Source: Cellvibrio sp. OA-2007 (GTDB lineage: Bacteria; Pseudomonadota; Gammaproteobacteria; Pseudomonadales; Cellvibrionaceae). Taken from it: DNA of 64,000 nt. The notes under the pieces are model-generated. The model made no database searches and was not told the DNA's origin. It saw only the letters and a list, made by a program, of their open reading frames with translations. The position numbers and the translations under genes were made by a program. The first letter of the stretch is position 1, and every line of letters starts with the position of its first letter. Shown one piece after another: positions 1-64,000 of the stretch. The stretch spans positions 248,001 through 312,000 of the forward strand of contig NZ_BBUL01000096.1 in assembly GCF_000953825.1 (NCBI RefSeq). Direction: 5' to 3'.

Positions 1-192
1 GTGAGCGAAGCCGACGCGTTTGAAATGGCTCGTCAATGCGCACTCAAGGAAGGTATTTTTGTTGGTATTTCGTCTGGTGCGACGCTTGCCGCCGTTGCAC
101 AAAAACAAGCTGATATGCCCTCCGGCAGCCGCGTTATTATCTTTAGTTACGATACCGGCGAGCGCTACTTGTCGATTGAAGATTTGTTTTAA
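1..192 (+). CDS. Cysteine synthase, C-terminal end (partial)
   Basis: This is the last 63 codons of a PLP-dependent cysteine synthase (CysK/CysM, O-acetylserine sulfhydrylase), which makes L-cysteine from O-acetylserine and sulfide in the cytoplasm. The reading frame is open to the left edge, so the true start lies outside the window and the GTG at position 1 is an internal codon. The visible part holds the family's C-terminal signature: [11 protein letters not shown], which helps bind the cofactor phosphate, and the DTGERYLS stretch close to the end. CysK and CysM cannot be told apart from this fragment. Confidence 0.85.
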
Positions 193-405
193 GTAACCCT
201 GCAGCTATACCAAGTACATACAGAGGCGATAAGCTGCCCTCTGTATGGCTTGCCCGCACAAACACCCGATAAGAATTGCTACAAAGATGGTTTATTGCGC
301 TATGGTTATGGACTAGATCAGGTAAAAAGTGCCAAATTCAGTCGCTACAGCATTCAAAGATTTTCTTTTTGCATCAATGGAATGATCGCTTTTAAAGGTG
401 AAAAA

Positions 406-2433
406 ATGCGGGTTTGCAAAAACATACAGCCATATTTCTCCACCCTATGCATGGTGCCGATAATAGGTTTTTCCACCAGCGTATTTTCAGCCAATTATTT
501 TGATCTGAGTCTGGATGAGTTATTACAGGTGCAGATCACCGGCTCGACATTAAAAAACGAATCCTACAAAACCGTTCCCTCACCAGTCACCGTATTTGAA
601 CGCAAAGAAATAGATAATTTGGGCGTTGATTACCTCTACGAATTAATCAATCTGGTGCCCGGCTATCAATTCAACCGCAATGCCGATAGCCCTTCGGGTT
701 ATACCATGAGTTCACGTGGGCGCCGAATCAGTTCCGAGGCGCGAGAAATCTTGCTGTTAGTGGATGGCCGCGTCTTTTCCGACCCGCGCACCGGTGGCGC
801 AGACGGCTCGCTACCACTGTTTCCCGTAGACCAAATCGAGCGGGTAGAAATTTTGCGCGGCCCAGGTTCCGCACTCTACGGTTCCAACGCATTAAATGGC
901 GTTATTAATGTCATCACCCGCAGTAAAGAAAACAGTGTGGCTCTGCAAGTGGGCTCAGAAAATAGAGTCATGGTTTCCGCAGCAGCTTCAACTACATTTG
1001 AATCGGGCGATGCAAATTTACTGGCACGGTTTTATCAAGATTCCGGGCAGCAGTATTCAGTAGAAGATCCGTTCACAGCCACCCAAGTTGCAACGCAAGA
1101 TCCGCGACAAACTTACGATATAGACGGTGCCTGGCGCTATCACAACACCCAAGTGCGTGTAGCGTTTCACACTGCCGACTCGGAAGACTTTTACGTGGGC
1201 GGCACTATCGATAATGACGTCAACGAATATATTCAAACCTTGCGCCAAATCAGTGTGACGCAACAGCTTTCGTTGGCTGAGAATTTAAAGTCCTCGCTAT
1301 CTATCAGCTATCTGGATATCACTCAGGACACATCGTTTCCCATCGCACCCGAGGGCGCATTTCAAAGTATTAGCTCACCTGCAAGCGATGACAGTTTTAT
1401 CATTAAGGTGAAATTTGCGGGGTCTACCTATCGTATCAATACGGATCACGACCTGTGGTTAAGTGAATTAGACAGTGTGCAGTTTGGTTTGGACTGGCAT
1501 AAAAATAATGAAACAGATGCGTATGTAAAAAATAATTTTGATTTATTGCAACTCTACAACCAGCAATTCCCAATCACTTACTATGGTGACTTTACCCAGA
1601 TCACCCCCGTGGGCACCGAACAGTCACAAGAGGCATTGGGTATTTACACCCAATACCTGCGCAACATTCATAACACCAATTTAACCCTGGGGTTAAGGTT
1701 TGATGATTATGAAAATGTAGGCAGCCATATAAGCCCACGGCTCGGCATAGTTCACCAATTCAATACAAACCACACATTCAAATTACTTTATGGTGAAGCC
1801 TACAGAGCGCCCTCGCTCAGTGAGCAGGGTTTAATTAACAACCCTGTTCTATTGGGCAATGCCGAATTGAATTACGAGGTAGTTAAATCGATTGATGCTA
1901 TTTGGTTGCTTACTGGCGACAACAGCAGTTTCTCGGTGGATTTTTTTCAGCATCGCTATAAAAACCCGATTGAAACAGTGACACAAAATGAGCTTAGAAC
2001 CTATCTCAATACTGCCAGTGAAACTACCAACGGCGCCGAGTTGGAATTGAAATATGGCCTTTCGGAAAATTGGTTATTAAATGCAAACTTCACCCATATT
2101 TTTTCCTTGTTAAAAGGTCAGTACCACGAAGCAAGCAATGTTGCATCGGTTACCTTAAATTACAGCGCACCACACTGGAACCTTAATTTTTCCGGCATTT
2201 ATCATGATTCCAAACAATTTTTAACTCCCACCGGAACCTATACAGACATTAACCCCAATACTAATCTGAACATTAAATATCGCTACCTCATCAGCAAAGA
2301 TTACGAAATCAATCTGACCGCAAAAAATGTGTTCGGTACAGCGTTTGATACACCGCCACAAGGCTCTTCTTTCTCATTGCCCATACCCAACCGGGAGCGG
2401 GAATTGGCGCTGGGCATTCAGTGGCATTATTGA
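406..2433 (+). CDS. TonB-dependent outer-membrane receptor
   Basis: Predicted 675-aa outer-membrane receptor for TonB/ExbBD-energised uptake of a large ligand (siderophore, cobalamin-like compound or oligosaccharide). The ATG at 406 is preferred because GGTG lies 5-9 bases upstream and the product then begins with a signal peptide ending near FSA, at residue 29. The frame is open further upstream but that part has no export signal. The mature start (DLSLDELLQVQITGS) and the following region (VPSPVTVF, LLLVDGR, IERVEILRGPGSALYGSNALNGVINVIT) are a classic plug domain, and the rest is a 22-strand barrel ending in an aromatic residue (QWHY). No TonB box could be assigned, and the ligand is unknown. 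The neighbours (cysteine synthase, ParA-like ATPase) do not help. Confidence 0.85.
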   Translation: MRVCKNIQPYFSTLCMVPIIGFSTSVFSANYFDLSLDELLQVQITGSTLKNESYKTVPSPVTVFERKEIDNLGVDYLYELINLVPGYQFNRNADSPSGYTMSSRGRRISSEAREILLLVDGRVFSDPRTGGADGSLPLFPVDQIERVEILRGPGSALYGSNALNGVINVITRSKENSVALQVGSENRVMVSAAASTTFESGDANLLARFYQDSGQQYSVEDPFTATQVATQDPRQTYDIDGAWRYHNTQVRVAFHTADSEDFYVGGTIDNDVNEYIQTLRQISVTQQLSLAENLKSSLSISYLDITQDTSFPIAPEGAFQSISSPASDDSFIIKVKFAGSTYRINTDHDLWLSELDSVQFGLDWHKNNETDAYVKNNFDLLQLYNQQFPITYYGDFTQITPVGTEQSQEALGIYTQYLRNIHNTNLTLGLRFDDYENVGSHISPRLGIVHQFNTNHTFKLLYGEAYRAPSLSEQGLINNPVLLGNAELNYEVVKSIDAIWLLTGDNSSFSVDFFQHRYKNPIETVTQNELRTYLNTASETTNGAELELKYGLSENWLLNANFTHIFSLLKGQYHEASNVASVTLNYSAPHWNLNFSGIYHDSKQFLTPTGTYTDINPNTNLNIKYRYLISKDYEINLTAKNVFGTAFDTPPQGSSFSLPIPNRERELALGIQWHY

Positions 2434-2571
2434 TTTGCCAAACACCAAACAAAATTCCCTCCGCCAGAAAAAGCCCAAAAAGGACGCTTAAGCGCTGTTT
2501 TGGGGCGCCACAGAAATGTCATCGCAAATATGCTAGAGTCCCGCCATCCCCCTATTTTTAAGGAATTAACC

Positions 2572-3267
2572 ATGAACAATATCCATTTTATCGGTGGCGA
2601 AAAAGGCGGTGTGGGCAAATCCATGACCTCGCGTTTGTTAGCACAGTATTTAATCGACGCAGGCAAGCCATTTATTGGCTTGGACTCGGACCAATCCCAC
2701 GGTACTTTTTCACGCTTTTACAGTGAGTTTGCCCACCCGTTAATCATTGACGATTACGACAGCCTCGATCAATTAGTTATTCTTACGCAAGAAAATCCCG
2801 AGAGCGATTTAATTATTGATTTAGCCGCACAAACCTCAACACGTCTCGGCAAATGGATCGACGAAAGCGATGCCCTCGCGCTGTTTCAAGAATTAGGCAG
2901 CCAGGTTTACTTATGGCATGTAATGGATGACGGTGCAGATTCGGTCAACTTGTTAAACGGTTTATTAAATCGCTACCCGCAGGATTTTATTACATTTGTG
3001 GTAGTGAATAATTTAGGCCGCGGCGAATGTTTTGAGCATTTTGAGCAATCAACCACCTACCAAAAAGCCAAAGAGCGCGATGCTATTTTTATCACTTTGG
3101 CAAAACTGCAACCACAATTAGCTGCGCGTATCGACTTCGCCAACACCAGCTTTTGGGCCGCCGCCAACAATACCGACGTGATGAATATTATTGAGCGTTC
3201 ACGTGTGCGTGTGTGGCTGAAAAATAATTATTTGCAGTTTGATAAGTTGGAACAAGAACCAGCATAA
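2572..3267 (+). CDS. Orphan ParA/MinD-like P-loop ATPase
   Basis: 231-aa cytoplasmic ATPase of the deviant Walker A class. The ATG at 2572 has AAGGAA seven bases upstream. Residues 8-17 read GGEKGGVGKS, the KGGxGKS signature with the extra lysine of ParA/MinD proteins, and GLDSDQ at about 38-43 is the Walker A' stretch. LIIDLAAQTS near residue 80 takes the Walker B position. There is no N-terminal DNA-binding domain and no parB gene nearby, so this is not a standard chromosome-partition pair. It resembles single-domain ParA-like proteins linked to plasmid mobilisation or intracellular positioning, but its cargo cannot be inferred. It ends immediately before a bidirectional terminator-like repeat. 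Confidence 0.7.
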   Translation: MNNIHFIGGEKGGVGKSMTSRLLAQYLIDAGKPFIGLDSDQSHGTFSRFYSEFAHPLIIDDYDSLDQLVILTQENPESDLIIDLAAQTSTRLGKWIDESDALALFQELGSQVYLWHVMDDGADSVNLLNGLLNRYPQDFITFVVVNNLGRGECFEHFEQSTTYQKAKERDAIFITLAKLQPQLAARIDFANTSFWAAANNTDVMNIIERSRVRVWLKNNYLQFDKLEQEPA

Positions 3268-3346
3268 AAAAGGGCGCAATCAATTGCGCCCCTACGGAAT
3301 AAATATATTGTTGGCATTGTAGGGGCGCGATTGATCGCGCCCTTTT
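3266..3346. repeat. Paired palindromic repeat (REP/BIME-like), probable bidirectional terminator
   Basis: Two 20-base palindromes, GGGCGCAATCAATTGCGCCC at 3272-3291 and GGGCGCGATTGATCGCGCCC at 3323-3342, each extended on the inner side by CTAC or GTAG, are arranged as inverted copies around about 25 bases. A-rich and T-rich flanks sit at the outer ends. The arms differ at two positions, and each change is matched by its partner within the same palindrome. The element lies between the convergent ParA-like and arabinofuranosidase genes, where it can terminate both. Confidence 0.75.
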
Positions 3347-3369
3347 ATTAAGTGGTACTCCAACAACAG

Positions 3370-4923
3370 CTACTCTACCGCAACCACCACCACCGCTTTA
3401 GCTGGAATTTCCAGAGCCAGTTTACCGTTGATGGCTTTTGCAGTGTATGGAGCAGGCTTAATAGTCTCGGGGGCAGCAAAGGTATTGTGTGCGTCCATCG
3501 CTGATGCCGTTAATACTTGCCCGCTAACACCCGTAATTTTTACCCCGGCTAAATTAATATCCACCGTTTCCGCTTTGTGAGGGTTTGCATTCACCAGCGC
3601 CAGATAAATTTTTCCATCTTTGGCGCGTGCAGCGGTCGCACTGATCGCAGGAATTGATGCATCGCCCAGTGTGTATTGCGGAACATTGTTTAGTTCCAGC
3701 GGTAGCGATGTGGCATCTTGGAACGGTACATACATTTTAAATACGTGATAAGTCGGCGTCAGAACCATTTTGTCTTTTTCCGTCAAGATCATCGCCTGAA
3801 GTACGTTAACCATTTGCGCAATAATACTCATGTGCACGCGGTCGGCGTGTTTGTGGAAAATATTCAAATTCAATGCAGCAACAACCGCATCGCGCAAACT
3901 GTTTTGCTGATAGAGGAAGCCCGGATCATCATCGCCAGTTACGTCGTACCATGTGCCCCACTCATCAACATAGAAGCCGACTTTTTTCTCGGGATCATTT
4001 TTATCCATTACTTTTTTATTGTTGATAATGAATTGATCCATTTTCAACGTATTAACCATAGTAGACATCCACTCTGCCTCAGGGAATTTCAGCGCCGCGC
4101 CTTTTACTGACCAATCACCTTTAGGCAAGGTGTAATAGTGGAAGCTCACCGCATCCATGCGCAAACTCCAATTGGGCTTTACGTTGGCAGTGAGATAATC
4201 CGCCCATTCGGTGTCCTCGGTGTGGCCGCCGCTGGCAATTAAAACAGGGGTATTGTCTTTTGGTGTTTTAAGGAAACTGGCGTACTGCTTGTAGAGATGG
4301 GTGTAGAACTCGGGAGTCATGTTGCCACCGCAGCCCCAAGCTTCATTACCAATCGCAAAATAATGCACACGGAACGGTTTATCGCGGCCATTTTTGCGGC
4401 GCAATTCAGCCAGGGTCGATTTGCTATCCGAGGTCATGTACTCCAACCACTCCGCCATCTCCTGCGGGGTGCCGGTGCCCAAATTGCCGTTTACATAGGC
4501 CTCAGCGCCAAGCATTTCCACCAAATCAAAAAATTCGTGGGTTCCTACTGCGTTATCTTCGATCACGCCACCCCAATTGGTATTCACTCGCGCCGGGCGC
4601 TTACCGCGCGGACCAATGCCTTCACGCCAATGATATTCATCGGCAAAACAGCCACCCGGCCAACGCACCAGCGGCACTTGCAATTCTTTCAGCGCGCCGA
4701 CTACATCATTGCGCCAACCTTTGGTATTGGGGATCTTGGACTTGGGGCCAACCCAAATACCTTCGTAAATACCGCGCCCCAAATGCTCGGCAAATTGGCC
4801 ATAGATATTTTTGTTGATGACGGGACCAGGCTTGGTGGTATCAACACTGATCTGGGTGTCGGCCAAGGCCGTGAAACTAATGCTTAGGCCAAGGGCGGCA
4901 ATAAGCGGCTTGATGACTCGCAT
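3370..4923 (-). CDS. GH51 alpha-L-arabinofuranosidase, secreted
   Basis: 517-aa glycoside hydrolase family 51 enzyme that removes terminal alpha-L-arabinofuranosyl groups from arabinoxylan or arabinan with retention of configuration. An AGGAGA ribosome-binding site precedes the ATG. Residues 1-21 form a signal peptide (ending TALA), so the enzyme is periplasmic or secreted. GH51 enzymes are often intracellular, so the signal peptide is notable. The (beta/alpha)8 barrel carries the acid/base glutamate in GNEAWGCGG (E194) and the nucleophile in YVDEWGTWY (E321). The C-terminal 120 residues are the usual beta-sandwich. No carbohydrate-binding module is visible. It is transcribed alone, divergently from dinB. 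Confidence 0.93.
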   Translation of the reverse strand: MRVIKPLIAALGLSISFTALADTQISVDTTKPGPVINKNIYGQFAEHLGRGIYEGIWVGPKSKIPNTKGWRNDVVGALKELQVPLVRWPGGCFADEYHWREGIGPRGKRPARVNTNWGGVIEDNAVGTHEFFDLVEMLGAEAYVNGNLGTGTPQEMAEWLEYMTSDSKSTLAELRRKNGRDKPFRVHYFAIGNEAWGCGGNMTPEFYTHLYKQYASFLKTPKDNTPVLIASGGHTEDTEWADYLTANVKPNWSLRMDAVSFHYYTLPKGDWSVKGAALKFPEAEWMSTMVNTLKMDQFIINNKKVMDKNDPEKKVGFYVDEWGTWYDVTGDDDPGFLYQQNSLRDAVVAALNLNIFHKHADRVHMSIIAQMVNVLQAMILTEKDKMVLTPTYHVFKMYVPFQDATSLPLELNNVPQYTLGDASIPAISATAARAKDGKIYLALVNANPHKAETVDINLAGVKITGVSGQVLTASAMDAHNTFAAPETIKPAPYTAKAINGKLALEIPAKAVVVVAVE

Positions 4924-5028
4924 GGATGTCTCCTATTTGTTGTTATGGAGTAGTGATTGATCGGTGAAAATCTAATACTAGCCCATGCTAGATCATATTG
5001 TCATACAAGTTAACCTTATTTAACTAGC

Positions 5029-5051
5029 GAGCTGACAACCTCTGTCAGCTC
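5029..5051. promoter_or_regulatory. Perfect 9-bp inverted repeat in the abf/dinB divergent region
   Basis: GAGCTGACA and TGTCAGCTC flank five bases. The site lies about 105 bases upstream of the arabinofuranosidase start and 84 bases upstream of the dinB start. No T-run follows on either strand, so an operator is more likely than a terminator. The half-site spacing does not fit LexA. The binding protein is unknown. Confidence 0.4.
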
Positions 5052-5093
5052 AGTGATTGAATTAATCAGGACACTGCTGCGCTTTACGCAACA

Positions 5094-5109
5094 CTGTGTT
5101 TAAATACAG
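5094..5109 (+). promoter_or_regulatory. LexA (SOS) box of dinB
   Basis: CTGTGTTTAAATACAG matches the gammaproteobacterial LexA operator CTGT-N8-ACAG exactly, and the outer bases (A before, T after) extend the palindrome. It ends 25 bases before the dinB ATG, the usual place for repression. A GTG start at 5096 would fall inside the box, which argues for the ATG at 5135. Confidence 0.88.
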
Positions 5110-5134
5110 TATCAACCACCAATCACCAACCTCT

Positions 5135-6265
5135 ATGCGTAAAATTATCCACTGTGATGCAGATTGTTTTTTCGCTGCAGTTGAGATGCGCGACGATCCC
5201 AGCCTCGTCAATCGCCCGATTGCAGTGGGCGGCAGTAGCGATCGGCGCGGAGTTATATCAACGTGCAATTACGAGGCACGACGCTACGGCGTCCACTCGG
5301 CTATGCCCTCCAGCACAGCAAAACGTCTGTGCCCGGATCTACTGATATTGCCGCATCGCATGGAAGCCTATCGCGAAGCATCGGATAAGATGCGCGCTAT
5401 TTTTTACGAATACACCGAACTGATCGAGCCGCTCCCATTGGATGAAGCTTTTTTAGATGTGAGCGATGCAAAAATTCATCGCGGTAGCGCAACATTCATT
5501 GCACAGGAAATCCGCCAACGCATTAAAGATGAAATCGGTATTACTGTGTCTGCCGGTATCGCACCCAATAAGTTCCTCGCTAAGATCGCTAGCGACTGGC
5601 ATAAACCCAATGGGCAATTTGTTATTCCGCCCAATCAGGTTTCCGCATTTGTTGCGCAATTGCCCGTAAAAAAAATTTATGGCGTCGGCAAGGCGATGGC
5701 GAACAAACTGGCAGAAGCGAATATTTTCACCTGTAGTGATTTGCAAAAATTCTCGATCTTTGAATTATCGCAGCGCTACGGCCAAATGGGTTCACGGCTT
5801 TTCAAGCTGAGCCGCGGCATTGATGAACGGGAACTCACAGTAGACCGACGCCGCAAATCCTTGAGCGTGGAAAACACCTTCTCGCAAGATCTACCCAGCC
5901 TGGAAAACTGCCTGCACGAGCTGCCGCCACTAAGCCAACAATTAGCGATACGCTTGCGCCGCGTGGATGATGATTACAAAGTAGTAAAACTTTTTGTAAA
6001 ACTTAAATTTGCAGATTTCAGCATCACTACCATAGAGCGCAGCGCCAGTGCGGTGTTGTTATTAGAATTACAAAGTTTATGTGCAGAAGCTTACCAGCGA
6101 AAAAACTTGTCTGTGCGATTGATCGGTGTAGGAGTGAGGTTTATTGATTTGCGGGAGACGAATAGCTATTTTCAGTTAGAGCTATTCGGCGGAGGAAACC
6201 AACACCCTATTCCACAATCTCGTTTTCAACCCGCCTCACCTATTTATTTCGCTCCAGATTCTTAG
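5135..6265 (+). CDS. dinB: DNA polymerase IV (Y-family translesion polymerase)
   Basis: 376-aa error-prone polymerase that bypasses damaged bases. The start MRKIIHCDADCFFAAVEM aligns with E. coli DinB from its first residue. D8 is the first catalytic aspartate, F13 the steric gate against ribonucleotides, and LPLDEAFLDV carries the second catalytic acidic pair. The helix-hairpin-helix region (KIYGVGKAMANKL) and the little-finger domain follow. QLELF at residues 347-351 is a good beta-clamp binding motif, followed by a 25-residue tail. The start has no strong Shine-Dalgarno sequence. A perfect LexA box just upstream indicates SOS induction. It ends six bases from the convergent serine-hydrolase gene. 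Confidence 0.96.
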   Translation: MRKIIHCDADCFFAAVEMRDDPSLVNRPIAVGGSSDRRGVISTCNYEARRYGVHSAMPSSTAKRLCPDLLILPHRMEAYREASDKMRAIFYEYTELIEPLPLDEAFLDVSDAKIHRGSATFIAQEIRQRIKDEIGITVSAGIAPNKFLAKIASDWHKPNGQFVIPPNQVSAFVAQLPVKKIYGVGKAMANKLAEANIFTCSDLQKFSIFELSQRYGQMGSRLFKLSRGIDERELTVDRRRKSLSVENTFSQDLPSLENCLHELPPLSQQLAIRLRRVDDDYKVVKLFVKLKFADFSITTIERSASAVLLLELQSLCAEAYQRKNLSVRLIGVGVRFIDLRETNSYFQLELFGGGNQHPIPQSRFQPASPIYFAPDS

Positions 6266-6271
6266 GTTTTA

Positions 6272-7411
6272 TTAATTCCTATACAAAGTTTCGATTATTG
6301 TTGCGGCAACCCTGCCTTCTGCTTTCAGTTGACCGCTATTTACATTAGCGAGAAATATAACGTTTATATTATCTTCAGGAATACGCAACATATCTAACTG
6401 GAAGCCGTACATTCGGCCAGGGTGCCCGATGGTATGGCGCCCTCCGACATCCTCTATACCTACACCAAAACCATAGCCAACAAAAGGCACAAAACCATTG
6501 GTAAATTTATGTGGTGTGATGAGCTGCTGATAAGACTCGCTACTGATAATTTTTCCATTATGTAACGCCTCGCTCCACAGCAACAAATCCTCAACCGTTG
6601 AATACAATGCAGCTGCACCTTTGTAGGTAAACATATTTGTATCAATTTCTTGATACGGTTTTTCATCCCTTATGCCATAACCAGTAGCGCCATATTTATA
6701 TTGAGCATTGTTGCCATAGAGCCCAGAGTTTTTCATTCCCAAGGGAGAAAATAGGTGTTTTTGCATGTATGACTCAAGCGGCATACCAGCGATTTTTTCT
6801 ACAATAAGCCCCAATACAAAATAGCCGTTATTACAATAATTCCATTTCTCACCCGGTTCAAAATAGGGTTTATTTTTTTGTATATAGGAAAGGTGGGCAT
6901 TGGCGGGAACTTCTTGATCAACAGGGAAAGGAAAATCTTCGTCTTTTTCCTGCTCCCACATTCCGGATGTGTGATCAAGTAAACTTCTTATGGTAATTTT
7001 CTCGGCATTAGGCAAGGCCGGGAAATAATTATTTAACTTATCATCTAGCGATAACCTCCCCTGCTCAACCAATAGCAATATAGATACCGCAGTAAATTGT
7101 TTGGTAATAGAGGCCGCCCTAAAAACGGTTTGCGTATCATTGGGAGTATTGCTTTCTATATTGGCGAGACCAACACCACCTTTCGCGACTATTTTTCCAT
7201 CCTTTGAAATCAAGTAGGCAAACCCAGGCATCTTCTTGCTTGATAAAGTCCCCAGGTATTTCTCCACCTCCGCCGCATGGTATTGATTCTTTATATTTTC
7301 ACTCGCCACAGAATTATTTTTATGACTAGTACAAGACGCGAGAAATGCCGCAAGGGATGCGATTAAAGCAACAATAACCGGCGAACATTTTTTTACTGTA
7401 TTTATTTTCAT
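6272..7411 (-). CDS. Serine hydrolase lipoprotein of the beta-lactamase/esterase (class C-like) family
   Basis: 379-aa protein of the Pfam beta-lactamase family, which includes class C beta-lactamases, DD-peptidases and esterases. A signal sequence ends in the lipobox LASC with C27 as the lipidated cysteine, so it should sit on a membrane facing the periplasm. The nucleophile motif SxxK is S101-ITK, the YxN motif is YCN at 192-194, and the third motif appears as HPG at 330-332 instead of KTG. This last variant is common in the esterase and peptidase members and makes true beta-lactam resistance unlikely. It is a single gene, convergent with dinB; the substrate is not predictable. Confidence 0.85.
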   Translation of the reverse strand: MKINTVKKCSPVIVALIASLAAFLASCTSHKNNSVASENIKNQYHAAEVEKYLGTLSSKKMPGFAYLISKDGKIVAKGGVGLANIESNTPNDTQTVFRAASITKQFTAVSILLLVEQGRLSLDDKLNNYFPALPNAEKITIRSLLDHTSGMWEQEKDEDFPFPVDQEVPANAHLSYIQKNKPYFEPGEKWNYCNNGYFVLGLIVEKIAGMPLESYMQKHLFSPLGMKNSGLYGNNAQYKYGATGYGIRDEKPYQEIDTNMFTYKGAAALYSTVEDLLLWSEALHNGKIISSESYQQLITPHKFTNGFVPFVGYGFGVGIEDVGGRHTIGHPGRMYGFQLDMLRIPEDNINVIFLANVNSGQLKAEGRVAATIIETLYRN

Positions 7412-7523
7412 AACCCGATCCTATGGTTGTAATTAGCCCACATATTTGATCACCATCCACTAGTTAACATAATAAAAATAACGTAAACAAACGCTATACA
7501 ATAATATGAGCTTGAAAATAAAA

Positions 7524-7552
7524 AAGTAAGGCGGCTTATGGCCGCCTTACTT
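7524..7552 (-). terminator. Intrinsic terminator of the GH3 gene
   Basis: A perfect 12-bp stem (AAGTAAGGCGGC with GCCGCCTTACTT) encloses a five-base loop. On the minus strand it runs into T-rich sequence. It starts about 25 bases after the GH3 stop codon. Confidence 0.88.
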
Positions 7553-7577
7553 GATTATTGCTAATACCACCGGAAAA

Positions 7578-9821
7578 CTATTTTCCATTCACATCCAATG
7601 TGCGGGCGGGCAACTTCACTTTTACGCTGGTTTGCGATTCAGCAGTAGATTTTGCGAGGATAACCTCGTATTCACCTTTGGCGATTTTCCAGGTTTTGTC
7701 TTTGCTCTGATACATCGCCAACAAACGTGGATCAATATTAACGGTCACACTAGTCGATTCGCCCGGTTTTAAATCCACCTTATGAAAAGCACCCAAACGT
7801 TTAGGCGCTTCCCACTTCGCACTTTTTGGCGCTACGTAAACCTGTGCTACATCTTTACCTGCAACAGCGCCGGTATTTTTAACGCTGAAGCTCACACTTA
7901 ATTGGCCATTTTTGACTGCGGTTTTTAAATCACTGTAGGCGAAATCGGTGTACGACAAACCGAAGCCAAATGGAAAGAGCGGCTGATGATTTTTTAATTC
8001 GAACCACTTATAACCCACAGCGGCGCCTTCGAAATAATCTACTTCAAACCGCGTTTCAGGTTTTTCGAGACTGCCGTCTACTATGGCGCGAGGCAACTGG
8101 CTTTCTGCAGCAGGGAATGTAATCGGTAAATGGCCCGATGGATTGACCTCGCCGGACAATACTCGCGTAATCGCTTCACCGCCATTGGTGCCGGGGTACC
8201 ATGCCTCCACTACAGCGCCGACATCCTTCAACCATGGCATTAGCACCGCGCCGCCAGTTTGTAACACCACTACCGTTTTTGTATTGGCTTTGGCAACGCT
8301 GGCGATAAGCGCATCTTGATTGTCTGGCAATGACAAGTTAGGTACATCGACTGATTCTGCCGTCCACTGATTAGCGAACACAATAACCACATCACTTTCC
8401 GCAGCCAATTTTGCCGCTGCTTGTGGGTTGGTACCCTCGTCAAAACTAATACGTGCATTTGGATAGCGCGCTGCAAGGGCTTTCATGGGTGATGAGGGGT
8501 AATAGACCATTGGGCCTGGGAATACTTTTGGACCGAGGCCTTTAATTGCCATTCCACCCACTGGATAAACCTGTGATGAGCCGCCGCCTGACAGCACACC
8601 CACATTTGCATGTGAACCGATGATGGCAATTTTTTTCAACTCTTTAGCCAGCGGCAATAATGTTGCGCCATTTACTTTTTCATTGCGCAACAACACCATG
8701 CCCTCTTCCGCATCTTTTTGCGAAATCAAACCGTGTTTTTTGAAATCGATATTATTGCTTGCTTGCGGCACCGGGTTATCCATCACGCCGTGTTCAAACA
8801 GGGCGTGCAATACCCGCCCGGCCATATCATCCAGGCGCGCCTGAGTCACCCACCCATTAGTCACCGCTTCTTTTAACGGCTCTTTAAAATAAGCTGCATG
8901 ATCAAAGGGCAAGCCCGACTGTTGATCCAAACCATTATTGGCGGCGGGAACTGTACTGTGAGTTGCACCCCAATCCGACATTACCCAACCTTTGAAACCC
9001 CAATCTTTTTTCAATACTTCATTTAATAAATATTCACTCTCACAGCCATACACACCATACACACGGTTGTATGAGCACATCACTGAACCCGGGTTGCCAA
9101 TTTCGTAGGCAAATTGTAACGCGAGCAAATCGGACATACGCCCAGCTGCTTCATCGATAGTAACGTTCAAATGAAAGCGGCCAGATTCCTGATCGTTGTA
9201 AGCAAAATGTTTTAATGTAGAAACAATGTTATTTGATTGCACACCTTTAATTTGTGCGCCCACCATGACACCGGCAAGCAGCGGGTCTTCGCCACCGTAT
9301 TCAAAATTGCGGCCATTGCGCGGCTCGCGCACAAGATTGACGCCACCTGCAAGCAACACATTAAACCCGGAGGTGCGCGCCTCTGAACCAATCATTGCGC
9401 CGCCCTCAAAACCCACTTGTGGATTCCAGGTCGCGGCCGTAGTCATGCCCGAAGGCAATGCAGTGCGCTCACGCACATTGGGGCCACCTTGCGATGCAAC
9501 ACCAATTCCGGCGTCCGCCTGCCAAATATGTGGAATTCCCAAGCGTGGAACTCCATAGATAAAACCGGCAGATTGCGGATGGGACTCAACTGGACGAGTG
9601 AAATTTTTCCACGGTGCGTCGGTGCCAAAGTACCCCACCAACAGAGATAATTTTTCATCCATCGTCATTTCTTTTAATACTAATTGCGTGCGCTCTGTCG
9701 CGCTTAGGCCGGTATTCATCCATGGCTGAGCCTTTGTATTGGCATCCTGTGCATTGCTAAACGGGGCGCCATATAAAGCGCAAGCAACCGCTATAGCACT
9801 GAGTTTTTTGGAAAATATCAT
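7578..9821 (-). CDS. GH3 beta-glycosidase (beta-glucosidase type), secreted
   Basis: 747-aa family 3 glycoside hydrolase, likely a beta-glucosidase, possibly acting on xylosides or arabinosides as well. AGAGG precedes the ATG. The signal peptide ends near FSNA (residues 21-24), so the enzyme is exported. The N-terminal (beta/alpha)8 domain contains the KH pair at 204-205 and the nucleophile D283 in VMSDWGATHS. The alpha/beta sandwich domain (about 400-590) should supply the acid/base residue, and residues from about 640 form the fibronectin type III-like domain (FPFGFGLSYTDF leads into it). The length is normal for the subfamily. It has its own terminator and lies 220 bases downstream of the GH26 gene, separated from it by that gene's terminator. 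Confidence 0.93.
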   Translation of the reverse strand: MIFSKKLSAIAVACALYGAPFSNAQDANTKAQPWMNTGLSATERTQLVLKEMTMDEKLSLLVGYFGTDAPWKNFTRPVESHPQSAGFIYGVPRLGIPHIWQADAGIGVASQGGPNVRERTALPSGMTTAATWNPQVGFEGGAMIGSEARTSGFNVLLAGGVNLVREPRNGRNFEYGGEDPLLAGVMVGAQIKGVQSNNIVSTLKHFAYNDQESGRFHLNVTIDEAAGRMSDLLALQFAYEIGNPGSVMCSYNRVYGVYGCESEYLLNEVLKKDWGFKGWVMSDWGATHSTVPAANNGLDQQSGLPFDHAAYFKEPLKEAVTNGWVTQARLDDMAGRVLHALFEHGVMDNPVPQASNNIDFKKHGLISQKDAEEGMVLLRNEKVNGATLLPLAKELKKIAIIGSHANVGVLSGGGSSQVYPVGGMAIKGLGPKVFPGPMVYYPSSPMKALAARYPNARISFDEGTNPQAAAKLAAESDVVIVFANQWTAESVDVPNLSLPDNQDALIASVAKANTKTVVVLQTGGAVLMPWLKDVGAVVEAWYPGTNGGEAITRVLSGEVNPSGHLPITFPAAESQLPRAIVDGSLEKPETRFEVDYFEGAAVGYKWFELKNHQPLFPFGFGLSYTDFAYSDLKTAVKNGQLSVSFSVKNTGAVAGKDVAQVYVAPKSAKWEAPKRLGAFHKVDLKPGESTSVTVNIDPRLLAMYQSKDKTWKIAKGEYEVILAKSTAESQTSVKVKLPARTLDVNGK

Positions 9822-9995
9822 CGTGGAGCCTCTTGCTGTTGTTTATTTGGAGAGAGTGTTTCTAATTGTTATGTAAATAGCCTAGTGGCAATTTTGTATT
9901 GCTGCAGAAAAGATCATCAGCAACGGGCGAGAATACTAACCAGATGGATTGGAGAAGGCGCTAACTTAACGGATATTTACCTTAGTTAAATTAAT

Positions 9996-10020
9996 AAACG
10001 GCCTTGAGCCAAAGCCGTTT
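9996..10020 (-). terminator. Intrinsic terminator after the GH26 gene
   Basis: AAACGGC pairs with GCCGTTT around an 11-base loop, with a T-rich tail on both strands. It lies 22 bases past the GH26 stop codon and separates GH26 from GH3. Confidence 0.7.
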
Positions 10021-10041
10021 TTACTATTGAAAAACCATTAT

Positions 10042-11738
<1,697 letters not shown>

Positions 11739-11857
11739 GGCTGGCTCCATTTGGCTGGCTAGGTGATTTCAACAACATTCACTAAGGGATATGTGTTTTG
11801 ACTATAGCCCAGCAATGGGGTTTTGCTTAACCGATTTCAGTGCCACCAACATTATAC

Positions 11858-11871
11858 TGTAAACGGTTACA
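11858..11871. promoter_or_regulatory. LacI-family-type operator upstream of uxaC
   Basis: TGTAAACGGTTACA is an inverted repeat (TGTAA and TTACA) with a central CG, the form typical of LacI-family operators. It lies between the GH26 operon and uxaC, so either could be controlled. No LacI-family gene is in the window. Confidence 0.5.
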
Positions 11872-12041
11872 TTCGGGTTTAAGAAGTGTAATTAGCGCGT
11901 TAAAAGCTTTGTTTGCCCGGTTGGTATTTTGAGTCGCGCAGGTTACACTTGCGTACAAGCTGCAACATAGCGGCACGCCCAATTCACTTGGTTATTGTTG
12001 TTTATCAATCTAGCCTTTGGGCAGGCAATCCTCGGTCAAAC

Positions 12042-12074
12042 TTATTCCCACCGGCATAGTGCCTGTTGGAATAA
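12042..12074 (+). promoter_or_regulatory. Imperfect hairpin in the uxaC upstream region
   Basis: TTATTCC pairs with GGAATAA at the base and GGCA with TGCC at the top around a TAG loop, with two mismatches between. It lies 150 bases upstream of the uxaC start. It could be an operator or a leader RNA structure; nothing decides between these. Confidence 0.3.
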
Positions 12075-12224
12075 CAATCTTCAGCCAGTCTCCCTTTCAG
12101 AAGGTTTAGCTACTCATATTGCGAGCTATGCTAAAGACATGCGTTGAGCGTAAAAAATTATCTTGCCATCGCACAGCCTCACGCGGGTTCGCTGTCGCTT
12201 CGGCATTATTGAGGAATTGTGAGA

Positions 12225-13640
12225 ATGAGCTTTATCCACGACGACTTTTTGCTCGACACTGAGCAGGCGAAAATACTCTTTCATGAGTATGCCAAGCACA
12301 TGCCCATCATTGATTACCACTGCCACCTTCCCCCTGAACAAGTAGGTCAGAATAAGCAATTCAAAAACCTTACTGAAGTTTGGCTGGCCGGCGATCACTA
12401 CAAATGGCGCGCGATGCGCTCCAACGGCGTAAATGAACGTTTCTGTACGGGTGATGCGAGCGATTGGGAAAAATTCGAGCAGTGGTGCGCCACTGTGCCC
12501 AACACCTTGCGCAACCCGCTCTACCACTGGACGCATCTGGAACTGCGCAAACCATTTGGTATCACCGACCGCCTGCTCGACAGCAGCAACGCCAAGCGCA
12601 CGTGGGATGAATGTAACGAGCTGCTTGCAACGCCCGAATTCAGCGCGCGCGGTTTGATGACCCAGGCCAATGTGAAAATGGTGTGCACCACCGATGATCC
12701 AATTCACGATCTCGCCCACCATAAAACCGTTGCAGCAGATAAATCCTTTAAATCGGCGATGCTGCCCACCTGGCGCCCCGACCGCGCCATGATGGTAGAA
12801 AACACTGAGTCTTATAATAAGTATCTCGATCGTTTGGCAATTGCGGCCGATGTGAATATCAATTCTTTTGATGATTTGATGAAAGCGCTGAATATTCGCC
12901 ACGACTATTTCCACGCAAATGGCTGCCGCTTGTCGGACCACGGCTTGGAAACTGTCTATGCAGCCGATTACACGCAAGAAGAAATCAAAACTATTTTCCT
13001 GAAAATTCGCGGTCATAAAGATCTGGATGCAGTGGAAATTGAAAAATTCCAATCGGCGATGATGGTTGAGTTTGCCCTGCAAGATCACGCCAAAGGCTGG
13101 GTGCAGCAATTCCACATAGGTGCGATTCGCAACAATAACCCACGCCTGTTCCGCACTCTGGGGCCAGATACAGGTTTTGATTCGATTGGGGACCACAACT
13201 ACGCCAAACCGCTGGCCAAGTTTTTAGGCCGTTTGGACGATCAGAACAAACTCGCCAAAACCATTATTTACAATTTGAACCCGCGCGATAACGAAATGAT
13301 CGGCACCATGATCGGTAACTTCCAGGACGGTTCAGCCGCAGGCAAAATCCAATTCGGCAGCGGCTGGTGGTTCCTCGATCAAATGGAAGGCATGACTCGC
13401 CAGATTGAAGCACTGAGCCAGCTGGGCTTGCTGAGCCGCTTTGTAGGCATGCTCACTGACAGCCGCAGCTTCCTCAGCTATTCACGCCATGAATATTTCC
13501 GCCGTATATTGTGTGGAATTTTAGGGCGCGATATGGCCAAAGGTTTAGTTCCTAACGACCCTAAAATGGTCGGCAAGATGATTCAGGATATTAGCTTCAA
13601 CAATGCGAAAAACTATTTCCCGTTTGTAGTACCCGAATAA
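12225..13640 (+). CDS. uxaC: Uronate isomerase
   Basis: 471-aa amidohydrolase-superfamily enzyme interconverting D-glucuronate and D-fructuronate, or D-galacturonate and D-tagaturonate, as the first step of hexuronate catabolism. The length matches E. coli UxaC (470 aa). DYHCHLPPE near residue 30 contains the HxH metal ligands (H32, H34). The ATG at 12225 is chosen because GAGGAA lies eight bases upstream; a GTG six bases earlier is too close to it. It is followed by a strong terminator. Enzymes for later steps (UxuA/UxaA, UxuB/UxaB, KdgK) are not in the window. It likely serves uronic acids freed from glucuronoxylan or pectin. Confidence 0.95.
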   Translation: MSFIHDDFLLDTEQAKILFHEYAKHMPIIDYHCHLPPEQVGQNKQFKNLTEVWLAGDHYKWRAMRSNGVNERFCTGDASDWEKFEQWCATVPNTLRNPLYHWTHLELRKPFGITDRLLDSSNAKRTWDECNELLATPEFSARGLMTQANVKMVCTTDDPIHDLAHHKTVAADKSFKSAMLPTWRPDRAMMVENTESYNKYLDRLAIAADVNINSFDDLMKALNIRHDYFHANGCRLSDHGLETVYAADYTQEEIKTIFLKIRGHKDLDAVEIEKFQSAMMVEFALQDHAKGWVQQFHIGAIRNNNPRLFRTLGPDTGFDSIGDHNYAKPLAKFLGRLDDQNKLAKTIIYNLNPRDNEMIGTMIGNFQDGSAAGKIQFGSGWWFLDQMEGMTRQIEALSQLGLLSRFVGMLTDSRSFLSYSRHEYFRRILCGILGRDMAKGLVPNDPKMVGKMIQDISFNNAKNYFPFVVPE

Positions 13641-13660
13641 CAGCCCGAGTAAGTTAAAAT

Positions 13661-13684
13661 AAGCCCGGTTCGCCGGGCTTTTTT
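13661..13684 (+). terminator. Intrinsic terminator of uxaC
   Basis: An 8-bp GC-rich stem (AAGCCCGG with CCGGGCTT) is closed by a TTCG tetraloop and followed by six T. It lies 20 bases after the uxaC stop. Confidence 0.95.
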
Positions 13685-13724
13685 GTGCCCCCTTATATTT
13701 CGCGCCTCTTTTTGGACACCCACT

Positions 13725-14681
13725 TTGCTACAAAACGCTCTCGCTACGTTTCAGTTTGCTTTTAATATCACTGCACCTATTTTTGTGATGCTCTTTCTCG
13801 GTATCTGGCTGAAAAAGCGCAACATGATTAGTGACGACTTTATTAAAACCGCATCGCAACTGGTGTACAACATTGGTTTGCCAGTGATGTTATTTATCAC
13901 CAGCGCCACTACCGACACCTCCCATATCAGCGATTGGAATTTATTGATTGCCTTCGGCCTTATGACTGGCTTGGTTTTTATTGGCAGCTTGATGACAGCG
14001 CATTGGCACTGCAAAGATCCGCGCGATGAAGGCGTATTGGTGCAAGGCGCCTTTCGTGGCAATTTGGTTATTCTGGGGTTGGCATTTTGTGCCAATGCCT
14101 ACGGCGAAAAAGGTTTGGCGCTGGCCTCGCTACCCGTTGCTATGACGGTAGTGTTGTACAACGTATTATCGGTTTACGTGTTGAATCGCAGTTTGCACCA
14201 TGCCAATAACTCACTTGTGCCGACACTGCTGGGCATTGTGAAAAACCCTTTAATTCTCGCTATATTTTCTGGCTTCGCGGTAAATGGAATTGGCCTGCAA
14301 CTGCCCAATGTGATTATGGATAGCGGAAAATATTTGAGCCAAATGGTGCTGCCGCTGGCGCTGATTTGTATCGGTGGCTCGCTGAGCTTATCCCGACTGG
14401 CACGCATAGACGCTACGACCTTAAGCGCATGCCTATGGAAATTAATTCTTTCGCCGATTATCGCCTGTGCTATCGCGATTAGCTTGGGGCTCAATGGCGA
14501 TGCCTTGGCCGTGTTATTTTTATTGGCTGCATCGCCCACAGCAACCATCAGTTTTGTGATGGTGCAAGCCATGAAAGGCAATAGTGAATTGGCGGCCAAT
14601 ATAGTGGCTCAAACCACCCTTTGGTCGCTTATCACCGTGACCTTGGGTTTATGGGTGCTGCAAATACTGAAGGTGGTTTAA
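13725..14681 (+). CDS. AEC-family auxin efflux carrier-like transporter
   Basis: About 318-aa inner-membrane protein of the AEC (auxin efflux carrier/malate permease-like) family, with around ten hydrophobic segments and conserved GLPVMLF and PL..ICIGGSLS stretches. The start is uncertain. The TTG at 13725 gives a normal AEC N-terminus, while a GTG at 13683 would overlap the uxaC terminator. No good ribosome-binding site precedes either. Its stop codon shares four bases with the stop of the convergent SMP-30 gene. Substrates in this family are organic acids or amino acids; next to uxaC a sugar acid is possible but unproven. Confidence 0.8.
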   Translation: MLQNALATFQFAFNITAPIFVMLFLGIWLKKRNMISDDFIKTASQLVYNIGLPVMLFITSATTDTSHISDWNLLIAFGLMTGLVFIGSLMTAHWHCKDPRDEGVLVQGAFRGNLVILGLAFCANAYGEKGLALASLPVAMTVVLYNVLSVYVLNRSLHHANNSLVPTLLGIVKNPLILAIFSGFAVNGIGLQLPNVIMDSGKYLSQMVLPLALICIGGSLSLSRLARIDATTLSACLWKLILSPIIACAIAISLGLNGDALAVLFLLAASPTATISFVMVQAMKGNSELAANIVAQTTLWSLITVTLGLWVLQILKVV

Positions 14682-15559
14682 CCAAACCAAACTTCTGGCA
14701 AACCGGTAGCAGTGGTTTTAAAAATAAACAGATTGCCCGCGTCTGGTTGCTGGGCAAGCGCGTCATGGCTCAACCCCACACGCGCGCTAGTGACCGCCAA
14801 TAAATTAAAATCATTGCCGCCAAATGCCACGCAGGTTGGTTGCGATACCGGCATATCCCACACCAAATCTTTAGTGCCGTCGGGCGCATAGCGCACTACT
14901 CGGCTACCGCCCCACTGGGCATTCCACACATAGCCTTGCGCATCGACACATGCACCATCGGGCTCCACGCCAATTTCTGTGTGCGCAAAAATTTCCGGAT
15001 TGGATAACTCGCCCGTGTGCGCGTCAAAATCATAAACGCGAATGCTGTGGGTTGGCGAATCAGCGTGATACAACTTGCGCGAATCTGGGCTCCAGCAGAG
15101 TGAATTGGAAATCATCAAGCCACTAAAATGTTTGCTCAGCGTAAGCTTGTGATCCAAACAATAGAGCGCAGCGCTTTGCTCCGGTGAGTTTTTTTGCTCG
15201 ACAACTGTGCCCATCCAAAAACGCCCCTGCCGATCACAGCGGCCATCGTTGGCGCGATTGCCAATTACATCAACTTCCGGTTTTGCAATCCACTCAACTG
15301 CGCCGGTGGTGATATCAAACCAGGCAAAACCTGATTCAAATGCCGCGAGCATCCGCGCATCATTTTTTGCAAAGGCAAAACAACCGAGGCGCTCGGGCAA
15401 ATCCCAGTGACTTAATTGTTTATCGCTGATGCAATAACGATAGAGTTTTGCAGCATGAATATCGGTCCACCAAAAACAGCCATCCTGATGATTCCACTGC
15501 ACGCCTTCGCCGAGCAAATTGGCACAGGGAACTATATCGATAAGAGTCAGTGCATTCAT
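14678..15559 (-). CDS. SMP-30/gluconolactonase-family sugar lactonase
   Basis: 293-aa six-bladed beta-propeller of the SMP-30/gluconolactonase/LRE family, hydrolysing sugar gamma- or delta-lactones to aldonic acids with a bound divalent metal. Candidate metal ligands are the glutamate in LLGEG (E18), the asparagine in NRANDGRCD and the aspartate in YHADSPTHS. It resembles the XylC and AraB lactonases of oxidative pentose pathways. It has no signal peptide, so it is cytoplasmic. It lies downstream of the symporter and dehydrogenase on the same strand, but a terminator at 15608-15638 separates it, so it may have its own promoter or depend on readthrough. A role after the XylB-like dehydrogenase is likely. 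Confidence 0.88.
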   Translation of the reverse strand: MNALTLIDIVPCANLLGEGVQWNHQDGCFWWTDIHAAKLYRYCISDKQLSHWDLPERLGCFAFAKNDARMLAAFESGFAWFDITTGAVEWIAKPEVDVIGNRANDGRCDRQGRFWMGTVVEQKNSPEQSAALYCLDHKLTLSKHFSGLMISNSLCWSPDSRKLYHADSPTHSIRVYDFDAHTGELSNPEIFAHTEIGVEPDGACVDAQGYVWNAQWGGSRVVRYAPDGTKDLVWDMPVSQPTCVAFGGNDFNLLAVTSARVGLSHDALAQQPDAGNLFIFKTTATGLPEVWFG

Positions 15560-15607
15560 GGGATTTACTTTTTGTTATTGAACAACATAAAACGGATTGT
15601 AACAGTG

Positions 15608-15638
15608 AAAAAAAATGCCTCTAAACAGAAGCATTTTT
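15608..15638 (-). terminator. Intrinsic terminator after the sugar symporter gene
   Basis: A 9-bp stem with one G-U pair (AATGCTTCT with AGAGGCATT on the minus strand) is followed by eight T. There is a shorter T-run on the other strand. It lies between the symporter and lactonase genes. Confidence 0.8.
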
Positions 15639-15663
15639 AAATCAGCGTCAGAGACTGCGCAGC

Positions 15664-17229
15664 TTACCACCAGGTGGCGTAGATGGCGACGAGGATCAGA
15701 ATTACACCCACTGATGCAATATTAAACCCTGAGGTAGTTTTAAAGCTCACATCATCCAAATGAATAGCGTTGGCTTGCTCTTTCGCACCGCCCAGCAAGG
15801 TTACTACCGCGGCTAAGACACAGCACAGTATAAACACCACGCCCACGCGATCCATAAAGGGGAATTCAGGCAAAAACTTGTAGAACATTGCCGAAAACAA
15901 AACTGATGCAATTGCAGCCGCCAACGCGGAGTTGGCCGAGGCTTTTTTCCAGAAGAAACCAAACAGGAAAATCACCACAATGCCGGGGGTAAAGAAGCCG
16001 GTGAATTCCTGAATAAACTGGAAAGCTTGCTGTGACTGACCGACCAGAGGTTTGGCCAATAATATTGCAATCACCATCGCAATTAAGGCAGTTGAGCGAC
16101 CAACAAATACTAACTTGTGCTCAGTTGCATTTGGGTTAATCAATTTTTTATAAACATCCATCGTAAAAATGGTGGAAATGCTATTGCTCATAGAACTGAG
16201 TGACGATGCAATTGCGGCAACTAAGGCGGCAAAGGCAATGCCGAGCAAACCGTGCGGCAATAATTTCATCATTTCTGGATAGGCTTGGTCTGGCTTGCTT
16301 AAGTCTGGCACCAGTACCACCGCGCAAATACCTGGCAGCACTACAATGATAGGAACAAATAATTTTACGTAAGCCGCAAACGCCATGCCTTTTTGCGCCT
16401 CTTGCAAACTTTTTGCTGCGAGCGCGCGCTGAATAATATATTGGTTAAAACCCCAGTAGCTGATATTCATAATCCACAAACCACCAATCAAGACGGATAT
16501 GCCCGGCAGACTAATGTAGTTAGGATTATCTTGCGCCAAAATCATATCGAATTTTTCTGGCGCTTTTTCCATAAGCGTTGCAAAACCAGAGATCACCCCG
16601 GTATCGCCAGAGATTTGGTTGAGCGCGAGATAACTCACAAACAGACCACCCAAGACCAATAAAATAACCTGAATGATGTCGGTCATAGCTACAGCTTTCA
16701 AACCGCCATAAACCGAGTAAGCCATAGAGAACATCACCAAAAAGATCATGCCGTACAACATGTCGATACCCAAAAATTGGGAGATCGCCAACGAACCCAA
16801 ATACAAGACCGAGGTGAGGTTTACGAAGGTGTAAAGTGCGAGCCAAAAAATCGCCATGATGGTGCGCACGCGCCCGTCGTAACGATTCTCTAAAAATTGC
16901 GGCATGGTGTAGATGCCTTTGGCGAGAAAAATTGGCAGAAAATATTTGGCGATTACAATCAAGGTGATGGCAGCCATCAGCTCATAGGCGGCGATACCCA
17001 TGCCAATCACATAACCAGAGCCTGACATACCAATAATCTGTTCAGCGGAAATATTGGCGGCAATTAATGAAGCGCCTATCGCCCACCAAGGTAGAGATTT
17101 ACTGGCGAGAAAATAATCGTTGGCATTTTTTTCGTGACCTTTTTCGTCGCGCGACACCCAGTAAGCAACAAATAGCAAAATCAGGGTGTATGCAACCAAT
17201 ACCCCCATATCGAGTCCGTTTAAAATCAT
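15664..17229 (-). CDS. Sodium/sugar symporter (SSS family, vSGLT-like)
   Basis: 521-aa inner-membrane symporter with about 14 transmembrane helices, coupling Na+ entry to sugar uptake. It is very close to the Vibrio Na+/galactose transporter vSGLT: WVSRDEKG, DYFLA.KSLPWWAIGASLIAANISAEQIIGM, VNLTSVLYLG, YWGFNQYIIQRALAAKS and FIQEFTGFF are shared. Sugar-binding positions known from vSGLT appear kept (Q in SAEQ, E in YELM, N and Y in FNQYII), while the serine after the glutamate is alanine here. This favours a hexose such as galactose or glucose, but an aldopentose is possible. GAGG precedes the ATG. The gene follows the dehydrogenase by 45 bases. Confidence 0.92.
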   Translation of the reverse strand: MILNGLDMGVLVAYTLILLFVAYWVSRDEKGHEKNANDYFLASKSLPWWAIGASLIAANISAEQIIGMSGSGYVIGMGIAAYELMAAITLIVIAKYFLPIFLAKGIYTMPQFLENRYDGRVRTIMAIFWLALYTFVNLTSVLYLGSLAISQFLGIDMLYGMIFLVMFSMAYSVYGGLKAVAMTDIIQVILLVLGGLFVSYLALNQISGDTGVISGFATLMEKAPEKFDMILAQDNPNYISLPGISVLIGGLWIMNISYWGFNQYIIQRALAAKSLQEAQKGMAFAAYVKLFVPIIVVLPGICAVVLVPDLSKPDQAYPEMMKLLPHGLLGIAFAALVAAIASSLSSMSNSISTIFTMDVYKKLINPNATEHKLVFVGRSTALIAMVIAILLAKPLVGQSQQAFQFIQEFTGFFTPGIVVIFLFGFFWKKASANSALAAAIASVLFSAMFYKFLPEFPFMDRVGVVFILCCVLAAVVTLLGGAKEQANAIHLDDVSFKTTSGFNIASVGVILILVAIYATWW

Positions 17230-17247
17230 GATTGACCTCTATGTAGT

Positions 17248-17268
17248 AGTGCGTATGGTGAACGCACT
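17248..17268 (-). promoter_or_regulatory. Hairpin between dehydrogenase and symporter genes
   Basis: AGTGCGT and ACGCACT form a perfect 7-bp inverted repeat around seven bases. It fills the short gap between the two genes. No T-run follows, so it is more likely an mRNA-processing or stability element, or an operator, than a terminator. Confidence 0.4.
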
Positions 17269-17274
17269 TTGTTA

Positions 17275-18060
17275 TTAAATTCTTCCACCATCGACAATGA
17301 ATTCTTGGGAGGTAATCATGGCTGAATCATCTGCGGCCAAAAATAACGCCAGATTGGCGACATCGTGTGCGCCCAAACGTTTTTTGAGGCATACGCGCTT
17401 CATCAATTCTTTTTCTTCATCCTCACTCAACCATTTTTCCAATTGTTTGGGTGTGGCCACCCAACCGGGAAGAATAGAGTTCACGCGAATATTATCCGGG
17501 CCATAATCCGTCGCCAACGCTTTGGAAATACCCAAAATACCGGCTTTGGCGGTGATATAACTAGCCAGCCGCGGTGGACCAAATTGCACATTGATCGAAC
17601 TGATATTAATGATCGATCCACCACCTTGCGCGGCCATCATCGGCTGCACGGCTTGTGCAGCAAAAAACACCGGATGTAAGTTAACCGCCAAACCGCGGTG
17701 CCAGTCCGCCTCGGTAACGCTTTGGGTATCAAAGCGCTGGTCGTTAGCGGCATTATTGATCAGCACCTGAATATCGCCTTGGGCTTGTTGCGCTTCCACA
17801 ATACTGCGCTGCAATGCACTTATATCGCTCACATCACACACTTTGAACCAAGGCCGGACATAACCTTTTGCCATTAACTCTTCGCATAACGCCTGAGCGC
17901 CCGGCTCATCTATATCGACAAAGGCTACCTTGGCGCCCTGTGCGGCAAAGGCCTCCACCAAGGCAGCACCTATACCGGTAGCGCCGCCGGTGATAAACAC
18001 ACTGCGATCCTGCAAGCTCGGGTAGCGGGTATACCCGGAATGGGCTGAGTAGCTATACAT
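17275..18060 (-). CDS. SDR-family sugar 1-dehydrogenase (XylB-like)
   Basis: 261-aa short-chain dehydrogenase. The Rossmann motif TGGATGIG spans residues 24-31, NNAAN 102-106, the catalytic serine is S154 or S155 (NISSIN), and Y168xxxK172 completes the site. Segments such as YPSLQDRSVFITGG and LINNAANDQRF, and the C-terminal QEFIVDGGRI, resemble Caulobacter D-xylose dehydrogenase XylB, which oxidises aldoses to lactones with NAD+. Which sugar (galactose, arabinose, xylose) cannot be fixed from sequence. It is the first structural gene after the regulator and precedes the sugar symporter. The product would be a lactone, matching the nearby SMP-30 lactonase. Confidence 0.85.
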   Translation of the reverse strand: MYSYSAHSGYTRYPSLQDRSVFITGGATGIGAALVEAFAAQGAKVAFVDIDEPGAQALCEELMAKGYVRPWFKVCDVSDISALQRSIVEAQQAQGDIQVLINNAANDQRFDTQSVTEADWHRGLAVNLHPVFFAAQAVQPMMAAQGGGSIINISSINVQFGPPRLASYITAKAGILGISKALATDYGPDNIRVNSILPGWVATPKQLEKWLSEDEEKELMKRVCLKKRLGAHDVANLALFLAADDSAMITSQEFIVDGGRI

Positions 18061-18144
18061 GTTGAGTTCTCTCTGGGTTTATACGCCATTCGTTATACAC
18101 ATAGGCACCTTTAAGCATAGGCAGCAGTTTGAGACCTGCACTTG

Positions 18145-18855
18145 CTATTTAGGTTTAACCAGAGACACATTGATCAACTGCATCACTTCTTGCAGCAATG
18201 TTTTTACTGCTTTACTCGCTTCCTCTTGATCGCCCGCACAGATCGCATCATAAATTCGCTTGTGATCGTCATAATCTGCAGTGAGCACGCCTTTTAGCTG
18301 ATTGGTGCTGGCGATACTGACGCGCAGCGCCACCTGAATAAACTCGCGCAGCTGAAAGAAGAACCGGTTGTTGCTCGCCGCCAAGATCGCGCAGTGAAAC
18401 TCTATGTCAGCGGAGAGAGGATCATCCAACCCTTCATCTGCGCGTTTCATCCGCGCCAAGGCATCGCCAATCAGCTTGATTTTGGCTTTATCTTGATTGT
18501 TTTCTGCCGCCAGTACCGCGGCTTCTGGCTCTATCGCCATACGCAATTGAGTGAACTCACGCAACAGCTCCAACGAAGGGCGGGCATTGAGTGTCCAACT
18601 GAGCACATCGGCGTCAAACATATTCCAATGGGTACTGGGCATCACCCGGATACCCTGCCGCGGGCGCGAGGCAATCAGCCCTTTTGCCGTTAGCATCTTT
18701 ACCGCTTCGCGGGTCACGCTGCGGCTGATATTAAATTGTTGTGATAACTCCGCCTCGGTAGGGAAGGATTTATCAATCGCATATTGACCCTGAACAATTG
18801 CCGCACCCAATTGATGGGTTAACTGGTGAGTAAGGTTACGCCCTGTATCCAGCAT
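18145..18855 (-). CDS. GntR-family regulator, FadR/DgoR subfamily
   Basis: 236-aa transcription factor. The N-terminal winged helix (residues 8-75: FPTEAELSQQFNISRSVTREAVKMLTAKGLI) is followed by an FCD ligand-binding domain. The linker WNMFDADVLSWTLN resembles DgoR, the galactonate-responsive repressor, and the FCD metal-site histidines appear present (FHCAIL, DDHKRIY). The ligand is therefore probably an aldonate or related sugar acid. It is 84 bases upstream of the dehydrogenase gene on the same strand and probably controls the dehydrogenase-symporter operon. Upstream, GGTATCCG (about 18891) and CGGATACC (about 18948) form a spaced inverted repeat that could be an operator. Confidence 0.88.
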   Translation of the reverse strand: MLDTGRNLTHQLTHQLGAAIVQGQYAIDKSFPTEAELSQQFNISRSVTREAVKMLTAKGLIASRPRQGIRVMPSTHWNMFDADVLSWTLNARPSLELLREFTQLRMAIEPEAAVLAAENNQDKAKIKLIGDALARMKRADEGLDDPLSADIEFHCAILAASNNRFFFQLREFIQVALRVSIASTNQLKGVLTADYDDHKRIYDAICAGDQEEASKAVKTLLQEVMQLINVSLVKPK

Positions 18856-18982
18856 AGTTATTTAGCCTATTTATATTATATATTTATGAGGTATCCGACA
18901 AGACTTAATTTGTCGTCGCTGTCATCTGCTCAAGCCGTGGGAGGATAACGGATACCACTGGTGTTTGACCTGAAAACGAAAA

Positions 18983-19010
18983 AACCCGCGCCTGCTAACA
19001 GGCGCGGGTT
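18983..19010 (-). terminator. Terminator of the pst-phoU operon
   Basis: A perfect 12-bp stem (AACCCGCGCCTG with CAGGCGCGGGTT) has a CTAA/TTAG loop and a T-rich tail on the minus strand. It lies about 60 bases past the phoU stop. Confidence 0.9.
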
Positions 19011-19071
19011 ATTTAACAAGAGGATGTCGCTTTAGTCACGCAAAAAATACGCAACCGGGAAAATCGCCGGC

Positions 19072-19797
19072 CTATTCTTTGTTATTGACGTTTTCAGCGA
19101 TCTCTTCGAGATTGGAGTGGCGAACATCTTCACCGTTGACCAGATAAATCACGTATTGCGCCAAATTGCGCGCATGGTCGCCAATGCGCTCTAGCGCACG
19201 CAACGACCACATAATATTGAGCACCCGCGTAATACTGCGCGGATCTTCAATCATAAAGGTCACTAGCTCGCGCATCGCTGTGCTGTATTCCATATCAACT
19301 TGTTTATCGGTCTGCACTACGGTCAAGGCTAAATCCATATCGAGACGCGCAAAAGCGTCGAGAGCATCTTGTAACATGCGCGTGACATTGCCGCCGATGT
19401 GACGCACTTCTATATAACCGCGCGGCGCCAGACCATCTTTATTCATCGCAATCGCCTGACGGGCAATTTTTGTTGCCTCATCGCCAATACGCTCCAAATC
19501 TGTAATGGCTTTGGTGACAGCAATCACCAAACGTAAATCGCTGGCGGCTGGCTGCCGACGCGCAAGAATGCGAATACACTCTTCATCGATTGCCATTTCC
19601 ATTGAATTTACTTTTAAATCTGCGCGCACGACTTGTTCTGCACGCTCCACATCGGCATCGATCAAGGCTTGAATGGCATCATTAACCTGGCGCTGCGCCA
19701 TGCCGCCCATTTCGGATAAGTGCGTGCGGATCGCCTCAAGCTCAATATTATATTGCTGCGAAATGTGGTGAGTGTGACTTGTAATATCCATAACCAT
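19072..19797 (-). CDS. phoU: Phosphate-signalling protein PhoU
   Basis: 241-aa all-helical cytoplasmic protein that links the Pst transporter to the PhoR kinase and represses the Pho regulon when phosphate is sufficient. The length equals E. coli PhoU. Two PhoU repeats each carry the metal-binding E(D)xxxD-type helices (for example ITDLERIGDEATKI and LRALERIGDHARNL). An ATG overlapping the pstB stop exists 15 bases upstream, but GGAGG six bases before 19797 decides for the later start. It is the last gene of pstC-pstA-pstB-phoU. Confidence 0.96.
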   Translation of the reverse strand: MVMDITSHTHHISQQYNIELEAIRTHLSEMGGMAQRQVNDAIQALIDADVERAEQVVRADLKVNSMEMAIDEECIRILARRQPAASDLRLVIAVTKAITDLERIGDEATKIARQAIAMNKDGLAPRGYIEVRHIGGNVTRMLQDALDAFARLDMDLALTVVQTDKQVDMEYSTAMRELVTFMIEDPRSITRVLNIMWSLRALERIGDHARNLAQYVIYLVNGEDVRHSNLEEIAENVNNKE

Positions 19798-19811
19798 GGT
19801 GCGCCTCCGCA

Positions 19812-20588
19812 TTAACCGTAACGGCCGGTGATGTAATCTTCAGTTTGTTTTTTGCTGGGATTAGTAAAGAGCGTGTCAGTTAAACCGTGCTCGATCAAAT
19901 CCCCCATATACATAAACGCGGTGTAATCCGAAACGCGGGCGGCCTGTTGCATACTGTGCGTTACGATCACAATGGTGTACTGGTGCTTCAGCTCGTTGAT
20001 GAGCTCTTCAATTTTTAAGGTAGAAATTGGATCAAGTGCTGATGCAGGCTCATCCAACAAAATCACCTCTGGTTCAATCGCAATTGCACGCGCTATCACC
20101 AAACGCTGTTGCTGCCCGCCCGATAAACCAAACGCATTTTCGTGCAGACGATCTTTTACTTCATCCCAGAGCGCGGCACCTTTTAATGATCTTTCTACTA
20201 CTTCATCCAATACACGTTTGGATTTAACACCTTGTAAGCGTAGACCATAAGCTACGTTTTCATAAATCGATTTTGGAAATGGATTGGGTTTTTGGAACAC
20301 CATCCCAACCTGGCGACGCAATTCTGCTACATCGACACTTTTGTCGTAGATATTTTGGCCATCAAGTAAAATTTTTCCTTCTACACGGCACAAATCGACC
20401 AGGTCATTCATCCGGTTGAAGCAGCGCAGCAGCGTTGATTTACCGCAGCCAGATGGGCCGATAAAGGCGGTTACTTTTTTCTCTGGTATTTTCAAGCTCA
20501 CATTATTTAATGCGCGCTTTTGATCGTAGTACAAATTGAGATTATCTACTTCAAGCTTGATCGGTTCCACCAATGCTGTCGGACTCAT
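19812..20588 (-). CDS. pstB: Phosphate ABC transporter ATPase PstB
   Basis: 258-aa ATP-binding subunit of the high-affinity phosphate importer. Walker A is GPSGCGKST, the ABC signature is [14 protein letters not shown], Walker B is [12 protein letters not shown], and the H-loop histidine lies in VTHSMQQA. It pairs with the PstC/PstA membrane subunits encoded upstream and ends 14 bases before the phoU start. The gap from pstA is 77 bases with no clear promoter. Confidence 0.97.
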
Positions 20589-20665
20589 ATGTTGTGCCTG
20601 TTTTAAAAAATCAAAAGTAAATTCGCTGAATTATTTCAATTTAATGACAATTTTGTTGCAGCGGT

Positions 20666-22354
20666 TTAATCCGATGCACCACGATATTTCTCGCGCAAAT
20701 TATTGCGAATTTTGATCGCGGCAATATTTAATACAATAATCAGCAACACCAGAATTAACGAGGTTGCGTAAACCAATGGGCGTGCAGCTTCGACGTTGGG
20801 GCTTTGAAAACCCACATCGTAAATATGAAAGCCGAGGTGCATAATTTTTTGATCGAGATGCAAATAAGGATAATTACCATCGACTGGAAGTGCAGGAGCC
20901 AATTTCACCACCCCCACCAACATCAGCGGCGCCACTTCACCGGCGGCGCGTGCAATCGCCAAAATCAAACCGGTCATCATCGCTGGAGTTGCCAAGGGTA
21001 CCACCACTTTCCATAAGGTTTCTGCCTTGGTCGCACCCAATGCGAGACTGCCCTGACGGATTGTACTTGGTATGCGCGACAGCCCTTCTTCGGTAGACAC
21101 AATCACAACCGGTAAGGTCATGAGCGCCAGCGTGAGCGATGCCCAGAACAACCCAGGGGTCCCGAAGGTAGGTGACGGCAGGGATTCAGGATAAAACAGC
21201 TGGTCGATACTGCCACCGAGGATGTACACAAAAAACCCTAAACCAAATACGCCGTAAACAATTGAAGGAACGCCCGCCAGGTTGTACACCGAGATGCGAA
21301 TTATCTTCAATATGGTGCCTTGCTTAGCGTATTCACGCAGATAAATCGCCGCCAATACACCGAGTGGTGTCACCATGATTGACATCACAATCACCATTGT
21401 CACTGTGCCGAAAATAGCCGGAAAAATACCGCCTTCGGTATTGGCTTCGCGGGGTTCGTCGGTTAGGAACTCCCAAAAACGATCGCCGTACTGCACCAAT
21501 TTATCCAGCACGCTCATTTCATTTGGGCGAGTAATTCGCACTATGTGATCAAAACCAATCACCGCTTCTTTACCACTACCCGTACGTACCTGCAGCTTGT
21601 CGCGGGTGGCTTGCGCAAGAATGTCGTCGCGGCGCGTTTTGATAATAGCGTACTCCGCCTCCAGTGCCGCGCGGCGCTCACTCATATCAGCATCGGCCAG
21701 CGCCATTGCTTCGCCTTTGATGCCATCCAGTTCCAAGCGGCGGCGCTCAAGACGCAGGTCGTCCATGTGCTTATTGATGCGTCCTATGTCTACCCTTTCG
21801 ATACGACTCACCTGTTGATGCAATTCAAGCGCACGACGTAAACGGCTGTCTAATTCCTGCCAAAAGCCCTCATCGCCCAATTTTGACACTACCGCGCCAC
21901 CTTCTTGAACTGCTACAGGAAAACCGTAGAAATTACCCCACTCACGGCGCTCAATGGCAATAGCATCGGCAGGGTACTGCCACTCATCCATGCCCATATC
22001 CAAAAACCAGACAAAGTCGCGGCCACTAATATCGCGATTGCCAAGCTTGAATAAATGACGCGTAATGACTTCCGTATCAGCTGGCACTTCATAGCCACCA
22101 TCGCGCGCCACCGCTGCGGTAATAATTTCGTCGCGGACAAACTCACCCATCACTATCTGTTTTTGTCCCGCGCGATCGGTAATTGATGTTTGCAATATGT
22201 CGGCAGGCCAAAAATGACCAAAACCACGCACCGCAATCAACCCAAGCAGGCCAATTACCATAATCATGCACAGCGTAACAGCGCCGCCATTGAGCCAAAC
22301 CCAAGGCGATCCGCTTTGAAACCAAGAAGTCTGCTTACTCGATAATTTTTTCAT
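20666..22354 (-). CDS. pstA: Phosphate ABC transporter permease PstA, extended form
   Basis: 562-aa permease, about twice the length of E. coli PstA (296 aa). After a first membrane segment (about 20-45), residues 50-300 form a large insertion predicted to be periplasmic, with a charged, coiled-coil-prone stretch (about 165-250, RINKHMDDLRLERRRLEL and following). The C-terminal half is the standard permease, with membrane helices from about residue 315 and the EAA loop LALGATKAETLWKVVVPLA. Extended PstA proteins with a DUF3333-type region occur in pseudomonads and relatives. The ATG at 22354 directly follows an in-frame GTG. The gene begins 13 bases after pstC. Confidence 0.93.
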   Translation of the reverse strand: MKKLSSKQTSWFQSGSPWVWLNGGAVTLCMIMVIGLLGLIAVRGFGHFWPADILQTSITDRAGQKQIVMGEFVRDEIITAAVARDGGYEVPADTEVITRHLFKLGNRDISGRDFVWFLDMGMDEWQYPADAIAIERREWGNFYGFPVAVQEGGAVVSKLGDEGFWQELDSRLRRALELHQQVSRIERVDIGRINKHMDDLRLERRRLELDGIKGEAMALADADMSERRAALEAEYAIIKTRRDDILAQATRDKLQVRTGSGKEAVIGFDHIVRITRPNEMSVLDKLVQYGDRFWEFLTDEPREANTEGGIFPAIFGTVTMVIVMSIMVTPLGVLAAIYLREYAKQGTILKIIRISVYNLAGVPSIVYGVFGLGFFVYILGGSIDQLFYPESLPSPTFGTPGLFWASLTLALMTLPVVIVSTEEGLSRIPSTIRQGSLALGATKAETLWKVVVPLATPAMMTGLILAIARAAGEVAPLMLVGVVKLAPALPVDGNYPYLHLDQKIMHLGFHIYDVGFQSPNVEAARPLVYATSLILVLLIIVLNIAAIKIRNNLREKYRGASD

Positions 22355-22367
22355 CACACATCACCCA

Positions 22368-24659
22368 TTACAGATTGCTGTAACGTTTGCGGAGCCGTTG
22401 ACGAATGACTTCCGCCAGCGTATTCACCACAAAAGTCAGCGCCAACAGCACTAGAGCTGCAAGGAAAAGCACACGGAAATGGGTACTGGCGACCGCCGTT
22501 TCTGGCAACTCCACCGCGATATTGGCGGAGAAAGTACGCATACCCTCAAAAATATTGAAGTTCACAATGGGGCTGTTACCGGTAGCCATGAGTACAATCA
22601 TGGTCTCGCCCACGGCACGACCAAAACCCATCATCATTGCAGAGAAAATGCCGGGACTCGCCGTAGGCAACACCACGCCCACCACTGTCTGCCAGCGGGT
22701 GGCGCCGAGCGCCAGAGAACCTTGAGTTAGATGGCGCGGCACACTAAAGACCGCATCTTCAGCGATGGAAAAAATAGTGGGGATTACTGCAAAGCCCATC
22801 ACTATGCCAACAACCAAGGCGTTGCGCTGACTGTAGTCGATACCATTTTCAGTAAACCACTGCGGCATGCTGCCGCCAAACAACCAGATCTCGGTAAAAG
22901 GGCTGGCAACAATACAAAACCATACAGTGATGATAATTGGCACTATCAACATTGCTGCCTCCCAGCCCTCGGGAACCCGTGTGCGCAAGGATTCAGGGCA
23001 GCGACTCCATAGATAGCCGGTTATTAGCATGACGATGGGCAGGGCAATCAAGATCGCAAACACCGCAGGAAGATGGTTTTCCACAAAGGGCGCCAACCAC
23101 AAGCCCGCCAGAAAGCCGAGGATCACCGTGGGCAATGCCTCCATAATTTCGATGGTCGGCTTTACCAGGCCACGCAGCTTGGGAGTCATAAAGTATGCGG
23201 TGTAAATGGCACCCGCAACCCCCAAAGGAATTGCAAATAACATCGCAAAAAAGGCGGCTTTTAAGGTGCCTATTGAAAGCGGCACAAAACTCATTTTGGC
23301 TTCAAAATTATCGCTACCGGAGGATGCCTGCCAAATGTACTCCGGCGACTCACGCCCCTCGTACCACACTTTTTGCCATAGAGAACTGAACGATACTTCC
23401 GGGTGTTTATTCCAGACATCGGCCACCGCTAGCTCATTGCTCACATCGAGTAAGAGTGCGCGATGATGGATAGGCGACACCGCAATCTGGGTGATAGGTT
23501 TATCCGCCAGCGAGTCGAGGAATAGCGTGCGCTCTGAGGTGCCGTAATAGATGCCGATATTGCCTTTATCGTCGCTCGCCCAAAAACCGCGCCGCGCATG
23601 TTCAGGCACTACCCGAATAACGGCACCGGCAAGTGAATCAAATGCGCGAACAAATTTAACCTCGTAGACATTGTCGCTATTGCGCACCAAAAACCACTGG
23701 CTCACTTGCCCTTGGTCAGTACCTATCACGAGCGATGCGGTACCCACCAAAAACTCCATTGCGGTAATCTTGCCGCCGGGAACCGCAACTGGCGCCTGAC
23801 GTACAGGTGTGCTGGGATTGATGATGTTGTACAACCACAACTGGGCATTATCGTCAGCAATAATCAGATGCTGCGCACTTTCATCCACCTGGATTGCTAT
23901 AGGTGTTACGCCCTCCGGCAAAGCAGGCAGGGGAAACACTTCCTGACTCAGTGTTTCTTCGCCGGTAATCATGTTGGTATTACTGCTGAAGATACCCAAT
24001 AACAACCGCTTATCTGCCGTAAGCGCCCCCATCAAAATGCCGCTGGAGGTCTCCTGTACCGCTAGCTGGGTAATCGCCGCGCCCTGTTCATCTAACTGCA
24101 ATGGCGCATCGCCCAAGGGGTATACCAAGCTTGGCACTATCTGACGCTTGTCCTGCGGGTAGCTCAGTGCATAGTTCACTTTGGTCAACGCAACTTGACC
24201 ATTGTCGTAGCCATAAGCAATCAAACCTTGATCTGGCGTACTGGTCGCCAAGCGGGTAAAAACGGCACCTTCTGCGCGCGGCACCTGTGCATTTAACACT
24301 GGGCTGCCATCATTAACCGCGAAAAAGTTTACTGCTCCACTTCGTTTAAAATTGGCGCCTATCTCTTCATAGCGCTCTAGCAACAAATACTCAGTTGGAT
24401 CTGACTCGACCTGCTGCAACTGCACAGGCGTAAAACGATGGGTGATATCCACAGATGCACCGCGAAACAGCGGCGCAATTTCAGAAAACAGGTAAAAGAA
24501 AATTAAACCCAAGGAAAATACTACCGCCAGACCGGCTGACATTACGCCATAGCGCGATAGATTGTCTTTGAATTGACGGATACGACGCAAACGACTGCGC
24601 TGCTCGGTTGTTGGCATCAGGCTTGGCATTGGTTTGGCCACTAGGACTGGTTCGGACAT
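22368..24659 (-). CDS. pstC: Phosphate ABC transporter permease PstC, extended form
   Basis: 763-aa permease against 319 aa in E. coli. One membrane helix (about 38-62) precedes a domain of about 380 residues (70-450) with repeated hydrophobic beta-strand patterns (IAYGYDNGQVALTKV, LVIGTDQGQVSQW, GFWASDDKGNIGIYYGT) that looks like a WD40/beta-propeller-type periplasmic domain. The permease core follows, with the EAA loop LALGATRWQTVVGVVLPTA. AGGTGAG precedes the ATG. A Pho box 48 bases upstream suggests a promoter separate from that of pstS. Extended PstC proteins are usual in pseudomonads and relatives; the domain's role is unknown. Confidence 0.93.
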   Translation of the reverse strand: MSEPVLVAKPMPSLMPTTEQRSRLRRIRQFKDNLSRYGVMSAGLAVVFSLGLIFFYLFSEIAPLFRGASVDITHRFTPVQLQQVESDPTEYLLLERYEEIGANFKRSGAVNFFAVNDGSPVLNAQVPRAEGAVFTRLATSTPDQGLIAYGYDNGQVALTKVNYALSYPQDKRQIVPSLVYPLGDAPLQLDEQGAAITQLAVQETSSGILMGALTADKRLLLGIFSSNTNMITGEETLSQEVFPLPALPEGVTPIAIQVDESAQHLIIADDNAQLWLYNIINPSTPVRQAPVAVPGGKITAMEFLVGTASLVIGTDQGQVSQWFLVRNSDNVYEVKFVRAFDSLAGAVIRVVPEHARRGFWASDDKGNIGIYYGTSERTLFLDSLADKPITQIAVSPIHHRALLLDVSNELAVADVWNKHPEVSFSSLWQKVWYEGRESPEYIWQASSGSDNFEAKMSFVPLSIGTLKAAFFAMLFAIPLGVAGAIYTAYFMTPKLRGLVKPTIEIMEALPTVILGFLAGLWLAPFVENHLPAVFAILIALPIVMLITGYLWSRCPESLRTRVPEGWEAAMLIVPIIITVWFCIVASPFTEIWLFGGSMPQWFTENGIDYSQRNALVVGIVMGFAVIPTIFSIAEDAVFSVPRHLTQGSLALGATRWQTVVGVVLPTASPGIFSAMMMGFGRAVGETMIVLMATGNSPIVNFNIFEGMRTFSANIAVELPETAVASTHFRVLFLAALVLLALTFVVNTLAEVIRQRLRKRYSNL

Positions 24660-24707
24660 GGTCTACTCACCTGGAATTGTCTGGCGTGTAAATGCTAACA
24701 GGCAAAA

Positions 24708-24725
24708 ATGACACTTTTGTTACAA
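24708..24725 (-). promoter_or_regulatory. Pho box proximal to pstC
   Basis: On the minus strand, TTGTAAC-AAAA-GTGTCAT: two 7-base half-sites separated by four A/T bases, the PhoB-binding layout (consensus CTGTCAT). It lies 48 bases upstream of the pstC start. Confidence 0.7.
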
Positions 24726-24736
24726 TCACCCAGGCA

Positions 24737-24754
24737 CTGTCACATAAGTGTCAT
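24737..24754 (+). promoter_or_regulatory. Second Pho box, opposite orientation, upstream of pstC
   Basis: On the plus strand, CTGTCAC-ATAA-GTGTCAT is a near-consensus Pho box. It is 11 bases from the pstC-proximal box and points away from pstC, towards the pstS terminator. Confidence 0.7.
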
Positions 24755-24772
24755 CTTTTTATTTGCACCCAT

Positions 24773-24801
24773 AAAAAAACGCCGAACTAGTCGGCGTTTT
24801 T
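24773..24801 (-). terminator. Terminator between pstS and pstC
   Basis: A 7-bp core stem (ACGCCGA with TCGGCGT), extended by A/T pairs, has a five-base loop and a long T-run on the minus strand. It follows pstS by about 17 bases and should make pstS mRNA more abundant than the permease mRNA. Confidence 0.9.
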
Positions 24802-24817
24802 CACACAACCTGGATAA

Positions 24818-25786
24818 TTACTTCAACTCAGCAAGAGCCTTGGTCACCATGGTTGCAGGCAGCGGGATGTAGCCATCGCGCACTACAGTTTCTTGACCTT
24901 GCTTGGAGAGAATCATTTTGATGAACTCCAACTGGATCGAATCTAACGGGCGGTTCGGGTGCTTGTTGATGTACATGTAAAGTACACGTGACAGCGGGTA
25001 AGAACCATCCAATGCATGCGATGCCTCAGCAGTTACAAACGGCTGACCGTCTTTCTTGGACAAAGGAACTGCTTTAACACCCGAGGTGATGTAACCAATA
25101 CCTGAGTAACCAATACCGTTAATTGATTCAGAAACACCCTGCACTACTGAAGCAGAACCTGGTTGCTCAAGAATATTAGCCTTATAGTCACCTTTACACA
25201 GAGCTTCATCTTTAAAGTAACCATAGGTACCTGACACTGCATTGCGGCTGTAGATCGCAAAATCACGCTTTGCCCACGCATCAGTCAAACCAACCTCACC
25301 CCAACTAGTGATGTCCTTAGCGCCACCACATTTACGGGTAGCAGAGAAAATGGCATCAACTTGAGGGATACTTAAACCCTTGATCGGATTATCTTTGTTG
25401 ACATAAACCGCCAACACATCAATAGCTACAGGAACAGCTGTTGGCTTGTAGCCGTGCTTAGCTTCAAACGCCTGAATCTCTTCGGTTTTCATCATCCGGC
25501 TCATAGGGCCGAAATTAGCGGTACCTTCAGTCAAGGCTGGTGGTGCAGTTGAAGAACCAGCGCCTTGAATTTGAATATTGACGTTAGGATAGGATTTTTT
25601 GAAATCTTCAGCCCAGAGTGTCATCAGGTTGTTGAGTGTATCTGAACCAATTGAGTTCACATTGCCTGATACACCAGTCACCACCTTGTACTCAGGTAAC
25701 TTAGGGTCAACTGCCGCTTGCAGCGCTGCTGCACATACCATAGAGCCGGCCAATGCCAACCCTTTAATAATTTTCATAGCGTTCAT
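24818..25786 (-). CDS. pstS: Periplasmic phosphate-binding protein PstS
   Basis: 322-aa substrate-binding protein of the high-affinity phosphate importer. The signal peptide ends at about residue 24 (ALQAA). Phosphate-contact motifs include GSDTL near residue 47 and [11 protein letters not shown] near 75, with [12 protein letters not shown] later. GGAGCG precedes the ATG; a second ATG three codons on is also possible. It is transcribed from a Pho-box promoter and ends at its own terminator before the permease genes. Confidence 0.97.
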
Positions 25787-25879
25787 AGAGCGCTCCGTTT
25801 AGTCATTCGTGAATAATGAATTCATGCTTGTTGATGAAGAGGTTTGCCTCTTCATTGGCGACCACTTTATCCAGCAAAT

Positions 25880-25897
25880 ATGACAGTAATATGACCA
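25880..25897 (-). promoter_or_regulatory. Pho box of pstS
   Basis: On the minus strand, TGGTCAT-ATTA-CTGTCAT: the second half-site is the exact PhoB consensus heptamer and the spacer is four A/T bases. It lies 93 bases upstream of the pstS start. Confidence 0.85.
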
Positions 25898-25907
25898 ACG
25901 GGAATTT

Positions 25908-25936
25908 TTGTCACAAATATGTCGCAAAATCGTCAT
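25908..25936 (+). promoter_or_regulatory. Tandem Pho half-sites, opposite orientation, upstream of pstS
   Basis: Three heptamers on the plus strand, TTGTCAC, ATGTCGC and TCGTCAT, recur exactly every 11 bases with A/T spacers. The array is 10 bases from the pstS-proximal box and oriented away from pstS. The only gene on that side, sspB, converges on it, so it cannot be a normal promoter for sspB. Confidence 0.6.
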
Positions 25937-25959
25937 ATCTTTTTTATTCCATCAAAATA

Positions 25960-25981
25960 AAAACACCCGCCGAAGCGGGTG
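25960..25981 (-). terminator. Terminator of sspB
   Basis: CACCCGC and GCGGGTG form a stem closed by a CGAA/TTCG tetraloop, with TTTTTATTTT on the minus strand. It lies ten bases after the sspB stop. Confidence 0.9.
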
Positions 25982-25990
25982 CTGATAAAG

Positions 25991-26416
25991 CTATTTTACA
26001 ACTCGTAAACCGGGCCGTTTAGGTGCAGCACCTGAGGGCGATATGGGCTCTGGCGCAGGAGAGTTTGGCGGAGATGTCGGCGCCGGCGGCTGTGGGTTTT
26101 GTTCTGGCTCAAACATCATACCTTGGCCGTTTTCACGGGCGTAAATACCCAGAATCGCACCACAGGGAACATAAATGTTGTTCACTACACCACTAAAACG
26201 CGCATTGAACGAGACGGCGGTATTATCCATAAAAAAATCTTTGATCGCCGTGGGGGATATATTCAAAATAATTTGCCCATCTTTGTTGACATGCTGCTGC
26301 GGCACCTGAGTACCTTGCACATGCGCATCAACCAAAATGTGCGGAGTGCAATTATTATCCAGTATCCATTCATAGATAGCGCGCAAAAAATATGGACGGC
26401 TGGATGTCATGGACAT
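25991..26416 (-). CDS. sspB: ClpXP specificity adaptor SspB
   Basis: 141-aa adaptor that tethers ssrA-tagged peptides from stalled ribosomes to ClpX. Residues 1-110 contain the conserved fold (RPYFLRAIYEWILDN, DGQIILNISP, FNARFSGV, YARENGQGMMFEPE). A proline-rich linker and the ClpX-binding tail RPGLRVVK follow. AAGGA before the ATG at 26416 sets the start; the frame upstream of it is not SspB-like. sspA, normally directly upstream in this gene neighbourhood, is absent: only a terminator lies between petBC and sspB. Confidence 0.95.
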   Translation of the reverse strand: MSMTSSRPYFLRAIYEWILDNNCTPHILVDAHVQGTQVPQQHVNKDGQIILNISPTAIKDFFMDNTAVSFNARFSGVVNNIYVPCGAILGIYARENGQGMMFEPEQNPQPPAPTSPPNSPAPEPISPSGAAPKRPGLRVVK

Positions 26417-26496
26417 AAAAGTTTCCTTTACAGATCGAGTGAAAAACGGCAACAAACTACAGGTTTTTTCTCCGAGGCTCAATAAGCTGTACCGCA

Positions 26497-26530
26497 AACA
26501 AAACGGGCGACCTAAGTCGCCCGTTTTGTT
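26497..26530 (-). terminator. Terminator of the petA-petBC operon
   Basis: A perfect 15-bp stem (AACAAAACGGGCGAC with GTCGCCCGTTTTGTT) has a four-base loop. It begins directly after the petBC stop codon and upstream of the sspB start. A-rich and T-rich arms allow termination. Confidence 0.92.
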
Positions 26531-26531
26531 A

Positions 26532-28766
26532 TCAGTGAATATCTCTCCAGAATTCGCGATTCAGGAAGTACACAAAGACAAACAGTATCAACAAGAAGCC
26601 CAGGACGTAATAACCCATCGATTGACGCTTCACTGCGACAGGCTCAGCCACATACTCAAGGAAGTTAACTACATCGTAAACCGCCTCATCAAATTCAGCA
26701 GCAGACATGCTCCCTTTGATTTTGCCTTCCTTCAGCGCACCGCAATGTTCATCCATTTCAATTTGACCAACATCATTGCGCAAAGCGCCACCATGGTGAT
26801 TAAGTTTTGGGCCAGCTCCGCACTCAAGCAAACCTTGTGGGCCAATCAATACATGGGGCATGCCCACATTGGGGAATACGCGATTGTTAACCCCCCAAGG
26901 ACGAGTTTCATCCTTGTAGAAGTTTCGCAGATAGGTATACAACCACTCAGGTGAACGCGCGCGCGCCACCAGTGTCAGATCGGGTGGAACCACACCAAAC
27001 CATACTTTTGCTTGCTGTGGTTTCATCGCAATTTCCATCAATTGGCCGATACGCTGATCGCCAAAAATCAGGTTTTGCTCCATCAAGTTGTGTGGGATAC
27101 CCAAGTCATCAGCAACACGCTCATAGCGTGAATACTTGGCCGAGTGACAACCCATGCAGTAGTTGGCGAAATATTTTGCACCGCGCTGTAAAGACTCTTT
27201 GTCATTCAGGTCTGGCTCCATGTGATCACAGGGAATCGCGCCGCAGTTGAACGCACCTTCGCTAGCAACCGCTTTGATAGGCACCACGGCAAGAATGATA
27301 AATAACGCCAAACCGGCAAGCACAACCAATGCTGGCAAACCTTTCGACTGGGTACGGGTTGGCTCAACCAGATCCTTATCGCGCGCAGCCAGAATTGGCA
27401 GCACCGCAAAAATCGCCGCCAACAGGAAGCAGAGGATCAATAACAATACCGGAACATCGCCACCAATGTATTCGAAGCCCATCCAGGTAAAGACCACAAC
27501 AAACACACCACACAGAACCCAGGAAATTTTGGATTTCGCTTTTTCCGGGCTAGTGGTTGTCCACACCGGCATAGTCAGGAAATAGGCGAAGTAAAACGCG
27601 GTAGCAATTTGCGACAACAGGGTTCTGCCCTCTGTCGGCGCTTTAACACCCAAGTAACCCAACACCACAAACATCGCCGCAAAAGCGATTAGCATAATGC
27701 GCGGAATATGGCCGCGATAACGCATGGACTTCACCTTACTGCGATCCAGCCAAGGCAATACAAACAGCAGCGCAATTGCTGCGCCCATAGCCGCAAAGCC
27801 GAGCAATTTTGCAGTCAATACCAGCGGGCCAATTTCGATTGGCATGGTCACTGCACGCAGCACCGCATAGAACGGGGTGAAATACCAAACTGGAGCAATA
27901 TGCAGCGGGGTTTTCAGGTTGTTAGCTTCTTCAAAGTTAGCGTACTCAAGGAAGAAACCACCCATCTCCGGCATAAAGAACATAATGAAGCAGAAGGCAA
28001 ACAGGAACACTGTGATACCAACCAGATCGTGCACTGTGTAGAACGGATGGAAAGGAACACCATCGCGCGGAATGCCATTTTCATCTTTGTTCTTTTTGAT
28101 CTCCACACCATCTGGGTTGTTAGAACCCACTTCGTGCAATGCCAGAATGTGCATCACCACCAACGCCAATAATACAATTGGCAAAGCAACCACGTGCAGG
28201 GCGAAAAAGCGGTTAAGGGTAATGCCAGAGATAAGATAATCACCGCGAATCCACTGCACCAAGTCATCGCCTATACCAGGAATAGCGCCAAACAAGGATA
28301 CGATTACCTGTGCGCCCCAGTATGACATCTGACCCCAAGGCAATACGTAGCCCATAAAGGCTTCGGCCATCAGCACCAAATAAATAGTCATGCCGAAAAT
28401 CCACACCAGCTCGCGCGGGGCTTTATAAGAGCCGTACATCATGCCGCGGAACATGTGGAGATACACCACAATAAAGAAAGCAGAGGCGCCGGTGGAGTGC
28501 ATGTAGCGCAACAGCCAACCGTAATCCACATCGCGCATAATGTATTCAACCGAAGCAAACGCACCTTCAGCGGACGGGTTATAACTCATAGTCAACCAGA
28601 TACCGGTAACCAATTGGTTTACCAATACCAGCAGCGAAAGTACGCCAAAAAAATACCAGAAGTTAAAATTCTTGGGCGCATAGTACTTGGCCATGTGCGT
28701 ATCCCATGCGCGCTGCACCGGAAGACGCTTATCAACCCACTGCCACAAATCAACTAACCAATTCAT
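26532..28766 (-). CDS. petBC: Fused cytochrome b / cytochrome c1 of the bc1 complex
   Basis: 744-aa fusion of PetB and PetC, the quinol-oxidising and cytochrome c-reducing subunits of complex III in the inner membrane. Residues 1-410 are cytochrome b with haem ligands H90, H104, H191 and H206 and the Qo-site motif PVWY at about 292-295. Three further hydrophobic segments (about 415-500) follow. The c1 domain has the haem-binding CMGCH (537-541), an axial-methionine candidate in NVGMPHV, and a C-terminal anchor (MGYYVLGFLLILFVFVYFL). AVA-S at about 499-502 could be a signal-peptidase site that releases c1. The ATG at 28766 follows the petA stop directly and has AGGGG upstream. Separate petB and petC genes are usual in gammaproteobacteria. 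Confidence 0.93.
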   Translation of the reverse strand: MNWLVDLWQWVDKRLPVQRAWDTHMAKYYAPKNFNFWYFFGVLSLLVLVNQLVTGIWLTMSYNPSAEGAFASVEYIMRDVDYGWLLRYMHSTGASAFFIVVYLHMFRGMMYGSYKAPRELVWIFGMTIYLVLMAEAFMGYVLPWGQMSYWGAQVIVSLFGAIPGIGDDLVQWIRGDYLISGITLNRFFALHVVALPIVLLALVVMHILALHEVGSNNPDGVEIKKNKDENGIPRDGVPFHPFYTVHDLVGITVFLFAFCFIMFFMPEMGGFFLEYANFEEANNLKTPLHIAPVWYFTPFYAVLRAVTMPIEIGPLVLTAKLLGFAAMGAAIALLFVLPWLDRSKVKSMRYRGHIPRIMLIAFAAMFVVLGYLGVKAPTEGRTLLSQIATAFYFAYFLTMPVWTTTSPEKAKSKISWVLCGVFVVVFTWMGFEYIGGDVPVLLLILCFLLAAIFAVLPILAARDKDLVEPTRTQSKGLPALVVLAGLALFIILAVVPIKAVASEGAFNCGAIPCDHMEPDLNDKESLQRGAKYFANYCMGCHSAKYSRYERVADDLGIPHNLMEQNLIFGDQRIGQLMEIAMKPQQAKVWFGVVPPDLTLVARARSPEWLYTYLRNFYKDETRPWGVNNRVFPNVGMPHVLIGPQGLLECGAGPKLNHHGGALRNDVGQIEMDEHCGALKEGKIKGSMSAAEFDEAVYDVVNFLEYVAEPVAVKRQSMGYYVLGFLLILFVFVYFLNREFWRDIH

Positions 28767-28767
28767 A

Positions 28768-29367
28768 TCAAGCCCCTTGATCTTCGCCAATCACAACTAT
28801 GGACTCGCTCTCATAACGATGAGGAGGAACTTCCAGATTCAACGGTGCGGGTACAGCGACATATACACGACCGGCAAGATCGTATTTGGAACCATGGCAT
28901 GGACAAAAGAATCCACCCTGCCACTTTGCACCACCCAAATCTGCCGCGCCTACGTCCGGGCGAAATGCAGGGGCACAACCCAAGTGCGTACAAACCCCTA
29001 ACAAAATGGCGAACTCTTTGTTAATTGCACGCTCGGCATTTTTGGCATAGTCAGGCTGTTGAGGCTCATCGGAGTTGGCGTCCAATAACACCCCTTGCTC
29101 CTCCACTTTCTTCAAGCTATCCAAAGCGGCTTGGGTACGACGCACGATAAAGACTGGCTTGCCGCGCCACTCAACCGTAACCATAGCACCCGGTTCGATT
29201 TTGCTGATGTTGTACTTCACTGGCGCGCCAGCAGCTTTCGCTTTGGCGCTAGGATTCCATGAACCCACGAATGGAACTGCGGCACCCACAACACCAACCG
29301 CACCCACTGCACAAGTGGCTCCGATTAATACGCGGCGGCGCGTTTGATTTACTGCGTCATTACTCAT
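28768..29367 (-). CDS. petA: Rieske iron-sulfur subunit of the bc1 complex
   Basis: 199-aa subunit that passes electrons from quinol to cytochrome c1. An N-terminal RRRVLIG stretch and hydrophobic helix (about 10-35) form a Tat-type signal anchor. CTHLGC and CPCHGS hold the cysteine and histidine ligands of the 2Fe-2S cluster. GGGGAG precedes the ATG. It is the first gene of the petA-petBC operon; its TGA is one base from the petBC ATG, implying coupled translation. Confidence 0.97.
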   Translation of the reverse strand: MSNDAVNQTRRRVLIGATCAVGAVGVVGAAVPFVGSWNPSAKAKAAGAPVKYNISKIEPGAMVTVEWRGKPVFIVRRTQAALDSLKKVEEQGVLLDANSDEPQQPDYAKNAERAINKEFAILLGVCTHLGCAPAFRPDVGAADLGGAKWQGGFFCPCHGSKYDLAGRVYVAVPAPLNLEVPPHRYESESIVVIGEDQGA

Positions 29368-29574
29368 GACGATTTTCTCCCCTAAACAGCTTTAACGGCT
29401 AGCAAATTGCCTAAAATCGCCGCAAGACTTGTTACAGATTACTGATACGAAGTCCGGCGAAAAAAGGAATATTGGGTGACTCAAGAAAAGGCGGGCAATG
29501 TTAATGAATTAACGCACTGCTTACAAGAATAACCACACATAAACAGTGGGTTATAAGCCGGTAATTTTAGACGT

Positions 29575-29615
29575 AAAAAAACGCCCAAGCCAGTAAAGAC
29601 TTGGGCGTTTTTTTG
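29575..29615 (-). terminator. Terminator of rplM-rpsI
   Basis: ACGCCCAAG and CTTGGGCGT form a 9-bp stem around a ten-base loop, with runs of seven T on either strand. It lies 50 bases beyond the rpsI stop. Confidence 0.9.
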
Positions 29616-29658
29616 ATGATCATCAACCAGCCAGCATAAAACCAGCTGGAGAAAACCA

Positions 29659-30051
29659 TTAACGCTTGGAGAATTGCGGCTTCTTACGTGCTTTACGCAG
29701 ACCAACCTTCTTACGCTCAACTTCGCGTGAATCGCGAGTAACGTAACCGGCTTTGCGTAAATCGCTACGCAGAGACTCATCATATTCCATCAGCGCACGG
29801 GTCAAACCATGGCGAATAGCGCCCGCCTGACCGAAACTACCGCCACCGGCGACAGTAACATTAACGTCAAATTTTTCTACCAAACCAACCAGTTCCAATG
29901 GTTGACGAACAACCATGCGCGCAACTGGACGACCGAAATACTGGTCCAACGGACGGTCATTTACGGTGATAGTACCAGTACCTGCAGTGATGAACACACG
30001 CGCGGTAGAGGTTTTGCGACGGCCAGTGCCGTAAAATTGTGTAGCAGACAT
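29659..30051 (-). CDS. rpsI: Ribosomal protein S9
   Basis: 130-aa small-subunit protein, the same length as in E. coli. Characteristic segments are [14 protein letters not shown], the [19 protein letters not shown] loop and the basic C-terminal tail ending SKR, which reaches the P-site tRNA. AGGGGAG precedes the ATG. It follows rplM by 11 bases in the usual operon. Confidence 0.98.
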
Positions 30052-30062
30052 GTCAGCTCCCC

Positions 30063-30491
30063 TTAGATGTTCAGTTCTTTAGGTTGCTGAGCAGCATGTG
30101 GATGCTCATTACCTGCATAAACTTTCAGTTTTTTGAACATAGCGCGACCCAGCGGACCCTTCGGCAACATACCTTTAACGGCAGTTTCGATGGTGCGCTC
30201 TGGAGCTTTTTCAATCAACTTCTGGAAGCTGATAGATTTAATGCCGCCCACGAAACCGGTGTGAGAGTAATAAATCTTGTCAGTTGCTTTACGGCCAGTC
30301 ACGCGCACTTGAGCGGCATTGATTACAACAATGTAATCGCCGGTATCAACGTGTGGAGTGAATTCTGGCTTGTGCTTGCCACGCAAACGCGAGGCGATTT
30401 CCGCAGATAAACGGCCGAGTGTTTTTCCCGCCGCATCCACGACGAACCAGTCATTAACGACAGATTCAGCTTTGGCAATATAGGTCTTCAT
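30063..30491 (-). CDS. rplM: Ribosomal protein L13
   Basis: 142-aa large-subunit protein, the same length as in E. coli, with the conserved [29 protein letters not shown] start and HPHAAQQP end. It is the first gene of rplM-rpsI. In E. coli L13 represses its own mRNA; a small CCCTA/TAGGG hairpin about 60 bases upstream is a weak candidate leader structure here. Confidence 0.98.
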
Positions 30492-30613
30492 GTTATTCCT
30501 GCCTAATTGGATGTGGAACTAATATCTAAATGAATAAAACAACCCCTAAAATAGGGAGGCGGCATACTACACAGCCAATGTTTGATTTTCAATCATAATT
30601 TGCGGTTGAATTG

Positions 30614-31747
30614 CTATTCAGGTCGATGTGGACGCGCCAGATACTCATGACTTTGCATTTCCAACAGTCGGCTCACGGTGCGCTGAAACTCAAAATCCAA
30701 CTTGCCGGTAGAATAGATCTCGGCCAAAGGGCGCTCGGCTGAAATGACCAGCTTGACCTGCCGATCATAAAATTCATCCACCAGATTCACAAAGCGCCGC
30801 GCCTGATCGTCATTAGCGCGCCCCAAACCCGGCACATTGCTCAAAATCACCGAGTGATACTCGCGCGCCAGCTCGATGTAGTCATTTTGTGAGCGAGGAC
30901 CGTCGCACAACTCAACAAAATCAAACCAGACAATGCCTTCACTCAAGTAGCGGGCGCGAATCAAACGCCCCTCCACCTCAAGCTCAGGATTTTCATCGAC
31001 TTCGGCAGCGACGGATAACAGACTTTTAAAACTGCACATTAGGCTCTGATCAGCTGCCGCATCCAAGGGGGAATGATAGAGTTCAGCCTGCTCAAGGGCG
31101 CGCAGGCGATAATCTACCCCACCATCCACATTCACCACCAAGGTGTGCTGATTCAGCAAGGCGATGGCAGGCAAAAAGCGCGCACGCTGCAAACCATCTT
31201 TATATAGACCGTCGGGCACGATGTTCGAGGTAGCCACCAGCGTGACGCCGCGAGCGAACAACTCCTCCATCAAGGTGCCGAGAATCATCGCATCGGTAAT
31301 ATCCGACACAAAAAACTCATCGAAACAAATGACGCGCGCCTCATTGGCGATGATATCAGCCACTTTTTTTAGCGGATTTTTCTGACCATCCAGCTTTTTA
31401 AGCTCCGCGTGCACACGCCGCATAAACCGATGAAAGTGCGCGCGCAGTTTTTGCTCAAAGGGCAGGCTTTCAAAAAAATTATCCATCAGATAGGTTTTAC
31501 CGCGTCCTACCCCACCCCAAAAATACAAACCGCGCACTAGTTGACGCGGCTTGGCGCCAGTTAAGCGCCTGAAAAAACCACTTAACCCACTTTGCGCTTG
31601 CTCATCCTGCCAAACGCGAACCAATTCTTGATAAAGATGCTGCAGATGATCCACTGCCGCAGCCTGCGCAGCATCGCGGCGAAAATCCGGGCGCAGGAGA
31701 TCGCGCTCATAGCGCGCCAAGGGAGAGAGAGAAATAGAAGACGTCAT
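30614..31747 (-). CDS. zapE: Cell-division ATPase ZapE (AFG1-like)
   Basis: 377-aa AAA-type ATPase of the AFG1/LACE1 family. In E. coli ZapE binds FtsZ and promotes Z-ring constriction under stress. Walker A is GGVGRGKT, Walker B VICFDEFFVSD, and the LVATSNI sensor stretch and the end ...FQRTVSRLLEMQSHEYL match E. coli ZapE. The ATG at 31747 is chosen because a TTG 24 bases upstream has no support. The protein is cytoplasmic and about the normal length (375 aa). Confidence 0.95.
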   Translation of the reverse strand: MTSSISLSPLARYERDLLRPDFRRDAAQAAAVDHLQHLYQELVRVWQDEQAQSGLSGFFRRLTGAKPRQLVRGLYFWGGVGRGKTYLMDNFFESLPFEQKLRAHFHRFMRRVHAELKKLDGQKNPLKKVADIIANEARVICFDEFFVSDITDAMILGTLMEELFARGVTLVATSNIVPDGLYKDGLQRARFLPAIALLNQHTLVVNVDGGVDYRLRALEQAELYHSPLDAAADQSLMCSFKSLLSVAAEVDENPELEVEGRLIRARYLSEGIVWFDFVELCDGPRSQNDYIELAREYHSVILSNVPGLGRANDDQARRFVNLVDEFYDRQVKLVISAERPLAEIYSTGKLDFEFQRTVSRLLEMQSHEYLARPHRPE

Positions 31748-31832
31748 AAATACCGGAAGGCTCACTAACAATGGGCGCCACTTTAGCGATAAGCCGGTAG
31801 CGACGCCATCAAATTCACATACAAAACAGGGC

Positions 31833-32495
31833 TTAGAGTGGGATCTGGCGAAGCAATGTTTGAGTCAAATCATTTTTCATCTGGGTTAAGTAACCATGGA
31901 AAAAATGCCCTGCATCGGGGTAACGCAAAAGCTCAGTGGCGCCGTGTAAGGTGGAAACCCACTGATACACACCTTCAGCAACAACACGCTCGTCTTTATC
32001 TCCCTGAATAACCGCCAGCGCGCAGGGAAATTGACCCTCGCGATCATAGGCATAACGCTCCACTGGTGGCGCCACCAAGGTGAGATGCTGCAGCGCACCC
32101 ACTTGATAACTCGCCTGTGCGGCTATAGCAGAGCCAAACGAAAAGCCCGCCAGTAATATAGAGGCATGTGGCAAGGATTGCTTCGCCCAGGTGATGATCG
32201 CGAGCAAGTCATCCAGCTCGCCAATCGCATCATCAAAAACTCCGTCACTCTTGCCCACCCCGCGAAAATTAAAGCGCACCACATGAATGCCCAAGTCGCG
32301 ATAGGTGCGCATCAAAGTCGTTACCACTTTATTATCCATGGTGCCGCCATGCACCGGATGCGGATGCGCAATAACCACCAACAAGTCGCGCGCAGCAAAG
32401 TGCCCTGCGTCATCGCCCTGATGAATCACTACCTGTAACTGACCGCAAGGGCCAGAAATAAAAAGCGCCTGCTCTTTATCAAATGGAAAATTCAT
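31833..32495 (-). CDS. Alpha/beta hydrolase (YqiA/serine aminopeptidase type)
   Basis: 220-aa cytoplasmic alpha/beta hydrolase. HPHPVHGGTMDN near residue 44 forms the oxyanion-hole region, GFSFG places the nucleophile at S119, and GDKDERV and AGHFFHG supply the probable Asp and His. This short subgroup, common in proteobacteria, is often annotated as an esterase or dienelactone-hydrolase-like protein; substrates are unknown. AGAGGT precedes the ATG. It is downstream of nothing on its strand and divergent from zapG. Confidence 0.85.
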   Translation of the reverse strand: MNFPFDKEQALFISGPCGQLQVVIHQGDDAGHFAARDLLVVIAHPHPVHGGTMDNKVVTTLMRTYRDLGIHVVRFNFRGVGKSDGVFDDAIGELDDLLAIITWAKQSLPHASILLAGFSFGSAIAAQASYQVGALQHLTLVAPPVERYAYDREGQFPCALAVIQGDKDERVVAEGVYQWVSTLHGATELLRYPDAGHFFHGYLTQMKNDLTQTLLRQIPL

Positions 32496-32640
32496 GAATT
32501 ACCTCTGTAATAAAATGCAAACACGCACAAGCCCGAGAATTTTTGCTCATTTTAATGAGAAAATGGACTTATAATAGAACTATCAATGACCTTGGTCGTA
32601 TATCGCTCGCGTAACAGCGATGCCCAGCAGGAGATTTTTT

Positions 32641-33147
32641 GTGTATTCATTCAGTGCAGTAGTTATTACCGGTTTGATCTGTTTGCTCGCAGGAGCAGGT
32701 CTTGGTGTTTTAATCGCCTTTATCTTCCGCGCCAAAATTCTTGGTCACGACCTTGAGCAGCGCTTGCACGAAGCTGAAGGCTCGCTGCAGGGCTATCAGC
32801 GCGATGTTGCCGAGCATTTTGCGCAAACCTCACAACTGGTCAACAACCTTACCCACGCCTACCGCGAAGTACATGAGCATTTGGCAAATGGAGCACTGAA
32901 ATTGGCGACACCGGCAATTAGCCGCCAGATTCTGGATTCAGCCAACACCAATCTCGGCAGCGGCACTAAAGCCTACGTCGCCGAACAGCGCATTGAACCA
33001 CCGCGCGATTGGGCGCCCAAAGCCCCGGGTGCTAAAGGATCGCTAAGTGAAGATTACGATTTACGCGACGACTCACACAACAGCGCCCGCATGCCAACCG
33101 AGTCTGCCGATGACTATGATTTTGATGGCAAAGCCAATCGCTATTAA
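32641..33147 (+). CDS. zapG: Cell-division/envelope protein ZapG (YhcB, DUF1043)
   Basis: 168-aa single-pass inner-membrane protein. One membrane helix (residues 5-30) is followed by a coiled-coil stretch (HDLEQRLHEAEGSLQGYQRDVAEHFAQTSQLVNNLTHAYREVHEHL) and a disordered acidic tail. YhcB/ZapG in E. coli coordinates cell division, peptidoglycan and LPS synthesis. The GTG at 32641 is chosen because AGGAG lies seven bases upstream; an ATG 21 bases earlier lacks such a site. It is the usual neighbour of degS/degQ genes and has its own terminator. Confidence 0.9.
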   Translation: MYSFSAVVITGLICLLAGAGLGVLIAFIFRAKILGHDLEQRLHEAEGSLQGYQRDVAEHFAQTSQLVNNLTHAYREVHEHLANGALKLATPAISRQILDSANTNLGSGTKAYVAEQRIEPPRDWAPKAPGAKGSLSEDYDLRDDSHNSARMPTESADDYDFDGKANRY

Positions 33148-33208
33148 TTAATACGCAATATCGTTCTATCAGTTAGATCGCGCACAGGACGTCGAAATAA
33201 ATGCACAG

Positions 33209-33228
33209 CCCCGCACTGCGGGGTTTTT
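33209..33228 (+). terminator. Terminator of zapG
   Basis: CCCCGC and GCGGGG form a stem around ACT, followed by five T. It lies between zapG and the protease gene. Confidence 0.9.
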
Positions 33229-33263
33229 ATTGGCTAATAACAATAACGACGGAGACCTTTCGC

Positions 33264-34394
33264 ATGTTCCTACAACGCTTGCTGCAGTTTGTTGGCTGGC
33301 CCATTACCGCAGGCGTTATCATTGGGTTGCTCGCACTAGTATTGTTCCCCCAGTTACGTGGCCAACAACCGCAAACTAGCAGCCCTGCAAACAATGCGCG
33401 CTATGGCGCAGTCTCTTATGCCGATGCAGTAAGCCGTGCTGCGCCCGCCGTAGTAAATGTGTACACCGAAAAGCGCGTAGTACAACGCAACCAAAATCTC
33501 TCTAATAACCCGTTCTTTCGCCACCTTTACAACAACTCCAATACACCGCAACAAGAGCGCATGCAAAAAACGCTGGGGTCGGGTGTGATTGTTGATAGCG
33601 CTGGCTTAATTCTCACCAACAATCACGTTATCAATGGTGCCGACCGCATTGCGGTATTGCTTTACGATGGCCGCGTGACAGCCGCAGAACTGATTGGAAT
33701 TGATAAAGCAAATGATCTGGCGGTTTTAAAAATCCAACTGGACAATATTTCTGCCATCACCCTCGGTGTGTCAGACAATGTTCGTGTTGGTGATGTGGTA
33801 TTGGCGATTGGCAATCCGTTTGGTGTTGGGCAGAGTGTTAGCCAAGGTATCGTCAGTGCAACCGGGCGCTGGAATCTCGGCATTAATAGCACCGAAAATT
33901 TTATTCAAACCGATGCCGCGATCAACCCGGGCAATTCTGGCGGGGCATTGATTGATGCTTATGGAAACCTGATCGGCATCAACACCGCCATGCTGGATGA
34001 AACCGGCGCATCGTTTGGTATTAGCTTTGCTGTGCCAGTCGATAAAGCGATGAACTCACTCAAACAAATTGTTGAATTTGGCGGAGTAAGGCGCGGCTGG
34101 TTAGGTGTGGGAATTAATTATTTGTCCGCAGAACAAATTCGAATACTCGGAACCAACGGTTTATTGGTCAGTGAAATTGAGCCGAACAGCCCCGCCGAAA
34201 AAGCCGGGTTCAAACTGAACGATGTAATTACCCATATCGACAACATCGCACTGGTCACCGAACAATCGCTCAGAAACTCACTCGGCAATATTCAACCCAA
34301 TGCGGAAATCACCTTCCGCATTATTCGCGACGGCAACGTAATAGAGTTGAAAGCCATAGCCGATTTCCCGCCCAACAGCCGCACCAAAACTTGA
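33264..34394 (+). CDS. degS: DegS/AlgW-type periplasmic serine protease
   Basis: 376-aa trypsin-like protease anchored by an N-terminal membrane helix (residues 10-30). The catalytic triad is H121 (TNNHV), D151 (NDLAVL) and S225 (GNSGGAL). A single PDZ domain (about 275-365) follows, so this is DegS/AlgW-like rather than the two-PDZ DegP/DegQ type. In the known pathway it cuts the anti-sigma factor RseA/MucA when unfolded porin C-termini bind the PDZ domain. No residues resembling an anti-sigma partner are encoded nearby. GGAGA eight bases before 33264 sets the start. Confidence 0.93.
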   Translation: MFLQRLLQFVGWPITAGVIIGLLALVLFPQLRGQQPQTSSPANNARYGAVSYADAVSRAAPAVVNVYTEKRVVQRNQNLSNNPFFRHLYNNSNTPQQERMQKTLGSGVIVDSAGLILTNNHVINGADRIAVLLYDGRVTAAELIGIDKANDLAVLKIQLDNISAITLGVSDNVRVGDVVLAIGNPFGVGQSVSQGIVSATGRWNLGINSTENFIQTDAAINPGNSGGALIDAYGNLIGINTAMLDETGASFGISFAVPVDKAMNSLKQIVEFGGVRRGWLGVGINYLSAEQIRILGTNGLLVSEIEPNSPAEKAGFKLNDVITHIDNIALVTEQSLRNSLGNIQPNAEITFRIIRDGNVIELKAIADFPPNSRTKT

Positions 34395-34420
34395 TCAAAC
34401 CAAATACTCCAGACAAAAAA

Positions 34421-34446
34421 ACGGGCGCCTGCTGCGCCCGTTTTTA
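34421..34446. terminator. Bidirectional terminator between degS and hisD
   Basis: ACGGGCGC and GCGCCCGT form an 8-bp stem around a five-base loop, with an A-run before and a T-run after. It serves both convergent genes. Confidence 0.93.
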
Positions 34447-34464
34447 TTTTCTTGGCAGAAAAAG

Positions 34465-35772
34465 CTAATCGATAATGCGATATTCCGCCGAGCGTGCATG
34501 GGCCTCAAGATATTCACTACGCGCCAATACCGAAGCAGTTTTTGATAAGGTCGACGCACCTGCCGCCGAGCACATAATGATCGAACTGCGTTTTTGGAAA
34601 TCATACACCCCGAGCGGCGATGAAAAACGCGCAGTACCCGAGGTTGGCAATACGTGGTTAGGGCCAGCGCAGTAATCCCCTAATGCTTCAGGTGTAAAAC
34701 GCCCCATAAAAATGGCACCGGCGTGACGCACTTTTGGCAACCAGGCTTCAGGGTCGGCAACCGATAATTCCAAATGCTCAGGAGCGATACGGTTGCTCAA
34801 TGCAATTGCCTGCTCCATATCGGCCACCTTAATTAAGGCTCCGCGATTTTTTAACGACACACTGGCGATAGCTTCACGCGCAAGTGTCGGCAACAAACGC
34901 TCAATAGACTCTTCCACTTTATTTAAATAATCGGCATCGGGGCACAATAAAATCGATTGGGCTTGCTCGTCATGTTCCGCTTGGCTAAACAAATCCATGG
35001 CGATCCAATCCGGATCGGTTAAACCGTCGCAAATCACTAAAATTTCCGATGGCCCCGCGATCATATCAATCGCCACCTGACCAAACACCGCACGTTTGGC
35101 AGTCGCCACATAAATATTGCCGGGTCCAACAATTTTATCGACCTTGGTAATGGTTTCAGTACCGTAAGCAAGTGCAGCAACGGCCTGCGCACCACCAATA
35201 GTAATCACCCGATCCACACCGGCGATAGCCGCTGCAGCTAATACCATCGGGCTGATTTCACCATCCGGTGCAGGCACTACCATTGTCAGCTGATCAACAC
35301 CGGCCACTTTTGCCGGAATTGCATTCATCAATACCGATGATGGATATGACGCTTTACCACCTGGTACGTACAAACCCACGCGCTCCATTGCCGAAATTTG
35401 TTGGCCGAGCACAGTGCCGTCGGCTTCGGTGTAGCGCCATGAGCTTTGCAATTGATGTTGGTGATAAGTGCGAATGCGCTCCGCCGCAATTTCCAACGCG
35501 GTGCGCTGTTCGGCACTGATTTGCGTTAACGCGTGCTGCAATTCCGCTGGCGTCACTACAAAGTCATGAATTGTGCTGGCAGAACGGCGATCAAATTTAT
35601 TAGTGAATTCCACTACCGCTGCATCACCGCGTGTTTTTACTTGATGCAAAATATCATCAACCACGGCGGCAACACGGGTATCGCTGACCGATTCCCATGC
35701 AAGCAATTGATCCAACTGCTGATTAAAATCGCTTTGGCTGGCATCCAAACGGGTGATGATTGATTCAGACAT
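34465..35772 (-). CDS. hisD: Histidinol dehydrogenase
   Basis: 435-aa enzyme that oxidises L-histidinol to L-histidine in two NAD+-dependent steps, the end of histidine synthesis. Conserved parts include [37 protein letters not shown], the zinc-ligand segment [10 protein letters not shown] and [20 protein letters not shown]. It follows hisG after 114 bases. hisC, which usually follows hisD in this gene order, is absent; a terminator comes instead. Confidence 0.97.
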
Positions 35773-35886
35773 GGAATTCTCTTTTAACGAAAAACAAATT
35801 AAGACGTGGTGTTGATCATGCAGGCTGCCGATTGCAAGTGCACATTGTCTGTATCAATGGTCATTTGCAAGCGACGCTATAAAGAA

Positions 35887-36522
35887 TTACTCCGCCGCAA
35901 CTGCCTTGGCGATATGGTCGATAATGGTTTGAATTTGCACGTGCTTCATTTTCATCGAGGCTTTATTCACGATCAAACGCGAACTGATGTCGGCGATAAA
36001 ATCGCGTTCTTCCAAACCATTAGCGCGCAGGGTATTGCCGGTATCAACAATATCCACAATTTCATCAGCCAAATTCATGATGGGCGCAAGCTCCATCGCA
36101 CCGTAGAGTTTGATGATGTCGGTCTGGCGCCCTTGTGATGCGTAATATTGTTTAGCGATATTCACATACTTGGTCGCCACACGAATGCGACCTGACGGCA
36201 ATGATTCACCTTTGACACCGGCGGTCATTAAACGGCAGCGGGCGATATTTAAATCGAGCGGCTCATATAAACCTTCCGCGCCGTTTTCCATCAGCGTATC
36301 TTTGCCGGAAATGCCCATGTCCGCTGCGCCAAACTGCACGTAAGTGGGAACATCGGCGCCGCGCAATAACAACAAACGCACATGGGCTTGGGTGGTATCA
36401 AATACCAGCTTGCGGCTTTTTTCCATATCTTCCAGCGGCGCAATTCCGGCCGCCGCCAGCAATGGCAAAGTCTCTTCCAGAATGCGCCCTTTGGTGAGTG
36501 CGATGGTTAGCGTGTGACTCAT
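35887..36522 (-). CDS. hisG: ATP phosphoribosyltransferase, short (HisG-S) form
   Basis: 211-aa catalytic subunit for the first step of histidine synthesis, joining ATP and PRPP. The length shows the short form, which lacks the C-terminal regulatory domain and needs HisZ as a partner; hisZ is not in the window. Conserved stretches are [28 protein letters not shown] and the PRPP-binding [22 protein letters not shown] precedes the ATG, and the gene starts 13 bases after murA. Confidence 0.96.
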
Positions 36523-36535
36523 GGAATTTACCTTC

Positions 36536-37843
<1,308 letters not shown>

Positions 37844-37869
37844 TTACAGAAGCACTGGCGATAGAAGAA

Positions 37870-38124
37870 TTACTGTTGCTGTTGCGCTTGCTGCCACTGC
37901 TCTGGCGTAAACGACTTGATGTAATCCACCGCGTGAATACTGCGGTCGGCAAATTGCGCGCTCAGGGTAGACAGCACCAACTGCTGTTTTTTCACGGGAG
38001 TCAAACCGGCAAATGCCGGGCTGACCACAACCAGACCAATGTGATCGCCCATCACTTCGACAGATTTCACATCGCACTCGGGAATTTGGCTTTCAATCAG
38101 CGCTTTGATTTGTTCAGATTGCAT
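37870..38124 (-). CDS. ibaG: BolA-family iron metabolism protein IbaG
   Basis: 84-aa BolA-like protein (YrbA/IbaG) expected to form a 2Fe-2S cluster-bridged complex with a monothiol glutaredoxin. It shows the short BolA fold, with IESQIPECDVKSVEVMGDHIGLVVVSPAFAGL and the HAVDYIKSFTPEQW C-terminus, and ends in a glutamine run. In related genomes it follows mlaB; here mlaB is missing and a terminator lies upstream, so ibaG must have its own promoter within the 160 bases before it. Confidence 0.93.
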   Translation of the reverse strand: MQSEQIKALIESQIPECDVKSVEVMGDHIGLVVVSPAFAGLTPVKKQQLVLSTLSAQFADRSIHAVDYIKSFTPEQWQQAQQQQ

Positions 38125-38282
38125 AGATTTCTCGATAGGGAGTCAGGCCAGCTATGCCCGCGCGGAAAGCGGGACATAATATAGCGATAAGTAAATAAGG
38201 CGCGCAGTTTACCGGAATGTCGCCCATATCGCACCCACAACCCCGATGCAATACACAATCGCTAAACGCCACCCCCCAAAAC

Positions 38283-38313
38283 GCAAAACCCCGGCGCTGG
38301 GCCGGGGTTTTGC
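38283..38313 (-). terminator. Terminator of mlaC
   Basis: A perfect 13-bp stem (GCAAAACCCCGGC with GCCGGGGTTTTGC) encloses a five-base loop. It lies 24 bases beyond the mlaC stop and isolates mlaC from ibaG. Confidence 0.9.
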
Positions 38314-38336
38314 AAACTAACCGATCTTAGATCGTT

Positions 38337-38954
38337 TTAGGCATCTGCAAGCCAGTTGGCGATTACCTTGTCGATATCGCCGTTGTATTTCTTCAGGCTG
38401 GCCTTGAACTGACCACTGAACGATTGCCCCAGATTCACGCCATTGAGCACCACGTTAATCAGTTTCCATTCGCCCGATTTTTCTTTGCGCATGGTGTAAT
38501 CCAACTTGTGCGTAGCACCTTCAATTGCCACTTCTTGTTTCACCACATGCCGAGCCGGGTTCACCTCGTTCACACCCGCAATAGTCACCTTGCTATCGGC
38601 ATAACCCAACACGCCTTTGGCGAGCGACTTTACCATGCCATCTTTAAATACTTTCTGGAATTCTTGGCGCTGGGCAGGCGACGCTTGTTTGTAGGCTTTA
38701 CCCATCACCGAGGCGGCGATAAAGGGGAAATTCACTACATCATTAAGCGCACCTTCTACTTGTTTGAAATAGACATCATCGGCAGTTTTAGCCGCATTTT
38801 TAGCCTTGACCAAGTCAAACAATTGTTGCGCAACAGACTCTACAATCACTTTGGGGGATTGCGTTGCCGCAGGCGCTTGCGCCATAGCAGACAAGCTAAA
38901 CAGCATCGTTAAACCAAAAACAACACCAGAGACTTTGGTGAGTAAATATTTCAT
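38337..38954 (-). CDS. mlaC: Periplasmic phospholipid-shuttle protein MlaC
   Basis: 205-aa periplasmic protein that carries phospholipids between the outer-membrane MlaA-porin complex and the inner-membrane MlaFEDB transporter. The signal peptide ends SAMA at residue 25. The Tol-tol-Ttg2 domain follows (FDLVKAKN, FPFIAASVMGK, QRQEFQKVFKDGMVKSL, WKLINVVLNGVNLGQSFSGQF). GGAAGG before 38954 sets the start. mlaF, mlaE, mlaD and mlaB, its normal operon partners, are missing from both sides, which makes this an isolated mlaC. Confidence 0.94.
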   Translation of the reverse strand: MKYLLTKVSGVVFGLTMLFSLSAMAQAPAATQSPKVIVESVAQQLFDLVKAKNAAKTADDVYFKQVEGALNDVVNFPFIAASVMGKAYKQASPAQRQEFQKVFKDGMVKSLAKGVLGYADSKVTIAGVNEVNPARHVVKQEVAIEGATHKLDYTMRKEKSGEWKLINVVLNGVNLGQSFSGQFKASLKKYNGDIDKVIANWLADA

Positions 38955-39015
38955 CGTAAAACCTTCCATTAATTGATGTGTGGTCATTAAGTCAGAGATG
39001 GCCTTATGCCCGGGC

Positions 39016-39039
39016 TTGCTGGCTGAAAACAGCCAGCAA
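39016..39039 (-). promoter_or_regulatory. Perfect 10-bp hairpin upstream of mlaC
   Basis: TTGCTGGCTG and CAGCCAGCAA flank AAAA. It lies about 60 bases upstream of the mlaC start. No T-run follows on either strand, so an operator or 5' leader structure is more likely than a terminator. Confidence 0.5.
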
Positions 39040-39232
39040 AACCAAAACTCAGACAGCGCGACTTCCTTATGGTGCCATTCTTTATGCGTTACTTATTGGA
39101 TGTGGCGGCTTATTAAACCGAAGGCGCTGCGATCAGGCTTGCGGCGCGCACTATAACACCCCCGTTTTGCCGGTATAAGAAACTTGCCAGAAAAAAGACG
39201 CAAACTTCCCTCGCCATGCAAACCCTGAAAGC

Positions 39233-39238
39233 TATAAT
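39233..39238 (+). promoter_or_regulatory. Candidate -10 element of the kdsD-lptCAB operon
   Basis: TATAAT is an exact sigma-70 -10 hexamer, 85 bases before the kdsD ATG. No good -35 element lies at 16-18 bases, so it is a candidate only. Confidence 0.45.
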
Positions 39239-39322
39239 GCCCGACCATGATTAACCGGAGATGACCAGCGCTATGACTGATGGCGTTAAAATCCCGGCTC
39301 CACCACTTTGGAACGCAATACT

Positions 39323-40291
39323 ATGACCGCTTTCGATTATGTTGGCTCTGCGCTGCGCACCATCCGCCTCGAAGCGGAAGCGGTGACTGCGTTAGCTGAA
39401 CGTATAGACGGCCAATTCACCGCCGCCTGCGAACTTATCCTCAATTGCAGCGGCCGCGTGATTGTCACAGGCATGGGCAAATCCGGCCATATAGGCAAAA
39501 AAATCGCCGCTACTCTCGCCAGCACCGGCACTCCGGCATTTTTTGTTCACCCGGGCGAAGCTAGCCATGGCGACTTGGGCATGATCACCCAAAACGACAT
39601 AGTGCTCGCCATCTCCTACTCGGGCACCTCAAGCGAAATAGTTACCCTGCTGCCACTGTTCAAACGCGCCGGCATCAAGATCATCAGCATGACCGCCAAT
39701 AGCCAATCCACACTCGCCGAAGTCGCCGAAGTGAATTTGGATATCAGCGTCGCCTTTGAGGCCTGCCCATTGGATCTTGCGCCCACCTCCAGCACCACCG
39801 CCACCCTGGTCATGGGCGATGCACTGGCCATTGCACTGCTGGAAGCACGCGGTTTTACCGCCGAAGATTTCGCCTTTTCTCACCCCGGCGGCGCACTCGG
39901 GCGCAAACTCCTGTTGCGTATCGCCGATGTGATGCACAGCGGCGATGACATTCCACGCGTCAGCGCCAGCACCCCCATGCTCGATGCGCTGATGGTAATG
40001 TCAGACAAAGGTTTTGGCATGACAACGGTAATGGAAGGCGATGAATTGCTCGGGATTTTCACCGATGGCGACTTGCGCCGCAGTATCGATAAAGGTGTCG
40101 ATATCCGCATTGCCACCGTGGGTGAACTAATGAACACCACACCCAAAATGCTGCGCGAAAACACCTTGGCGGCAGAGGCACTGGCGCTAATGGAACAGGC
40201 AAGAATTAACGTATTACTGGTCACTAACGAACAAAAAAAACTTGTTGGTGTCGTAAAAATCAATGACCTGCTGCGCGCAGGCATTATCTAA
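39323..40291 (+). CDS. kdsD: D-arabinose 5-phosphate isomerase
   Basis: 322-aa enzyme converting ribulose 5-phosphate to arabinose 5-phosphate, the precursor of Kdo in LPS. The N-terminal SIS sugar-isomerase domain (about 35-180: VTGMGKSGHIGKKIAATLASTGTPAFFVHPGEASHGDLGM) is followed by two CBS domains (about 205-322). The ATG at 39323 aligns with the family; a TTG 15 bases earlier is in frame. It heads kdsD-kdsC-lptC-lptA-lptB. Confidence 0.96.
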   Translation: MTAFDYVGSALRTIRLEAEAVTALAERIDGQFTAACELILNCSGRVIVTGMGKSGHIGKKIAATLASTGTPAFFVHPGEASHGDLGMITQNDIVLAISYSGTSSEIVTLLPLFKRAGIKIISMTANSQSTLAEVAEVNLDISVAFEACPLDLAPTSSTTATLVMGDALAIALLEARGFTAEDFAFSHPGGALGRKLLLRIADVMHSGDDIPRVSASTPMLDALMVMSDKGFGMTTVMEGDELLGIFTDGDLRRSIDKGVDIRIATVGELMNTTPKMLRENTLAAEALALMEQARINVLLVTNEQKKLVGVVKINDLLRAGII

Positions 40292-40306
40292 CCACGGAAG
40301 CACTGC

Positions 40307-40861
40307 ATGAACCATGAATTGAGCCCTGAATTGCGCAAGCGCGCCGCGCGCATTAAATTGCTGTTGTTAGATGTAGACGGTGTACTGACCGATGGCCGAC
40401 TCTTTTTTGGCAACAACGGTGAAGAACTTAAATCCTTCAGCACGCTGGATGGTCAGGGGCTGAAAATCCTGCAAAAAAGCGGAGTAAAAGTAGGCATTAT
40501 CACCGGTCGCACCAGCAATCTGGTCGCCCGCCGCGCGAGCAATTTAGGCATCAACATTCTGGTGCAAGGGCGCGAAGATAAGTGGGATGCACTGCAAGAG
40601 ATACTGCAGGAACACCCGTTTGATTTGAATGACATCGCCTTTATGGGCGATGACTGGCCCGACTTAACCGTGATGACCCGCGTCGGCCTCGCCTTGACTG
40701 TTGCCAATGCTCATCCAAGTGTTGTTAGCCGCGCTCATTGGCAAAGCACCGAGCGCGGTGGCGAAGGCGCAGTGCGCGCCGCGTGCGATTTAATCATGCA
40801 GGCACAGGGTACATTTGATGCGGCATTAGCACCCTTTTTAGCCTCTAACAGTGAAGTTTAG
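40307..40861 (+). CDS. kdsC: Kdo 8-phosphate phosphatase
   Basis: 184-aa HAD-superfamily phosphatase that dephosphorylates Kdo 8-phosphate to Kdo. The catalytic DxD motif is D22-V-D24 (LLLDVDGVLTDG), and GDDWPDL is the metal-binding motif. It is of the capless C0 type, which works as a tetramer. It lies 15 bases after kdsD, and its stop is next to the lptC start. Confidence 0.96.
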   Translation: MNHELSPELRKRAARIKLLLLDVDGVLTDGRLFFGNNGEELKSFSTLDGQGLKILQKSGVKVGIITGRTSNLVARRASNLGINILVQGREDKWDALQEILQEHPFDLNDIAFMGDDWPDLTVMTRVGLALTVANAHPSVVSRAHWQSTERGGEGAVRAACDLIMQAQGTFDAALAPFLASNSEV

Positions 40862-40864
40862 GTG

Positions 40865-41476
40865 ATGGCTTTTTTGCAACGGATCTACAAAATCCACGAA
40901 TATATTCCGGCGCCTTGGCTAATCGCCTTTGCACTGGTGATCTGTTTTTTTGCTTTCTCATTGCGCCAAAAAGCTGAATTGGCAAACCACGAATATGACC
41001 CCAGTGGTTTTCCACAATTTTATATGCAAGAGGTAAAAACCCGCGAATTTGATTCACAAGGCCGCCTGCATTATCAGTTATCGACACCACAAATCACCCA
41101 CTACCAATTAAATCCCGATGGCCCGTCAGATCGCGATTACACGCTGATCCAGCATCCGGATATGGCTTTTTACGATGCCGAATCCGCAGCGCCCTGGTTA
41201 GTCACCGCTGAAACTGGTCGCAGCGAAGCCAACGCCCAACTTATTCGCCTGCTTGATAATGTATTAATTCAACAGCAGACGCCGACACAGGGATTGATTC
41301 AAATCACCACTAGCGAGCTGCGCGTGCGCGCCAGTGAACAATTCGCGGAAACCGACAAAGCTGTTAAGATGCGCAGCGCTAAAGGTCAGATAGATGCGAT
41401 TGGTATGGATGCCGACCTGGCGCAGAGTCGGCTTCAGTTAAAGTCCCAGGTTAAGGCTGTTTATGATCCCCGCTAA
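40865..41476 (+). CDS. lptC: LPS export protein LptC
   Basis: 203-aa inner-membrane protein of the Lpt machine, with one N-terminal membrane helix (residues 15-35) and a periplasmic beta-jellyroll that receives LPS from LptB2FG and passes it to LptA. A GTG directly before the ATG is an alternative start. The gene's 3' end overlaps lptA by 14 bases, indicating coupled translation. Sequence similarity to E. coli LptC is low; context and architecture support the call. Confidence 0.9.
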   Translation: MAFLQRIYKIHEYIPAPWLIAFALVICFFAFSLRQKAELANHEYDPSGFPQFYMQEVKTREFDSQGRLHYQLSTPQITHYQLNPDGPSDRDYTLIQHPDMAFYDAESAAPWLVTAETGRSEANAQLIRLLDNVLIQQQTPTQGLIQITTSELRVRASEQFAETDKAVKMRSAKGQIDAIGMDADLAQSRLQLKSQVKAVYDPR

Positions 41477-42041
41477 ATTTCGTTTTGTTTTATCCCCAAT
41501 TGCAGTGGCAATCGCTGCATTTATCGCCAGCTATAGCACCACCAGCCTGGCTCTACCCAGCGACAAACATGAAACCATTCGCGGCTCAGCGGACAACCTT
41601 ACTGTCGATCAAAAAAATGGGGTGGCGACCTATACGGGTTCGGTAAAAATTCAACAGGGCTCGCTAGTGATTACTGCGGAGTCGATTGTGATTCACACCA
41701 ACCCTGACAGCAGCGTGGAAAAAATGATCGCCTCCGGCAACCCGGCGCGCTTCCAGCAGCAGCCCGAAAAAGATCAAGGTGTCGTCACCGCCGCAGCCAA
41801 ACAAATTACTTACACCCCCAGCAACGAGCATCTGGTATTAATTGAAGATGCATCAGTTGAGCAAAACGGTGCAGTGATGAGCGGCCCCCATATTGATTAC
41901 GACTTAGTGAAAGAAGTGATGAAAGCAGCTGGCAATACCAGCGCATCCGGCACCGGCCAGCGAATCGAAATTGTGATTCCGCCAAAGACGAACAACACCG
42001 ACCCAAGTGCTCCCACCTCATCATCCAACGCTGCGCAATAA
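41463..42041 (+). CDS. lptA: Periplasmic LPS bridge protein LptA
   Basis: 192-aa periplasmic protein of the OstA/LptA fold that forms the bridge carrying LPS to the outer membrane. The signal peptide ends near SLA (residue 30). [44 protein letters not shown] and GPHIDYDL are typical jellyroll strands. The tail is Ser/Thr/Pro rich. It overlaps lptC and is five bases before lptB. Confidence 0.94.
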
Positions 42042-42046
42042 TACCT

Positions 42047-42772
42047 ATGCCTACTCTGCACGCACGCCATCTGGCTAAAAGCTACAAAAAACGCAAAGTC
42101 GTTATCGACGTATCCATCACCGTTGAAAGCGGCCGCATTGTTGGTTTACTCGGCCCCAATGGCGCGGGTAAAACCACCTGTTTTTATATGATTGCCGGGC
42201 TGGTAGCTGCTGATAACGGCACAGTGTTGATTGACGACCGCGATCTTACCCAGCTCCCAATTCACGGGCGCGCGCGCGCAGGTATTGGCTATTTGCCGCA
42301 GGAGGCATCGATTTTCCGCAAGCTGAGCGTTGCCGATAACATCATGGCGATTCTGGAGACACGCAAGGATTTAGATAGCTTTCAACGTCAGGCAAAGCTC
42401 GAATCGCTGCTGAGCGAGTTCCATATCACCCACATCCGCGACAGCTTGGGCATGGCACTTTCGGGCGGTGAACGCCGCCGGGTAGAAATCGCCCGCGCGC
42501 TGGCCACCGACCCTAAATTCATTCTGCTCGATGAACCCTTTGCCGGTGTTGACCCCATCTCTGTCAACGACATCAAAGAAATTGTGCGCCACCTTAAAGA
42601 TCGCGGCATCGGCGTGTTAATTACCGACCACAACGTGCGCGAGACGCTGGATATCTGCGAGACCGCTTATATTGTCAGCGAAGGCCACATTATTGCCGAA
42701 GGTGATGCCGACACAGTACTCAGCAACAGCAAAGTGCGTGAAGTCTATCTGGGCGAAAATTTCCGCTTGTAA
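42047..42772 (+). CDS. lptB: LPS export ABC transporter ATPase LptB
   Basis: 241-aa ATPase, identical in length to E. coli LptB, powering LPS extraction through LptFG (genes not in the window). Walker A is GPNGAGKTT, the signature [10 protein letters not shown], Walker [14 protein letters not shown] and the switch histidine lies in ITDHNVRE. It is the last gene of the kdsD operon, followed by about 200 non-coding bases before rpoN. Confidence 0.97.
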
Positions 42773-42872
42773 GCGTGTGAACCGCCGGCACCAAGAGTGT
42801 TACCAGCCGCCCTCTTGGCACCACCATAAGCAACACACAAAAAACTTGACAAGTAACAATCTTTATCCATTA

Positions 42873-42886
42873 GGCACAAAGCTTGC
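42873..42886 (+). promoter_or_regulatory. Sigma-54-type promoter signature upstream of rpoN
   Basis: AGGCACAAAGCTTGCT at 42872-42887 matches the -24/-12 consensus (GGCAC-N5-TTGC) with invariant GG and GC exactly ten bases apart. It ends 89 bases before the rpoN start. A TTGACA at 42846-42851 just upstream has no convincing -10 partner. Confidence 0.55.
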
Positions 42887-42975
42887 TTAACTGTATTGCT
42901 TGCGCGCCAAACCCTGACTAAACTCCACTTATCCGATGTTTTCCATCCGCGTTATAAGGGTTTGTCGTTCACATA

Positions 42976-44580
42976 ATGAAGCAATCTCTCCAGCTCAAAC
43001 TCGGTCAACAGCTGACCATGACCCCACAATTGCAACAGGCTATTCGCCTTTTGCAACTATCGACCTTAGATCTGCAACAAGAAATCCAGGAAGCGCTCGA
43101 ATCCAACCCAATGCTGGAAATGGAAGAAGCCTTCGATTCGCCAAACGCAACCAATGAGTATGAAGGTAGCGAGCAGGACAAAGCAGACTACACCCGCCAG
43201 TTGGAAATCGCCGCAGAAGCGGGCGCTGATCACGGCAGCGACTTTACCGCAAGCGAAAACTTCTCCTCTACTGGCGACAATTACAGCGAGACCAGTAGCA
43301 CCAACGATGGCGATAGCGATGTCTATGGCGAAGGCGACAGCTTTAGCGCAGACAGCGGCGATTGGAGCGACTCCATTCCCAGCGATTTGCCAGTAGATAC
43401 CAGTTGGGATGATGTGTACCAATCCTCCTCTAGCGGCAGCTCCAGCAATTACGACAACGAAGACGGTGATTTCGAGAGCCGCCGCGCAGTGACCGATTCG
43501 CTCTACGACCACCTGATGTGGCAATTGAATCTGACGCCTATGTCGGACCGCGACCGTGTACTGGCCATGGCAATTATCGATGCAGTGGAGCCCAGCGGCA
43601 TGCTGTCCATCAGTATCGAAGAAATTTTTGAAGGTATGCGCGGCGATTTTGAAGAGCTGGAACTCGATGAAGTCCAAGCCGTTCAACACCGTTTACAGCA
43701 GTTTGATCCCTGCGGCGTGTGCAGCCAAAATCTATCTGAATGCCTGCTGGTACAGTTGCAACAATTTGACCCCAAAACGCCGTTTTTGGAAGCAGCAAAG
43801 TTAATTACCAAACAATACTTGCCAGTGCTCGGCAGCCGCGATTATCGCCAGCTGATGCGCCGTACCAAATTAAAAGAAGCAGAGTTAAGCCAAGCGGTAG
43901 CCTTAATTCAAAGTTTAAATCCGCGGCCGGGCGATATGATTGCCAATGGCGATACCGAATACGTTGTTCCCGATGTATTTGTCGACAAACGCGATGGTCG
44001 CTGGATCGTTGAACTCAACCCGGACATAGCACCGCGCTTGCGCATCAACTCCGATTACGCCTCCATGGTGAAACGCGCCGACTCCAGCACCGACAACACA
44101 TTTTTAAAAGATAATCTGCAAGAAGCGCGCTGGTTCTTAAAAAGTTTGCAGAGCCGCAATGAAACCCTGCTGAAAGTGGCGAGCTGTATCGTAGAAAAAC
44201 AGCGCGGCTTTTTAGATTACGGCCCCGAGGCAATGAAGCCATTGGTGTTGCACGATATAGCCGAAATTGTGGAGATGCACGAATCGACTATTTCGCGAGT
44301 CACTACGCAAAAATACATGCACACACCGCAGGGTATTTTTGAATTGAAATATTTTTTCTCCAGTCACGTCAGCACCGACAGCGGCGGAGAGTGTTCATCG
44401 ACTGCGATTCGCGCCATCATCAAAAAATTGGTCAGCGCAGAGAATCCGAAAAAACCATTGAGCGACAGTAAAATTACCGACCTGCTCGGCGAGCAAGGCA
44501 TTCAAGTGGCGCGACGTACGATTGCAAAATATCGTGAGTCGCTCAACATTCCGCCATCGAATGAGCGCAAAACGATTTAG
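42976..44580 (+). CDS. rpoN: RNA polymerase sigma-54 factor
   Basis: 534-aa alternative sigma factor for -24/-12 promoters, dependent on AAA+ activators. Region I (residues 1-50, [22 protein letters not shown]) is glutamine-rich as usual. Region II (about 52-168) is an unusually long acidic Ser/Asp/Gly-rich segment, which explains a length above E. coli RpoN (477 aa). The core-binding domain follows. A helix-turn-helix lies in [22 protein letters not shown], and the RpoN box [10 protein letters not shown] spans 512-521. It precedes hpf and ptsN, the conserved order. Confidence 0.97.
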
Positions 44581-44686
44581 CAATTAATGCTCAAAATAGC
44601 TAGATTAACAGTGTGAGTCTAATGTAGGTTGTATTGTGAGGCTGCTCTAGTAACAGCCGTTTTGTTTCCAGCGAGAGGAAGTACTT

Positions 44687-44977
44687 ATGCAATTAAATAT
44701 CAGCGGTCACCACGTAGAAGTAACTGATTCAATGAGAGAGTATGTCTCCAGTAAATTGGAGCGACTGAGCCTGCACAACGACCGCATCACCAGTGTTAAT
44801 GTCATCCTCTCGGTAGATAAACTGATTCAAAAAGCAGAAGCCACTATTCATGTAAGCGGTAAAGATTTATTTGCCGATGCCACCCATGAAGATTTGTATA
44901 CCGCTATTGATGCACTATCCGACAAGCTTGATCGTCAATTGATTAAACACAAAGAGAAAATGCGCAGTCATCGCTGA
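44687..44977 (+). CDS. hpf: Ribosome hibernation-promoting factor
   Basis: 96-aa short-form HPF/YhbH that stabilises 100S ribosome dimers in stationary phase. It shows the beta-alpha fold start MQLNISGHHVEVTDSMREYVSSKLERL and the DLFADATHEDLYTAIDALSDKLDRQLIKHKEK helix. GAGGAAG precedes the ATG. It lies between rpoN and ptsN, as in most gammaproteobacteria. Confidence 0.97.
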   Translation: MQLNISGHHVEVTDSMREYVSSKLERLSLHNDRITSVNVILSVDKLIQKAEATIHVSGKDLFADATHEDLYTAIDALSDKLDRQLIKHKEKMRSHR

Positions 44978-45076
44978 GTGCATGGCAGCCAGCCATCGTT
45001 AATTTGAACCTATGCCGTCATTGCTAGTATGCGATGTCGGCATCACTTGTTGAGAGATGCACAGCATCACCTTGTT

Positions 45077-45526
45077 ATGCAAATTCAATCCCTGATTAGC
45101 CCCGGCCGCACACTTTGTGGCGTTGAAGGTGGCAGTAAAAAACGTGCACTGGAGTTGCTCGCCAACACCATTGCACAAGATATTCCCGATATCGATGCCG
45201 ATGAATTATTTCGCCGCCTGATTGGCCGCGAGCGTCTGGGATCTACCGGCATAGGCCACGGCATTGCGATTCCCCACTGCCGGGTTGAGCATTGCAGCGG
45301 CACCGTAGGTGCGCTGATCACTCTGGCTGCGCCAATCGACTTCGATGCCATAGACTCGCAGCCAGTCGATATTTTATTCGCCATGCTGGTGCCGGAAGAT
45401 GCCCACAGCGAACACTTACAAACCCTCGCCGCGCTTGCTGGTGCATTAAATAACGCTGAATACCGCCAGCGTTTGCGGGCGGCCAAGAGCAACGAAGCGC
45501 TTTATCAAGCAGCGCTAATCACTTAA
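45077..45526 (+). CDS. ptsN: Nitrogen PTS EIIA component PtsN
   Basis: 149-aa EIIA-Ntr phosphoprotein, the output of the regulatory PTS that adjusts potassium transport and nitrogen or carbon responses. The phosphorylated residue should be H67 in GIGHGIAIPHCR. The ATG at 45077 gives the standard start (SLISPGRTL); an in-frame ATG 48 bases upstream adds unrelated residues, but neither has a strong ribosome-binding site. It is followed after 13 bases by rapZ and then by ptsO. Confidence 0.94.
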   Translation: MQIQSLISPGRTLCGVEGGSKKRALELLANTIAQDIPDIDADELFRRLIGRERLGSTGIGHGIAIPHCRVEHCSGTVGALITLAAPIDFDAIDSQPVDILFAMLVPEDAHSEHLQTLAALAGALNNAEYRQRLRAAKSNEALYQAALIT

Positions 45527-45539
45527 GCAGGGCTTTGTT

Positions 45540-46409
45540 ATGCATCTGGTGATCGTCAGCGGCCTGTCAGGGTCGGGTAAAAGTACAGCGCTTCACGTTT
45601 TGGAAGACGTGGGTTTTAACTGTATCGACAATCTGCCGGTGAGCCTGTTGCCCGCACTGGTTGCCCAGATCCAGATCCACAAAGACGACCAGCACCGGTT
45701 TGCGATTGGCATAGATGTGCGCAATGCCTGGCAGGATCTGGCTATCTTTCCGCAAATGATCAGCACCCTTAAGGAAGCCCACCTACCCTTCCAAACCCTG
45801 TTTCTGGATTCACAGCAACCAGTACTAATCCAACGTTTTAGTGAAACCCGGCGCAAACATCCGCTGTCTGATAAACACACCAGCTTGGAAGAAGCGATCC
45901 GCGCCGAGCAGCAGTTGCTTGAACCGATTCGCGACTGCGCCGATCAAGTCATCGACACCAGCCATCTGAATTTGCACGAACTGCGCGATTTGGTGAAAGA
46001 GCGTGTGGTGGGACGCAGTGAATCAACTATGGCGATTCTGTTTGAATCCTTTGGCTTCAAACACGGAGTGCCGGTCAATGCCGATTTGGTATTCGATGCG
46101 CGCTGCCTGCCCAATCCGCATTGGAAACCTGCACTGCGGCCACAGACCGGCAGAGATCAGGATGTAATCGACTTTCTTGAAGAGCAGGTCACCGTCAAAG
46201 AAATGTACGAGGACATTGAACACTACTTAACACGCTGGCTGCCGCGCTATCAGGCCAATAACCGCAGCTACATTACCATTGCGATAGGCTGTACCGGCGG
46301 CCAACACCGCTCAGTGTATTTATCCGAGCGGCTACAAAAACATTTCGACAACAGTTTTAGCGATGTGCAAGTTCGTCATCGCGACATTAACAAACACAAA
46401 AAACCCTAA
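45540..46409 (+). CDS. rapZ: RNase adaptor protein RapZ
   Basis: 289-aa nucleotide-binding protein. The P-loop GLSGSGKST lies at residues 8-16. In enterics the C-terminal domain binds glucosamine 6-phosphate and the small RNA GlmZ, directing RNase E to control glmS; here the sRNAs are unknown. Conserved C-terminal GCTGGQHRSVY is present. It forms a tight unit with ptsN and ptsO (gaps 13 and 3 bases). Confidence 0.96.
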   Translation: MHLVIVSGLSGSGKSTALHVLEDVGFNCIDNLPVSLLPALVAQIQIHKDDQHRFAIGIDVRNAWQDLAIFPQMISTLKEAHLPFQTLFLDSQQPVLIQRFSETRRKHPLSDKHTSLEEAIRAEQQLLEPIRDCADQVIDTSHLNLHELRDLVKERVVGRSESTMAILFESFGFKHGVPVNADLVFDARCLPNPHWKPALRPQTGRDQDVIDFLEEQVTVKEMYEDIEHYLTRWLPRYQANNRSYITIAIGCTGGQHRSVYLSERLQKHFDNSFSDVQVRHRDINKHKKP

Positions 46410-46412
46410 ACC

Positions 46413-46685
46413 ATGCACATCGAAACACTCGACATCATCAATAAACGCGGCCTGCATGCACGCGCTGCAGCTAAACTTGCTACCCTTGCCAACCAGTATC
46501 AGGCCAAGGTGCAAGCGCGTGTCGGCGAAGGCCACTGGGCCGATGCCAAGAGCGTGATGTCATTGATGTTATTGGCTGCAAGTCAGGGAACCGCTTTGCA
46601 AGTCAGCGTGGAAGGCGAGGATGCCGAAGCCGCACTATGCGCGATCCGCACGTTGATTGCCGACCGCTTTGAAGAAGGCGAATAG
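46413..46685 (+). CDS. ptsO: Nitrogen PTS phosphocarrier NPr
   Basis: 90-aa HPr-like phosphocarrier, the same length as E. coli NPr. It passes phosphate from EI-Ntr (PtsP) to PtsN. The phosphorylated histidine is H15 in NKRGLHARAA, and KSVMSLMLLAASQG carries the conserved serine. It begins three bases after rapZ. ptsP is not in the window. Confidence 0.96.
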   Translation: MHIETLDIINKRGLHARAAAKLATLANQYQAKVQARVGEGHWADAKSVMSLMLLAASQGTALQVSVEGEDAEAALCAIRTLIADRFEEGE

Positions 46686-46858
46686 ACCAACTATCGTTAT
46701 AGTCAGCTATTCTCCAACAGACATTCTGGCAAAAGCGGTTGTTGTTGTTGCTTTTCTGCACTAAGCTGCGCGACCTTTTCCGGCGCCTTGTATTACACGC
46801 TTTTGCCGGTTTACCCCTATATTCATTTGCGCTTTGCGCACCAAGTACAGTTATTCTT

Positions 46859-47377
46859 ATGGTTTACAACTACGACGACATCAATCCCGATGACTACATC
46901 CTCAGTAAATCGCAGGTTAAACGCGATATGCATGCGCTGCAGGCACTGGGTGAAAGTTTTATCACCATGAACGAAAAGCAACTCGCACAGATCCCACTGA
47001 GCGAGGAAATGCTGGACGCCATCTACATCGTGCGCAAAATGCCGCCTAAAGAGGCGCGTCGCCGCCAGATTCAATATATTGGCCGCTTGATGCGCGAAGG
47101 TAATCACGAAGAAATTAAAGCCGCTGTCGATAAGTTGCAAAATCGCAGCGACCAGTATGTACACCGCCAGCATCAAGTAGAGCGCTACCGCGATTTGCTG
47201 ATCGAAGGTGACAAACAAATATTCCAAACCCTGGTCACCTCTTGCCCAGGCATTGATGTACAACACTTGCGCCAGTTAATCCGCAGCGCGCAAAAAGAGC
47301 GCGAAGAAAACAAGCCGCCGGCGAATGCGCGCAAACTGTTCGGGTTTATTCGCGAGCAATTGGACGCACAGGATTAG
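46859..47377 (+). CDS. darP: Ribosome biogenesis factor DarP (YjgA)
   Basis: 172-aa cytoplasmic DUF615 protein that associates with immature 50S subunits. The ATG at 46859 starts close to the conserved region; IYIVRKMPPKEARRRQIQYIGRLMRE and KARELF-like NARKLFGFIREQL match the family. In related genomes it lies between pmbA and tldD, but neither gene is present here. It is convergent with yhdP. Confidence 0.92.
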   Translation: MVYNYDDINPDDYILSKSQVKRDMHALQALGESFITMNEKQLAQIPLSEEMLDAIYIVRKMPPKEARRRQIQYIGRLMREGNHEEIKAAVDKLQNRSDQYVHRQHQVERYRDLLIEGDKQIFQTLVTSCPGIDVQHLRQLIRSAQKEREENKPPANARKLFGFIREQLDAQD

Positions 47378-47408
47378 TCATATATTCCGCTGCGAACCAC
47401 ACACAAAC

Positions 47409-47437
47409 AATAAGGGCGCCCAGGAGGCGCCCTTATT
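47409..47437. terminator. Bidirectional terminator between darP and yhdP
   Basis: A 12-bp stem (AATAAGGGCGCC with GGCGCCCTTATT) has a CAGGA loop. The yhdP stop codon lies inside the right arm. A/T-rich ends serve both directions. Confidence 0.85.
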
Positions 47438-50400
47438 GTTTCTTGCGAGTGCTATTTGCTGAAGGCTTGTCGGGTGGCAAGGCCTCCTCTTGTTTTTCAT
47501 TTACGCTATCACGCAAACTTTTTTCACTTTCAAACAAGCGGTTAAAACGCATTTTCGGCTCGTCCCAACTGCCTTTAATCGTGTAACTGACACTAGTCGC
47601 CTGATCTACCTGTTTTTTGAATAGTTTGCTTATCAAGTAAACACCGGCAGCGGCGGGCAACCCGGTTGCAAGCGCAGCATAGAAAGTTACGTTCCCAGCT
47701 ACGGGCAAGGTGGCAACCAAACGGGTATTGAGGGTTTCATTGCGCAGATCAATACTGCCCGCCATTTGCATACCACTGGAGGGCGTGCGAACGATTAAGG
47801 GTTCTTCAAATACCATAGTGCCCTGATTGAAACGTACCTTTCCATCGATCGCGTCATAGGCGAGGCCACTTTTGTAGAGATCCGAAAAGTCAAAACGCAA
47901 CCGGCGCGCCAGCGTATCGAAGTTAAGAATCGACATCAGGCGCAGAATGCCATCGCCCGCATTGGCTTCACGTTTAAAACGCCCGGTTTCAATTGCGATA
48001 CTCATCTCGCCATTCAGATTTACCAGATTAAAGTCTTGCGGTGAGCCTGCCCAAAACAGATCGGCACTAAAGTGTGCAGTTTCGCTTTCTATAGTGTCTG
48101 GCTTACCCCACGCGCGCAACACGCCACCCAAGTCAGCCGCACTCAAGTTGCCGATAAAACGCGTCTGTACTCCGGTTGGCGTGTTTTGCCAAATCAGACG
48201 GGCACCTTCCTGTGCCTCATCGACGGCGCTGACCGTAACACCTCTAATGCTGCCGCGAATATTATCGATCACCACCCCTTGCTCATTTGGGCGCAGTTGC
48301 AGCGACCAATTGCCATAGTTGTTATCGTCCATCAACAAGGATGCAATACTGATATTCGCCAAGGGTAATTTACGTGGATCAATAATCTCCACCGGTCTGG
48401 CTGGTGCAGCACTGGTTTCTCCAGCTGCTTCGCTGGCACCATCCACTGCCGCGATCTGATCTGCCTGCCCCAACATGCTCTGGGTGAGCGATAAGCGAGT
48501 CAAATCAACTTGCAATGGGATAAACGGACTGTCCGGCACTAACAACTTGCCTGCAACCACCGAATTCTCGACCTCCAGTTGCCAGCCAAGCGGCACTGGC
48601 ACGGCAACCACATTCAGATTTTCAAGCAGCGTGGAGCCGAGTTCATACTGCCCCAACATTAACTCCGCGCGAAAGGGCAATCCGGCGACAAGCCCTGCAG
48701 GTGCATCTTGTTCTGGCTCATAAATGGCAGCAGATTGCGACGATGACAAGGCCTGAGCAATGGCGGGAGTGAGCCGCTCGGTATAGGTTTTATAGCGCGC
48801 GCGTACTTCTTTCCAAGCGTCTAGATCAATGCCGGGCAAAAATCCGGAAACTAAAAATTGCGGTTGCTCGCTCAGTTTTGCGTCACTGGCAAGGGCGATA
48901 TTAGCGTTGAGTAAATTGTTGTTGCGCGCTCGATCCGTGCGCAACAAGGCCTGGATGTCATTGTTATAGCGCACATCTATTTGCGCTTGATTCTCTTGCA
49001 GCCAGAGTTTGAATTCAAATGGCCGCTCCCCCTTGGCGGGTTTGCCATAAGGTGCGGGCAAGTTGACGCTGACATTTTCCAGATTGCTGGTAATGGTCAC
49101 TTCGGCAAACGCTTGCTCTGTGAATGCCTCGGCGGACTGCACAGCATCCGGTGTTTCTTCCGGGCTCAACTCAACCAGGTTTTTCAGGCGCGCCGGGCGG
49201 TGATGTAATTCTACCCGCGCGCGATAGGGCAAGTTGCCATTGAGGAACAGCGCCTCAGGTCGTTTGCTCCAGTAGGCAATTTGTTGTGCGTCGACCACAC
49301 CATCCAGTTCAATCAGTGTTTTACTGTAGCTATCGAGCTTAACCGTACTCAGTTTGGCCGCTATTGGCTGATCAAAAAACTGCCCGTGAAGCGTGTCGCT
49401 GCTGACTCCCGTATCGCTGTTGTAACTGATGTGACCGGTTAAGTCATTCACTGCCAAATTCAGGTTTTGCAATTCAAACCGAGGTACATTCAACTCAACA
49501 TCTACCTGTTGATGCGCACCTTCCGGCTTTTCCTCGCCAGTCCCGATGGGAATATCCAGATCCAGTCGCGCCTTCATTTCACCCAGCATAAACCAGGAGT
49601 CCATACTGCCGCCCAAGTACTGGCGCAACATACCTTCACGCAATACGCGAATACCGTCGCTGGCAGCGCCACTGATATCACCATCCACCTGCAACAGCGA
49701 ACCTGCTCCCTGCGCGCGCGGATTCACCCGCACTTCAGCCCAATTCACTTGGCTGGTGTAAAGTTTAGCGCCCGTCACACTGGCAGAAACCTGCAGATCG
49801 CTTACCAACAAGCGGCCGTCCAAGTGACTTAAGGCTGGCCAGCCTGGGTGATAGTTAAGCTCGGCCTGTTCTATGTCCAGATACAGCTGGAAAGTGCGCG
49901 CCATTGGATTTGGGGTATTAAGCGTGCCGCGATAGACAAAACCGGCTTGTGTCGCAATGCCCGAATTTTTTGCGCCTATGCTCTGCTCCAGCCACGCCAG
50001 CAGTGATTGGGGCACCACGGCAGGCGTGTACTTTTGATAGAGGCCGGCATTGAGCTGGCGAGCACCAATCTGTAAATAGAGGTCAATATCACCCGTGTTG
50101 CGCTGCCATGGCAGCGATAGCCACATATAACCGCGCGCCACTTCATCCCCTTGCTGGAACTCCAACTGGCCGCTATTGACATAAATCTGGTTATTTTCCG
50201 GCTGCAAATGCCACGCGACCTGCCCTTTAGCGCGGTCGTACGCCATCGGCGCCGAATAGGTGGGGGAGTAGTGCATGGTGAACTGTTGCGTATCTATATC
50301 GACAAAACCGCCTTTTTGACCCGCTTGGAGATATGCATCCACACCGGTAAGAGCAGGCACGCCATGCCATGCATCGGCAGCCACCTGATTGAGATTGGCG

Positions 50401-51623
50401 CGCAACAGCCAGTCTTTCGGTGCCTGCAATGGCAAGGTCAGTTGCAAGTTACGAACTTGTCCACGCAGGTTGAGCGTTGTTAACACCTCCTGCAATTTGC
50501 CATCACCCAGCACTCCTGCGCTATTGAGCATATTGCTCAAACGCGCGAGATCCAGCTTATCCATACTGATTTGCAAGGGCTTTTTAAACCCGGTAGACGC
50601 TGCCGCAATATTTACATCGGTAATTTTTTGCTCATTCATGGCGGCATTAATTTGCTGCAGCCCTAAACGCCATTCACCGCTAGGCAGCCAATAACCGGTC
50701 AACTCAGTGGCAAAATTATCCAGCGACAGACGGCGCTCCCCCAGCGGAAGCGATAAACGCTGCAGCCCCAAGCGTCCAACCAAATCGTAACCTTGTTGAC
50801 CAACGCGACTTTCAAACCAGATATTGGCGTCGATCATTCCCTCGCTCTGCACGCTGGCTTTACTCACCCCATTGAGCAGAAACGCACTGGTTGCAGCGAT
50901 AGGCTCACTGGTGGGAAAACGATTCAGCTGCAGATAGCCTTTGCTGCGAAAGCTGGCCTGATCCCGTGGATCACCCTGTCCTTCCATGATCAGATACACA
51001 CTGCGCGGCTGCTCATCCACATCGATTTGCAGAGCAAGGCGATGGAAATCACCGGCATTTTCCAGCAGTAAATAAGGTGAAGCCAACTGCATTTGTTTGC
51101 CCGACGCAAACTGAAAACTGAGGTGACTGCGCTGAAATTCAATCTTGGTGGAGAGCAGCAGCATATCGAGCAGCGCGTCCAACTGCACACCCGGTTTATT
51201 GGCGTCGGTGCGCTTCGGCAGACCGGGAATTTGCCAAAAACCATCGGCGGTCTGGGCAAAGCTCATATCCACTTGGCTGAGCGATAGATTGCTCCACACC
51301 AGGCGCAAGTTGACGAGCGACTCCAGCATATCAAGCCGCAGGCGCGCTTGTTTTAGCGCAACTATGGGTTCATCAGCCTTACTCTTGATACTGAGATCAC
51401 GAACCAGCAGGCTGGGTTTTAAACCATCCCAATCAGCTTGAATCTGCCCTATAGCCACTTGGGCATTGAGCTTGGATGAGAAATAATCGGCAATGTTGTG
51501 ATTGTAATCGCCCAATAAATGGGAAAAGCTACGCCCGGATTGCACCACCACCGCCAATAAAATCAGGGTGAGAGCAACCAGAAAGTAAGACCATTTCACC
51601 AATTTGCGTAAAGCGCGAGTCAT
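47433..51623 (-). CDS. yhdP: AsmA-like envelope protein YhdP
   Basis: 1396-aa protein with one N-terminal inner-membrane helix (residues 12-32) and a long periplasmic region of repeated beta-strands, typical of the AsmA-like bridge proteins (DUF3971 and AsmA_2 C-terminal region). YhdP, TamB and YdbH form hydrophobic-groove bridges that move phospholipids to the outer membrane in E. coli. The C-terminal conserved block LPVAGNVTFYAALATGLPAAAGVYLISKLFKKQVDQATSV is clear. It could take on extra importance where the Mla system appears incomplete. It lies 52 bases downstream of rng on the same strand. Confidence 0.94.
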   Translation of the reverse strand: MTRALRKLVKWSYFLVALTLILLAVVVQSGRSFSHLLGDYNHNIADYFSSKLNAQVAIGQIQADWDGLKPSLLVRDLSIKSKADEPIVALKQARLRLDMLESLVNLRLVWSNLSLSQVDMSFAQTADGFWQIPGLPKRTDANKPGVQLDALLDMLLLSTKIEFQRSHLSFQFASGKQMQLASPYLLLENAGDFHRLALQIDVDEQPRSVYLIMEGQGDPRDQASFRSKGYLQLNRFPTSEPIAATSAFLLNGVSKASVQSEGMIDANIWFESRVGQQGYDLVGRLGLQRLSLPLGERRLSLDNFATELTGYWLPSGEWRLGLQQINAAMNEQKITDVNIAAASTGFKKPLQISMDKLDLARLSNMLNSAGVLGDGKLQEVLTTLNLRGQVRNLQLTLPLQAPKDWLLRANLNQVAADAWHGVPALTGVDAYLQAGQKGGFVDIDTQQFTMHYSPTYSAPMAYDRAKGQVAWHLQPENNQIYVNSGQLEFQQGDEVARGYMWLSLPWQRNTGDIDLYLQIGARQLNAGLYQKYTPAVVPQSLLAWLEQSIGAKNSGIATQAGFVYRGTLNTPNPMARTFQLYLDIEQAELNYHPGWPALSHLDGRLLVSDLQVSASVTGAKLYTSQVNWAEVRVNPRAQGAGSLLQVDGDISGAASDGIRVLREGMLRQYLGGSMDSWFMLGEMKARLDLDIPIGTGEEKPEGAHQQVDVELNVPRFELQNLNLAVNDLTGHISYNSDTGVSSDTLHGQFFDQPIAAKLSTVKLDSYSKTLIELDGVVDAQQIAYWSKRPEALFLNGNLPYRARVELHHRPARLKNLVELSPEETPDAVQSAEAFTEQAFAEVTITSNLENVSVNLPAPYGKPAKGERPFEFKLWLQENQAQIDVRYNNDIQALLRTDRARNNNLLNANIALASDAKLSEQPQFLVSGFLPGIDLDAWKEVRARYKTYTERLTPAIAQALSSSQSAAIYEPEQDAPAGLVAGLPFRAELMLGQYELGSTLLENLNVVAVPVPLGWQLEVENSVVAGKLLVPDSPFIPLQVDLTRLSLTQSMLGQADQIAAVDGASEAAGETSAAPARPVEIIDPRKLPLANISIASLLMDDNNYGNWSLQLRPNEQGVVIDNIRGSIRGVTVSAVDEAQEGARLIWQNTPTGVQTRFIGNLSAADLGGVLRAWGKPDTIESETAHFSADLFWAGSPQDFNLVNLNGEMSIAIETGRFKREANAGDGILRLMSILNFDTLARRLRFDFSDLYKSGLAYDAIDGKVRFNQGTMVFEEPLIVRTPSSGMQMAGSIDLRNETLNTRLVATLPVAGNVTFYAALATGLPAAAGVYLISKLFKKQVDQATSVSYTIKGSWDEPKMRFNRLFESEKSLRDSVNEKQEEALPPDKPSANSTRKKQ

Positions 51624-51675
51624 TGCAGCGATCTATTCCGGGCTAGGGGTTGCTGAGTAAATGTTGCATTGCACA

Positions 51676-53145
51676 TCAGACCAATACGATATCGTACTGC
51701 TCTTGCTGAAAGAGCGCCTCAACCCTGAATTCGATGGTTCGGTTAATAAAAGCTTCCAGGTCGGCCACATAGGCGGCCTCTTCATCTAGCAGGCGGTCAA
51801 CCACCAACTGCGATGCCAATACCAAAAACTTTTGGTTGTCATAGGTGCGCGCCATGCGCAAAATTTCACGGAAAACCTCATAACACACGGTTTCCGCCGA
51901 CTTCACCTGCCCGCGCCCCTGACACACAGGGCATGGTTCACAGAGTAACTGACCAAGGGATTCACGGGTGCGCTTGCGCGCCATCTCCACCAAACCCAAT
52001 TCTGATACGCCGGTAATGCGGGTTTTGGCGTGATCTTTCTCCAGCGCCTTTTCCAGAGTGCGCAATACCTGCCTCTGATGCTCAGGGTCTTTCATATCGA
52101 TAAAATCGAGAATGATAATGCCACCCAAATTGCGCAGCCGCAGCTGGCGGGCAATCGAAGAAGCCGCCTCCAGATTGGTCTTGAAAATCGTCTCTTCCAA
52201 ATTGCGATGACCGACAAAAGCGCCAGTGTTTACATCCACCGTGGTCATGGCTTCGGTCTGTTCGATAATCAAATAACCGTTGGATTTGAGCGGCACACGC
52301 GGCTCCAGGGCGCGATGGATCTCCTCTTCCACGCCGTAGAGCTCCAGCAGCGGACGATCACCGCTGTACAACTCAATCAACTCCACCAATTGCGGTGCAT
52401 ATTGCGCGGCAAATTCCTGCATTTGTTGCCAGGTCAGCCGCGAATCCACCCGCACCCGGTCAATCGGCGCACGCGCCATATCGCGCAGGGCGCGCAGATA
52501 GAGCGGCATATCGCGATGAAGTTCCGCAGGCACCCCCAAAGTAGGCAATTTTGCGGTCAAATCCTCCCACAGCTGGCGCAAAAAGGGGATGTCCGCATTG
52601 ATCGCTGCGGCATCGGCGCCTTCGGCCACGGTGCGCACAATAAAACCGCCACTAATGCCCTGCTCTGCAACTGCGGTTTCCACCGCTTGGCGCAAACGCT
52701 CGCGCTCGGGTTCATCCTCTATACGAGTAGACACCCCGATGTGGCTTGAATTAGGCATGTACACCAGATAGCGGGAGGACAGGGTGAGATGGGTGGTCAG
52801 ACGCGCGCCCTTGGTGCTAATAGGGTCTTTGGCCACCTGCACCAACAGCGTTTGCCCTTCGCGCACCAGGGTGCGTATATCCGGCACTTCGCTGCGGCGA
52901 ACCTCGCCCTCGGGCGGCTCGGGCATCATATCGGCAGCGTGGATAAAACCGGTGCGTTCCAAACCTATCTCGACAAAAGCTGCCTGCATACCCGGCAAGA
53001 CTCTGACCACCTTGCCTTTATAGATATTGCCGACATAACTTTCGCCGTGGCTGCGCTCGATGTAAAACTCCTGCACTACACCGTTTTCTACCAGCGCGAC
53101 ACGAGTCTCCACCGGGGAGACATTGATTAGAATCTCTTCACTCAT
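51676..53145 (-). CDS. rng: Ribonuclease G
   Basis: 489-aa endoribonuclease, exactly the length of E. coli RNase G, which matures the 16S rRNA 5' end and degrades some mRNAs. The S1 domain (about 35-125: GNIYKGKVVRVLPGMQAAFVEIG) is followed by the catalytic DNase I-like domain (TTVDVNTGAFVG, IIILDFIDM) and the zinc-link cysteines in CEPCPVCQG. The ATG at 53145 overlaps the maf stop by ATGA, with GGAG upstream, indicating coupling. Confidence 0.96.
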   Translation of the reverse strand: MSEEILINVSPVETRVALVENGVVQEFYIERSHGESYVGNIYKGKVVRVLPGMQAAFVEIGLERTGFIHAADMMPEPPEGEVRRSEVPDIRTLVREGQTLLVQVAKDPISTKGARLTTHLTLSSRYLVYMPNSSHIGVSTRIEDEPERERLRQAVETAVAEQGISGGFIVRTVAEGADAAAINADIPFLRQLWEDLTAKLPTLGVPAELHRDMPLYLRALRDMARAPIDRVRVDSRLTWQQMQEFAAQYAPQLVELIELYSGDRPLLELYGVEEEIHRALEPRVPLKSNGYLIIEQTEAMTTVDVNTGAFVGHRNLEETIFKTNLEAASSIARQLRLRNLGGIIILDFIDMKDPEHQRQVLRTLEKALEKDHAKTRITGVSELGLVEMARKRTRESLGQLLCEPCPVCQGRGQVKSAETVCYEVFREILRMARTYDNQKFLVLASQLVVDRLLDEEAAYVADLEAFINRTIEFRVEALFQQEQYDIVLV

Positions 53146-53768
53146 AGCTCTACTCCGGCAGTCCACCAGGCAATACCGAACTCCTTCAGCAACTCACAGG
53201 TCGCTTCGATCGGCAGGCCAACAACAGCGGAATAGCTGCCGCGGATTTCGTTAACAAACACTGCGCCCAACCCCTGAATCGCATAACCGCCCGCCTTATC
53301 CTGCGGCTCACCAGTTGCCCAGTAAGCGGCAATTTCGGCATCGCTTAATTCGCGAAACGTCACATCAGTGATAGACACACGTAGCGCTTGCCGGGTAGAC
53401 GAATGAAGCGCAACGGCAGTAATGACCTGATGGGTGCGACCTGATAGCTGACGCAACATCTGTTGGGCGTGCGCTTGATCGCGCGGTTTTTCAAGAATTG
53501 CGCCATCCAATAAACCGAGTGTGTCGGCCCCAAGCACAGGCGCTAATGGCAATTGTTGTTGGACTAACTGAGCAAAACCGGCAGCAGCTTTCTCACGAGC
53601 GAGACGCTGAACATAATCCAACGCGGTTTCACCCGCCGCAGGCTGCTCTGGAATCGAAGCGGATATGACCGCATGGTGCACACCAATCTGGCGCAGTAGC
53701 TCACGCCGACGGGGCGACTGGGATGCAAGATACAAATCTGGAATAACATCGGAAACAACTGCGCTCAC
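53142..53768 (-). CDS. maf: Maf-family nucleotide pyrophosphatase
   Basis: 208-aa Maf/YhdE-type enzyme that hydrolyses dTTP, UTP or related nucleotides and may help prevent misincorporation. Conserved segments are LASQSPRRRELL, LGADTLGLLDG (catalytic acidic residue), EKPRDQAHAQQML and DKAGGYAIQGLGAVFV. It starts with GTG, with AGGAG nine bases upstream. It sits between mreD and rng, as in related genomes. Confidence 0.95.
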   Translation of the reverse strand: MSAVVSDVIPDLYLASQSPRRRELLRQIGVHHAVISASIPEQPAAGETALDYVQRLAREKAAAGFAQLVQQQLPLAPVLGADTLGLLDGAILEKPRDQAHAQQMLRQLSGRTHQVITAVALHSSTRQALRVSITDVTFRELSDAEIAAYWATGEPQDKAGGYAIQGLGAVFVNEIRGSYSAVVGLPIEATCELLKEFGIAWWTAGVEL

Positions 53769-53798
53769 GCTGAAAACTCCTGATACCGCAAAGGGCAG

Positions 53799-54284
53799 TT
53801 AATGATGGTAGCGATGCGTTATGCCGTTTAGCCACCAAGAGCAGACGGGCCATAAGAGCGCGCTGGTGATTGCCGGATATAAAAATTGAATACCCGACAA
53901 CTGGCGCCCGGCCATGCCCTGCACCCAGTTATCCGTTAGCTGGGCGATACCAACCAGCACAAAGATCCAAGCTGATTGGCGGCCAATTGAGAAGTTGCGC
54001 ACCCGTTGGTACGAGAGGATACAAATATAGGCCACGATTATCAGACCGAGGCTGTGCTGGCCAAAGGGCACGCCTTCAAGCAAATCCTGAAACAACCCCA
54101 GAGCGCAGAGCAGCGTAAAGCTGATCGTTAGCGGCATAAAAAAGATCCAGTAAATCGCCACTACCAAGACAAACTCAGGGCGCCACCAACGCATGTCCAT
54201 CGGTAACGGGTAAACCGACAAGATTAATGCCGCCACAAAACTCAGAGCGACAATAAAATAAAGATTCAACTGCGGGCTGAGCAT
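53799..54284 (-). CDS. mreD: Rod-shape protein MreD
   Basis: 161-aa inner-membrane protein with about five hydrophobic helices, a subunit of the elongasome with MreB, MreC, RodA and PBP2. The motif FFMPLTISFTLLCALGLFQDLLEGVPFGQHSL is typical. Its ATG shares one base with the mreC TGA. Confidence 0.94.
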   Translation of the reverse strand: MLSPQLNLYFIVALSFVAALILSVYPLPMDMRWWRPEFVLVVAIYWIFFMPLTISFTLLCALGLFQDLLEGVPFGQHSLGLIIVAYICILSYQRVRNFSIGRQSAWIFVLVGIAQLTDNWVQGMAGRQLSGIQFLYPAITSALLWPVCSWWLNGITHRYHH

Positions 54285-55201
54285 CAGCGCGCTCCGGCGG
54301 CCGAGCTGGAAGAAGACGATCCAGCGGAAGCAGCAGGTTCGGTCGTCGGCAGGCTTAAGGCGCCCGGCACACTGGCCTGATCGCGGTTTTCAAAGACTAA
54401 TAACAAATGGCGACTGCGATCCAAACGCGCCATAGGTTTGGCGATCACAGTCAGAAACGCCTTGCCCGGATCACGCACTACTTGCTGCACCTCAGCAACC
54501 GGATAGCCAACCGGAAAACGCGCGCCCAACCCGGAGCTGACCAGCAAATCACCCGCGCGAATGTCGGTATTGGCCGATACGTGGCGCAGACTTAAACTAT
54601 TTAAATCGCCGGTGCCTTCGGCAATTGCGCGCACACCATTGCGATTAACCTGCACCGGAATTGCGTGGGTGGAGTCTGAAATGAGCAGTACCGTACTGGA
54701 TGTTTCACCCACCTCAATCACCTGCCCCATCAAACCAAACGCATCCAATACCGGCTGGCCTTTAAACGCGCCATCTACCGTACCGCGATTGATAATCACT
54801 TTATGGCTGAGCGGGTTGGGCGAAACCCCAATCAGTTCCGCAATCAGCACCGTATCCTGCAGCATCTGGCTGGCATTGAGCAGTTGGCGCAAACGCACGT
54901 TTTCTGCGGCAAGCGAAGCCAACTGTTGCAGTTTGCGCCGATGAATCAATAATTCAGTTTTAAGCGCCTCATTTTCGAGCTTGAGATCTGCCTGAGAGAC
55001 AAACGTATCTTTGCGCCAATCGTTTACGCGGCTAGGTACATCGGTAATCTGATAGAAAGGTGTTACCACTTGGGCGAGTTTTTCGCGCAACGGTTCAAGG
55101 CGGTCGGTATAAAGCCCAACAATCACCAGCGCCATCGCAATCAAAACAAAAATGAAAGCGCGACTGGTGGCGGATGAGCCTCGGGCAAAGAGCGGTTTAA
55201 T
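54284..55201 (-). CDS. mreC: Rod-shape protein MreC, apparent ATT start
   Basis: 305-aa elongasome protein with one N-terminal membrane helix, a coiled coil (about 70-115) and two periplasmic beta-barrels. Translating from ATT at 55201 gives MKPLFARGSS, aligned with E. coli MreC MKPIFSRGPS at residue 1. GGGGAG lies eight bases upstream. No ATG, GTG or TTG occurs between the upstream stop (TGA at 55246-55244) and that ATT. The first usual start, a TTG at 55144, would remove the conserved N-terminus and part of the membrane helix. The C-terminus is a serine-rich tail. Confidence 0.9.
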   Translation of the reverse strand: MKPLFARGSSATSRAFIFVLIAMALVIVGLYTDRLEPLREKLAQVVTPFYQITDVPSRVNDWRKDTFVSQADLKLENEALKTELLIHRRKLQQLASLAAENVRLRQLLNASQMLQDTVLIAELIGVSPNPLSHKVIINRGTVDGAFKGQPVLDAFGLMGQVIEVGETSSTVLLISDSTHAIPVQVNRNGVRAIAEGTGDLNSLSLRHVSANTDIRAGDLLVSSGLGARFPVGYPVAEVQQVVRDPGKAFLTVIAKPMARLDRSRHLLLVFENRDQASVPGALSLPTTEPAASAGSSSSSSAAGAR

Positions 55202-55253
55202 GGTGAGTTCTCCCCTGGAGTTGAAGCCCGCAAAACACGGGCTTCAAAACAAA

Positions 55254-56802
<1,549 letters not shown>

Positions 56803-57090
56803 ATGGCTGTAGACCGTTCCGATATCGCCAAGCTCGCCAACCTGGCGCGCATCCAGATTAGCGATGAGGCCGCCGATGAAGCGGCCAAAAGTATCTCCGA
56901 TGTGCTGGCTCTGGTTGACCAACTGCAAGCGGTCAATACCGATGGCGTATTGCCCATGGCGCATCCACTGGATGCCGTACAGCGCCTGCGTGCGGATGTA
57001 GTGACCGAGCCCAACCAGCGCGACGCTTTCCAAGCGATTGCACCCGCCACCCAAGACGGCCTGTACCTCGTACCGCAGGTTATCGAATAA
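56803..57090 (+). CDS. gatC: Asp/Glu-tRNA amidotransferase subunit C
   Basis: 95-aa small subunit that stabilises GatAB, the enzyme converting Glu-tRNA(Gln) or Asp-tRNA(Asn) to the amidated form. The standard helical start ([20 protein letters not shown]) and the [20 protein letters not shown] wrap-around segment are present. GGAG precedes the ATG. It is the first gene of gatCAB. Confidence 0.96.
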
Positions 57091-57127
57091 AAATCCCTTC
57101 TCTCGAAGAAAAATCAGGATATTTGCA

Positions 57128-58582
57128 ATGCATCAATTCACCATTGCCGAACTGGTCAAGGGTCTGCGCAACAAAGACTTTTCCAGTACCGAAGTGACCC
57201 AACATTATCTCGACCGCATCGCGCGTCTCGATAGCACTTACAACAGTTATATCACTGTGACTAACGACATCGCCCTGCAACAAGCCGCTGCTGCCGACAA
57301 ACGTTTAGCCGCTGGCAACGCCCCCGCACTCTGCGGTGTGCCAATTGCACACAAAGATATTTTTTGCACCACCGGCGTACGCACGTCGTGCGCGTCCAAA
57401 ATGCTCGATAAATTTATCGCGCCCTACAACGCCACTATCGTTGAAAATTATTTAAATTCCGGTGTGGTGATGCTGGGTAAAACCAATATGGATGAATTCG
57501 CCATGGGCTCATCCAATGAAACCAGCTGGTACGGCCCGGTAAAAAATCCTTGGGCGATTGATTGTGTACCCGGCGGATCTTCAGGCGGTTCTGCTGCGGC
57601 AGTGGCTGCACATTTAGCACCGGCGGCGACTGCATCGGACACTGGCGGCTCTATTCGTCAGCCAGCTGCACTGTGCGGATTAACCGGCATTAAACCAACC
57701 TACGGCCGCGTATCGCGCTGGGGCATGATTGCGTTTGCCTCAAGCCTCGACCAAGCGGGAATTTTGTCGCGCACTGCGGAAGACGCTGCGATTTTGTTAA
57801 ACGACATGGCGAGCTTTGATGCAAAAGATTCCACCTGCGTTGAACGCGACGTACCGGATTACACCGCCGACTTAAACAAATCCTTAAAAGGTTTGCGCAT
57901 CGGTGTACCAAAAGAATATTTCGGTGAAGGTTTAAATCCACAAACCGCAAAATTGGTTGAAGATGCGATCAAAGTGTACGAAGGCTTGGGCGCAACCATT
58001 CACAGCGTCAGCTTGCCACACACGCACTTGGCAGTGCCCGCTTACTACGTAATCGCACCGGCAGAATGTTCAGCAAACTTATCGCGCTTTGACGGCGTGC
58101 GTTATGGTCATCGCTGCGAAAACCCCACCGATTTAAATGATCTTTATATGCGCTCGCGCAGTGAAGGTTTTGGTGCAGAAGTGAAGCGCCGTATTCTTGT
58201 TGGTGCTTACGCATTGTCTGCCGGTTATTACGATGCCTATTACAGCAAAGCGCAAAAAGTGCGCCGCTTGATTAAACAAGATTTTGTCGATGCATTCGAC
58301 AGTGTCGATGTCATTCTCGGGCCGACCTCGCCATCGCCAGCATTCCAATTTGGTTCAAAAAGCAAAGATCCAGTGGCCATGTATTTGGAAGATATTTATA
58401 CCATCGCCACCAATTTGGCGGGCTTGCCCGGCTTATCGATTCCTTGCGGATTAGTCGATAACAAACCAGTTGGCTTGCAATTGATTGGCAACTTCTTCGC
58501 TGAATCGCAGCTGTTAAATGCGGCACACCAATTCCAGCAAGCAACTAACTTCCACCAACAATCCGCCCCTGGCATTGAATAA
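57128..58582 (+). CDS. gatA: Asp/Glu-tRNA amidotransferase subunit A
   Basis: 484-aa amidase-signature subunit that frees ammonia from glutamine. The Ser-cisSer-Lys triad is K76 (AHKDIF), S151 (GGSSGGS) and S175 (DTGGSIRQP). The ATG at 57128 has AGGAT upstream and aligns with the family; the longer open frame overlaps gatC and is not family-like. Gap to gatB is 15 bases. Confidence 0.97.
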
Positions 58583-58597
58583 GAGAGGAATACAAAG

Positions 58598-60043
58598 ATG
58601 CAATGGGAAACCGTAATCGGCTTGGAAGTTCACGTACAACTGGCCACCAAAACTAAAATTTTCTCTGGCGCCAGCACTGCGTTCGGTGCTGAGCCAAACA
58701 CCCAAGCTTGCGCGATTGATTTGGCACTGCCCGGCACACTGCCAGTCGTCAACGAACAAGCATTTCGCTTTGCCACCATGTTTGGCTTGGCCGTAAATGC
58801 AGAAATCGGCAAGCGCTCCGTGTTTGAACGCAAAAATTACTTTTATCCCGATCTACCCAAAGGTTATCAAACCACGCAGCTCGCCGAACCCATCGTCGGC
58901 GCAGGTTTTGTTGACTTGGAATTGGGCGAAGGCCGCAGCAAACGCGTTCGTATTCACCACGCGCATTTGGAAGAAGATGCAGGAAAATCTTTACACGAAG
59001 ATTTTGCTGGCATGAGCGGAATCGATTTAAATCGCGCTGGCACGCCGCTAATTGAAGTGGTCACCGAACCCGATATGCGCAGCGCTGAAGAAGCCGTTGC
59101 CTTTGCGAAAAAGTTACACTCCATCGTTACTTCATTGGAAATTTGCGACGGCGACATGAGCCAGGGTTCAATGCGCTTTGACGTAAACATTTCCGTTCGT
59201 CCCAAAGGCCAGGAAAAACTCGGCACGCGCACTGAAACCAAAAATTTAAACTCATTTAAATTTATGGAAGAAGCCATCGCGCTCGAAGTTGAACGCCAAA
59301 TTGATGTATTGGAAGACGGCGGAAAAATTCGTCAAGAAACGCGCCTGTACAACGGCGATACCAAAAAAGCCCGCAGCATGCGCAGCAAAGAAGATAGTAA
59401 TGACTACCGCTACTTCCCCTGCCCTGACTTGCTGCCAGTAATTCTGGATGATGCGTACATCGAATCGGTACGCGCACAAATGCCGGAATTGCCCGAAGCC
59501 AAACGCGCGCGTTTTGTTGAGCAATATGGTTTGAGCAGCTACGACGCTGGCCAGATCACCATGGATAAATTTGCAGCTGTGTTTTTTGAAGCATCAACAA
59601 AAATTTCTGGCGAAGCCAAACTCACTGCCAACTGGATCATGGCGGATTTAGGTGCTTACCTGAATCGCACTGAACAGCGCATTGACCAATCGCCGATTAC
59701 ACCTGAATTGCTCGCTGGTTTGGTTCTGCGTGTAAAAGACGGAACTCTCTCCAGCAAAATCGCCAAGCAAGTGTTTGAAGCTATGTGCAACGGCGAAGGC
59801 GATGCCGACACCATTATCGATACCAAAGGGTTAAAACAGGTTTCCGATACCGGCGCGCTGGAAAAAATTATCGACGACATTCTCGCCGCTAACGCCCCAC
59901 AAGTAGAAGGCTACCGCGCCGCGCCGGAAGACAAACGCGCAAAAATGCTCGGCTTCTTTGTGGGTCAAGCGATGAAAGCATCCAAAGGCCAAGCGAACCC
60001 GCAAGTGCTGAATGAGTTGTTGGTTAAGAAATTAAACGGCTAA
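58598..60043 (+). CDS. gatB: Asp/Glu-tRNA amidotransferase subunit B
   Basis: 481-aa subunit that binds the mischarged tRNA and phosphorylates its amino acid. The cradle domain starts [23 protein letters not shown], and the [17 protein letters not shown] segment is conserved. The C-terminal YqeY-like tail domain (about 330-481) ends in [19 protein letters not shown] precedes the ATG. Confidence 0.97.
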
Positions 60044-60055
60044 GAGATTGAAAAA

Positions 60056-60352
60056 ATGAGCTTACGTAAAGACAAAGAAAAAGTCCTCGGCGAAACTTTC
60101 GACGACGACCGCATCAAAACCTTTTTAAACTACCCCGCCCCTGCGGGCGTCAATGCCGATTACCACCTGCTGGAAAAAGCCTATCGCGGCATGCTCGGCG
60201 AAAACTTCAAAACCTTCGTAAAGTTTTTTGTTGAAGCCGGTAAAGATATAAACGCAGTCGGCCCGGAAGGCAAAACCTTCCTGCAAGTCGCAAAAGCCCA
60301 CCGCAACGGCGAAGAGTATGTCATTGCGTTAGAAGCACATGGTGCGAAGTAA
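60056..60352 (+). CDS. Conserved PA4642-like family protein
   Basis: 98-aa cytoplasmic protein of the PA4642-like family found in pseudomonads and relatives. It starts MSLRKDKEKVLGETFDDDRIKTFL and contains the conserved LLEKAYRGM and FVKFFVEAGKDINA segments. Function is unknown. It starts 12 bases after gatB and ends at a strong terminator, so it is probably co-transcribed with gatCAB. Confidence 0.85.
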   Translation: MSLRKDKEKVLGETFDDDRIKTFLNYPAPAGVNADYHLLEKAYRGMLGENFKTFVKFFVEAGKDINAVGPEGKTFLQVAKAHRNGEEYVIALEAHGAK

Positions 60353-60377
60353 ATAGAAATAGCATCACCACAAACAA

Positions 60378-60405
60378 AAAGGCAGCCCGCAATGGCTGCC
60401 TTTTT
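60378..60405 (+). terminator. Terminator of gatCAB and the PA4642-like gene
   Basis: AAAGGCAGCC and GGCTGCCTTT form a 10-bp stem around six bases, ending in a T-run. Confidence 0.93.
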
Positions 60406-60431
60406 CGTTTCTCGCGATATATTAGTCTCAC

Positions 60432-60463
60432 GTAGGGCGGCTTCGCGAAGCAAGCCGCCATAC
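60432..60463. repeat. REP-like palindrome
   Basis: GTAGGGCGGCTT and AAGCCGCCATAC flank CGCGAAGC, giving a GC-rich hairpin (GGCGGCTT with AAGCCGCC) bounded by GTA and TAC. The bounding GTAGGG resembles the inner ends of the 3266-3346 element, so both may be members of one dispersed repeat class. Confidence 0.5.
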
Positions 60464-60483
60464 ATTCAGAATTAAAACACATC

Positions 60484-60504
60484 CATCAACCATCAACCAT
60501 CAAC
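60484..60504 (+). repeat. Three tandem copies of CATCAAC
   Basis: The heptamer CATCAAC occurs three times in direct succession, with partial copies at either side. It lies in the non-coding stretch between the terminator at 60405 and rrtA. No function is evident. Confidence 0.6.
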
Positions 60505-60638
60505 CAATACACGCTATTACTTATTACATTACTGTCCCAAAAAGCCGCCGCTCCAACAATGACCGCACTGGGTAATTTGCACCGACCTACACTCTGAGTC
60601 TAAGATGCAACCTCAATTTACTGCCTACAACACATTCG

Positions 60639-61232
60639 ATGCCCACTATTAAAATAACCGCGCCCTTGGGGTTTTGCCTGATATTAAGCGCGCTAATGCT
60701 CTGCCTTACCGCAATGGACGCGATAGTATTTGGCACGCTCAGCCTCGACCCCACCAGAGTTGCCGCTGGCGAAGTTTGGCGGTTACTCACCGGCAACATG
60801 GTCCATTTTGGTTGGTTGCATACACTAATGAACGCAGCGGCGCTGTTATTGGGTGTGTTGGCTTTTTTTGCGGAATACTCGTTAAAAAAATTCTCGCTGT
60901 TATTGTTCTGGTGCTGCGCCAGTGTCGGTGTGGGAATTTATCTACTGAATCCCGAGTATGCACCTTATGCTGGTTTATCTGGGGCGATTCATGGGTTAAT
61001 TGTTGCGGGGTTATTGCTTACACGCAGTTATCCTATTTGGATTCGGGTACTTGCGTTAGGCTTGGTGGTGGTTAAATTAATGCAGGAAAATAGTGCTGGT
61101 TATACGGCAACGGATTTGCAGGCGCTGCTGCCCGTTGCGGTGGCGGTGGAATCGCATTTATACGGCGCGCTGGCAGGTTTGGTGTTTGCGAGCACTGATT
61201 ATTTTTTACAACGCTTGAGAAGGAAAGAATAG
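60639..61232 (+). CDS. rrtA: Rhombosortase (rhomboid-family GlyGly-CTERM protease)
   Basis: 197-aa intramembrane serine protease with about six membrane helices. S114 in AGLSGAIHG and H173 in ESHLYGALAG form the catalytic dyad, and H61xxxN65 (WLHTLMN) is the oxyanion-hole motif. The short form and the VKLMQE and VAVESHLYGALAG segments fit the rhombosortase group, which removes C-terminal GlyGly-CTERM sorting tails from secreted proteins. No protein fully encoded in this window ends in such a tail. There is no clear ribosome-binding site; the ATG at 60639 gives the expected N-terminus. Its stop is directly followed by the cysZ-like start. Confidence 0.85.
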   Translation: MPTIKITAPLGFCLILSALMLCLTAMDAIVFGTLSLDPTRVAAGEVWRLLTGNMVHFGWLHTLMNAAALLLGVLAFFAEYSLKKFSLLLFWCCASVGVGIYLLNPEYAPYAGLSGAIHGLIVAGLLLTRSYPIWIRVLALGLVVVKLMQENSAGYTATDLQALLPVAVAVESHLYGALAGLVFASTDYFLQRLRRKE

Positions 61233-61973
61233 ATGCAAGGCTCTCCCGGTAGTGCGATAGATTATTTTTTAGCAGGTGCGCGGCTGGTGGTGAAGCCGGG
61301 GTTTCGCCGGTTTATTTTAATTCCGCTGTTAATTAACCTACTTATTTTTGTGGTGGTAACGATTGCGCTCTATCACGCGTTTGGCGATTTTTTTGCGCTG
61401 GTGTTGGATTGGTCGCCGGATTGGCTGGACTGGTTTGCTTGGCTATTGTGGCCGCTGGTGGGATTTGTTTTTTTGGTTGTCTATGGTTACAGCTTTAATA
61501 TCATTACCAATTTTTTAGCGGCGCCATTTTTTGGTTTACTGGCCGAGAAGATCGAAACCCACTTGACCGGCGTTGCACCTCCAGATGAACCCTGGGGGCA
61601 ATTAATTCCACGCACACTGCAACGCGAAGCTGTAAAGCTTTGGTATTTTGTCAGCCGTGGCTTACTGATTTTGTTGGTGTTTATCGCGCTGTTTTTTATT
61701 CCTGGTGCAAACTTACTGGGTGTATTGATCGGCGCGATTTGGAGCTGCTGGTGTATGGCGGTGCAGTATTCAGATTACCCTGCCGATAACCATCAGCTCA
61801 GCTTTCGCGAATTGCGCCGCCGCTTGAATAAGCAACCGCTGACCAGTTATTCCTATGGCGGGATTATTTTGTTGGGCAGCATGGTGCCGGTATTGAATAT
61901 TTTTGTTACACCGATTGCCGTTGCGGGGGCAACTTTATATTGGGTGAAAGAGGTCAAACATCTTTCACCATAA
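61233..61973 (+). CDS. cysZ: CysZ-like sulfate permease
   Basis: 246-aa inner-membrane protein of the CysZ/EI24 family, importing sulfate for cysteine synthesis. Hydrophobic segments lie at about 22-50, 65-105 and 140-175, with the family stretch NIITNFLAAPFFGLLAEKIE and DYPADNHQLSF. GAAGG lies upstream and the ATG follows the rrtA stop without a gap. The family is conserved, but sulfate transport by this member is inferred. Confidence 0.87.
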   Translation: MQGSPGSAIDYFLAGARLVVKPGFRRFILIPLLINLLIFVVVTIALYHAFGDFFALVLDWSPDWLDWFAWLLWPLVGFVFLVVYGYSFNIITNFLAAPFFGLLAEKIETHLTGVAPPDEPWGQLIPRTLQREAVKLWYFVSRGLLILLVFIALFFIPGANLLGVLIGAIWSCWCMAVQYSDYPADNHQLSFRELRRRLNKQPLTSYSYGGIILLGSMVPVLNIFVTPIAVAGATLYWVKEVKHLSP

Positions 61974-62014
61974 TAACCAACCACACAACACATTGATTCA
62001 GAACAGCACAAACA

Positions 62015-62040
62015 ACAAGGGCGCCAATTGGCGCCCTTGT
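62015..62040. terminator. Bidirectional terminator between cysZ and the response-regulator gene
   Basis: A 26-base perfect palindrome has arms ACAAGGGCGCC and GGCGCCCTTGT around AATT. It separates the convergent genes. T-rich sequence follows on the plus strand only loosely (TATATTTT). Confidence 0.75.
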
Positions 62041-62061
62041 ATATTTTAAGCGAAAAGCGAC

Positions 62062-63324
62062 TTACTCCTCCGCATCCCCATCATCCACAATCATATTGCC
62101 ACCAGCTTCTTTGGCGTGTTGCAAGTAAGTGTGGGCCTGAGCGAATTGCTGGTCCAGACTCTGGTGCAATTGACTGGTTACCCCTGCACTGAAATAGAAA
62201 TTACAGATCTCGCCACTTAGCGTACAGGCTTCAGCAGCAAGTAACTGTTTCACTTTACTTAACAAGGCCGCTGCTTTTTCGTGATCTAACCCCGGCATTA
62301 ATACATAAAAATCATCGCTGTCTGCGCGAGCCAATAAAAATCGCCCGAGCATATTATGCAAATTGGCCGCGATATGTTTGAGCGCCACATCACCCCAGGC
62401 ATTGCCATAGCGCTCATTTACGCTGCTGAACTGATCGATATTGATAATCGCCATAGATAACGGAACCGCCTTTTCTACTGCCGTCTTATACAGTTCACGC
62501 GCCGCATTAAAAAAATAAGCGCGATGGTAAAGACCGGTAAGGTGGTCGCGCTGGGCGTTTTCGGTAATTTGTTCGACCAATTCAAGATATTCAATATTGT
62601 GAATAATGCGGCAGTAAAACTCTTCCGGGTGAAACGGTTTGCGCAAAAAGTCATTGGCACCGTGTTTGATAAATTTAGCCGAGAGCGCCTCGCTACTTTC
62701 ACCAGACACCCCAATCATAATCAAATCGGTTTTGTCGTACTTGTAACGCAGGTTGCGCACCAGTTCAAAGCCATCCATTTGAGGCATGTTGTAATCGGTG
62801 ATCAATAATTTAATATCCGGATTTTCCAGCAGTACTTTAATTGCATCAACGCCATCAACGGCTTCTACCACTTGAAATAAATGGCGACGAAACAAATTCG
62901 CCATATGCTTGCGCGACATGTCCGAATCATCTACTACCAATACTTTGATGCGCTGATTTTTTTCCAGCCGATGAATCATGCCAATCGCTTTGCTGTAAGC
63001 GTAGCGACCTTCTTTGGTTACGTAATCCACAATGCCTTTGTTGAACAATTGCTCGCGCCGTTTTTCATCGTAAGAGCCGGTGAGCACAATGGTGGGAATT
63101 TTTTTGCTGAGGGTAAAATCCACCACTTCGCCATCAGGTGCATCGGGCAGATTCAGATCAACCAATGCCGCAAAAAAATCATCTGGCGATTGCTCATAAA
63201 GACTCGTCGCCTGTGCCAGACTGGCGGCATAGACAGCTTCGTATGCCAGCGATGCACTGTGCACCAAATGGCGCAACACCTTCATCACCATATCGCTGTC
63301 TTCTACAATGAGAATTTTTTTCAT
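62062..63324 (-). CDS. Two-receiver response regulator with degenerate GGDEF domain
   Basis: About 420-aa cytoplasmic protein with layout REC-REC-GGDEF. The first receiver (1-120) has phosphoacceptor D56 (ALVDLNLPD), the second (127-245) D177 (ITDYNMPQ), and both keep their acidic pockets. The C-terminal domain (about 258-420) begins with DHLTGLYHRAYF, a normal diguanylate-cyclase start, but the active-site loop reads DSDDF at 335-339 instead of GGDEF, and the metal-site segment is IDQFSSVNERYGNAWGD. Cyclic-di-GMP synthesis is therefore unlikely; it may bind nucleotide or act as an output scaffold. The ATG at 63324 starts the receiver directly; an in-frame ATG 33 bases upstream is possible. 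No histidine kinase is nearby. Confidence 0.88.
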   Translation of the reverse strand: MKKILIVEDSDMVMKVLRHLVHSASLAYEAVYAASLAQATSLYEQSPDDFFAALVDLNLPDAPDGEVVDFTLSKKIPTIVLTGSYDEKRREQLFNKGIVDYVTKEGRYAYSKAIGMIHRLEKNQRIKVLVVDDSDMSRKHMANLFRRHLFQVVEAVDGVDAIKVLLENPDIKLLITDYNMPQMDGFELVRNLRYKYDKTDLIMIGVSGESSEALSAKFIKHGANDFLRKPFHPEEFYCRIIHNIEYLELVEQITENAQRDHLTGLYHRAYFFNAARELYKTAVEKAVPLSMAIINIDQFSSVNERYGNAWGDVALKHIAANLHNMLGRFLLARADSDDFYVLMPGLDHEKAAALLSKVKQLLAAEACTLSGEICNFYFSAGVTSQLHQSLDQQFAQAHTYLQHAKEAGGNMIVDDGDAEE

Positions 63325-63398
63325 AGGAAACCACTCAACAAATGCGTAAGTATTCATTGAGTGTAGCCAATGTTTAACAAAAGCTTAGGAAAATGCGC

Positions 63399-63418
63399 TA
63401 AGCCTATGATTAGGCTTA
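63399..63418. promoter_or_regulatory. 8-bp inverted repeat upstream of the response-regulator gene
   Basis: TAAGCCTA and TAGGCTTA flank TGAT. Related half-sites (CTTAGG near 63385, GCCTAAG near 63451) lie on either side. It could be an operator or the terminator of the EamA gene; no T-run follows. Confidence 0.4.
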
Positions 63419-63459
63419 ATCTTTAGCACTTAAAATTGTTTTTCAACATAGCCTAAGAA

Positions 63460-64000
63460 CTAAAGAGCAGATTTTTTATGCTCGCGCAGCGACTCATAAA
63501 TCGCTGCCGCCATAATAATACTGCCGCCAAGTAAGGTGCTCAGATCGGGGTAGGTGTGCAGAAAGGCGATTTCATAACCCACCGCGTAAACCGGCTGTAA
63601 ACAAGCCACCAAGCCCACGGTTTTCGCTTTTAAATAGCGCAGGGAAAACCCTAACAGGGTGTGAGTAATGGCAGTAAATCCGACCCCCAGACATAACAAC
63701 AACCACCAATCATGCTGTGTAGGCTGGTGTGGTGACAGATACAAAACCGGTGTCATCAGAAGTGCAACTACCAGAACTTGGTAGCTCATGGAGCGCGCCG
63801 CACTTTGTTTGCTAAACCAATGGCCCAACAATAAATTGCGCACTGCAAAGGTGAGCGCGGAAATCACCCCCCAGATCACCCCCTGGGTCATGTTGTTATC
63901 TATATCGAACTCCGGCACCAGGCAATAAATCCCGACCAGCACTAAAAAACCACTCACCACATCGCGCCAGTCGAGCTTGGTGCGCTTGAGCCATGGCTCC
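63460..64000 (-). CDS. EamA/DMT-family transporter, C-terminal part (partial)
   Basis: The reading frame is open to the right edge of the window (first visible residues EPWLKRTKLDWRDV), so only the last 180 residues or so of this drug/metabolite-superfamily transporter are seen. They contain about six hydrophobic helices, matching the second EamA repeat (LVLVGIYCLVPEF, GVIWGVISALTFAVRNLLL, LGFSLRYLKAKTVGLVACLQPVYAVGYEIAFLHTYPDLSTLLGGSIIMAAAIYESLREH). The substrate is unknown. The GTG at 63960 is internal, not the start. Confidence 0.85.
   Translation of the reverse strand, partial: EPWLKRTKLDWRDVVSGFLVLVGIYCLVPEFDIDNNMTQGVIWGVISALTFAVRNLLLGHWFSKQSAARSMSYQVLVVALLMTPVLYLSPHQPTQHDWWLLLCLGVGFTAITHTLLGFSLRYLKAKTVGLVACLQPVYAVGYEIAFLHTYPDLSTLLGGSIIMAAAIYESLREHKKSAL

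Follow-up and report, generated by a model that had tools for sequence, protein, structure and literature searches.

A fused cytochrome b-cytochrome c1 gene in Cellvibrio and an optional pair of helices between its two halves

In the window that we analysed, a stretch of 64,000 nucleotides from Cellvibrio sp. OA-2007, cytochrome b and cytochrome c1 lie in one reading frame with three hydrophobic segments between them. Cytochrome b has eight helices and its C-terminus in the cytoplasm. With c1 in the periplasm, the number of helices that link the two must therefore be odd. The question that this locus raises is whether the fusion is real and, if it is, what the three helices are, given that a preliminary description of this DNA read them as a topology-preserving linker and left two of them unexplained. 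We consider it likely that the gene, petBC, stands for petB and petC in an ordinary three-subunit bc1 operon (petA-petBC) with b and c1 in one chain, and that it carries a topology-neutral hairpin which is probably a copy of cytochrome b helices G and H. The features are:

28768..29367, minus strand: petA, Rieske iron-sulfur subunit, directly upstream of petBC (TIGR01416, E=3.2e-67, over the cut-off)
26532..28766, minus strand: petBC, fused cytochrome b-cytochrome c1 gene, 744 aa plus stop, single frame
27558..28766, minus strand: cytochrome b core, residues 1-403, eight helices (Pfam; 8smr chain I matches 8-407; H90/H104/H191/H206)
27561..27710, minus strand: helices G and H of cytochrome b, residues 353-402, whose sequence type tracks the presence or absence of the hairpin (sliding-window trees, diagnostic positions)
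27384..27539, minus strand: optional two-helix hairpin, residues 410-461, absent from short relatives (helix counts, alignments, model helices), possibly a degenerate G-H copy (HHalign)
27336..27383, minus strand: b tail, residues 462-477 (RDKDLVEPTRTQSKG..), by alignment the equivalent of the REKTxPEPxRV tail of short and split cytochrome b
27261..27335, minus strand: c1 signal-like helix, residues 478-502, ending in PIKAVAS (conservation; candidate signal peptidase site)
26535..27260, minus strand: cytochrome c1 domain and C-terminal anchor helix, residues 503-744 (PF02167 at 522-742; 8smr chain J matches 513-741)
27144..27158, minus strand: haem c motif CMGCH, residues 537-541, read in the translated frame (C537, C540 and H541 invariant)
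26500..26527, no strand: perfect 12-bp inverted repeat with A/T-rich ends just past the petBC stop, read from the letters and missing from the pattern-scan listing

The gene runs on the minus strand, which the preliminary description did not give, from an ATG at 28766 to a stop codon at 26534-26532; an alternative TTG start, 24 bases 5' of the ATG, is also open. Pfam finds Cytochrome_B (PF00033) at residues 27-214 of the product, Cytochrom_B_C (PF00032) at 280-393 and Cytochrom_C1 (PF02167) at 522-742. The frame itself, Pfam and the alignment all agree with the earlier statement that one unbroken frame holds the cytochrome b histidines and then CMGCH at 537-541. In our alignment of 39 long-type sequences, H90, H104, H191 and H206, which we take to be the haem b ligands, are invariant, as are C537, C540, H541 and M636. 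We see what is expected of a proteobacterial bc1 complex, which is a four-histidine cytochrome b, a CxxCH c1 with an anchor (model helix 689-735) and an adjoining Rieske gene, and also the FbcH-type layout, with b and c1 in a single unbroken frame and the c1 signal helix as the joint. The best solved relative is the Pseudomonas aeruginosa bc1 complex in the bc1-cbb3 supercomplex 8smr, where chain I (b) matches residues 8-407 (E=2.4e-197) and a separate chain J (c1) covers residues 513-741 (E=3.1e-70). With Foldseek, the 50 listed of 170 matches were all complex III chains, which gives no lead on another source for the extra helices.

Further upstream of petA are the genes for ribosomal proteins S9 and L13 and ZapE. 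Past the petBC stop, the 12-bp inverted repeat is likely a transcription terminator, and the gene downstream encodes the ClpXP specificity-enhancing factor, presumably sspB. In 25991-26531, sspB comes directly after petBC and the inverted repeat with no sspA between petBC and sspB; in Pseudomonas, sspA is located between petC and sspB. The order petA-petBC is similar to that of the P. aeruginosa bc1 operon. Two sequence details are recorded here for their own sake. The quinol-site motif, PEWY in its textbook form, is PVWY at residues 292-295 and is invariant in the 39 long-type sequences. There is also a cysteine pair, CGxIPC (residues 508 and 513), at the start of c1, which is kept in at least 90% of the 39 sequences and is missing from L039, L050, L223, L224, L077 and L078.

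The petBC fusion is confirmed as real. A search of the family with the c1 query matched 144 of 144 genomes, and the c1 frame was at least 624 aa long in 141 of them. Since frame length alone does not prove a fusion, we checked the DNA of 80 family genomes for both b and c1 and found them in one frame in 79: 44 of the long type, 34 of the short type and one with five linker helices. As for the exceptions in frame length, the matches in G052 and G003 start less than 150 bases from a contig end, and in G023 (locus L008, from an 85% complete genome) b and c1 are in different frames, probably through a sequencing error between them. The close relatives do not all have split genes, which had been named as one ground for doubting the fusion. 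We reject the idea that an assembly or sequencing artefact joined two genes and give it a negligible probability, because its sole hint is the broken frame of the low-quality relative L008 and it is contradicted by the single frame in 79 of 80 family genomes and by fused genes at 22 of the best 80 of 592 candidate named loci.

Among those best 80 loci, the fused genes come from Cellvibrio, Endobugula, Gilvimarinus, Porticoccaceae, Zhongshania, Halieaceae, Seongchinamella, Pseudohongiella and others, and the 58 split ones include Pseudomonas, Marinobacter and Halomonas; the closest relative there is a Cellvibrio metagenome bin with 94% identity. The preliminary description held that gammaproteobacteria usually have separate petB and petC, and it proposed a search for fused genes across relatives. 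We ran that search. The general statement holds for most of the class sample, which is split, but not for the window's own order, in which the fusion is widespread. Of the 293 genomes of the order, 278 match the c1 query, and the loci fetched from among the best ~150 places are fused in at least families f1, f3, f8, f10, f11, f20, f21, f37, f38, f39, f41, f42 and f43, with split genes in many other families. In the class sample, with one genome per family, c1 was found in 114 of 140 genomes and frames longer than 600 aa only in G000 and G551. Ten of the longest c1 frames were fetched (L102-L111, including G551; others above 400 aa, such as G537, fell outside this check) and all ten are split, so that we saw no second fused genome in this sample besides G000. 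The 662-aa c1 frame of G551 has no b and was rejected as a fusion. In the phylum sample, the b C-terminal domain was found in 133 of 150 genomes, seven of them with frames longer than 600 aa. The fused ones are G000, G101 (of the window's family, judged from frame length alone) and three genomes of one family outside the class (G688, G591 and G657); in G639 and G675 the c1 frame has no b and the genes are split, so we rejected both.

The b-c1 fusion itself is a known kind, and what is new here is the variation in helix pairs. PMC4013037 reports the fusion in all Bradyrhizobiaceae, some Rhodospirillales and Planctomycetes, and fusions in the present class may already be counted in its frequency figure across proteobacteria. 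On a tree of 149 proteins, built with the linker left out and without the three loci from outside the class (L226-L228), the fused and split states require four changes. Approximately unbiased tests on 35 of the 149 rows gave a p-AU of 0.083 for a single clade of all fused genes, which is not rejected, 0.44 for the main group alone and 0.283 for the main group plus L069. Near the main fused group we observed four split loci (L094, L096, L099 and L101) whose b tails end in VTMK or VTMR and in three of which the c1 start overlaps the b stop (offset -1). This layout may be a precursor of the main fusion.

How the two halves are joined is clearest from the simpler relatives. In split relatives, b ends in a tail of the type MPFYTRMEKTKPVPERVTG, and c1 starts at an offset of +2 from the b stop in 49 of 91 loci and of -1 in 17 (66 of 91 together). 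In the short fused proteins, the b tail runs directly into a hydrophobic signal-like segment that ends in P-[IL]-K-A-V-[GA]-[AS], a motif that is PIKAVAS at residues 496-502 of petBC. Over 129 fused rows the P is kept in 128, the K in 109, the A in 116 and the V in 118, in support of the suggestion that the last of the three segments is a c1 signal-like helix; one group of loci (L091, L092, L135, L138-L141 and L194) has a somewhat different joint, VTGRW or similar. Judged from these alignments, the minimal fused form is the b tail plus the c1 signal helix, as in 72 of 128 distinct fused proteins.

On the motif, cleavage after AVA of the signal-like helix is plausible. Small residues are kept at the expected -3 and -1 positions, and a 1991 study of FbcH reportedly obtained two separate proteins from the single gene. 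Both points argue against the alternative that the chain stays uncut, with b and c1 as one polypeptide and the signal-like helix kept as a permanent extra membrane helix. We think that an uncut chain is unlikely, even though the lysine in PIKAVxA is unusual for its conservation (109 of 129 rows) and there is a precedent in the c1 of Aquifex aeolicus, where PMC10041115 describes an extra N-terminal helix as a fused supernumerary component.

The other two helices are a separate matter. An AlphaFold2 model built from 39 sequences has helices at 353-372, 379-397, 413-432, 440-461 and 479-500, with ten-residue pLDDT means of 70-93 over residues 341-500 (the whole-model mean is 66, and the model is poor elsewhere). 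The last three of these, together with the helix count, bear out the three hydrophobic segments between b and c1. They do not form one fusion linker, as had been supposed, because the short fused relatives manage with the b tail and a single signal helix, and the hairpin is an optional addition before the tail. The long class, which includes petBC, differs from the short one in six compared pairs by an insert of about 53-60 residues that forms two helices and lies between helix H and the tail. Among the split cytochrome b tails, 85 of 87 lack any extra helix, and the exceptions, L103 and L110, have two before the tail. Since these two split proteins also carry such helices, the extra pair looks like a feature of cytochrome b and not of the fusion. 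One split protein of the phylum sample, L241, has one extra helix, which lies after its tail.

At the main settings the counts follow a simple rule. The 129 fused rows, which are 128 distinct proteins (L123 and L220 are the same), have one linker helix in 72, three in 56 (55 distinct) and five in one (L055). At two of five helix settings the number is odd in 129 of 129 rows, with no even count; at the other three settings, 3, 4 and 7 of the 129 rows have two helices, all of them long linkers with one helix below the threshold. In the first count L081 had four helices and L087 two, as the end of helix H was included. The view that the topology is preserved and the c1 domain placed in the periplasm is thus upheld. 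In L055 (G123), which has an 815-aa frame and a 194-aa linker stretch, the hairpin region holds two further helices, once more an even number. The usual description of cytochrome b is of an eight-helix core that does not vary. We found no description of an extra C-terminal hairpin in the literature that we searched, which was mostly outside subscription papers and so is weak evidence of absence.

Where did the pair come from? We favour a degenerate tandem copy of helices G and H, which profile comparison suggests. Aligned with HHalign against G-H of 160 short and split proteins, the hairpin scores 27.1 (81% probability) over 52 columns in register, and G-H is its best cytochrome b window, in a comparison that includes a few shared tail columns. 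When those columns are removed, the score is 21.2 (47%, 36 columns). None of 200 full or 300 local column shuffles reaches this value and the reversed profile scores 9.4, while windows at the end of helix F score up to 20.8 over 9-20 columns. Short proteins alone give 18.8 without the tail columns. Against long-type G-H the score is 18.4, a value surpassed by seven helix-F windows and in 5 of 300 local shuffles. Tested one sequence at a time, 9 of 44 long proteins rank at or below 10 of 200 local shuffles, and among these nine the G-H register is kept only in L067, L010 and L029. The clearest case is L067, with a score of 50 that 0 of 200 full shuffles and 1 of 200 local ones reach. The Cellvibrio hairpin's own best alignment to cytochrome b is out of that register, and the two split proteins with extra helices, L103 and L110, fail the single-sequence test for G-H duplication.

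The alternative is that the hairpin is no copy of G-H and was, once or several times, acquired from another membrane protein or formed de novo. This would fit the single-sequence similarity, which is weak and mostly out of register, and the local match at the end of helix F, which is about as good. It does not account as well for the full-register profile match with its shuffle results, nor for the spacing from the end of the hairpin to the tail, which is the same as that from helix H to the tail. We regard capture or a new origin as a real possibility that falls somewhat short of being probable.

Whether it began as a copy or not, the hairpin has come and gone many times. The 149-protein tree, from which the linker is omitted, requires at least 19 changes among the split, short, long and extra-long states, and for 95 fused main-group proteins the all-column tree requires 14 between the long and short types. 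Presence of the hairpin differs even within one genus. Trees of 60-column windows for the same 95 rows show where the two types part: the long/short changes number 2-5 in five windows from 302-361 to 362-531, 8 in window 377-546 and 15-26 in the remaining windows. Helices G-H separate long from short almost cleanly, with two changes. The 14 positions that best separate 63 short from 56 long rows are 353, 354, 355, 358, 361, 365, 388, 391, 398, 401 and 462-465, in a comparison to which the hairpin columns, not being comparable between the types, do not contribute. In six long/short pairs, most 20-column blocks of G-H have an amino-acid identity of only 0.45-0.75. For the four closest pairs, the values upstream of G-H are mostly 0.85-1.00 and those in c1 mostly 0.7-1.0. 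The two other pairs and L024/L025 have a more uneven profile.

This association could come about through repeated gain and loss of the hairpin with co-adaptation of G-H, or through horizontal exchange of a G-H block with or without the hairpin. We put exchange at just under an even chance. For L052, L025 and L063, the G-H region is nearest to same-type proteins from different genera and at least one of the flanks to opposite-type relatives, and in three pairs there is a left edge at about residue 352, with the tail as the right edge in two of these. Synonymous matches of L052 in G-H favour other long-type genera, and a three-way count favours import. Synonymous distance in G-H is also greater between opposite-type than between same-type congeners in g24 (0.59 against 0.38), g27 (0.54 against 0.36), g1 (0.62 against 0.56) and g28 (0.66 against 0.55). 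However, the overall excess is small (G-H minus upstream is 0.103 for 53 opposite-type pairs and 0.078 for 194 same-type pairs), g23 has no excess (0.41, against 0.61-0.62 across genera), for L025 its congeners, and with them change in place, are favoured in two of three counts, and the long-type L062 has short-type nearest neighbours in G-H. We also considered two external causes of the switching. Presence of a cbb3 oxidase was rejected as the cause of the long or short type, as 138 of 144 family genomes have ccoN over the cut-off and the remaining ones are all less than 90% complete. For a competitor-delivered toxin as a driver of the G-H changes, a literature search listed nothing relevant.

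For the chain as a whole we propose the following arrangement. An eight-helix cytochrome b is followed in turn by the two-helix hairpin, the original b tail and c1 signal helix, and c1 with its anchor. The signal helix supplies one membrane crossing and the hairpin two, so that the topology is unchanged and c1 is in the periplasm. Signal peptidase probably cuts past the signal helix (AVA/S), and c1 would then be free in its normal form. A tandem duplication of G-H is the probable source of the hairpin, which would pack beside these helices, as their covariation with it would suggest, and G-H would change whenever the hairpin is gained, lost or exchanged. A one-face arrangement of the diagnostic positions was not significant (p 0.12 and 0.055).

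The position of G-H points to a possible role. According to PMC7876108, the bounds of the interface in an engineered Rhodobacter capsulatus bc1-cbb3 complex are set by cytochrome b TMH5 and TMH7, the c1 helix and helices of CcoP and CcoN, with the helices of CcoH and cytochrome cy lodged in it. TMH7 would be helix G. If so, a hairpin placed beside G-H would lie at or near the surface where a bacterial bc1 complex meets the cbb3 oxidase, and our working guess is that it has a stabilising or docking role. A fuller version of this idea, which we find somewhat unlikely, is that the hairpin is a duplicated swappable module with at least 14 gains, losses or exchanges, in even numbers only as c1 is tethered to it, each with a change in oxidase-facing G-H, and that it acts as a built-in supernumerary subunit that tunes supercomplex assembly. 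The membrane domain of cytochrome b varies here by the helix pair, under a topological rule set by the fused c1. Close relatives with and without the hairpin thus offer a natural experiment on what extra helices do for complex III stability, processing and supercomplex contacts.

Among known systems, the c1 of Aquifex aeolicus (PMC10041115) is like Cellvibrio in that an additional helix is built into a catalytic subunit; in Aquifex the helix is on c1 alone, whereas the Cellvibrio-type hairpin sits on b and is gained or lost two helices at a time. The P. aeruginosa bc1 complex in 8smr has separate PetB and PetC and an eight-helix b with no hairpin, and Cellvibrio differs from it in both respects. 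The parallel with Bradyrhizobium-type fusions that the preliminary description drew is supported by the known fusions and by L226-L228. These are the fused genes of the one family outside the class, we infer that they are alphaproteobacterial FbcH, and they have a one-helix joint, as in the short fused proteins. Bradyrhizobium FbcH and related fusions are likewise one b-c1 gene in which the b tail leads into the c1 signal helix, with a signal-peptidase-like motif before c1. The FbcH-type linkers stop at that one helix, whereas the hairpin is added in Cellvibrio and in 54 more of the 128 distinct proteins.
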